This document shows positions 1 to 42,018 of a stretch of DNA of 42,018 nucleotides, piece after piece. This DNA comes from Sedimenticola sp. (GTDB taxonomy: Bacteria > Pseudomonadota > Gammaproteobacteria > Chromatiales > Chromatiaceae), in contig JALVEB010000031.1 in the NCBI GenBank assembly GCA_027008705.1, forward strand, positions 1 through 42,018. The letters run 5' to 3'. Numbering within the stretch: the first letter of the stretch is position 1; each line of letters opens with the position of its first letter. The notes under the pieces are model-generated. The model worked only from the letters and a program-made list of their open reading frames with translations. It did not search any database and was not told the origin of the DNA. The translations under genes and the position numbers were made by a program.

Positions 1-2
1 GT

Positions 3-56
3 GTGTCTGTGCCGTATTCTTCCGCCAAGGTCTATGACGCCGCTTTGGCCAAGTAG
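3..56 (+). CDS. 3' end of an unidentified gene (partial)
   Basis: One frame is open from the left edge of the window to a TAG at 54-56 and reads VSVPYSSAKVYDAALAK. The composition looks like a genuine protein C-terminus, and the DNA turns AT-rich just after the stop, as expected at a gene boundary. Seventeen residues are too few to name a family. The call rests only on codon-like composition and the abrupt change after the stop, so it could be chance. Confidence 0.33.
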   Translation: MSVPYSSAKVYDAALAK

Positions 57-740
57 AGAACACTGGCCCTATCGGAAGCATAAGCACGCAGACTATGACA
101 CATAATTTTTTAATTCTTTTGAGGGAATTTGAATTCTTTTCCCTGAATGAAAATTTTTTTGTGTTGACGAAGTGTAAAGCAAACAGAAGCTAACTACTAT
201 GACATATTTTGATACTTCACCGGTATCCAATCTGTCAACAATTATGATGTATTTTTACTCTTAGATACAGACGTAAACCGTTGATTTTTAAGTCTGTTTG
301 ATTGCCCTATCCCGACGTTTGTCAAGATAGTTATTGCATATTCCACTCCGCAGCCGCCCTGTTTCAGAAAACTCCAGCGGCTGCGGTTTATCCAGATCCA
401 GGCACACCATCCCGGCCTTGCCCCGGCTGCGTATAGCGCGATTCCAGCGAGCCTGATTTCGTGTCATTACCGTTTCGTCCACCGCTTTCCTTTTCACCAG
501 CAAGGCCTCACCCTCTCTCCGGTGAGGTGAATCCGATGTGGCGTCATGAATCCCGCATCGGCGGGGCAACTGGGTCCGCCGCCCCCCCTCGGCTGCGCGC
601 AGCACCCGGCGTGAACCTCTCGACTCACTGGGTTCCCATTGTTTCTACCGAGAAGTCTCCTTGTCCGCGACAGCGCATGAACAACCAGAATGCCCCCGCT
701 TGAATGCTCTCAAGCCAGACAAAGCAGGAGCACATCATCT
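57..740. other. Gene-poor intergenic stretch with an AT-rich island
   Basis: No convincing gene is seen here. Positions about 100-300 are strikingly AT-rich compared with the GC-rich surroundings and hold a near-direct repeat of AATTCTTTT (about 113-139). From about 300 the DNA becomes GC-rich again and contains a strong nested hairpin (348-386) and a smaller one, CCTCACC/GGTGAGG (506-512 with 521-527). A 105-codon minus-strand frame (288-605) and an 80-codon plus-strand frame (461-703) overlap each other. Neither has a recognisable domain, so both were left out. The area may be a decayed gene or a regulatory region. Confidence 0.5.
348..386. repeat. Nested inverted repeat (10-bp stem)
   Basis: CCGCAGCCGC at 348-357 is exactly complementary to GCGGCTGCGG at 377-386. 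Inside the 19-base loop a second short stem, GTTT/AAAC, can form. There is no T-run on either strand, so it is not a standard terminator. It may be a structured RNA element, a recombination end or a palindromic repeat of unknown type. Confidence 0.6.
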
Positions 741-812
741 AACCCGGAAAATTCACGAATCACACGCGTTCTCGCTTGTTTCTTGTCTCCACTGCGCGAT
801 CATCACATGAAT

Positions 813-830
<18 letters not shown>
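741..830. mobile_element. MITE-like repeat, family A, short copy
   Basis: The 90-bp element begins AACCCGGAAA and ends TTTCCGGGTT. The terminal inverted repeats extend about 22 bases with three mismatches. Its core (CTCGCTTGTTTCTTG, then TGCGCGATCATC) matches the two ends of the longer copy at 19827-19995, so this one looks internally deleted by roughly 70-80 bases. No coding capacity is present, so any transposition would need a transposase from elsewhere. The right end lies inside ntrC and supplies its last codons and stop. Naming it a MITE is inference from structure and from the two copies. Confidence 0.7.
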
Positions 831-2218
<1,388 letters not shown>

Positions 2219-2222
<4 letters not shown>

Positions 2223-3304
2223 GAGAGTTGTACATCCAACGGAAGATAGATACTGAAGACGGTGTTGCCCGGCTCGCTGTCGCATTCAATCAGGCCGCCG
2301 TGCTGGTTGATCAGCGATTGGGCGATGGTAAGTCCCAGGCCCATGCCGTCCTCGCTGTTCGAGACCATTGGATAGAACAGCTTGTCACGCAGGCTTTCGT
2401 CGATGCCGGGACCGTTGTCGATGATCTTGATCACCGCCACCAGGGGATGGAGTTCACCGCCGATCGTGAACTGGCGCAGTACGCGCGTGCGCAAGCGGAT
2501 CTCGCCATCGGCGCCCACCGCGCGCGCGGCGTTGCGCGCCACGTTCAACAGCGCCTGCACGAGCTGGTCCAGGTCGCCGGTCAGCGCGGGGATGCTCGGG
2601 TCGTAGTCCCGTTCCACCCGCAGTGCGCCTTCCGGGGTTTCCGCCAACAGCAGCGATCGCACCCGCTCCAATACCTCGTGGATGTTGACCGGCTCGTGGC
2701 GGGGCAGGCGGCGCGGGCCGAGCATGCTGTCGACCAGGTTTTTCAGCCGGTCGGCCTCGGCGATGATGATACCGGTGTATTCGAGCAGCTCGCGGCTGTC
2801 GAGTTCCGCCTCGAGCAGCTGCGCCGCGCCGCGCAGTCCGCCGAGCGGATTCTTGATCTCGTGCGCAAGGCGCCGGAACAGGTCTTGCGCCGCTTCTTGT
2901 TGCAGGATCAGGTTCTGCTCGCGGCTGATGCGCAGACGTCGGTCGATGCAGTCCATCTCGAGCAGCAACAAGGTATCGCCGTCTTGCGAAGGCATCGGCT
3001 TGACGGTGCAGTCTACGGTGATGGTGCTGTCATCGGCGCGTTTCAGCGTCAAGGCCCGCTGATTCAGCGCATCGCCGCTGCGCAACGACTGGCGCAGGAT
3101 GCGCATGATCGCGCCCTTCGGATCACGCAGCAGGTAGGCCGCCGGCGTACCCTTGATCGCGCGCGCGCTGACCTCGAGCATCATCTCGGCGGCCGGATTC
3201 ATGAACAGCAGCCGGGTATCGGAATCGAACAGCAGTACCGCGGTGCTCAGGTTCTCGAGCGCTTCGCTCGCATGGCGACAGGATTCGGGCAAGGGTGTTT
3301 GCAT
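2219..3304 (-). CDS. ntrB: Nitrogen regulation sensor kinase NtrB (NR-II)
   Basis: This cytoplasmic histidine kinase/phosphatase controls NtrC in response to the PII protein. The 361-residue form starts at the ATG of MQTPLPE (3304), which aligns with the family N-terminus; an upstream TTG at 3334 would add ten residues and is less likely. A PAS-like region (about 15-120, with LLFMNPAAEMML) precedes the dimerisation/phosphoacceptor helix, with His148 in FRRLAHEIKNPLGG. The ATPase part shows the N box NVARNAARAV, the G1 box DNGPGID and the G2 box GMGLGLTIAQ. It overlaps ntrC by four bases. A terminator-like hairpin at 3420-3450 separates it from the DUF4124 gene, so ntrBC probably have their own promoter in 3305-3420. 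No clear -35/-10 pair was found. Confidence 0.96.
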
Positions 3305-3419
3305 ATCGTTGCCGAGTAGCAATAATCGCGCCAATCCGCCATGCGACGCCCCGGATCAGGCCTCCCAAGTCCGCATTGCAAACCCGCCAGTGGAGCGTTT
3401 CATAACGAGCCAAGCCATT

Positions 3420-3450
3420 GAAAAACAAGGCGCCCGGCAGCTACCGGGCG
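3420..3450 (-). terminator. Rho-independent terminator after the DUF4124 gene
   Basis: Read on the minus strand, a 7-bp GC stem (CGCCCGG/CCGGGCG, 6-base loop) is followed by CGCCTTGTTTTT. It lies about 90 bases past the stop of the DUF4124 gene and upstream of ntrB, so it should insulate ntrBC from upstream transcription. The T-run begins a few bases after the stem. Confidence 0.6.
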
Positions 3451-3538
3451 AGAGAACGCAGATAGGAACTCCTGCGCCGCGGCAACCAGGAATCGGCGGA
3501 TGGCGGCGACGGTTCGAACGCCCGCCGCGTCATATGCA

Positions 3539-4114
3539 CTACTTTGGTGCAGGACGGGGCGGGTTGGCACGCCGATTCGGCATCAGGATGGATTCCCGGC
3601 GCAGATGGAAGCTCACCGGCCCGCCGTGGATCAGGACCTTACCGGTCTGGCTTTCGATCCGCGCCTCCAAGGTATGGCTGCCGCGATCGACATTCTTCAA
3701 CACCAGCGATGGCGCATCAATGGCCAGCGGCAGGCGCCGGCCATCGAGAAGCAAGCGGATCACGTCGCCTTTTTGCAGCGGCGGATCGATCCGCAGCGTC
3801 ACCGGCACGCTGCCATCGTTGGCGCGCAGCGTGGCTTCGTTCTTCGGCGATACGATCTCGAGCGTCTTATAGGCATGCGCCTTTTTCGGTGTGAGCTTGG
3901 CGGCCTTCTTCTTGCGCGAACCGAGCAACGACTTCGGCAATGGAGGAGGGGAATAGGTGGTGGGTTCCGGAAGATCGACCTCTTTCGCGCCCGGCTCGGG
4001 CTGATCGCTGTAGTAGACCGAGCCATCGGGCGCGATCCGCTTGTAGATCGCCCCCGCGACCCAGGTCGGGAGAGAGAGAGCCAGGAAGAACGACAGAAGG
4101 GAACGGGCGATCAT
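3539..4114 (-). CDS. DUF4124-domain exported protein
   Basis: This 191-residue protein of unknown function starts at MIARSLLSFF, a hydrophobic signal peptide ending around WVAGA, so it is probably periplasmic. The DUF4124 module follows directly (IYKRIAPDGSVYYSDQPEPGAKEVDLPE). A proline- and lysine-rich linker leads to a beta-rich C-terminal part (about 95-180) reminiscent of an immunoglobulin-like fold. The start at 4114 is preceded by GGAGG five bases upstream, which rules against the 20-residue longer frame. DUF4124 genes often lie beside glnA/ntrBC in gammaproteobacteria. The family has no established role, so any link to nitrogen control is positional only. Confidence 0.85.
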   Translation of the reverse strand: MIARSLLSFFLALSLPTWVAGAIYKRIAPDGSVYYSDQPEPGAKEVDLPEPTTYSPPPLPKSLLGSRKKKAAKLTPKKAHAYKTLEIVSPKNEATLRANDGSVPVTLRIDPPLQKGDVIRLLLDGRRLPLAIDAPSLVLKNVDRGSHTLEARIESQTGKVLIHGGPVSFHLRRESILMPNRRANPPRPAPK

Positions 4115-4384
4115 GGGGACCTCCGACACGCGCGGAACAGGATAGCTGAAGGAAGCCCTGATGGATTCTGACACGAGCGGACGATGGTGAAAATCGTTCC
4201 CTTCAAGCTGAAAACCGCGGGTAATTGTCAGAGACTACGGCGGTTGGCAAGCGGAGATGAACGATAGTACAACGCAAGAGTCCGTATCACGAATCGATCA
4301 GCACTCCCCTAAAGCCTAACCCCGAGCATCGCCGCTGCCAAGGACCGAATCGACGATTTTCTCGCCAAGCGGGTTGCGGAACGC

Positions 4385-4418
4385 AAAAAAGCCGGCCACG
4401 GCAACCCGTGACCGGCCT
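4385..4418 (-). terminator. Rho-independent terminator of glnA
   Basis: On the minus strand GGCCGGTCACGG and CCGTGGCCGGC form a long GC-rich stem with a four-base loop, followed at once by TTTTTTG. It lies 46 bases after the glnA stop and should end a monocistronic glnA transcript, so ntrBC are not simply read through from glnA. The rest of the gap between glnA and the DUF4124 start (4115-4384) shows nothing that could be assigned. Confidence 0.85.
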
Positions 4419-4463
4419 TCCACGCGCCGCGCCATCCCTCGATGGAGCGGTCGAACCGGCGCT

Positions 4464-5867
4464 TTACAGCGAGTAGTACATGTCGAACTCGACCGGATGG
4501 GTGGTCATGCGCAGGCGCGTGACCTCTTCCATCTTCAGCTCGATGAAGCCGTCGATCAGATCGTTCGTGAACACGCCGCCGGCGGTCAGGAAGTCGCGAT
4601 CCTTGTCCAGCTCTTCCAGGGCCTGGTCGAAGCTGTGGCAGACGGTCGGGATCTTGGCGGCTTCCTCGGCCGGCAGGTCGTAGAGATCCTTGTCGGCGGC
4701 GTCGCCCGGATGGATCTTGTTCTGGATGCCGTCGAGACCGGCCATCAACATCGCCGAGAAGGCCAGGTAGGGGTTGGCGGTCGGATCCGGGAAGCGCACC
4801 TCGATGCGGCGGGCCTTCGGGCTGGAAACCCAGGGAATCCGGATCGAGGCCGAACGGTTGCGCGCCGAGTAGGCCAGCATGACCGGTGCCTCGAAGCCCG
4901 GAACCAAACGTTTGTAGGAGTTGGTCGAGGCGTTCGTGAAGGCGTTCAACGCGCGCGCGTGCTTGATGATGCCGCCGATGTAGTACAGCGCGGTCTCGGA
5001 CAAGCCGCCATACTGGTCACCGGCGAAGATGTTCTCGCCTTCCTTCGACAGTGACTGGTGCACATGCATGCCCGAACCGTTGTCGCCGACCAGCGGCTTC
5101 GGCATGAAGGTGACCGTCTTGCCATAGGCATGGCCGACGTTCTGGATCACATACTTCATGATCTGGTTCCAGTCCGCGCGCTGGACCAGGGTACTGAATT
5201 TGGTGCCGATCTCGCACTGACCCATGGTCGCGACCTCGTGGTGATGCACCTCGACCGGCACGCCCATCTGCTCCAGCGCGACACACATCGCCGAACGCAG
5301 ATCATGCAACGAGTCGACCGGCGGGACCGGGAAGTAGCCGCCCTTGACGCCGGGACGGTGGCCGATGTTGCCGTCTTCATAGACCTTCTCGGAGTTCCAC
5401 TCGGCCTCTTCGGAATCCACCTTATAGAAGGCGCCGGCCATGGTCGCGCCCCAACGCACATCGTCGAGGACGAAGAATTCCGGCTCCGGGCCGAAGAACG
5501 CGGCATCGGCGATGCCGGTGGACTTCAAATGCGCCTCGGCGCGCTTCGCGACCGAGCGCGGATCGCGCTCGTAGCCTTCCATGGTGGCCGGCTCGAGGAT
5601 GTCGCAGCGCAGGTTCAGGGTCGGCTCCTCGGAGAAGATGTCCATCACTGCGGTATCCGCCTCCGGCATCAGGATCATGTCGGACTCGTTGATGCCCTTC
5701 CAGCCGGCAATCGATGAACCGTCGAACATCTTGCCCTCGGTGAAGATGTCCTCGTCAATGACACTGGCGGGCACGGACACGTGCTGCTCCTTGCCATGGG
5801 TATCGGTAAAACGGAAATCGACGAATTTCACTTCGTTGTCTTTGATCATCTTCAAGACGTCGGTCAT
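4464..5867 (-). CDS. glnA: Glutamine synthetase, type I
   Basis: It makes glutamine from glutamate, ammonia and ATP in the cytoplasm as a dodecamer. The protein has 467 residues from [10 protein letters not shown]; the start at 5867 is preceded by GGAGAG and matches the family, so a 102-residue upstream extension is not coding. Visible signatures are [18 protein letters not shown] (N-terminal), FFGPEPEFF (metal site), [12 protein letters not shown] (ATP/active site) and [15 protein letters not shown]. Tyr396 in [11 protein letters not shown] is the adenylylation tyrosine of type I-beta enzymes, so regulation by GlnE is expected. Upstream lie a sigma-54 promoter and two NtrC-type dyads, and downstream a strong terminator. 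The gene is a single unit, with ntrBC nearby but transcribed separately. Confidence 0.99.
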
Positions 5868-5999
5868 ATTTCTCTCTCCAGACGTAAACAGCAAAACCAA
5901 GGCTTGGACAGCAGCGCCATCCCTCCTCCTCCAAACTCGCGCGCCCGCCCGGAACCATGCGGAAGCCGGGGCCGGCGGTACAAACCACGAAAATTTTGA

Positions 6000-6014
6000 G
6001 CATGAACCATGCCA
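6000..6014 (-). promoter_or_regulatory. Sigma-54 promoter of glnA
   Basis: The minus strand reads TGGCATGGTTCATGC, with the invariant GG and GC separated by ten bases as sigma-54 requires (consensus TGGCAC-N5-TTGC). The match at the -12 element is partial (ATGC for TTGC). Transcription would start near 5989 and give a leader of about 120 bases before the glnA ATG. The NtrC-type dyads 110-160 bases further upstream support the assignment. Confidence 0.75.
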
Positions 6015-6119
6015 CCTTGCCCAAGCCGTGGTCAAGCGGAAGAAAATTAGGCCAGTATTGAATTTTCTTGGGTTTCGCGCGATCCGGAGCTCCACAACCC
6101 ACCGGGCAAGGCAGGGGGC

Positions 6120-6134
6120 GCACAATAACAGTGC
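6120..6134. promoter_or_regulatory. NtrC binding site (promoter-proximal)
   Basis: GCAC-N7-GTGC (GCACAATAACAGTGC) matches the NtrC dyad; the palindrome extends one further base pair (C/G) on the left arm and GC on the right. It lies about 140 bases upstream of the predicted glnA transcription start, the usual enhancer position. Confidence 0.7.
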
Positions 6135-6141
6135 GCAATTC

Positions 6142-6156
6142 GCACCAATATAGTGC
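6142..6156. promoter_or_regulatory. NtrC binding site (promoter-distal)
   Basis: GCACCAATATAGTGC again gives GCAC-N7-GTGC and is close to the classical NtrC site with GCACCA. Its centre is 22 bases from the first site, about two helical turns, so two NtrC dimers could bind on one face of the DNA and form the oligomer that activates sigma-54 polymerase. Confidence 0.75.
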
Positions 6157-6206
6157 ACACCAACCTCACCCACCGCCCATCAAGTCGGAAAATTCCTACG
6201 AGCAAT

Positions 6207-6245
6207 GATCGGATCATCCGACACCCATGCGCGAATGATCCGATC
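6207..6245. promoter_or_regulatory. Inverted repeat upstream of the pilin gene
   Basis: GATCGGATCAT (6207-6217) and ATGATCCGATC (6235-6245) are perfect 11-base reverse complements with a 17-base spacer. They lie between the glnA enhancer and the pilin start, 71 bases before the ATG. No T-run follows on either strand. A dimeric-repressor operator for the pilin gene is possible but unproven. Nothing else was identified in the 6157-6316 part of this divergent gap. Confidence 0.45.
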
Positions 6246-6316
6246 CCGCTTCGCGCCCAGCGAAGCTAGGCTGTTGCGACAACCACAATCGCCGGACACA
6301 GATCGAGGAGGAACCC

Positions 6317-6886
6317 ATGAAGCCGACTCCATTTCGCCGCTACCAACATCACCCGATGCCGGGGTTTACGCTGGTCGAACTGATCACCGCGCTGGCCATG
6401 GCCATCCTCGTGCTGTCGATCAGCATTCCGGCGCTCAGCTCGATGCTCGATCGCAATCGCATGAGCGCCACGACCAATCTGATCGTAACCCAGCTCGCGC
6501 TGGCCCGTTCCGAAGCCATCAAACATCGCCAGGAGATCCTGCTTTGTCCTTCCGATGATGGCGCCGGATGCAGTGGCGGTTATCACTGGAACCATGGCTT
6601 CATCCTCTTCCCGGACCGGAACCATAATCGAAGAAGAGACGAAGATGAAAATATTCTGAACCGCTTCGATTCCCTGACGCCGGAGGTCCAGGTAACGACG
6701 ACCATCGGCCGCCCGCGGATCCTCTTCCATCCCGATGGCAGCGCGAGAGGCTATAACGCCACGCTGACCCTGTGCGACCATCGCGGACAGGGCGCGCCAC
6801 GCACCATCATCCTGTCGAACAGCGGGCGGGTCCGGGTCTCGGAATACGACGCCGACGGCCATCCACCCAGCTGCCCGACCGGCTGA
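6317..6886 (+). CDS. GspH/FimT-family type IV pilin-like protein
   Basis: This 189-residue minor pseudopilin-like protein would be an envelope component of a type IV pilus or type II secretion filament. The prepilin leader ends at MPG and is followed by FTLVELITALAMAILVLSISIPAL, giving the PilD cleavage site, the conserved Glu5 and the hydrophobic N-terminal helix. The C-terminal globular part (about 60-189) has the GspH/FimT layout and four cysteines able to pair. GGAGG lies five bases before the ATG. It stands alone: no fimU, pilV, pilW, pilX or pilE neighbours are seen, and it converges with the CDF gene with only three bases between stops. FimT and FimU cannot be distinguished here. Confidence 0.9.
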   Translation: MKPTPFRRYQHHPMPGFTLVELITALAMAILVLSISIPALSSMLDRNRMSATTNLIVTQLALARSEAIKHRQEILLCPSDDGAGCSGGYHWNHGFILFPDRNHNRRRDEDENILNRFDSLTPEVQVTTTIGRPRILFHPDGSARGYNATLTLCDHRGQGAPRTIILSNSGRVRVSEYDADGHPPSCPTG

Positions 6887-6889
6887 TCC

Positions 6890-8032
6890 TCAACCGTAGT
6901 AGACGCGAACGAGGCCGAAGGGCTCACCGGCGGCCTCTTCGAGCCGGCGACGGAATTCGGCGGCGGCCTCCTCGCCGGGAAAGCAGTGCAACGGCAGGAA
7001 GACATCGACGTCGATACGCCCGGAAAGGTAATGCAGCACGATGCGACGGATGTCGTTGGCGCAAGGGATTTCGCGCCAGCGTTCATGAAGGCGTTCGAGA
7101 GCCTGTTCACGCAGCGGCAGGCCACGGCACGGCGGGGCTTTTTCGTCGTCCTCTGGGTCGATGTGAACCGTCACATCAGTGACCTCGTCGACCTCTTCGA
7201 GCAGGCGTTCGGCCACCGCGTCGCCGATGCGATGCCCCTCGGAGACGCTGAGCCATGGCGGCACCAGCACATGGACGTCGACGTAAGCCTTGCCGGCCGC
7301 GCGGCGGGTGCGCAACATATGGATGGATTCGACGCCGGGCACCGCCAGGATGACGCGGCGGATCTCGTCGATCTTGTCTTCGTCGAGACCCTGATCGGCA
7401 AGCTCCTGCATCGAGTTCCAGCCGAGGTCCCAGGCGATGTAGAGGATCATCAGCGCGACCAGGATCGCGGCGATGGCATCGGCGAAGGGGTAGCCGAGCA
7501 GGGTGCCGGCGATGCCGATGACGACGATCACCGACGAGATGGCATCGCTGCGATGGTGCCAGGCGTTGGCGCGCAGCAGATCGGATTCGACCTGGTCGGC
7601 GGCCCAGCGAGTGTACCAGAACAGGCCCTCGTTGATCAGGATCGAGGCCACCGCGACCCAGATGGTCCAAGGCTGCGGATGCCACGGCGGCTCGTCGCCG
7701 AAGACCCGCTCGAGGGCGTCCCAGGCAATGCCGAGACCGGTCAACACCAACACCAGCGAAAGCACGAAGGTGGCGATGGTCTCGAAGCGCTGATGGCCAT
7801 AGGGATGATCTTCATCCGGGGCGTGTTGGGCATGGTGGGAGGCGAACAGCACCATGGCATCGGAAAGCAGGTCTGAAAACGAGTGGATGCCATCGGCGAC
7901 CAGCGACTGCGAACGTCCGAGGTAGCCGATCGCGACCTTGGCCACCGCCATCAACAGGTTCAGCGCGGCGCCGACCAGGGTCACCCGGCGGCTCATCGCG
8001 GCCTTCGCGCCGTGGCGTTCGCTATCGCTCAT
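6890..8032 (-). CDS. Cation diffusion facilitator transporter with extended C-terminus
   Basis: This inner-membrane metal/proton antiporter has 380 residues. Six hydrophobic helices span about 15-215. The metal-binding residues are seen in TM2 (Asp47, His50 and Asp54 in ADGIHSFSD) and TM5 (His159 and Asp163 in HHRSD). A cytosolic dimerisation domain follows (about 215-295, VPGVESIHMLRTRRAAGKAYVDVHV). A further 80-residue C-terminal part (IRRIVLHYLSGRIDVDVFLPL) looks like a second, degenerate copy of it, which makes the protein longer than FieF (about 300). Its ATG overlaps the tusA stop as ATGA. The substrate (Fe, Zn, Mn or Co) cannot be read from the sequence. Confidence 0.93.
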   Translation of the reverse strand: MSDSERHGAKAAMSRRVTLVGAALNLLMAVAKVAIGYLGRSQSLVADGIHSFSDLLSDAMVLFASHHAQHAPDEDHPYGHQRFETIATFVLSLVLVLTGLGIAWDALERVFGDEPPWHPQPWTIWVAVASILINEGLFWYTRWAADQVESDLLRANAWHHRSDAISSVIVVIGIAGTLLGYPFADAIAAILVALMILYIAWDLGWNSMQELADQGLDEDKIDEIRRVILAVPGVESIHMLRTRRAAGKAYVDVHVLVPPWLSVSEGHRIGDAVAERLLEEVDEVTDVTVHIDPEDDEKAPPCRGLPLREQALERLHERWREIPCANDIRRIVLHYLSGRIDVDVFLPLHCFPGEEAAAEFRRRLEEAAGEPFGLVRVYYG

Positions 8033-8262
8033 GCGGAAACCCCGACGCGCACGACGACGAGGTACTCATCGCCCTGTTCGCGGGTTTCGACGACCTCGTG
8101 GCCGTTGATCCGGCACCACGCCGGGATGTCGTTGAGCGCGCCGGGATCGGTACAGATCGCGGTCACTGTGTCGCCGGGTTGGAGCCCGGCGATGGCATCC
8201 TGGACGCGGATCACCGGCATCGGGCAAAGCAGGCGGCGGGCGTCGAGCTCGATGGCTTTCAC
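8029..8262 (-). CDS. tusA: TusA-family sulfurtransferase
   Basis: This small cytoplasmic sulfur carrier has 77 residues. Cys13 in LLCPMPVIR (the CPxP motif) would carry the persulfide. The fold-defining GD and the C-terminal strands (GDEYLVVVRVG) are present. The GTG at 8262 is preferred: it forms GTGA with the stop of the upstream thiolase-like gene and has GGAG eight bases upstream. A second GTG three codons earlier has no room for a ribosome site. TusA proteins feed sulfur to tRNA thiolation, molybdopterin or sulfur oxidation. Here the direct overlap with a PP-loop enzyme argues for sulfur delivery to that partner. Confidence 0.9.
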   Translation of the reverse strand: MKAIELDARRLLCPMPVIRVQDAIAGLQPGDTVTAICTDPGALNDIPAWCRINGHEVVETREQGDEYLVVVRVGVSA

Positions 8263-9302
8263 AGATGCCACTCCGCCAGAATCTCGTGCGCGCCCAGCGG
8301 CCGCACGCGCAAGCTCACCGGCTCGGCGCCGTGGTCACTGAACTCCAGCGTTACCTCGTCGGCGTCGCGCCCCTGGCTGTAGCGCGCGACGATGCGCGCG
8401 GCCAGCTCGATGTCATCCGCGTTCACCACGCCATCGATCAATGCCAGCGGCCCGCCGTGACTGGTGGTCTTGAGGCTGATGAATTGTTTGCGGTAGCCAT
8501 TCAGGAAGCGTCCCTCGCCCTCCTCGCGCGAGACAATCAGCTTGAAATGCGGACGCGGGCGCAGGTGGCGACCGACCTTCAGCAGCATGATGTCGTCCAG
8601 CTCGTAGCGCTTCTCTCCACGGCTGTTCCAGAGGTCTTGCAGCTTCAGCGAGTATTCCTTGTCGGTCAGGAAACAACAGCCGCCGGCCGGCTGGGCGTAG
8701 TCCTCGATGCCGAGCCGCCGGGCCAGCGCCATCTGCGGCTTGCGCGTGCGACCGCTGAAATCGAACAGCTGTTCGCGATCCACCCAACCCTCGCGCTCCG
8801 GCAGCGTCGGCGGCAGATTCTTCGCGCACAGCGGACGCAGCAGGCGATCATCGGCGCCGGACTCGCGCGAGACCACCGGCATCGTATCCTTGCGCTGCGA
8901 CATCGGACGCTGGCCGACCACCTCGCCGGTGATGATGAAATCGAAGCCGTGCTCATCCGCCCATTCACGCGCCTTGGCAACCATGAAGATCTTGCAGTCC
9001 AGGCAGGGGTTCAGGTTCGCTCCGTAGCCGTGGCGGGGGTTGTAGACGATATCCTTGTACTCCTCGACGATATCGAGGATATGCAGCTTGATGCCGAGCT
9101 GCTCGGCCGACCACAGCGCATTGTTGCGCTTCTGCTTGTTCTTGTCCTTCTTGCGAATCGCGTGCGTGTGGCCCTCGACACAGAAGCCGGTATAGAAGTT
9201 GATGCCCTCGACATGGATGCCCTGATCCTTGATAACGCGGGCGGCGAGCAGGGAATCGAGCCCGCCGGAGATCAGGGCGACGGCCTTGCGCGGTTCGGTC
9301 AT
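8259..9302 (-). CDS. PP-loop ATPase, MnmA/ThiI-like thiolase with NFACT-R-like tail
   Basis: The 347-residue protein begins MTEPRKAVAL; a TTG ten codons upstream was rejected. The PP-loop SGGLDS (12-17) shows an N-type ATP pyrophosphatase that would adenylate its substrate. Cysteines at 100 and 103 (NPCLDCK) and at 209/210 (GGCCFL) sit where MnmA has its catalytic and persulfide cysteines. The C-terminal third (about 235-295, YELDDIMLLKVGRHLR...) resembles the NFACT-R RNA-binding module. Similar proteins are often labelled tRNA methyltransferase, but the active site is that of a thiolase. It overlaps tusA, a likely sulfur donor, and lies divergent to srkA with 39 bases between. A tRNA substrate is inference. 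Confidence 0.85.
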   Translation of the reverse strand: MTEPRKAVALISGGLDSLLAARVIKDQGIHVEGINFYTGFCVEGHTHAIRKKDKNKQKRNNALWSAEQLGIKLHILDIVEEYKDIVYNPRHGYGANLNPCLDCKIFMVAKAREWADEHGFDFIITGEVVGQRPMSQRKDTMPVVSRESGADDRLLRPLCAKNLPPTLPEREGWVDREQLFDFSGRTRKPQMALARRLGIEDYAQPAGGCCFLTDKEYSLKLQDLWNSRGEKRYELDDIMLLKVGRHLRPRPHFKLIVSREEGEGRFLNGYRKQFISLKTTSHGGPLALIDGVVNADDIELAARIVARYSQGRDADEVTLEFSDHGAEPVSLRVRPLGAHEILAEWHL

Positions 9303-9341
9303 GAGCTTGCAGTCTCGACGGGAAAGGCGCAATTATACCCG

Positions 9342-10343
9342 ATGACCGCAAACCCAGAACCCCGCAAAGACTATTCCGCGCTCGATCCGCATTGCGTGCT
9401 CGACGCGGTGGAATCGCTCGGCCTGCCGACGAGCGGCCATATCCTGGCGCTGAACAGCTACGAGAACCGGGTCTACCGCATCGGCCTCGAGGACCGCGCG
9501 CCGGTGATCGCCAAGTTCTACCGTCCACGGCGCTGGAGCGACGCCGCGATCCTCGAGGAACACACCTTCGCCCACGAGCTCGCCGAGGCCGAGATCCCGG
9601 TGGTCGCGCCGCTGCGCGACGCCGCCGGCAAGACCCTGTACTGGCATCAAGGCTACCGCTACGCGCTGTTTCCCCTGCAAGCCGGACGCTGGCCCGAGCT
9701 CGACGATCCAGACGACCTGTTGCGCATCGGTCGCTTCATCGGCCGCCTGCATCTGATCGGCGGCGGCGCGCGCTTTCGCCACCGCGCCTCGATCGATATC
9801 GAGCGCATGGGCGACGCCTCGGTGCGCTACCTGCTCGACCAGGGCTTTCTGCCGGAGGATCTGCGCCCGGCCTATGCATCGCTTGCCGCCGATCTGCTCG
9901 AACGGGTACGACAGCGCTTCGCCGACGCCGGCGAGACGCGCGTGATCCGTCTGCATGGCGACTGCCATCGCGGCAATATCCTGTGGCACGACGGCCGACC
10001 GCACTTCGTCGACCTCGACGACTGCCAAAACGGCCCGCCGGTCCAGGACCTCTGGATGATGCTCTCGGGCGAGCGTGACGAGAGGAACGCGCAGCTGATC
10101 GAGCTGATCGAGGGCTATCGGGAGTTCGCCGATTTCGATCCCCGCGAGCTGCATCTGATCGAGGCCTTGCGCGCGCTGCGCATGCTCCACTACGCCGCCT
10201 GGCTCGCGCGCCGCTGGGACGATCCGGCCTTCCCACAGGCCTTTCCCTGGTTCGCCACCCAGGCCTATTGGGAACGCCATGTGCTCGAATTACGCGAACA
10301 GCTCTACATGATCGACCAGCCTCCGCTGCGGATCACGCCGTAA
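9342..10343 (+). CDS. srkA: Stress response serine/threonine kinase A (YihE/RdoA family)
   Basis: This cytoplasmic kinase of the APH/choline-kinase fold has 333 residues, close to the 328 of E. coli SrkA, which protects against stress-induced death. The frame is fixed by MTANPEPRKDYSALDPHCVLDAVESLG at the ATG 9342; the open frame upstream of it is antisense to the thiolase gene and is not coding. Signatures are ALNSYENRVYRIGLED and VIAKFYRPRRWS (nucleotide and Lys region), the catalytic loop RLHGDCHRGNILW and the metal site FVDLDDCQNGP. The stop is followed by a degenerate repeat and then the convergent ppk1 end. The short divergent region must hold promoters for both directions. Confidence 0.95.
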   Translation: MTANPEPRKDYSALDPHCVLDAVESLGLPTSGHILALNSYENRVYRIGLEDRAPVIAKFYRPRRWSDAAILEEHTFAHELAEAEIPVVAPLRDAAGKTLYWHQGYRYALFPLQAGRWPELDDPDDLLRIGRFIGRLHLIGGGARFRHRASIDIERMGDASVRYLLDQGFLPEDLRPAYASLAADLLERVRQRFADAGETRVIRLHGDCHRGNILWHDGRPHFVDLDDCQNGPPVQDLWMMLSGERDERNAQLIELIEGYREFADFDPRELHLIEALRALRMLHYAAWLARRWDDPAFPQAFPWFATQAYWERHVLELREQLYMIDQPPLRITP

Positions 10344-10440
10344 GTGAATACTTACTATCGTTGTCCCGCAAACGTCCGGCTGCCGCTCCTCGCGCCCGAG
10401 GGCCTTATTGTGGAAACCCGCCATGGATCATGGTTCATTC
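10344..10440. repeat. Family B palindromic repeat, degenerate copy
   Basis: This gap between the convergent stops of srkA and ppk1 shares GGAAACCCGCCATGGA (10412-10427) exactly with the family B copy at 41685-41827, and a looser TCCGGC...CTCGC block before it. The right-hand terminal repeat is missing. It may act as a bidirectional transcription barrier. Confidence 0.5.
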
Positions 10441-10455
10441 CCGCGCGTGTCGCCT

Positions 10456-12555
10456 TCAGGAGAACATCTCCAACAGCATCTCCTGCGCGGCGCGGCGCGG
10501 CGCCTTGGCCGACGGCTTCAGACGCTTGTACTTCTTCGTCGGGCGCAATACCCAGGCCTGGCTGTTATCGCGCAGGTAGGTGGTAAAGGTCTCGCGAATG
10601 ATGCGCCGCTTAAGCTGACGATCCTCGATCGGAAAACAGGCCTCGACGCGGCGGAAGAAGTTGCGCGGCATCCAGTCCGCGCTGGAGCAGAACAGCTCTT
10701 CGCTGCCGCCGTTCAGGAAATAGAACACCCGCGTGTGCTCGAGGAAACGCCCCATCACCGAGCGCACATGGATATTCTCGGAGACCCCCTTCACACCCGG
10801 TCGCAGGCAGCACACGCCACGCACGATCAGCTCGATCTTGACCCCGGCGCGCGAGGCCTTGTAGAGCTCGACGATGATGCCCGGCTCCACCAGCGAATTC
10901 ATCTTCAGGCGGATCAACGCGCGCTTGCCTTCGCGGGCATGATCGGCCTCGCGACGGATCCGCGCGACCATGCCATCGTAGAGCGTGAACGGCGCCTGGA
11001 GCAGCTTCTTCAGGTTCACCGCCTTGCCCAGCCCCGTCAGTTGCATGAACAACCGGTGGACATCATCGCCGAGCACGCGATCGCCCGTCATCAAGCCGTA
11101 GTCCGTGTAGGCCTTGGCGGTGCCGGAGTGGTAATTGCCGGTACCCAGATGGACATAGCGCTTGACACGACGACGCTGACGCATCACCACCAGGGTCAGC
11201 TTGGCATGAGTCTTGTAGCCGACGACGCCATAGGCGACATAGGCACCGGCATCCTGCAAGCGGGTCGCGACCGCGATATTCGCGGCCTCATCGAAACGGG
11301 CGCGCAACTCGATCACCGCGGTGACCTCCTTTCCGGCCTTGGCGGCGGCGACCAAGGCATCGACGATCGGCGAATCCGGTCCGGTGCGATACAGCGTCAT
11401 CTTGATCGCCACGGTGTCGGGATGGGTCGCGGCCTGCTTCAGGAACTGGATCACCGGCTCGAACGACTGGAACGGGTGATGCAACAGCACCTGCTTGTTC
11501 TGATCGATGTAATCGAAGATGCTCTTGTCCGGGTTGTAACCGGGCGGCAGCTTCTGCGTGAACGGCGCGAACTTCAGCTCATTGCGGTCGACCAGGCCGA
11601 CCACCGCCATCAGCCGGTGCAGATTGACCGGGCCGTTGACCTGATAGAGATCGCGCTCCTCGAGCTTGAACTTCTCCATCAGCAGACGGTAAATCTCCGG
11701 CGGACAAACATCGGCCACCTCGAGACGCACCGAGTCACCGTAGTTACGGATCGGCAGCTCGCCCTGCAAGGCGCTGAGCAGATCGTCGACATCCTCCTCG
11801 ACGAACAGATCGGAATTTCGGGTCACGCGAAACTGGTAGCAACCCAACACCTGCATGCCCGGGAACATATCGTCGACATGGGCATGAATCACCGACGACA
11901 GAAAAACGAAGGTATCCCGGCTCGGCGAGATCTCCTCCGGCATGCGGATGATGCGCGGCAACGCGCGCGGCGCCTGCACCACCGCCATATCGCTCTCGCG
12001 ACCGAAGGCGTCGCGCCCCTCGAGCTTGATGATAAAATTCAAACTCTTGTTCTGGATGCGTGGAAAGGGATGCGCCGGGTCCAGCCCGAGCGGGGTCAGC
12101 ACCGGCAGCAGCTCACGGCGAAAATAGCCCTTGACCCAGGCGGCCTGTTCCTCATTCCACTGACTGCGGCGCAGGAAATGGATCTCATCGGCCTGCAACG
12201 CCGGCACCAACACCTTGTTGAACAGCTCATACTGGTCATGCACCAGCGCATGCGCCTGCGCAGAGATCTGCTCCATCTGCTCGATCGGGGTCAGCCCCGC
12301 CGGGTCGCGGGTGGTAATGTTCAGCTTCAGCTGTTGTTGCACGCTGGCCACGCGCACCTCGAAGAACTCATCGAGATTGGCGCACGAGATGCACAGATAA
12401 CGCAAGCGTTCGAGCAACGGCACGTCGGCATCCTGAGCCAGCTCGAGCACCCGCCGGTTGAACATCAACAGGCTCAACTCACGGTTGATGAAGTATTCCG
12501 GATCGTTGAGATCCGGCTCGCGTTCCAGCGGGGTCTTTTCGCTGCCTTTCGCCAT
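10456..12555 (-). CDS. ppk1: Polyphosphate kinase 1
   Basis: It reversibly makes polyphosphate from ATP and has 699 residues (E. coli Ppk has 688). The N-terminal domain (YFINRELSLLMFNRRVLELA, NLDEFFEVRVA) and head domain are followed by two phospholipase-D-like halves. His450 in YKTHAKLTLV corresponds to the autophosphorylated His435 of E. coli. The second-half histidine is in FLEHTRVFYFLNG, and the ATP-loop arginines lie in KMTLYRTG. It starts 15 bases after the LEA14-like lipoprotein gene and so is probably co-transcribed with it. No ppx gene is seen nearby. The convergent neighbour is srkA. Confidence 0.97.
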   Translation of the reverse strand: MAKGSEKTPLEREPDLNDPEYFINRELSLLMFNRRVLELAQDADVPLLERLRYLCISCANLDEFFEVRVASVQQQLKLNITTRDPAGLTPIEQMEQISAQAHALVHDQYELFNKVLVPALQADEIHFLRRSQWNEEQAAWVKGYFRRELLPVLTPLGLDPAHPFPRIQNKSLNFIIKLEGRDAFGRESDMAVVQAPRALPRIIRMPEEISPSRDTFVFLSSVIHAHVDDMFPGMQVLGCYQFRVTRNSDLFVEEDVDDLLSALQGELPIRNYGDSVRLEVADVCPPEIYRLLMEKFKLEERDLYQVNGPVNLHRLMAVVGLVDRNELKFAPFTQKLPPGYNPDKSIFDYIDQNKQVLLHHPFQSFEPVIQFLKQAATHPDTVAIKMTLYRTGPDSPIVDALVAAAKAGKEVTAVIELRARFDEAANIAVATRLQDAGAYVAYGVVGYKTHAKLTLVVMRQRRRVKRYVHLGTGNYHSGTAKAYTDYGLMTGDRVLGDDVHRLFMQLTGLGKAVNLKKLLQAPFTLYDGMVARIRREADHAREGKRALIRLKMNSLVEPGIIVELYKASRAGVKIELIVRGVCCLRPGVKGVSENIHVRSVMGRFLEHTRVFYFLNGGSEELFCSSADWMPRNFFRRVEACFPIEDRQLKRRIIRETFTTYLRDNSQAWVLRPTKKYKRLKPSAKAPRRAAQEMLLEMFS

Positions 12556-12570
12556 GTCCGCCGCCCCCGC

Positions 12571-13038
12571 TCAGAGCCCGCTCGCGAGGTCGATCTCGCC
12601 GGTATCGCGAAACGGGATACGACCCGCGCGGGTGAACAACTGACCGCTGACGACATAGGCGAACGGCTTGCCCGTCCTGCCCCGCGCGGCCTTGAGCTGA
12701 CGCAACAAACCGAACAGCGTGCTGCTGGCGGCAACCTCGACGGTTGCCTCGCTGAGCGGTGGCACCTCGAGCGGGTGATTACTGACGCCGGAGGCGAAGT
12801 CCCGACCGTTCAGACGCAGATCGAAACTCACCCCATCGGCATGCAAGGCTTGCCCGGAGCGATTCTGCACACGCAGCGTAACGCGGTAGCGTTGCTCCAT
12901 CAGTGTCGACTTCAGTGGCTGGATGTCAGCGATGTGCACGCGCACACGGTCGACCCCGGGCCCGAGCGTCGCGCAAGCGCTCAGAAAGATCAACAGAAAC
13001 AGACCGAATGGAAGGAAAAACAAACGCTTGGCGATCAT
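12571..13038 (-). CDS. LEA type 2 (LEA14/WHy-like) lipoprotein
   Basis: A 155-residue probable lipoprotein. The signal peptide MIAKRLFFLPFGLFLLIFLSAC ends in a lipobox, with Cys22 as the acylated residue. The rest is one LEA_2-type beta-sandwich: RVRVHIADIQPLKSTLMEQRYRVTLRVQNRSGQAL, then FDLRLNGRDFASGVS and a C-terminal YVVSGQLFTRAGRIPFRDTGEIDL. The family is linked to desiccation or stress tolerance in plants; its bacterial role is unclear. It is the first gene of a probable operon with ppk1, 15 bases apart. Confidence 0.85.
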   Translation of the reverse strand: MIAKRLFFLPFGLFLLIFLSACATLGPGVDRVRVHIADIQPLKSTLMEQRYRVTLRVQNRSGQALHADGVSFDLRLNGRDFASGVSNHPLEVPPLSEATVEVAASSTLFGLLRQLKAARGRTGKPFAYVVSGQLFTRAGRIPFRDTGEIDLASGL

Positions 13039-13111
13039 GGCTCGTCTCGCTCCGGATGCGGAATCTGGCCATAGGATACCGTAGCGGCGCAGGTTTTTCC
13101 TTGAAATCGAC

Positions 13112-13134
13112 GTAACTACTCAGCAAGTAGTTAC
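13112..13134. repeat. Perfect inverted repeat GTAACTACT/AGTAGTTAC
   Basis: Nine-base perfect arms (13112-13120 and 13126-13134) flank a five-base loop in the gap between the DUF4332 gene and the LEA14-like gene. The half-site GTAACTACTCAGC recurs at 36880-36892 at the end of plsC. There is no T-run after the hairpin. The rest of the 163-base gap shows only a GGGGC/GCCCC hairpin near 13172. Confidence 0.6.
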
Positions 13135-13201
13135 AAAATGCTTTGGACCCATCGATTTCGTTGCCTTCCCCTGGGGCGCCAGCCCCTGAACCCGGGCAGG
13201 A

Positions 13202-13609
13202 TCAGGAGTAGTTGATCTTGCGCGGCAGTTCCTTGGCCTGGGCGACCCATTTCTCGACCTCGGAGAGCGCCGGCGGGCGACGCACGAGTTTCTTCTCCTC
13301 ATTGACCTCCAGCATCTTCTTGTGCAGATTGTCCGGGCGCCGCTGGGCCAGCTCCGGAACGGTATCGACACCGGCGAACTCGAGCAGGTCGGCATACTGG
13401 GTGCTGACCCCCTTGATCCGTGACAGATCGGCGCGATTGACCCAGTTCAGCACCAGTTTCTCGCTGATGCCGGTCTTCTCGGCGATCTCCTTGCGGCCTT
13501 TCTTTTCGCCGCCGAGCTCGAGCAGTTTCTCGACCGAGTCGACCCCCGCTGCGTTCAGTTTCGCCTGGTAGGCCTCGCCGATGCCTTCGATCACGGACAG
13601 CTTGGTCAT
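13202..13609 (-). CDS. DUF4332 helix-hairpin-helix protein
   Basis: A 135-residue protein made of two helix-hairpin-helix-like units: SVIEGIGEAYQAKLNAAGVDSVEKLLELG (about 5-33) and LSRIKGVSTQYADLLEFAGVDTVPELAQR (about 62-90). This is the DUF4332 layout. The motif IEGIG...AGV binds DNA backbones in other proteins, but no function is established for this family. GGGAGAAG lies just before the ATG. It stands between repeat-rich DNA and the end of the FAD/Fe-S gene, 99 bases away, so it may be its own unit. Confidence 0.88.
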   Translation of the reverse strand: MTKLSVIEGIGEAYQAKLNAAGVDSVEKLLELGGEKKGRKEIAEKTGISEKLVLNWVNRADLSRIKGVSTQYADLLEFAGVDTVPELAQRRPDNLHKKMLEVNEEKKLVRRPPALSEVEKWVAQAKELPRKINYS

Positions 13610-13708
13610 GTGCTTCTCCCTCTGTTTGTTGAAATTGGATGCATCGCTGCCGAAAATACCACGTTTTTCCGGGAAGGTCGCGCTGTGCGACAGCGGGCTT
13701 GGGCCGGT

Positions 13709-16700
13709 CTACAGCAGCACTTTCTCGACGCCGCCGTCCGCGAGGCGATCGAGCACGGGCTTGCGCCATTCCGGCCCGTGACGCCGGCGCATCATCTCGA
13801 CGACGATGTAGTCGCTCGCAAGCCCGGTCTCATCGGCGTAGCGCGCCAGTCCCTGCTGGCAGGCCGGGCAGCTGGTCAGGATCTTGACCTGGCCATCCCG
13901 CGCATGGGTTTCCCCGGTGAAGGCCTGGATGCCGTTGCGCAGTTCCTCGACCTTGCGGTAGCGAAGCTGGTTGGCGATGTCCGGACGCGCGGTGCCCAGG
14001 GTACCGGCCTCGCCGCAGCAGCGGTCGGACAGCGCGACCGGGCGGCCGGTGAGTTCGCGCGCCAGCTGTAGCGGCTCGTACTGCTTGATCGGGGTGTGGC
14101 AGGGATCGTGATAGAGGTAGTCGGTTTCGCCGCCTTCCATGCGCACGCCTTTCTCGAGCAGCCATTCATGGATGTCGAGCAGCCGGCAGCCGGGGAAGAT
14201 CTGCTCGAAACGGTATTTCATCAGCTGGTCCATGCAGGTGCCGCAAGAAACGATCACGGTGCCGATGTCGAGGTAGTTCAGGGTATTGGCGATGCGATGG
14301 AACAGGACGCGGTTCTCGGTGGTGATGCGCTGGCCGGTTTCATGTTGGCCGGCGGCGGTCTGGGGGTAGCCGCAACACAGGTAGCCGGGCGGCAACACGA
14401 TGCGCGCGCCGGTTTCCCACAACATCGCGATGGTGGCCAGGCCGATCTCGGAGAACAGCCGCTCGGAGCCGCAACCGGGAAAGTAGAAAACCGATTCGGC
14501 GTCATCGCCGAGGTCTGGATCGGCGATCACCGGCACCCGCTCCGGGTCTTCGAGGCCGAGCAGGTTGCGGTAGTCGCGCGTCGGCACCGGCACGCGCACC
14601 GGGCGCCGGGTCAGCTCGACCAGGGTTTCGACCACGCCGGGCGGCTCGGCGGTGGCCGCCGGCGGGGCCTCGGGGCGGCCATACAGACCGGTGCGCCGCA
14701 GCAGGGCGTGACCGAGGGCGATGCCTTTGAAGCCCCAATCGAGCATCACCCGGCGCAGCAGGCGGATGACGCCGGGCCGGGTGGCGTTGAGGAAGGCCAT
14801 GGCCGCCCAGGTGCCGGGGCTGAAGCGCTTCTCGCCGCGTTCGGTGAGGATCTTGCGCATGCGCACGGTGACGTCGCCGTAGTCGATGTCGACCGGGCAG
14901 GGGGCCAGGCATTTGTGGCACACCGTGCAATGATCGGCGATGTCGTTCATCTCGTCGAAATGGGCGTGGGAGAGGCCGCGCCGGGTCTGCTCCTCGTACA
15001 GGAAGGCTTCGATCAGCAGGCCGCTGCCGAGGATCTTGTTGCGCGGAGAATACAGCAGGTTGGCGCGCGGTACATGGGTCATGCACACCGGTTTGCACTT
15101 GCCGCAGCGCAGGCAATGGCGGATGTCGTCGTTGAGCGCGCCGAGTTCGCTTTGTTCGAGCAGGATGGCCTCTTGCTGGACCAGGCGCAATGAGGGGGTG
15201 TAGGCGTTGTCGAGGCCGGAACCGGGCATCAGTTTGCCACGGTTGAAGTGGCCATCCGGGTCGACCTTCTGCTTGTAGGCGACGAAATCGCGCAAGCGGG
15301 CGTCGTCGAGGTACTGGATCTTGGTCAGGCCGATGCCATGCTCGCCGGAGATCACGCCGCCGAGCGAGCGCGCCAGCTCCATCACCTGATCGACGATGCG
15401 CTCGGCCTCGCGCAGCATGCGGTAGTTGTGCGAATGCACCGGGATGTTGGTATGCACGTTGCCATCCCCGGCGTGCATGTGCAGCGCGACGAACAGGCGC
15501 TCGGCGCGCAACCGGGCATGAATGGCGTCGAGCCGCTCGCGTACCGGGGCGAGCTCCTGGCCGGCGAAGAATTCGGCAAGGCGCGCGGCGATCTCCTTGC
15601 GGTAGCTGTGACGCAGATCGCGGCGCAGCAGCATGTCGAGCAGGGTGTCGCCATCCTGGCGCTTCCCGCGCTCGGACTCGCGCAGCAGCGCCTGGTGCTC
15701 GGCGGCCGGGCTGTCCAGATGTTGCAGCACCAATCGCCAACGCTCCATCGCGAGTGTGAGCACTCGCTTCGCGGCTGTACGCTTGGCCTCGAGGATGGCG
15801 CGGTTCTCTTCCGACCGGGCGCCCGGGTCGCAGCGGCACAGGGATTCGAGGTCGCCGTCGAGAAACTCGTCGACGGCCTCCATGATGCGCAATTTGTTGT
15901 CGATCGACTGCTCGATGTTGATGCGCTCGATGCCGCGGCTGTAGTCGGCCAGGCGCGGCAATGGGATGACCACGTCTTCGTTGATCTTGAAGGCGTTGGT
16001 GTGCGCCGAGATCGCCGCGGTACGCGCGCGGTCGAGCCAGAACTGACGTCGCGCCTCGGGGCTGGTGGCGATGAAGCCCTCGCCGCCGCGCTCCCCGGCC
16101 AGCGCGACGACACGGCGCGCGGCGGCCTCCAGCGCGGTTTCGTCATCGCTGACGAGATCGGCGATCAGCACCATCTTCGGGCGTTCGCGACGCGCCGCCT
16201 TGGTGGCGTAGTCGACCGCGCGGATATAGCGCTCGTCGAGGTGCTCCAACCCCGGCATCGATACCTCGGGAAGCGATTCGATCAGCTCGATGGTCTCGAC
16301 GATCGCCGGCACCGCGGTGGCCAGATCGGGCTCGAAGAACTCCATGCAGATCGTGCGCACATGCTCGGGCATGCGATGCAGCAGGAAACGCGCCGAGGTG
16401 ATCAGGCCGTCGCAACCTTCCTTCTGCACGCCGGGCAGGCCGGAAAGGAATTTGTCGGTGACATCCTTGCCGAGCCCGGCCTTGCGGAAACTCCCACCGG
16501 GCATCTCGAGAATCTCCGGCTCGCCGCGCGGGGTGGCGCCGTCGCGTTCGAAGCGGGTGACGCGAAAGCGCACCCGCGGCTGGTCATGGATCTTGCCGAG
16601 GTTGTGATCGAGGCGCTCGACCTCCAGCCAGCCGCCATCCGGCGTGACCATGCGCCAGCTCGTCAGGTTGTCGAGGGTGGTGCCCCACAGCACTGCCTTC

Positions 16701-17548
16701 TTGCCCCCGGCGTTCATCGCGATGTTGCCGCCGATCGTCGAGGCGTCCTGCGAGGTCGGGTCGACCGCGAAGGCGAGTTCATTGCGCGCCGCCAGTTCGG
16801 AAACCCGCCGGGTGACCACACCGGCGCCGCAACGTACCGTCGGCACCGGTTCGGGCACCCCCGGCAGCTCGCGGTATTCGACCTCCGAGAGCGCCTCGAG
16901 CTTCTCGGTGTTGATCACCGCCGAGTAGGCATGCAGCGGCACCGCCGAACCGGTATAGCCGGTGCCGCCGCCGCGCGGGATCAGGGTCAGACCGCAGTCG
17001 ATGCAGGCGCGCACCACGTCGGCGACCTCTTCCTCGCGGTCGGGCGAGATCACAACGAACGGCATCTCGACACGCCAGTCGGTGGCGTCGGTGGCGTGCG
17101 AGACCCGCGCCAGACCGCCGAAATCGATGTTGTCACGCCGGGTGATGCCCTGCAATGCGCGCCGCACGCGGTTGCGCAGCGCCCGGTATTCGCCGAGCTT
17201 GCCGGCAAAAGCATCGACCGCGGCGCGCGCGTCGCGCAACAGACGCGCGGCGTCGGCATTGTCATTCAGGCGGGCCTCGAACAGATCGAGACGCAGCTTC
17301 AACGCCTGAATCAGGGCCTGACGGCGCTCCGCGCGGTTGATCAGATCGTCCTGAATATAGGGGTTGCGCTCGACCACCCAGAGATCGCCGAGGACCTCGA
17401 ACAGCACCCGCGCCGAGCGCCCGGTGCGACGACTGCCGCGCAGTTTCTCGATCAGCCGCCAGTTCTCCTCGCCAAGAAAGCGAATGACGATCTCACGGTC
17501 GGAGAAGGAGGTGTAGTTGTATGGAATCTCGCGAATGCGATCGCTCAT
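13709..17548 (-). CDS. DUF3683-FAD-linked oxidase-Fe-S oxidoreductase fusion
   Basis: A 1279-residue flavo-iron-sulfur protein, related in layout to D-2-hydroxyacid dehydrogenases such as YdiJ and GlcD/GlpC. A DUF3683-type N-terminus (about 1-160, [22 protein letters not shown]) precedes the PCMH FAD domain with [16 protein letters not shown] (about 190-205). The FAD-oxidase C-domain ends with [22 protein letters not shown] and [10 protein letters not shown]. Two ferredoxin-type clusters follow, [11 protein letters not shown] near 810 and [14 protein letters not shown] near 872. CCG domains with [12 protein letters not shown] (about 1054) and CCGEAGTLG (about 1174) may bind another cluster. 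ATG 17548 is preferred over a TTG ten codons upstream. The substrate is unknown, probably a D-2-hydroxy acid. Confidence 0.92.
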
Positions 17549-17620
17549 GACGGCCTGCGGGGTTGGTGTATCCGGCAAATCGAAGGCTCGGCCAAGCCCA
17601 ACCTTCTGGAAGCGGTCATT

Positions 17621-18415
17621 CTAACCGATCCGGGAACCCGGTTTGCCCTTGATACCCTGGGTAAAATCTTCCAGACGCACGCGCAGGCGGGCGAACTCGG
17701 TCTGCATCGACAACAGCTTGGCCTCGCCGCCACGCGCCAGTTCGTCATCGCCAGCCAGCCGCAGGCAACGCGCTCCGAGCGCCAGGCGCTCTCCGCCGAC
17801 GCTGCCCGCCGCGCCCTGCAGTGCATGCGCGGTTTCCCGCAAGGCGCCCCAATCCTGGTCCCGCAACATCTTGCGCATCGCGGCGAAGTGCTCACTCGCA
17901 TCGTGGACGAAGCGTTCCAACAGGGCGGGCAGGAAACGCCGATCGGAAACCGTGGCCGCCAGTTCCCGAAGGCTTTGCTCGTTCAGGGTGCGCGCTTCGC
18001 TGCGGGGCGAGATCGGCCGGCATTGCGGTGGTTCCTCGTCCGTCTGTTCCGCAAGCAGGCGCGCCACGGTTTCACGCAAGCGCCCGGCGCCCAGCGGCTT
18101 GCTCAGCCAGGCGGTGGCGCCGGCGGCGCGCGCGCGCTGTCCGGTCTCCTCCTCATTGTCGGCCGAAATCGCCAGGATCGGGGTGCAGGCGGCATAGGCG
18201 AGACCCGACGCACGATAGCTCTCGATCAGTTCGAATCCGTCGATACCCGGCATCTGCAGATCGATGACCGCAAGATCGACCGCAAGCTGATCGAACAGTT
18301 CCCGCGCTTCCTCGCCATCCTCGGCGAGAAAGACCTGATGCCCGGCCTTCGCGAGGATCGCGCGCACGACCATTCTTTCCACGGGATTGTCCTCGGCGAC
18401 GAGCAGGTAGGCCAT
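17621..18415 (-). CDS. REC-Hpt phosphorelay protein
   Basis: A 264-residue cytoplasmic signalling protein. The receiver domain (1-120) has Asp52 in AVIDLQMPG and Lys106 in WLSKPLG. After a linker an Hpt domain (about 145-250) carries His197 in ETAHALQGAAGSVGG, where Gln replaces the usual Lys after the His. This resembles the C-terminal half of hybrid kinases such as RpfC, cut off from any kinase. It starts three bases after the stop of the RpfG-like gene, so the two are surely co-transcribed and may exchange phosphate. No kinase is encoded in the neighbouring DNA. A gap of 72 bases separates it from the FAD/Fe-S gene. Confidence 0.92.
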   Translation of the reverse strand: MAYLLVAEDNPVERMVVRAILAKAGHQVFLAEDGEEARELFDQLAVDLAVIDLQMPGIDGFELIESYRASGLAYAACTPILAISADNEEETGQRARAAGATAWLSKPLGAGRLRETVARLLAEQTDEEPPQCRPISPRSEARTLNEQSLRELAATVSDRRFLPALLERFVHDASEHFAAMRKMLRDQDWGALRETAHALQGAAGSVGGERLALGARCLRLAGDDELARGGEAKLLSMQTEFARLRVRLEDFTQGIKGKPGSRIG

Positions 18416-18418
18416 GCC

Positions 18419-19543
18419 TCAGGAGGTCGCCTTGTCCACCGAATCCGACAAGGCCTGGTAGATGCGTTCGATGCGGTCGGAGCAACGCATCAGGGCGTCG
18501 ACGCAGGCCGGGTCGAAATGAGAGCCCGATTGTTGCTGCAGATAGTCCAGGGATTCGATGAACCCCCATGGCCGCTTGTACGGTCGCGAGGAGGTCAGTG
18601 CGTCGAAGGCATCCGCGAGCGCAACGATGCGCGCCTCGATCGGGATGTCCTCGCCGGCCAGTCCGAGCGGATAACCGGTGCCATCGAAGCGTTCGTGGTG
18701 GGAAAGCGCGATGCGCGCGGCGGTTTGCAGATAGGGAGAATGGCTCTTGATGAGGATATCATGGCCGATCAGCGTATGCGTCTGCATGATGCGGTTCTCT
18801 TCGGAGGTCAGGCCGTCGGGCTTCAGCAGAATGTGATCCGGAATGCCGATCTTGCCGATATCGTGCATCGGCGAGGCTTGCTCGATCTCTTCGCAATGGG
18901 CGTCGCCAAGCCCCATCGCCTGGGCAATCTCGGCGCTGTACTTGGCCATGCGGTAGATGTGATTGCCGGTGCCCTCGTCACGAAACTCTCCGGCCTTGGC
19001 AAGGCATAACAGGGTCTCGCGTTCGCGCCGCCGGATCTGCCGGGTGGCTTTCTCGACTTGAATCTCGAGCAGATCGGCGCGGTTCGATGCGGCTTTCTGA
19101 TGATGGTGGAGCAATAACAGGTTGCGACAACGCGCGCGGCATTCATTGGGATCGATCGGTTTCGACAGAAAATCGGTCGCTCCGGCCTCCAGCGCCTCGT
19201 AACGGACCCGCTTCTCGCCGACCACGCTGACGACAACGATCGGGATCTCCTCGCAACCCGGCAGCTGCCGAAACTGGCGGATCACCTCAATACCGTTCAT
19301 CCCGGGCATGCGATAATCGGTAATCAACAGATCGGGCTTGCGCTGCACGCAAGCCGCCAGCCCCTTATGAGGATTGCCGTGGGTTTCGCAACTCAACAGC
19401 GGGGAGATCTCGCGAACCACATGTTCCAGCACCACCCGCCCAGTGGCCTGATCGTCGATGATGACGACATGTTGACTGCTCTCCGCCCGCCGGCCTTCCA
19501 TTCCGGACGACAGCTCGTCCTCGAGTCGATTGCTTATCGGCAT
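18419..19543 (-). CDS. RpfG-like REC-HD-GYP cyclic-di-GMP phosphodiesterase
   Basis: A 374-residue protein with the layout and size of Xanthomonas RpfG (378). The receiver domain (about 24-145) has Asp76 in LLITDYRMPG and Lys128 in FLSKP. A coiled linker (about 150-180) leads to the HD-GYP domain, with the HD pair His227-Asp228 in PMHDIGKIGIPD, SHHERFDGTGYP (GYP at 290-292), and DAFDALTSSRPYK. All catalytic signatures are present, so hydrolysis of cyclic-di-GMP is expected. ATG 19543 is used although no good ribosome site is seen; Met15 is an alternative. An AT-rich -10-like TATTATAGAT lies just upstream. It leads the REC-Hpt gene and lies near a PilZ protein gene. Confidence 0.93.
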   Translation of the reverse strand: MPISNRLEDELSSGMEGRRAESSQHVVIIDDQATGRVVLEHVVREISPLLSCETHGNPHKGLAACVQRKPDLLITDYRMPGMNGIEVIRQFRQLPGCEEIPIVVVSVVGEKRVRYEALEAGATDFLSKPIDPNECRARCRNLLLLHHHQKAASNRADLLEIQVEKATRQIRRRERETLLCLAKAGEFRDEGTGNHIYRMAKYSAEIAQAMGLGDAHCEEIEQASPMHDIGKIGIPDHILLKPDGLTSEENRIMQTHTLIGHDILIKSHSPYLQTAARIALSHHERFDGTGYPLGLAGEDIPIEARIVALADAFDALTSSRPYKRPWGFIESLDYLQQQSGSHFDPACVDALMRCSDRIERIYQALSDSVDKATS

Positions 19544-19573
19544 AGTAAGGTATCTATAATATGATAATGCTAT

Positions 19574-19840
19574 TCACGGCGATCCGTTCCGGACCGCTGT
19601 ATCCATTCTGACCTTGGCCCGCTTCCATTCATCGCCCCGTGGGGCGCCCCCGGCCATCAATTCCATCAAGCCATAGGCAAGCCGGCGACGCTCCGGCTGC
19701 AACAAACGTAATTTATCGAGCTGAAACAGGCAGCCCGCACCATCGTATTCCAGCGTGCTGGCCAATGCATAGAGGGTCGATGCCTCGGCAGAGCGCGGGT
19801 TTTCCTCAATAAAACGAACGCTTTGTCTAGTCCGGAAAAT
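19574..19840 (-). pseudogene. Small gene remnant abutting the family A repeat
   Basis: A codon-like frame of about 88 residues reads RTRQSVRFIEENPRSAEAS, then TLYALASTLEYDGAGCLFQL and further to RAKVRMDTAVRNGSP. It ends at a TGA at 19574. Upstream it runs directly to the edge of the repeat at 19827-19995, where the frame meets a TGA at 19841-19843. No ATG with a ribosome site is present; a TTG at 19765 could start a shorter 63-residue version. The likeliest explanation is a small gene whose 5' end was lost when the repeat inserted. It shows no motif that identifies a family. Confidence 0.42.
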
Positions 19841-19995
19841 TCATGAATTCACGCGCCCTCGCTTGTTTTTCTTGTTCCCACAAAAAATTTTCTTCCGTTG
19901 CTCATAATCCCTGATACGGGACGACTTCAGAAAATTTCTTTGGAGAACAATCTCCTGCGCGATCATCCCGTGAATTCATGAAATTTCCGGGCTAG
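19827..19995. mobile_element. MITE-like repeat, family A, long copy
   Basis: A 169-bp non-coding element whose ends are inverted repeats of 27 bases with two mismatches. The outer part is CTAG(T/C)CCGGAAA and the inner part TTCATGAATTCACG. An inner pair ATTTTCT/AGAAAAT also pairs in the middle. The ends are homologous to the 90-bp copy at 741-830, and the middle is absent there. The sequence between it and the PilZ stop (19996-20207) shows no gene; GAATACTCAC near 20001 resembles motifs in the family B gaps. Confidence 0.75.
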
Positions 19996-20207
19996 AATCT
20001 GAATACTCACGCTTCCGACTATAGCCGGCTTGTCGAACGGAGTATAGGTTCTGACAAGCACGGCGCGCATGTGAGTAATCTACTTCGGAACCGGGTCCTG
20101 GTCCATCCATTCTGTTTCAACCGTTAAGCAGTTCCCACTATTCCGGAACAATAATCGAAACATTCCCCCGTCATCCATTGAGAAGCCGCTTGGCCACGGC
20201 CGGCTGC

Positions 20208-20519
20208 CTATGCCTTGCCATCGAACAAGTGCTCGATCACGCAGGCCGCGGCCCAGGTGGCCCGATCCTCTTTCAGCGCCTCGCAACGTAGCACGCGCAC
20301 GCTCGCATCCAACGGTGGGGTGATCGTCGAGGCCGGTTCGATATGGATCTGCATCGTCGCCCCGGGCGCCATCCAGCGATCCAGCCATAGCAACACCCCG
20401 CCGGAGCTGAGATTCTTGACGATCGCGCCGGCGAATTCACGCTCACCGATCACGCGAAAACTCGCCGGACATTCGATCCGCATCCGATGGAAGCGACGTT
20501 GCTCGTTCGAAGGTAGCAT
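20208..20519 (-). CDS. PilZ-domain protein
   Basis: A 103-residue single-domain PilZ protein, a probable cytoplasmic cyclic-di-GMP receptor. The motif RRFHR (about 8-12, RxxxR) and NLSSGG (about 36-41, matching D/NxSxxG) are both present, so ligand binding is expected. The start MLPSNEQRRF at 20519 has GGGAG five bases upstream; a longer frame adds 12 residues without a site. It lies 75 bases after the CDF gene and may share its transcript. The RpfG-like phosphodiesterase is nearby, but the remnant gene and the repeat lie between them, so a joint operon is unlikely. Confidence 0.9.
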   Translation of the reverse strand: MLPSNEQRRFHRMRIECPASFRVIGEREFAGAIVKNLSSGGVLLWLDRWMAPGATMQIHIEPASTITPPLDASVRVLRCEALKEDRATWAAACVIEHLFDGKA

Positions 20520-20594
20520 GGCATCTCCCGTTTGGAGTCTCGATAGACTCGTCATACTCGTCGCCTGGCGGCCGGCGCGCGAAAAACCTGAGGC

Positions 20595-21491
20595 TCAGGC
20601 GTAATCCGCGGTCGCGCACGCGGCTCCGGGATGCTCGAATTGCAGCGTGGTGTGGTGGATATCGAAGCGTCGGGCCATTTCTCGTTCGATGGCAAGGCGG
20701 ATCGCCTCGACCCCGCTGAGCGGCTGATCGTCGACGACGACATGGGCCTCGAGGTGGATATCGTGCTCGGCGAGCTCCCACAGATGGATATGGTGCACAT
20801 CGCGCACCCCGGGCAGCGCGCGCAGCGCCTCGCGCACCGCCGCGACCGATACCTCCCGTGGCGTGGCGAGCAGAAACACCTCCAACGCCCGCCACAGAAT
20901 CGCCAGACTCGCTTTCAGCACATAGAGGCCGATCAATACGGTCAACAAGGGATCCAGCCAGTTGACATCGTAGAAGGTGATCGCGAGGCCGCCGAGGATC
21001 ACTCCGATGCTCGATATCGCATCCGAGAACAGGTGCAGGTAGGCCGCTCTCAGGTTCATGTTCCGTTGCGATCCACGATGCAGCAACCAGGTACCGAGCA
21101 CATTGGCGACCAGGCCGATCGCGGCGACACTGGTCATTGTGATCCCGGCGATCGCCTGGGGGTGCTGGAAGCGGTGCCAGGCCTCAAAGAACAGGTACAG
21201 ACTGATTGCGACCAACGCGCCGGCATTGACCACCGCGGCCAGCAGCTGGGCGCGCTTCAGCCCGAAGGTATGGCGCTCGGTGCGCGGTCGCTGATCCAGA
21301 CGCAAGGCGATCCAGGCGATGATTACGGCAATGCCGTCGCTGAAGTTGTGCAAGGCGTCGGAGAGCAGCGAGAGACTTCCGGAAAGCAAGCCGCCGATGA
21401 TCTCCGCCGCGGTGATCAAGAAGTTCAGGCCGACGACGATGGCGAGACGGAGAGCGGATTCCGGCGGGGTATGATCGTGATGTTCGCTCAT
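20595..21491 (-). CDS. Cation diffusion facilitator, CzcD/ZitB-like
   Basis: A 298-residue inner-membrane efflux transporter, probably for zinc and related divalent ions. A histidine-bearing N-terminus (MSEHHDHTPPES) is followed by six membrane helices. TM2 carries His48 and Asp52 in LSDALHNFSDG, and TM5 carries the second HxxxD pair in YLHLFSDAISS. The cytosolic C-terminal domain includes VRDVHHIHLWELAEHDIHLEAHVV. The ATG at 21491 is chosen over a TTG eight codons earlier; neither has a strong ribosome site. It is a distinct subfamily from the CDF gene at 6890-8032, which has the D-x2-H-x3-D TM2 site and an extra C-terminal domain. Confidence 0.92.
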   Translation of the reverse strand: MSEHHDHTPPESALRLAIVVGLNFLITAAEIIGGLLSGSLSLLSDALHNFSDGIAVIIAWIALRLDQRPRTERHTFGLKRAQLLAAVVNAGALVAISLYLFFEAWHRFQHPQAIAGITMTSVAAIGLVANVLGTWLLHRGSQRNMNLRAAYLHLFSDAISSIGVILGGLAITFYDVNWLDPLLTVLIGLYVLKASLAILWRALEVFLLATPREVSVAAVREALRALPGVRDVHHIHLWELAEHDIHLEAHVVVDDQPLSGVEAIRLAIEREMARRFDIHHTTLQFEHPGAACATADYA

Positions 21492-21567
21492 GAGGCGGTC
21501 GGTCGCGGTGGCCAATCATTCATGGACGACGAGTATATAGGCTCTTTTACGATAGCGAGCACCCACT

Positions 21568-23016
21568 TCATTTCCATGCCTCGAGTTTTTCAAGGCATTC
21601 CCGATTCAACGCCAACGCGCGTTGGGGGGTCTCGGCCTCGGTATAGCAGCGAAGCTCGGGGGCGTTGCCGGAGGGCCGCAAGTGAACGATCTCGCCGGTC
21701 GCGGTGGTGATGCGCAGGCCGTCGGTGGTGTCGATGGCGCGCAGCGGCGCGCCGCTGGAACCGAGCCAGGCGTCGATCGCCTCGGCGCCGCCTTCGATCA
21801 GGGCGTCGATGCGCGCACGGCTGGTTTCGGTCGGCATCTCGCGGATGCGGTCGCTGTGGGTATGACGCGGGGGCAGGTCATCGCTCAGCGCGGACAGGGG
21901 ATGGCCCCGACGCGCGGCGGCCGCGAGTAACGCCAGCGGGACGAGGATCGCATCGCGCGTCGGCAGGGCCGCGAGCCGGCGACCGTCACGCTCGACCGGG
22001 GTCTGGAGCAAGAAGCCGCCGTTGGCCTCGTAACCGACCACCGCGTCACGTCCCTCGGCCTCGGCCACCTGCATCGCCTCGATCACATAAGGGGAACCGA
22101 TGCGCGTGCGACGGATATCGTCGAACCAGCCTGTCGATTCCAACGCGGTGTTCGAGCTCACCGGGGTTACCACGCAGCGCGCGCCGATCTCGCGCGCGCA
22201 CAGGATGCCGGCGATGTCGCCTCGCAACCATTCTCCGTTCTCGTCGGCGATCAACGGCCGGTCGCCGTCCCCATCGGCCGAGACGATGGCGTCAAGACGA
22301 TATTCCGCGCTCCATTCCCGCGCCAGGCGGATATCCTCTGCGCGGATCGCCTCGGTATCGACCGGGACGAAGGTGTCGGAACGGCCAAGCCGGATCACCT
22401 CGGCGCCCAACCCTTCCAGAATGCGCAAAAAGGTCTCGCGGGCGACACTGGAGTGCTCGTAAAGGCCGATGCGTCGCCCGGCGAGCGACCCGGACGGAAA
22501 GAAATCCACATAGCGCGCCACATAGTCGTCGGCCGCGCCCGGGGCGATCGCGGGCAGGGCGTCAGCGGTGTCGAGCTTGGCGCGCAGCTCGACGCGACGC
22601 GCGGCGATGCCTTGCTCGTCCGGTTTCAGGATCTCGCCATGCGGGGTGTAGAACTTGATGCCGTTGCGGTCGTCCGGGATATGGCTGCCGGTGACCATGA
22701 TGCCTGGAATCCGTCGGCTCAGCGCATGGCTGGCCAGCGCCGGCGTCGGCACGAAACCACAATGCTTCGGAATGCCGCCGGCATCGATCACCGCGCGCGC
22801 GACCGCGGCCAGGATACGCGGGGTGCTCGGGCGGTAATCGCCGGCCAGCGCGACCTCGCCGCCAGCGTATCGGCCGCTGGCTCGCAGGTAATCGAGAAAG
22901 GCGAGGGTATAGGCATGGCAGACCGGATCGGTCATCGCCTCGCTGAGTCCGCGTGCCCCGCTGGTGCCGAAACTGACCCCGCTGTCACGCATCAATTCAC
23001 TGATTTGAAGGTACAT
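21568..23016 (-). CDS. Phosphomannomutase/phosphoglucomutase family protein
   Basis: A 482-residue alpha-D-phosphohexomutase that interconverts hexose 1- and 6-phosphates, probably supplying sugar nucleotides for envelope polysaccharide. The four signature sites are present: the phosphoserine loop TGSHIPDD with Ser111 (usual form TASHNP), the Mg site SADGDGDRP, the sugar-binding EANGG, and the phosphate-binding RPSGNAPELR. The Ile in SHIP and the Asn in SGNAP depart from classical ManB/AlgC and mark a sub-branch, so the preferred sugar cannot be named. The ATG at 23016 is six bases past the SPOR gene stop; a TTG at 23025 overlapping that stop is an alternative. Confidence 0.9.
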   Translation of the reverse strand: MYLQISELMRDSGVSFGTSGARGLSEAMTDPVCHAYTLAFLDYLRASGRYAGGEVALAGDYRPSTPRILAAVARAVIDAGGIPKHCGFVPTPALASHALSRRIPGIMVTGSHIPDDRNGIKFYTPHGEILKPDEQGIAARRVELRAKLDTADALPAIAPGAADDYVARYVDFFPSGSLAGRRIGLYEHSSVARETFLRILEGLGAEVIRLGRSDTFVPVDTEAIRAEDIRLAREWSAEYRLDAIVSADGDGDRPLIADENGEWLRGDIAGILCAREIGARCVVTPVSSNTALESTGWFDDIRRTRIGSPYVIEAMQVAEAEGRDAVVGYEANGGFLLQTPVERDGRRLAALPTRDAILVPLALLAAAARRGHPLSALSDDLPPRHTHSDRIREMPTETSRARIDALIEGGAEAIDAWLGSSGAPLRAIDTTDGLRITTATGEIVHLRPSGNAPELRCYTEAETPQRALALNRECLEKLEAWK

Positions 23017-23021
23017 TCGGC

Positions 23022-23618
23022 TCAATCCCCGGTTGGTTTCAGACGGATTGTGATCGGCTTCAAGCCGGCGTCGACCAAGCGCGCACGTACCTGACGCAAG
23101 GTGCGTTCCGACGAGAACGGACCGGCGCGGACACGATGATAGCGTTGCCGGTCATCGATACGGATCTTCTCGATACGGGTCTCTATGCCGAGCAGCGCCA
23201 GACGCGCGCGCAGGCGGTCGGCATCGGCGGCGCGTCGGAAAGAAGCGATCTGCAACAGGTAGCGAGCGTTTCGTTTCGGCGGCTTCGGCGGTTTCCGCGC
23301 CGACGATTTCTCCTCGGAAGGGCGGGGTGGCCGCCGCTTCACGCGCGCGCGTTCGGCCGGGGGCGCTGATTCGGGTACCTTGACCTCCATCTCGGGCAAT
23401 ACCGAGTAGAAATCGAAATGGGTCTTGCCGGTCGCGGCCGGCTTCGCGCGAGCGTGCCGAGGCGCCTGACCCGCGCCACGCGGCGGGTCAGGCACCAACC
23501 AGTGGTAGACCGCGAACGCCCCGATCGACAAGCCCAGCAACAAACCGCCGAGAAACCATCCCCGGCAGCGGCACTGGCGGGCGCGACGCGTGTCGCTGCT
23601 TTTGTAATCCCGGGTCAC
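23022..23618 (-). CDS. SPOR-domain (FtsN-like) inner-membrane protein
   Basis: A 198-residue bitopic protein. The N-terminus MTRDYKSSDTRRARQ is typical of FtsN-like proteins and begins at a GTG with GGAG upstream. One membrane helix (about 21-40, WFLGGLLLGLSIGAFAVYHW) is followed by a proline- and lysine-rich periplasmic linker and a C-terminal SPOR domain (about 119-195, YLLQIASFRRAADADRLRARL). SPOR domains bind denuded septal peptidoglycan, so a division role is likely. Following argS is the usual FtsN-like context in gammaproteobacteria; the gap is 76 bases. Full FtsN identity is not certain because the protein is short. Confidence 0.9.
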   Translation of the reverse strand: MTRDYKSSDTRRARQCRCRGWFLGGLLLGLSIGAFAVYHWLVPDPPRGAGQAPRHARAKPAATGKTHFDFYSVLPEMEVKVPESAPPAERARVKRRPPRPSEEKSSARKPPKPPKRNARYLLQIASFRRAADADRLRARLALLGIETRIEKIRIDDRQRYHRVRAGPFSSERTLRQVRARLVDAGLKPITIRLKPTGD

Positions 23619-23694
23619 CGCGCGCGCTCCGTCAAGAAGCCGCCCGGCGGGCTGACGGAGCAGGGAGGCCTGTGCGGTACATGGGCGCGTCCGT

Positions 23695-25470
23695 CTACAT
23701 CCGCTCCGGCGCCGAGACGCCGATCAACGCCAAACCGTTGCGCAGTACCTGCCGTACCGCAAGAATCAACGCCAGCCGCGCGTCACGCAAGGCAGCGTCG
23801 TCGACAAGAATCTGACAGGCGTTGTAGTAAGAATGGAAATCGGTCGCGAGCTCCCGCAGGTAATGCGGCAGTGCATGAGGTTCCCGGTTCAACGCGGCGT
23901 TCAGCACCACTTCGGGGAAACGCGCAAGGTCCCGCAGCAGGGCCTGTTCCCGCGGCTCGGCGAGGTGTGAGAGATCGACCGATTCCACGGTCTCCGGAAC
24001 CGTCAGGCCCTTCTCTCCGGCCTGACGCAATACGCTGCCAACCCGCGCATGGGCGTATTGAACATAGTAGACCGGGTTTTCGTTGCTTTTGGAGCTTGCC
24101 AGATCAAGGTCGAAATCAAGATGTTGCTCACACTTGCGCATAACGTAGAAGAAACGCGCCGCATCCTTGCCGACATCCTTGCGAAGCTGACGCAGCGTCA
24201 CGAACTGTCCCGATCGTGTCGACATTTGCACCTTTTCTCCGCCACGGTACAAGATCGCGAACTGCACCAACAAAACCTCCAGGCGCCCCGGATCGGCGCC
24301 AAACGCCTCGAGCGCGGCCTTGACCCGAGGCACATAGCCATGATGGTCGGCCCCCCAGACATCGATGACTTGCTCGAAGCCACGCTCGAACTTCTCGAGA
24401 TGATAGGCGATATCGGAGGCGAAATAGGTGGGCTGGCCGTTCTCGCGGACCACCACGCGGTCTTTCTCGTCACCGAACGCGGTCGAACGAAACCATAGGG
24501 TGCCATTGTCGTCGGCATAGACATGACCCGCCTCGCGCAAACGCGCGATGGCGCGCTCGACCGCGCCGCTTTCGACCAGGCGGCGTTCGGAATACCATTC
24601 ATCGTAGTGGATTCCGAAATGCTCGAGGTCGTCGCGGATATCGTCGAGGATCACGCCAAGACCGGTGTCGAAGACGACACGGTATCCTGCCTCGCCGAGC
24701 AATGCGCGCGCGCGCTCGATCAGGGCATCGATATGCGCCTCCTTGTCACCCTCCGGATGCGCCTCGTCCCCCTCGTCCGGCGGGATCCCGGAAAACACCG
24801 CCGCCGCCGGGTGATGAAGAGCGTCCCCTTGCTCGCGATGAAGCTTCGCGGCAATATCCCAGATATAGTCTCCCTTATAGGCGTTCGTCGGGAAACGCAA
24901 GGTCTCGTCGCACAGCTCTAGGTAACGCAACCATACCGAGACCGCCAGGATGTTCATCTGGCGACCGGCATCATTGACATAGTATTCCCGGTGGACATCG
25001 TATCCGACCGCTTCGAGCAGGTCGGCGGTGACCGCGCCGTAGGCCGCCCCACGGCCGTGGCCGACATGCAGCGGCCCGGTCGGGTTGGCGGAGACGAACT
25101 CGACCTGAACGCGACATCCGTTCCCGTGATTGCAGCGGCCATAGGCCTCACCGGCGCGCAGCACCTCGCCGACCACCTGTTGCCAGGCGGCATCGGCCAA
25201 CGTGAAGTTGATGAATCCGGGTCCGGCGATCGAGACCTGGGCGATCCGTTCGTCCCGCGGCAATGCGGCAACCAGGCGCTTGGCCAGCTCGCGCGGTTTC
25301 ATCCCGGCGCTCTTGGCATGGACCATCGCGGCGTTGGTGGCGAAATCCCCGTGCGCCGGGTCGCGGGCATTCTCCACCTGGGGCACACGCAGCGCTTCCG
25401 GCTCCAGCACACCCTCCGCGGACAGCGCCTGCAATGATTGGGAGACGAGCTGTTGAATCCGGTTTTTCAT
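23695..25470 (-). CDS. argS: Arginyl-tRNA synthetase
   Basis: It charges tRNA-Arg in the cytoplasm. The protein has 591 residues from [13 protein letters not shown], near the 577 of E. coli. The class I HIGH motif is [12 protein letters not shown] (His135 and His138), with the upstream signature [11 protein letters not shown]. The KMSKS loop is modified ([15 protein letters not shown]), as is usual in this enzyme. The C-terminal DALR-type anticodon domain ends in [20 protein letters not shown]. The frame is open 126 bases further upstream but that part has no family similarity. It follows priA with a gap of 122 bases that holds a perfect 10-bp hairpin. Confidence 0.98.
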
Positions 25471-25530
25471 CGGCTGGCAGAGATCCCGAGCGACTTGAAC
25501 GATAGAGGACCCGGAAGCATAGCAGGAACA

Positions 25531-25556
25531 CGCCGACAGGCTCCAGCCTGTCGGCG
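25531..25556. repeat. Perfect 10-bp hairpin in the priA-argS gap
   Basis: CGCCGACAGG (25531-25540) and CCTGTCGGCG (25547-25556) form a perfect stem with a six-base loop. The A6 run after it on the plus strand means that in the priA-to-argS direction the T-run comes before the stem, so it is not a normal terminator for these genes. It would be a stable structure in the argS leader and might moderate argS expression or protect mRNA ends. Confidence 0.55.
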
Positions 25557-25592
25557 AAAAAACGCATACCGGATGCGGACGTGGGTTCCGGG

Positions 25593-27800
25593 TCAATAGA
25601 GATCGATCGGATCGACATCCACCGCCCAGCGCACGCGCCGGGCCGAAGGCAATTTGCCGACGGCCGGCAGCCAGACCCGCAGCAAGGCTTGCAGGCTGGC
25701 GCGATCATCGGCCTGTAGCAGCAACTGGGCGCGATAGCGACCGGCGCGGCGCGCCATCGGCGGAGGCACCGGACCCCAGTGGCTCACCGCGCGCGCTTCT
25801 GACAACCCGGCGAGCAAGCCTGTAGCTTCGTCGAGAAACGCCATCGGCAAGGGCTGCTTCGGTGATGAGGCCCGCAGCAAGGCTTGGTAGGTGTATGGCG
25901 GAAAGCCGGCCTCGCGCCGTTCGCGCATCGCCACCCGCGCAAAGGCGCGGTAGCCCTGTGCCAACAACAATTGGAGCAGCGGATGTTCCGGGTAGCGGGT
26001 CTGGATCAGCACCTCGCCGCGCTTGTCGGCGCGGCCGGCGCGACCGGCCACCTGAACGATCAGCTGAGCGAGCCGCTCGGTGGCGCGAAAATCGATCCCG
26101 AAGAGTCCCGAATCGATATCCGGGATCGCGACCAACGTCACGTTCGGAAAATGATGCCCCTTCGATAACAACTGGGTACCAACGAGTAGTGAATACTTAC
26201 CTTCTTTAATCTCGGAAAGGCTTTTCTCAAGCTTTCCGCGCGCGCTCATGCTGTCGCGGTCGATGCGTAGAATCGGGTGTTCCGGCAGGCATTCGGCGAG
26301 TCGTCGCTCGATCCGCTGGGTGCCTTGACCCAGGGGATTCAGGTTGGTGCCGCCGCATTCCGGGCAGCTTGTCGGCAGCGCTTGACGGAATCCGCAATGA
26401 TGGCACCACAGCAGGCGCTCATGGCGATGCACCGTCATACGGGCATCGCAACGCCGGCATTCGGCGACCCAGTTGCAGTCGTAGCACATCCACACCGGTG
26501 CGTAACCACGCCGGTTGACGAAAAGCATGACTTGTTCATCCCGCGCCAGGCAATTCTGTATCGCATCGAGGAACTCGCGTCCAAAGGGTTCGTCGGCCTT
26601 CAGTCCGCGCGCGTCGAGCAGGCGGATGCGCGGCGGACGGGCGTTTCCGGCGCGGTGGTTGAGCACGAGGTGGCGGTAACGACCTTCCAGTGCGTTGCGC
26701 AAGCTTTCGAAGGAGGGCGTCGCGCTGCCGAGCACCACAGGACAGCGCTCCCGCCTCGCGCGCAGGATCGCGATGTCCCGTGCCGAGTAGCGACAGCCTT
26801 CTTGTTGCTTGTACGAGGCATCGTGCTCCTCGTCGACGACGATCAGCCCGAGCGCGGGCAACGGCGTGAACACCGCCGAGCGGGTACCGATCAGGATCCG
26901 CGCGCGTCCGCTGGCCGCCTGCTGCCAGGCGCGCTGCCGTTCGCCGTGCGACAACCCGGAGTGGCTGAGCGCGAGACAGGCGCCGAAACGCCGTTCGAAG
27001 CGTTCGACCAGTTGCGGTGTCAGGCCGATCTCGGGCACCAGTACCATCACCCGCTGATCCCGGGCCAGTACCTGTTCGATCGCACGCAGATAGACCTCGG
27101 TCTTGCCACTGCCGGTCACGCCGTCGAGCAGACAGACGGTGTAATCGCCCAATCCTTCCACGATCGCTTCGACCGCCTCGGCCTGTTCCTGATTCAATGA
27201 CGGAACCGTCCGCCGCCCTTCCGGTTCGGCGGCGGGCAGGGCATCCAGGGTTTCGATCAGCCCCTTGGCAAGCAACGCTTTCAGCGTGGCACCGGCAGGG
27301 GAAAAATGCTCCCTCAACCTTTCGATGCCAACCACGCCACCCTGTTCCTTCAGGTATTCCAACATCCGACGCTGCCGTGGCGCGCGCGACAGGGCCTTGC
27401 CATCCTGGGCTTCGCCGAGCGGGGTCAAGGCCACCGCGACAGGACCGGGTTCGAGCCATGGCTTGCCCTTGCGCAGATTGACCGGCAAGGCCATCGCGAG
27501 GCTTTCGCCATAGGGATAATGATAGTAATGACTCACCCACCGGAGAAGTTCCAAGCTTGACGAAGGGAAAAGCGGGATCTCATCGAGCAAGGCTTCCACC
27601 GGCTTGAGCTGCTTTCTTTCCATCGGAGTGGATTTCGGCAGCGCGGTAATCACAGCGATGCGCGAGGATCGTCCGAACGGTACCCGCACGCGCTGGCCAG
27701 GCCGCGGGAGGCGGCTTGCTTCGGTCTCGAGCAGGTAATCGAACTCGCCCGCCAGCGGCGCGAATACCGCTACACGGACCAGAATAGTAGAGCGAGTCAC
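25593..27800 (-). CDS. priA: Primosomal replication restart helicase PriA
   Basis: It reloads the replisome at stalled forks. A GTG start at 27800 ([24 protein letters not shown]) gives 735 residues, against 732 in E. coli and in register with it; a start 22 codons earlier is unlikely. The N-terminal 3'-DNA-binding domain (FDYLL...RVRVPFG) precedes Walker [10 protein letters not shown] (227-235), DEEH (323-326) and the helicase motifs GSATPSFES and [14 protein letters not shown]. Eight cysteines in [13 protein letters not shown] and [17 protein letters not shown] form the two zinc sites. A perfect DnaA box lies 12 bases before the start. PriA near dnaA is unusual but fits an origin-linked cluster of replication genes. 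Confidence 0.97.
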
Positions 27801-27811
27801 GGCTTCAAGCC

Positions 27812-27820
27812 TGTGGATAA
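27812..27820 (-). promoter_or_regulatory. Perfect DnaA box upstream of priA
   Basis: The minus strand reads TTATCCACA, the strict DnaA box, 12 bases before the priA GTG. DnaA bound here could repress or activate priA, or the site could be a distal element of the origin. A single nonamer can occur by chance in 42 kb, but this one lies within 3 kb of the dnaA-dnaN boxes. Confidence 0.5.
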
Positions 27821-27901
27821 CTCTGTGAGGAAAACGAGAAAGAAGCGGGAATATCCTGCGGGCCAAACAGCTCCAGCTTCTCTACCACCCAATGAGAATA
27901 C

Positions 27902-27944
27902 CTAATAACTCTTTTCATATCAACGAGTTGAATCGAGTTATTAG
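27902..27944. promoter_or_regulatory. Inverted repeat CTAATAACTC/GAGTTATTAG
   Basis: Ten-base perfect arms with a 23-base spacer lie in the AT-rich gap between the small lipoprotein gene and priA. An extra GAGTTGAATC copy of part of the arm lies in the spacer. It could be an operator or a weak terminator of the lipoprotein gene. No T-run is adjacent. Confidence 0.4.
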
Positions 27945-28017
27945 AGATGGGAAAAATAAACCAAGCGCAGAACACTGATTGTTGGAAAATCTTGCAGACT
28001 GTGCAAAAGAACGCGGT

Positions 28018-28446
28018 CTACAAAGCAAAGCGGGGCGGCTTGCTGATCCGTTTCCAGGTCTTCTGTTCCGGCACATAGCGCCATACCTGGCGATCGAGCA
28101 GCTCTTTCTGAACCTGGGTGTCACGCACGATATAGCGAATCAGCACCTGCTGCATCACGGTATCGGCGTCGATCGCTACCGGCCCGGAGAGCACTTCATA
28201 GTGGGTTACCCGGATCTTGTCGGCATTCTCCAGAATTTCAGACGATTGGGCGGTATCGGAGGCCAGCGCGAACTGGTCGATATTCCCGAGATCGCCCCAG
28301 CGCATGATCAACTCGTAGGCATGCAGTGCCTTCTCGAGACGGGTCGACTGACGCTTCTCCGCAAGCGTCTGACACCCCCCCAACAGCTGCACGGCAAGAA
28401 ACACTGCCAGCAGCCCTGGCCTGGCCGTTACATGATTCGTTCTCAT
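28018..28446 (-). CDS. Small lipoprotein of unknown function
   Basis: A 142-residue probable lipoprotein. The signal peptide MRTNHVTARPGLLAVFLAVQLLGGC ends in a lipobox (LLGGC). The mature part is helix-rich at first (QTLAEKRQSTRLEKALHAYELIMRWGDL) and then strand-rich (VTHYEVLSGPVAIDADTVMQQVLIRYIVRDTQVQK, WRYVPEQKTWKRISKPPRF), which resembles an NTF2-like or small beta fold. ATG 28446 has GGAG nine bases upstream; ATG 28452 is close behind as an alternative. No family was recognised. It is divergent from dnaA, the place usually held by rpmH and rnpA in gammaproteobacteria, and precedes priA by a 217-base gap. Confidence 0.82.
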   Translation of the reverse strand: MRTNHVTARPGLLAVFLAVQLLGGCQTLAEKRQSTRLEKALHAYELIMRWGDLGNIDQFALASDTAQSSEILENADKIRVTHYEVLSGPVAIDADTVMQQVLIRYIVRDTQVQKELLDRQVWRYVPEQKTWKRISKPPRFAL

Positions 28447-28985
28447 CGTCATCCGCTCCGATCGTTCTTTGCAACCACGCGCCACCTCGAAGCACGTCGA
28501 GCGCTGAAACTCTGTTATTCCTCGACATAAATCATTGTGGAAAACAGCGCCAGCGGCAACAAGACACCACCGCGCATTGTTCGAGGAACCGCTGGCGCCG
28601 CCATTCATGAAGCTCGGCGAGAATTCCCCGCCGACTATACTGCAGTTTCGGCATGGAACCTACCCGAAGCCCTTGGAGAAACCTCGGCGAACTGTGGATA
28701 ACTATGGGGGAAAGGGTTAGAATTCTGTGCCGGCTATAGCGTTCATCCTGCTTGTTGGATCGTTAGAAACTGATCGTTTTCTCTCGAAAAAACAGTACGA
28801 TATGCCATACCGACCGGGTTAAACAGGCGCTCTTTCCCGAGTTCCGGAAGTTTTTTCGAGGATTGTGGATAGATATTCGCCGCCCCGGCCCCGGAATCAT
28901 GGCGAAACGGTGGTGAAACACCCGTCCGCCTCCATCGGGTCCGGATCACGCCGGCCCTGTCCATCGGTACCACTGGAGTACGGAT
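28447..28985. promoter_or_regulatory. dnaA upstream region with scattered DnaA boxes
   Basis: This 539-base gap holds no gene. It contains TGTGGATAA at 28693-28701 (perfect DnaA box, minus strand), TGTGGAAAA at 28536-28544 (TTTTCCACA, fitting TTWTNCACA) and TGTGGATAG at 28864-28872 (one mismatch). The last lies about 115 bases before the dnaA start, where an autoregulatory DnaA site would be expected. GGAGTACGGAT before the TTG is the ribosome site of dnaA. A GGAAGTTTTTTCGAG tract near 28846 follows no stable stem. The dnaA promoter itself could not be fixed. Confidence 0.55.
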
Positions 28986-30359
28986 TTGACTATCTGGGAT
29001 CAATGCCAGGAGTTCCTGGAGGGGGAGTTGTCCCCACAACAATTCAATACCTGGATTCGGCCGCTACAAGCCGTCTGCGAGCCACAGCTGATCCATCTGC
29101 TCGCACCCAATCGTTTCGTTCTCGATTGGGTCAAAAGCCACTACCTCGAACTGATCGAAACCTTCATCGCCCACAACCTGTCGGGCGAGCGTCCCGCAAT
29201 CCAACTCGAGATCGGTTCCCGCCCGTCCGTCGCGCAGAGCGCCGGAGGCGATGATGACAGAACGCAAGCGCGGCAATCGCCATCCCTGTCGCGCGCCACC
29301 GCCAATAACGCCTCCGCCGGCTCTACAGAGCGCCTGGAAAGCAATATCAATCCAAACTTCACCTTCGATACCTTCATCGAGGGCAAATCCAACCAATTGG
29401 CGCGCGCCGCTTCGATGCAGATCGGTGAAAACCCCGGAAAGGTGTACAACCCCTTGTTCATCTATGGCGGTGTCGGCCTTGGGAAAACCCACCTGATGCA
29501 TGCCGTGGGCAACACCATTCTCGCGAACAACCCCCGCGCCCGGGTGGTCTACCTGCATTCCGAGGGTTTCGTCGCACAGATGGTCAAGGCGCTGCAACAC
29601 AACACCATCGAAGACTTCAAGCGCAAGTACCGCTCGGTCAATGCGCTGCTGATCGACGATATTCAGTTCTTCGCCGGCAAGGAACGCTCGCAGGAAGAGT
29701 TTTTCCATACCTTCAACGCGCTGTTCGAATCCCAACAGCAGATCATCCTGACCAGTGACCGCTTCCCCAAAGAGGTCTCCGGCCTCGAGGAACGCTTGAA
29801 ATCCCGCTTCGGATGGGGATTGACGGTGTCGGTGGATCCACCTGATCTCGAGACCCGCGTCGCGATTCTGCACAGCAAGGCCGCACAACTGTTCTCGATC
29901 GAACTGCCGAGCGAAGTGGCGTTCTTCATCGGCAAGCGGGTTCGTTCGAATATCCGGGAGCTCGAGGGCGCCTTGCGCCGCGTGATGGCCAACGCCCAGT
30001 TCACCGGCAAACCGATCACGTTGGAATTCGCGCGCGGCGCGTTGAAGGATTTGCTCGCGGCGCAAGACAAACAGGTCACCATCGCCAATATCCAAAAGAC
30101 CGTCGCGGAATACTACAAGATTCGCACCTCTGACCTGCTGTCGGCAAAACGTTCACGAACCATCGCCAGGCCGCGCCAGATCGCGATGACACTTGCGAAG
30201 GAGCTGACGAATCACAGCCTGCCGGAAATCGGGAATGCTTTCGGCGGTCGCGATCACACCACGGTGCTGTATGCCAACCGAAAGATTGCGGAACTGCGCG
30301 AATCCGACACCAGAATCGAGGAAGACTACACAAACCTGTTGAGAACCCTTAGCAGTTGA
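28986..30359 (+). CDS. dnaA: Chromosomal replication initiator DnaA
   Basis: It binds DnaA boxes and opens oriC. The protein has 457 residues. The start is a TTG at 28986, supported by GGAG seven bases upstream and by alignment of [27 protein letters not shown] with the conserved domain I. Domain II is short and variable (about 80-120). The AAA+ core has Walker A GGVGLGKT (161-168) and Walker B LLIDDIQ (221-227). The DNA-binding domain IV ends with the DnaA signature [16 protein letters not shown] (419-434). It begins the conserved dnaA-dnaN-recF-gyrB block, and DnaA boxes on both sides suggest autoregulation. Confidence 0.99.
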
Positions 30360-30580
30360 GCCTGACAAAACTGTGGATAAAACGGGAGGCGTTGAAGACA
30401 CCGGGTTATCCACAGCTTGTCAGCATTGAAGCTCGGCTGTACCTCACAGGATCAAAACTTCGTTTGTAGAAACAACTTATTGAATTTCTACAATAAAGCC
30501 AAGTTATCCAAGTGCATCGGCCTGGCTAACAATAACAATAAGATATATATATCTCTTCATTATGATTACAGGAGCAGAGA
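30360..30580. other. Candidate oriC (dnaA-dnaN intergenic region)
   Basis: The 221-base gap has two perfect DnaA boxes in opposite orientation, at 30372-30380 and 30406-30414. They form the core of an inverted repeat spanning 30363-30422, with TGACAA/TTGTCA as outer arms. A second perfect repeat, TTGTAGAAA/TTTCTACAA (30464-30472 and 30485-30493), follows. A weaker box TTATCCAAG is at 30504-30512. An AT-rich stretch ends in the palindrome AGATATATATATCT (30541-30554), a plausible unwinding element. AGGAGCAGAGA then serves dnaN. Position and content match the Pseudomonas origin. Gene orientation on the left arm agrees with replication leaving from here. Confidence 0.72.
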
Positions 30581-31681
30581 ATGAGAATCCGCACCGCAAA
30601 AGAGGCTTTGTTGAGGCCCTTGCAAGCCGTGAGTGGTGTTGTCGAAAAGCGGCAAACTTTGCCGATTCTCGCCAATATTCTTATAAATGTCGTGAACTCC
30701 AGGATGACTATCACCGCTACCGATCTTGAGCTGGAGATTCGGACTACCTTCGATATCGATGCGGAAACGGATGTTTCCTTCACCTTGCCCGCACGAAAAT
30801 TAATGGATATCTGTCGGGCCTTACCCGCGGAGGCGGCCTTGACCCTGGATTTGGAAGCCAACAAAGCTTTGTTGCGCTCCGGCAACAGTCGTTTCAGCCT
30901 GAGTATCCTCGATGCCAAGGATTACCCCTCGATCGAAGCGACCGATATCCAGGTTGAATTGACACTTCCCGTTCAGGTTCTGAAACGGCTGATTGAGAAA
31001 ACCCAGTTCGCGATGGCGCAACAAGATGTGCGTTACTACCTGAATGGCATGCTCTTCGAGCTGGATTCTTCCGGGATTCGCACGGTGGCCACGGATGGCC
31101 ACCGCCTTGCCACGGCCCGTCATGACATGGAGATCGAGCTGCCCGAGGCATTACAGATCATCCTTCCAAGGAAAGGGGTGATCGAGTTGGCTCGTTTATT
31201 GAATGTCAACCAAGAAGAGGTCAAATTGGAGATTTCCAGTAACCATCTGCGGGTTTCCCAGGGAGACACGCTATTCATCAGCAAACTGATCGATGGACGT
31301 TTTCCGGACTATAAAAAGGTCATTCCACGGTCGGTTCGAAACAAGGCCATCGTGGACAAAGGCAGTTTGAAAGAAGCCTTATTGCGTACCGCCATTCTGT
31401 CGAATGAAAAATACCGCGGAGTGCGTTTCTCGCTTTCGCCAAACCGTCTTGATCTGCTTGCGCACAATCCCGAGCAGGAAGAGGCTGAGGAGTTTCTGGA
31501 AATCGACTATGACGGAGAGGAGCTGATGGTTGGCTTCAATGTGAACTACCTGGTCGACACCTTGAATGCGATCGACTCGGAACAGGTGGAGATCGGTTTG
31601 AACGACGCGAACAGCAGCTCGCTCGTCCATGATACGGAAAGCGACCATACTGCCTATGTCATCATGCCGATGCGGCTTTGA
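30581..31681 (+). CDS. dnaN: DNA polymerase III beta subunit (sliding clamp)
   Basis: A 366-residue clamp, the same length as in E. coli, that tethers polymerase to DNA as a dimer. The N-terminal domain opens MRIRTAKEALLRPLQAVSGVVEKRQTLPILANIL. The three topologically similar domains are visible at about 1-120, 125-245 and 245-366. The conserved end is HTAYVIMPMRL, containing the MPMRL part of the protein-binding cleft. ATG 30581 follows AGGAGCAGAGA. It lies between the candidate oriC and recF; the 184-base gap after it has a TTGACA hexamer at 31801 but no matching -10. Confidence 0.99.
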   Translation: MRIRTAKEALLRPLQAVSGVVEKRQTLPILANILINVVNSRMTITATDLELEIRTTFDIDAETDVSFTLPARKLMDICRALPAEAALTLDLEANKALLRSGNSRFSLSILDAKDYPSIEATDIQVELTLPVQVLKRLIEKTQFAMAQQDVRYYLNGMLFELDSSGIRTVATDGHRLATARHDMEIELPEALQIILPRKGVIELARLLNVNQEEVKLEISSNHLRVSQGDTLFISKLIDGRFPDYKKVIPRSVRNKAIVDKGSLKEALLRTAILSNEKYRGVRFSLSPNRLDLLAHNPEQEEAEEFLEIDYDGEELMVGFNVNYLVDTLNAIDSEQVEIGLNDANSSSLVHDTESDHTAYVIMPMRL

Positions 31682-31865
31682 TCGTGCCGGTGGTCCGTAT
31701 TCTTCAGAATCATTACTTGCGGTGAACAGTGAGCTCCGGTCAAGTTCATGATGTTCCTTGAAGGACTGAGGCCATCGACTCGAGTCCCCGGTTTTCCATT
31801 TTGACATCCCGAGTCCGACAGCTTTTCAGCCGATATGTAAGAGGCTGATCGCCAAGATCCTGCCC

Positions 31866-32945
31866 ATGTCGATAGATCAGCTGCGCATCAGCCATTTTCG
31901 CAATATCGCCTCCGCACAATTGGATCTGTCCGATAGGCTTAATCTTGTCAGTGGTCCCAATGCGTCTGGAAAATCTTCACTGATCGAAGCGGTCTATGTC
32001 CTCAGTCGGGCGCGTTCCTTCCGTAGCGCTCGTTTGAACCGGGTGATTCAGAATCAGCATCAAGCCGCCACAGTGTTTTGTCGTCTGTCGGCGGAAGCGG
32101 CGCATGACCGGGTGGCGCTTACCATTGAAAAGGGGAGGACGGTTGCCAAGCTCGATGGAACAACGGTGCCGCGTTTATCCGATTTGGCAAAGGCTTTTCC
32201 GGTGCAACTGCTTACGCCGCGTTCTTATCGTCTGTTGTCCAGCGGTCCGAAAAATCGACGGCGATTGATCCACTGGGGGTTGTTCCACGTGGAACCTCGT
32301 TTTCTGTCCGTGTACAAGCGGTATATGACTACCTTGGCGCAACGGAATGCGGCATTGAAACGTCGTATCGCGCGCAAAGAGTTTCCGGTTTGGGATCATC
32401 TGTTAAGCGAGTTGGCCGCACAGATCCGGCAATTTTCCCAGGTTTACTTCTCTGGTCTGGAGCCTTGCTTGTCTTCGACCACGAAGGCCTTGCTCCCTGG
32501 ACATGAGATTCAGCTCGAGTTTCTTCCCGGATGGGAGGCAGATCGGCCTCTTGCGGATGTCCTGAGAGAGGAGCTGGATAAGGATCTGGAGCGAGGTTAC
32601 ACCCGGAAGGGAAGCCATAGGGCAGATATAAAGATTCGACTCGATGGTCAAGCTATCGATGACTACGGCTCCAACGGACAGCAGAAACTGTTCGTATTCG
32701 CTTTTATGAAAGCGCAAGCCGACTACTACGCCAGTCGCTTACAGTGTTCACCATTGATGTTGCTCGATGATTTCGCTTCCGAGTTGGATCATACCAATCA
32801 AGCTCGCCTGATTCGATTGTTGAATCAACCAGGGGTGCAATCCATATCGACCAGTCTGGAACCCGATGTTCCACATGCCATGCTGTCCGAAGCCAGAATG
32901 TTCCACGTGGAACGTGGCGTGTTCCACGTGGAACATTCTGGTTAG
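31866..32945 (+). CDS. recF: DNA replication and repair protein RecF
   Basis: An SMC-like ATPase that loads RecA at gaps together with RecO and RecR; 359 residues. Walker A is GPNASGKSS (30-38), where Ala replaces the usual Gly after Asn. The signature is SNGQQKL (269-275) and Walker B LMLLDDFASELD (297-308). ATG 31866 gives MSIDQLRISHFRNI, matching the family start, though the ribosome site is poor. Three parS-like sites lie in the gene: one encodes LFHVEP (139-144) and two encode the extreme C-terminus MFHVERGVFHVEHSG. The FHVE repeat at the end therefore appears to be a by-product of DNA-level selection. Codon use here is less GC-rich than in the left-arm genes. Confidence 0.97.
   Translation: MSIDQLRISHFRNIASAQLDLSDRLNLVSGPNASGKSSLIEAVYVLSRARSFRSARLNRVIQNQHQAATVFCRLSAEAAHDRVALTIEKGRTVAKLDGTTVPRLSDLAKAFPVQLLTPRSYRLLSSGPKNRRRLIHWGLFHVEPRFLSVYKRYMTTLAQRNAALKRRIARKEFPVWDHLLSELAAQIRQFSQVYFSGLEPCLSSTTKALLPGHEIQLEFLPGWEADRPLADVLREELDKDLERGYTRKGSHRADIKIRLDGQAIDDYGSNGQQKLFVFAFMKAQADYYASRLQCSPLMLLDDFASELDHTNQARLIRLLNQPGVQSISTSLEPDVPHAMLSEARMFHVERGVFHVEHSG
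32281..32296. promoter_or_regulatory. parS-like ParB binding site 1 (inside recF)
   Basis: TGTTCCACGTGGAACC matches the 16-base parS palindrome with one end mismatch. It encodes LFHVEP, a stretch also conserved in other RecF proteins, so coding constraint could contribute. Confidence 0.65.
32899..32914. promoter_or_regulatory. parS-like ParB binding site 2 (3' end of recF)
   Basis: TGTTCCACGTGGAACG differs from a perfect palindrome only at the last base. Its start is 21 bases from the start of site 3, two helical turns, so both sites face the same side of the DNA. Confidence 0.8.
32920..32935. promoter_or_regulatory. parS-like ParB binding site 3 (3' end of recF)
   Basis: TGTTCCACGTGGAACA is a perfect 16-base palindrome and matches the parS form known from Pseudomonas. 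It overlaps the last codons of recF about 2.5 kb from the candidate oriC, the usual position for ParB nucleation. Confidence 0.87.
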
Positions 32946-32977
32946 CAGGATGACCGATCTCGGATGTGGGTTCGGTA

Positions 32978-33084
32978 TATATACTCTTCTCCCATGAGCC
33001 TTCCGACTTTCGAGGCTGTTCCTCGCGCCCACGGATGCGAGGGGTGGTCGCAATGGCCGAAAATTCATGGGAAACGAGTATATA
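32978..33084. repeat. Family B palindromic repeat, recF-gyrB copy
   Basis: TATATACTCTTCTCCCATGA (32978-32997) pairs with the complement of 33065-33084 with two mismatches out of 20. Read in reverse, the 40 bases inside the right end match the copy at 41685 at 33 of 40 positions. The 107-bp element fills much of the 251-base gap between recF and gyrB and has no coding capacity. Its TATACTC and GAGTATA ends could also provide -10-like promoter elements for gyrB. Confidence 0.75.
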
Positions 33085-33136
33085 ATGGCTCTGCTTCATT
33101 TCTTCTCCACAATTACGCGGTCCGTATCGATTCTGA

Positions 33137-35605
<2,469 letters not shown>

Positions 35606-35694
35606 GTGCGACCCGCCTGGGTCTGGCATCAACTTCTTTGCCGCTTGGCCGATACGTTGGGATGTATCCTTTCTTGTTTGAGTGGTTTCTACCA

Positions 35695-36834
35695 ATGTTT
35701 GGCACCAAAAAGCTTCGTGAAAGCTACGAGGCGAAGATCGCGGAGTTGGTCGGACAGAACGCCGCGCTGCAATCACGGCTGGCGGAGTTGGAGAACCAGC
35801 GCTTCACCTGCGAACAGGAGCTCCAGGAGGACGAACGCCGGAGAGCATTCTACAGCGGCCTGTTCGAAAACCTCGATTCCTTCGAGCGAACCCTGACCGG
35901 GTCGCAGGAGACCTTGTTGACGATGTCGGAATCGTTGATGGCCGGCAAGCATCAGGCCGACGAAGTGAGCCATGTTTCCGAGCAGGCGGAAAGCAACAGC
36001 CAGCAGCTGCAAGAGACTTTGCAACGCGTGGTCGAGGCGATTGCCGAGGCGGCCGAGCACGTGGGCCAGCTCGAGGTCCGGGTCGAGGCGATTACCCAGA
36101 TCCTGGGATTCATCAACCAGATTGCCGATCAGACCAATCTGTTGGCGCTGAATGCCGCGATAGAGGCCGCGCGCGCCGGAGAGCATGGACGGGGATTCGC
36201 GGTGGTCGCCGAAGAGGTGCGCAGCCTCTCCACCCGTACCGGTGAGGCGACCGAAGAGATCGCCCGTGAGATCTCGGCGATCCAGGCCGAGACGTTGGCG
36301 ACGCGGGATCGCATGAGCCAGCTGTCCGAAGCTTATGAATTGCTCGCGAGCGCCAGCGAGCAATCATCACGCGGCATGAAAGGGGTCTTTGGCACCTTGC
36401 ATGCCATGGGTTCATTGATTGCCTCGAGCGCGCACCGAAGTTTCGTCGAACTGGCCAAAACCGACCACCTGATCTTCAAGTTTCGGATCTATCGTTCGTT
36501 GATGGCCAAGCCAGAGCGCCCCGAAGCGCCGTTGACGCTTTCGGATCATCACCAATGCCGTCTTGGCCGCTGGTACTATGAAGGGGAAGGGCGGCAGTGT
36601 TTCTCCCGTTTGCCGGAATTCAGGGCGATCGAACAGCCGCATCGCGAGGTTCACGAAAGGGGTGTCGCGGCGCTGGCTTCGTTCCAGGACGGCAAGCGGG
36701 AACAGGTTCTGGCAGACCTGAAGGCGATGGAAGAGGCATCGATCAAGGTGCAGGAAAACCTGGAAAGCCTGGCGAGCTATGTCGAAAATCAGGATGAGAT
36801 TCGTTGCGAATCGGAGGTTCCAGCTCCTGAGTGA
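35695..36834 (+). CDS. Soluble chemoreceptor with C-terminal CZB domain
   Basis: A cytoplasmic methyl-accepting-type protein of 379 residues from [14 protein letters not shown]; a start at Met 35662 would add a short hydrophobic [11 protein letters not shown]. There is no periplasmic domain. An N-terminal coiled coil (about 8-60) leads to the signalling hairpin with [38 protein letters not shown]. The C-terminal CZB domain (about 250-360) has the His-Cys-His-His pattern in [22 protein letters not shown] and PHREVHERG, which binds zinc and senses zinc or hypochlorous acid in related proteins. The hairpin is short, so it may regulate a diguanylate cyclase or a motility array. It sits between gyrB and plsC, where Pseudomonas has no such gene. 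Confidence 0.9.
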
Positions 36835-36837
36835 ACG

Positions 36838-36893
36838 CGCCTGGTCCACGGACGCGAGGAACGGTCTCGAAAATCCGAAGTAACTACTCAGCT
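36838..36893. repeat. Family B-related repeat at the end of plsC
   Basis: This segment shares GCGCCTGG and CTCGAAAATCC with the right half of the 41685 copy, but ends in GTAACTACTCAGC instead of the GAGTATA end. That ending is the half-site of the 13112-13134 repeat. The plsC stop codon (36884-36886) falls inside it. It lies between the convergent ends of the chemoreceptor gene and plsC. Confidence 0.5.
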
Positions 36894-37627
36894 AACGCTC
36901 GTGACGCGGGAAGTTCACGCATGCGTGACTCGATCCACTCTTCCACCTCGTCATGGATCTGTCGGGCGGTTTTTCCCTTGGTCTGGATCGGCGCGCCGAT
37001 CACCATGCGGATCGTGCCAGGGTATTTCAGAATGCCCCGCCGCGCCCAGAACACCCCGGCATTGTGCGCCACCGGCACCACTGGGTAGCCGCCCGAGTGT
37101 TCCGCCAGCAGGGCGCCGCCCATGCCATACTTCCCACGTTGCCCCGGAGCGACCCGGGTGCCCTCCGGAAAGATCACGACGACACGACCCTTATCGAGCG
37201 CGGCCTTGCCTTGCTCAATCACCTGACGGACCGCCGTGCGGCCCGCGCCGCGATCGATGGCGATCGGCTCGGCGGCCGCCAGCGCCCAGCCGAATACCGG
37301 GATGCGCATCAGTTCCCGTTTCAGCACCCAGGTCTGCTCCGGTGGCAGCAGGGCACGTAGCGACATCGTCTCCCAGGTCGATTGGTGCTTGCTCATGACG
37401 AGATAACCGCCCTCGGCAGGCAGGTGTTCCAACCCGCTGACTTCGTAGTCGAGTCGGCAGATCCAGCGCAGCAGCTTCATATTCGCCTTGCCCCAGCCAT
37501 TCGCCAGGCGGCAGAGGCGCGGGTAGGACAGCAGGCCGAGGCGCGCGCCGAGGGCGATCGGCAGCCCATAGGCGATCACGGTACCGGACATCAGGAGGAA
37601 ATAGACGAGGGAACGCAGCAGGATCAT
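36884..37627 (-). CDS. plsC: 1-acyl-sn-glycerol-3-phosphate acyltransferase
   Basis: It makes phosphatidic acid from lysophosphatidic acid at the inner membrane; 247 residues. The N-terminal hydrophobic segment (3-30) anchors it. The catalytic motif is KHQSTWET, that is HX4E rather than the classical HX4D, a variant common in pseudomonad-type PlsC. Motif II is AIDRGAGRTA, motif III VVIFPEGTR, and motif IV VPVAHNAG. It follows gmhB by 81 bases and ends the glyQ-glyS-mazG-gmhB-plsC operon, the same order as at the Pseudomonas origin. Confidence 0.95.
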   Translation of the reverse strand: MILLRSLVYFLLMSGTVIAYGLPIALGARLGLLSYPRLCRLANGWGKANMKLLRWICRLDYEVSGLEHLPAEGGYLVMSKHQSTWETMSLRALLPPEQTWVLKRELMRIPVFGWALAAAEPIAIDRGAGRTAVRQVIEQGKAALDKGRVVVIFPEGTRVAPGQRGKYGMGGALLAEHSGGYPVVPVAHNAGVFWARRGILKYPGTIRMVIGAPIQTKGKTARQIHDEVEEWIESRMRELPASRALAE

Positions 37628-37708
37628 GAGGTGTTCCGTTAGGTGGTTGTGAACCGTATCTCTCGTCGGAATGAGTTCATTCCCATGACTTGGCGGTGAC
37701 GGTGTATT

Positions 37709-38263
37709 TCAGGAGCGCACGTCCGCAAGCAGCGCATCGACCGCTTCGGCAAGGTCGTCGAACACCGGAACACTGGCGAAGTGGGGCTCTTTTTGCAAGG
37801 CTTGCTCGGTCAGGCGCCCCTTGCCGGTGCGCACCAGGATCGGCGTCGCGCCGGCCTCGCTGGCGGCGATCAGATCGCGCAGGCTGTCGCCGATCGCCGG
37901 CACGCCGCGCAGCGAAACATTCAGCCGATCGCCGATGCCGAGGAACAGCCCGGGCAAGGGTTTGCGACAGCGGCAACCGTCGTCCGGCCCGTGTGGACAA
38001 AAGCTGATCAGGTCGATCTGACCGCCGACGCGCGCGAGTTGGTCGTGCAGTTTGCGGTGGATGGCATTCAGTGTTTCGATACCGAACAGGCCGCGCGCGA
38101 TGCCGGATTGATTGGTCGCCACCGCAACCCGGTAGCCGGCGTGGTTCAAGCGCGCGATCGCTTCCAGACTTCCGCGGATCGGGCGCCACTCGTCGGGTGA
38201 TTTGATGAAGGCATCGGAATCCTCGTTGATGACGCCGTCGCGATCCAGAATCAGGGTTTTCAC
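37709..38263 (-). CDS. gmhB: D-glycero-D-manno-heptose-1,7-bisphosphate 7-phosphatase
   Basis: A HAD-family phosphatase of 184 residues in ADP-heptose synthesis for LPS core. Motif I is LDRDGVINEDS with both catalytic Asp residues, motif II is VATNQSGIARG, and the zinc loop CPHGPDDGCRCRKP with four metal-binding residues marks GmhB. Motif IV is AIGDSLRDLIAA. The start is a GTG at 38263, nine bases after the mazG-like stop; no good ribosome site is seen, so it is probably translated by coupling. Confidence 0.95.
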   Translation of the reverse strand: MKTLILDRDGVINEDSDAFIKSPDEWRPIRGSLEAIARLNHAGYRVAVATNQSGIARGLFGIETLNAIHRKLHDQLARVGGQIDLISFCPHGPDDGCRCRKPLPGLFLGIGDRLNVSLRGVPAIGDSLRDLIAASEAGATPILVRTGKGRLTEQALQKEPHFASVPVFDDLAEAVDALLADVRS

Positions 38264-38272
38264 GTTGCTGGT

Positions 38273-38623
38273 TTACTTCATGTCGCGGAACTCGGAAACC
38301 CGGACGCGCCCGTTGACGATGCGGGACTGGCGCTGGTCGAGCTTCTCCATCTTATCCCAGAATGCCTGATTCAGATCGAAGTCTTGAGCGATTGCGGTGC
38401 CGAGCAACAGGATCAGCAGATCGGCAACCTCCTCGGCCAGCGCCTCGCGGCTCTTTCCCTTGGTGACGCAGGCCGAGATCTCGCCGAGCTCCTCGGCCAT
38501 CAGCGCGATGCGATAGTTCATCTCTTCGCCACCGTTCTCACGAAACTGGTGTTTGTCATGGAAGGCCTGAACCGCTTCCATCATCTGTTTCCAGGAGTCC
38601 TTGGAGGTGGCTGGCTTGTTCAT
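38273..38623 (-). CDS. MazG-like nucleotide pyrophosphohydrolase
   Basis: A 116-residue all-alpha NTP pyrophosphohydrolase of the MazG/dUTPase type. The metal-binding helices are seen in ALMAEELGEISACV (ExxE) and LAEEVADLLILLLGTA (ExxD), together with FRENGGEEMNYRIAL. Its ATG overlaps the glyS stop as ATGA, and gmhB follows after nine bases. The substrate, perhaps a modified or house-cleaning nucleotide, is unknown. It is inserted between glyS and gmhB. Confidence 0.88.
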   Translation of the reverse strand: MNKPATSKDSWKQMMEAVQAFHDKHQFRENGGEEMNYRIALMAEELGEISACVTKGKSREALAEEVADLLILLLGTAIAQDFDLNQAFWDKMEKLDQRQSRIVNGRVRVSEFRDMK

Positions 38624-40707
38624 GCGGTACGCTCCAGTTGCAGTCGCGAGATATCGGCGACCCGCAGGAACAAGGCGGCGAGTCGCTTCAGAAGGGCGAA
38701 GCGGTTGGCGCGCAGCCCGGGATCCTCGCTCATCACCATGACATCGTCGAAAAAGGCGTCCACCGGCTCGCGCAGCGCGGCGAGGCGCGACAAGCCTTCC
38801 TCATAGCGCCCGGCATCGAACAGCGCGCCGACCGCCGATTCCCGTTCGACCAGTTTTCGATACAGGGCCTGCTCGGCGGGCTCGACGAGCCGTTCGGGGT
38901 CGACCCGATCGGGAATCGTGTCGCCGGCTTTCTTCAGGATATTGCTGATGCGTTTGTTCGCGGAGGCCAGGCTCGCGGCTTCCGGCAGTTGGATGAAATC
39001 CTGTACCGCGCGGATGCGACGGTCGGTATCGGCGGGTACGCTTGGGCGCAGAGACAATACCGAATCGGTGACATCGCCACGGATGCCGCGATCCTGGTAA
39101 TAGGCGGTGAGACGCTCGAGCGCGTAGGTGAACACCGTCTCGACGCAATCGTCGTTGGCCAGCCCATCCGGATAAGCGCCGGCCGCCGTCGTCAGCAGCT
39201 CTCGCAGATCCAGCGACAACGGGGTTTCGATCAGGATGCGCAGTACGCCCAGCGCGGCGCGGCGCAGACCGAATGGGTCCTTGGTGCCGCTGGGTTTCTG
39301 ATCAATCGCGAAGATTCCGATCAGGGTATCCAGACGATCGGCCAGCGCCAATGCCAGGCCGGTACGGGTCCGCGGCAACCGGTCACCCGAGTGACGTGGC
39401 AGATAGACCTCGTTCATCGCCTCGGCGAGTTCTTCCGGCTCGCCATCGCGCAATGCCTGGTAGCGGCCCATGTAGCCCTGCATCTCGGGGAACTCGTAGA
39501 CCATCTCGGTCATCAGATCGCTTTTGCACAGCTCACCGGCGCGCGTGGCCAGCGCCGGATCGCCGTCGATCTCCGTGGCGATGTGGCGCGCCAGCGCGGC
39601 GATGCGCTCGGTTTTCTCATAGAGACTGCCGAGCCGTTGTTGAAACAACACCTGCTTCAGACCATCGCGCAGCGCGGCCAGCGTGGTCTTGCCATCCTGT
39701 TCCCAGAAGAAGCGGGCATCGGCCAGGCGCGGGCGAATGACACGTTCGTTGCCGGCGGCGATGACCGCCGGATCACGACTCTCGACATTGGCCACGGTGA
39801 TGAAATGAGGCAGCAAGGCGCCTTTTTTGTCAACCAGATGGAAGTACTTCTGGTTCTTCTTCATGGTCAGGATCAGTGCCTCGTGAGGCACCTCGAGGAA
39901 GCCGCGATCGAAGCTGCCGCCGATGGCCTGGGGCCACTCGACCAGCGCGGTGACCTCGTCGAGCAGGCCCTCGTCGATCACCGCCTCGCCACCGAGCTCG
40001 CGGGCGATCTCGACGACCTGACAACGAATGCGTTTGCGGCGTTTGTCGAAATCGGCGAGAACCTTGCCGCGTGTTTCCAGTTGTTCAAGATACTCGCGCG
40101 GCGAGGTGATGCGGATTGCGTCCGGATGATGGAAGCGATGCCCGTGCGTGCAGTCGCCGGCCTCGGTATCGAGCAGGGTGCAGGGCACGACCGCTTCACC
40201 GTGCAGAAACAACAGCCAGTGAACCGGCCGAACGAACTCGGCCCGCGAAGCGCCCCAGCGCATGCGTTTCGGGATTGGAAGCGAAGTGAGTGCTTGCTCC
40301 GCTATGCCAGGCAGAAGTTCCGAGGCCGCTTTTCCCGGCTCCGGGCGCGAGAACACCAGCCACTCGCCTTTCGGTGTCGAGACCCGCTGCAATTGTTCGA
40401 CCTCGACGCCACAGGAGGCGGCAAAGCCCAGCGCCGCCTTGGTCGGGTGGCCGTCGGCGTCGAACGCCGCCTTGACCGCCGGCCCGCGCCGTTCGATCCG
40501 GCTGTCGGGCTGCCGCAATGCAAGCTGCTCGACCACCACCGCGAGGCGTCGTGGGGTGGCCAGGAAATGAGCCTCGCCATGCCGCAGACGTTGCTTGTCG
40601 AGGCCGGCGACGAAATGATCGCGCAAGGCCGCGGCGAGCCGCGCGAGCGCAGTCGGCGGCAGCTCCTCGGTGCCCAGTTCGAACAACAGATCGGCGGATT
40701 CAGGCAT
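38620..40707 (-). CDS. glyS: Glycyl-tRNA synthetase beta subunit
   Basis: The tRNA-binding subunit of the alpha2-beta2 bacterial GlyRS; 695 residues (E. coli 689). The start [18 protein letters not shown] has GGAG seven bases upstream and overlaps the glyQ end by eight bases. Conserved blocks include [52 protein letters not shown] and an HD-like region with [33 protein letters not shown], followed by a DALR-like anticodon domain. The stop overlaps the mazG-like ATG. Confidence 0.98.
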
Positions 40708-41644
40708 CGGCGGTCTCCGGGTCTCGCGCGGCAGGCAACATCGGGAAGCCGAGCGACTCGCGCCGCTCGTAGTAGGCCTGGGCGACCGCGCGCGACAGCC
40801 CGCGCACGCGCAGGATATAGCGTTGACGCTCGGTGACCGAGATCGCATGGCGCGCGTCGAGCAGGTTGAAGGCGTGCGAGGCCTTCAGCATCTGTTCGTA
40901 GGCCGGCAAGGGCAGCCCGGCTTCGATCAGCTTCTGGCTTTCGGTCTCGCAATGGTCGAAGAATTGGAACAAGAAGTCGACATCGGCGTGCTCGAAGTTA
41001 TACGCCGATTGCTCGACCTCGTTCTGATGAAATACATCGCCATAAGTCACCGTGCCCTGTGGACCGTGCGTCCAGACCAGATCATAGACCGAGGCGACGC
41101 CCTGCAGATACATCGCGATGCGTTCCAGGCCATAGGTGATCTCGCCGCTCACCGGACGGCAGTCGAGTCCGCCGACCTGTTGGAAATAGGTGAACTGAGT
41201 GACCTCCATGCCGTTCAACCAGACCTCCCAGCCGAGACCCCAAGCGCCGAGGGTTGGCGATTCCCAGTTGTCTTCGACAAAGCGGATATCGTGTACCAGC
41301 GGATCGATGCCGAGCAGGCGCAACGAACCGAGATAGAGCTCCTGGATCTCCAGTGGCGACGGCTTCATCACCACCTGGAACTGGTAATAGTGTTGCAGCC
41401 GGTTTGGGTTTTCGCCGTAACGGCCGTCGGTGGGGCGGCGCGATGGCTGCACATAGGCCGCGTTCCATGGCTCCGGACCGATAGCGCGCAGAAAGGTCGC
41501 GGTGTGGAAGGTTCCGGCGCCCATCTCCATGTCATAGGGCTGCAAGATCACGCAACCCTGCCGCGCCCAATAGTCCTGCAAGGCGAAGATCAGCCCCTGG
41601 AAGGTGCCGATGTCCGGATGTCGCTCGGTTCTTGCGTCAGTCAC
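40700..41644 (-). CDS. glyQ: Glycyl-tRNA synthetase alpha subunit
   Basis: The catalytic subunit of heterotetrameric GlyRS; 314 residues. It starts at a GTG (41644) with GGGAG nine bases upstream. The class II core is very conserved: [92 protein letters not shown] and [15 protein letters not shown]. It is the first gene of the minus-strand operon. A family B repeat lies 40 bases upstream of the start. Confidence 0.98.
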
Positions 41645-41684
41645 AGCTGAACGCTCCCAAAGGCTTGAAAACAGTTGGCTATTC

Positions 41685-41827
41685 TATACTTGTCGCCCAT
41701 GAATCTCCGGCCGCTGCGACCGCCCCTCGCACCTGTGGGCGTCGTTGCGGAAACCCGCCATGGAATGGGCTATGACTCGCTTCCGCGCCTGGCCCTGGGC
41801 CTCGAAAATCCATGGGCGACGAGTATA
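41685..41827. repeat. Family B palindromic repeat, glyQ copy
   Basis: TATACTTGTCGCCCATG (41685-41701) is the reverse complement of CATGGGCGACGAGTATA (41811-41827) with one mismatch. The inner sequence matches the recF-gyrB copy and shares GGAAACCCGCCATGGA with the 10.4 kb copy. Small open frames that cross it on both strands are not genes. Confidence 0.78.
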
Positions 41828-42018
41828 ACCCGGAGCCAAAACGAATCACAGAGGCGCGGCGCCTTCCGGCAAGGCGATCACGCTTACATTCCATTGACCT
41901 GGCAAGACGTAGGGTGTCAAGGCCCGATTGGGCAACGGCGCGTAAAAGAAGCTTGACATCTGCTTATTTTTTGGATCTTTCACTTGAAATATCCAGAATA
42001 TTATAATATTCTAATACC
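41828..42018. promoter_or_regulatory. Window-edge regulatory DNA with AT palindrome
   Basis: No gene was recognised from the repeat to the window edge. A TTGACA hexamer lies at 41953-41958 on the plus strand, followed by an AT-rich run. GAATATTATAATATTC at 41996-42011 is a perfect 16-base palindrome containing TATAAT. This looks like the promoter/operator of a plus-strand gene beyond the window. Confidence 0.4.

Follow-up and report, generated by a model that had tools for sequence, protein, structure and literature searches.

The window analysed here, a 42,018-nucleotide stretch of a Sedimenticola sp. draft genome, carries recF between dnaN and gyrB, and within recF the word TGTTCCACGTGGAAC(C/G/A) occurs three times (Table 1). 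All three copies lie in one recF frame and each reads Phe-His-Val-Glu, giving WGLFHVEP internally and ARMFHVERGVFHVEHSG at the C-terminus. Site 3 is a perfect palindrome and sites 1 and 2 each show one end mismatch to TGTTYCACGTGRAACA, so that all three fall within the one to two mismatches allowed for the 16-bp parS palindrome. Measured from the end of the recF stop codon the sites start at −665, −47 (the extra one) and −26, and the starts of sites 2 and 3 are 21 bp apart. The positions, the palindrome and this spacing are as an earlier note on this DNA had described them. That note had also pointed to a partial copy near 32869 as a hint of duplication; this copy (TGTTCCACATGCCATG) has five mismatches over 16 bases and keeps an intact 8-bp half-site. 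Outside the three sites the half-site occurs only once on the plus strand of the window; over 42 kb an 8-mer should turn up ∼0.6 times per strand. One extra 8-mer is thus expected by chance, and we rejected it as evidence of duplication.

Table 1. Features at the recF locus of the Sedimenticola sp. window.
Feature	Coordinates	Strand	Sequence	Remarks
Putative parS site 1 (internal)	32281..32296	.	TGTTCCACGTGGAACC	Encodes FHVEP; same 16-mer as P. aeruginosa parS1
Putative parS site 2 (C-terminal)	32899..32914	.	TGTTCCACGTGGAACG	Spells FHVER; 47 bases before recF end
Putative parS site 3 (C-terminal)	32920..32935	.	TGTTCCACGTGGAACA	Encodes FHVEH; same 16-mer as P. aeruginosa parS2
Half-site	32867..32874	+	TGTTCCAC	Number expected by chance
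recF (359 aa), host of the three sites	31866..32945	+		ORF; NCBIfam TIGR00611, E 1.8e-95
dnaN, upstream neighbour	30581..31681	+		ORF; tblastn places DnaN beside parS in recF-less genomes
gyrB, downstream neighbour	33197..35605	+		ORF, start ATG 33197 inferred; likewise used as query in recF-less genomes

The three sites are the only matches in the window at up to three mismatches, where shuffled sequences give an expectation of 0.05 and none of the shuffles reached three. Across the whole genome (2,896,895 bases in a 244-contig draft, 99% complete) only three places match at up to two mismatches, all of them in recF, so the random genomic copies that would have spoken against the sites did not appear; with this ceiling a more divergent parS would be missed, and a further parS may possibly lie in a gap of the draft assembly. 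The sites stand ∼1.9–2.6 kb after dnaA, few in number and clustered near the origin genes. The partner genes whose absence would likewise have counted against a centromere were found in the row parB, parA, gidB, gidA on a 12.8 kb contig (C87), with a single ParB-family match in the genome (TIGR00180, E 5.4e-59, profile search). This ParB, of 304 aa, carries GERRWR, the ParB CTP-binding sequence, and the solved structures nearest to it are ParB, Spo0J and Noc proteins (7bnk, 6t1f). It has the features of the chromosomal CTPase type, and CTP hydrolysis is predicted.

A precedent exists in Pseudomonas aeruginosa, where the oriC-nearest parS sites sit in recF (PMC3909081, PMC5521831), parS1 being TGTTCCACGTGGAACC and parS2 TGTTCCACGTGGAACA (PMC4368675 Table 1), and where any single one of the oriC-proximal parS1–4 is enough for segregation (PMC4368675). 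Both species use the same gene and the same two 16-mers, within an origin cluster with gyrB downstream and with parAB in the gid cluster. Because P. aeruginosa already has these two 16-mers in recF, as parS1 and parS2, the arrangement is not new in kind and Sedimenticola sp. adds another case of it. Unlike P. aeruginosa, it has a third site that makes an in-frame 21-bp doublet at the recF end, and no equivalents of parS3–parS10 were found in its genome at up to two mismatches. Chromosomal ParABS systems in general, such as those of Caulobacter (ParB 6t1f) and Bacillus subtilis (Spo0J), share the ParB family, the gid-parAB order and a 16-bp palindrome near origin genes, whereas parS positions vary between phyla. 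The full-text literature covered, the main parS survey aside, yielded only the P. aeruginosa statements on parS in recF.

We determined the conservation of the sites in recF sequences covering 48 loci from the family of the window, one genome apiece from 90 families in the class and five named loci, calling a site at up to one mismatch to TGTTYCACGTGRAACA. At least one site was present in 47 of these 48 family loci; in the class sample 83 of the 90 gammaproteobacterial families had one or more at the two corresponding places of recF (both places in 67, internal only in 10, terminal only in 6, neither in 7). The internal-to-terminal spacing ranged from 591 to 669 bp and was divisible by three in 118 of 119 cases, and the 12-base core occurred 146 times in recF genes of the class sample compared with 14.5 times after synonymous shuffling. 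Synonymous drift of the sites, which the earlier note would have taken as a refutation, was seen nowhere across the class. Among 126 genes with an internal FHV[EK], His was CAC and Val was GTG in 125 each, against gene-wide uses of 0.50 and 0.39 in the same genes; Glu was GAA in 113/113 (gene-wide 0.55), Lys was AAA in 13/13 and the preceding codon ended in G in all 126. At the terminal site Glu was GAA in 102/102 and Lys AAA in 22/22. Internal Lys was always paired with TTT and in no case with TTC, in keeping with what the palindrome (TGTTTCAC/GTGAAACA) demands (Fisher 2e-7), and the two palindromic positions co-vary over all sites (Fisher 9e-8); these codon and co-variation counts take the sequences as independent, which is not strictly so, but the families are far apart at synonymous sites.

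recF genes without the internal site also lack the FHVE residues, reading FHHAEA, FHAEPG, FHSEPS, FQAAPQ and others in their place. No parS was found in recF of 12 Pseudomonadota outside the Gammaproteobacteria. Some ParB-positive families, G194 and G205 among them, place parS elsewhere and not in recF, which makes recF the preferred, not the obligatory, host of parS. In two loci both recF sites are altered alike (TGTTCCACATGGAACA twice in L095, TGTTTCATATGAAACA twice in L151), and in a third, L162, they are altered similarly (TGTTCTACGTAGAACA with TGTTCCACGTAGAACA); such matching changes suggest a shifted ParB specificity.

Genomes without ParB, or without recF between dnaN and gyrB, allowed the DNA element and the protein to be separated. 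parS is kept in the dnaN–gyrB gap of nine genomes without recF there (loci L183, L189, L192, L193, L195, L196, L197, L198 and L035), recF being found absent by profile search in eight and, in the ninth (G042), judged absent from its 39-base gap. In one genome lacking recF, G245 (L194, C48:1286-1774), TGTTTCACGTGAAACC is repeated 12 times at exact 43-bp steps just upstream of gyrB, a tandem parS array. Conversely, seven near-complete genomes of the window's family without ParB (G021, G028, G053, G057, G058, G091 and G113) had no site at up to one mismatch, ParB being scored by a family profile that also picks up plasmid ParB; these are apparent losses of ParABS within a family that otherwise has ParB and parS. 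One of them, G028, keeps recF with the internal codons GTC TTT CAG GCT GCG and a tail without FHVE. Three of its congeners with ParB hold both sites, and in a fourth, G103, ParB is present and the sites lie elsewhere. Three genomes are doubtful: G036 and G258 carry sites with no ParB detected, probably through an assembly gap in the case of G036, and G114, also without ParB, has one candidate match. These three aside, the DNA is conserved with ParB and lost without it.

An obvious alternative is that FHVE(P/H) is a conserved RecF protein motif, the likeness to parS being a by-product of codon choice. The internal context WG-x-FH-x-E and the tail F-x-V-x-x-G do occur in RecF proteins without parS, that of Escherichia coli included. 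The codons, however, are near-invariant across families although the same genes vary elsewhere; ∼90% of cores are lost on synonymous shuffling, the change from Glu to Lys goes with TTT so that the palindrome is kept, and none of the 126 internal FHV[EK] stretches is more than two bases from the parS consensus. Moreover, loss of the site went together with loss of the residues, and parS remains in place where recF is gone. On the codon evidence we rejected FHVE as a motif of the RecF protein, and we regard this reading as very unlikely and close to refuted. Still harder to credit is that the sites are chance matches or relics of a functionless repeat family. Local changes in copy number are indeed seen, in the doublet here, the broken copy of a sister species (see below) and arrays elsewhere, but only 0.05 matches were expected in the window, the sites hold one place across families and are absent where ParB is absent, and conservation at synonymous positions refutes the idea.

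Regulation offers a different function, in which the sites are mainly ParB-dependent operators that tune the dnaA-dnaN-recF-gyrB operon rather than act in segregation. An excess of ParB in P. aeruginosa lowers expression around parS1–4, gyrB included, yet at native levels genes beside the intragenic parS1 and parS2 are unchanged when ParB or the sites are missing (PMC5521831). With no other parS found in the genome, segregation in Sedimenticola sp. would need the recF sites, and we consider a mainly regulatory role improbable. We conclude that the three recF sites are most likely (probability about 0.95) the parS of a chromosomal ParABS system and that the origin region, where ParB is predicted to bind, is its centromere. 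The uniqueness of the sites, the presence of parAB and the absence of synonymous drift all favour the proposal of the earlier note that this is the nucleation point of the chromosome's ParB.

From the established biology of ParABS, ParB dimers would bind the palindromes, load as CTP-dependent clamps and spread from the sites over recF, dnaN and gyrB, and ParA would pull the sister origin complexes apart; SMC loading may occur as well. This part of the origin region would thereby serve as the centromere of the chromosome, with recF as host because it belongs to the origin cluster dnaA-dnaN-recF-gyrB. Selection for ParB sites would then freeze the codons in two parts of RecF, an internal FHV[E/K] stretch and another in the tail. 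Frozen codons, the co-variation of Glu/Lys with TTC/TTT, parS in recF-less gaps and ParB-less genomes without sites together argue that the residues at the sites are dictated by the DNA rather than by RecF, in the tail only in part. The internal Pro of E. coli is His or Gln in 72 of 126 genes, where the palindrome is more complete. The tail F-x-V-x-x-G, by contrast, already occurs in RecF from Pseudomonadota outside the Gammaproteobacteria and from E. coli (FRVQEG, FEVDQG, FTVEKG), where there is no parS. The terminal site hence sits on an older protein pattern, and the claim that the DNA had shaped the RecF C-terminus holds for the His, the Glu/Lys, the His/Gln and the codons, which the DNA adds, and fails for the tail pattern itself.

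If this reading is right, recF offers a clear natural example of a DNA element that has kept amino acids fixed in an unrelated and well-conserved protein over very long time. FHVE and FHVK in gammaproteobacterial RecF should not be taken for functional protein motifs, and recF deletions or allele swaps in bacteria with ParABS may disturb chromosome segregation through the DNA. recF would also be a place to look when locating the centromere of a new genome.

E. coli lacks a chromosomal ParABS, and strain K-12 served as the one named control in our sample that has recF but no ParB. The last 40 bases of its recF (L202) contain ATGTTTACCGTGGAAAAGGG, which agrees with TGTTTCACGTGGAACA in 13 of 16 bases and stands where parS is found in relatives. 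One might read this as an eroded centromere or parS fossil, but the likeness is no more than suggestive, since F-x-V-x-x-G is an older feature of RecF. A broader proposal, which we judge evenly poised between right and wrong, is that dnaN-(recF)-gyrB is the ancestral gammaproteobacterial centromere, as old as the class, that RecF was constrained to encode two ParB sites, and that lineages in which ParABS was lost, E. coli for instance, keep an eroded remnant at the recF end. Were this true, the E. coli RecF tail would in part be the fossil of a lost centromere.

The C-terminal doublet extends beyond Sedimenticola sp. In the sister species (G001) a perfect site occupies the position of site 2, likewise 47 bases before the recF end, and 21 bp past it stands TGTTCCACGATACGGAACG, which looks like that word interrupted by an insertion. 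With a perfect copy and, at an equal 21-bp offset, a broken one in the sister species, the doublet probably dates back at least to the origin of the genus. Both congeners have one perfect palindrome in the doublet. The 21-base step equals two helical turns and seven codons, and the doublet may give redundancy. Eleven other sampled genomes carry additional copies close to the end of recF, and G108 (L208) has five more parS-like sites downstream of its recF end at steps of ∼75–81 bp.
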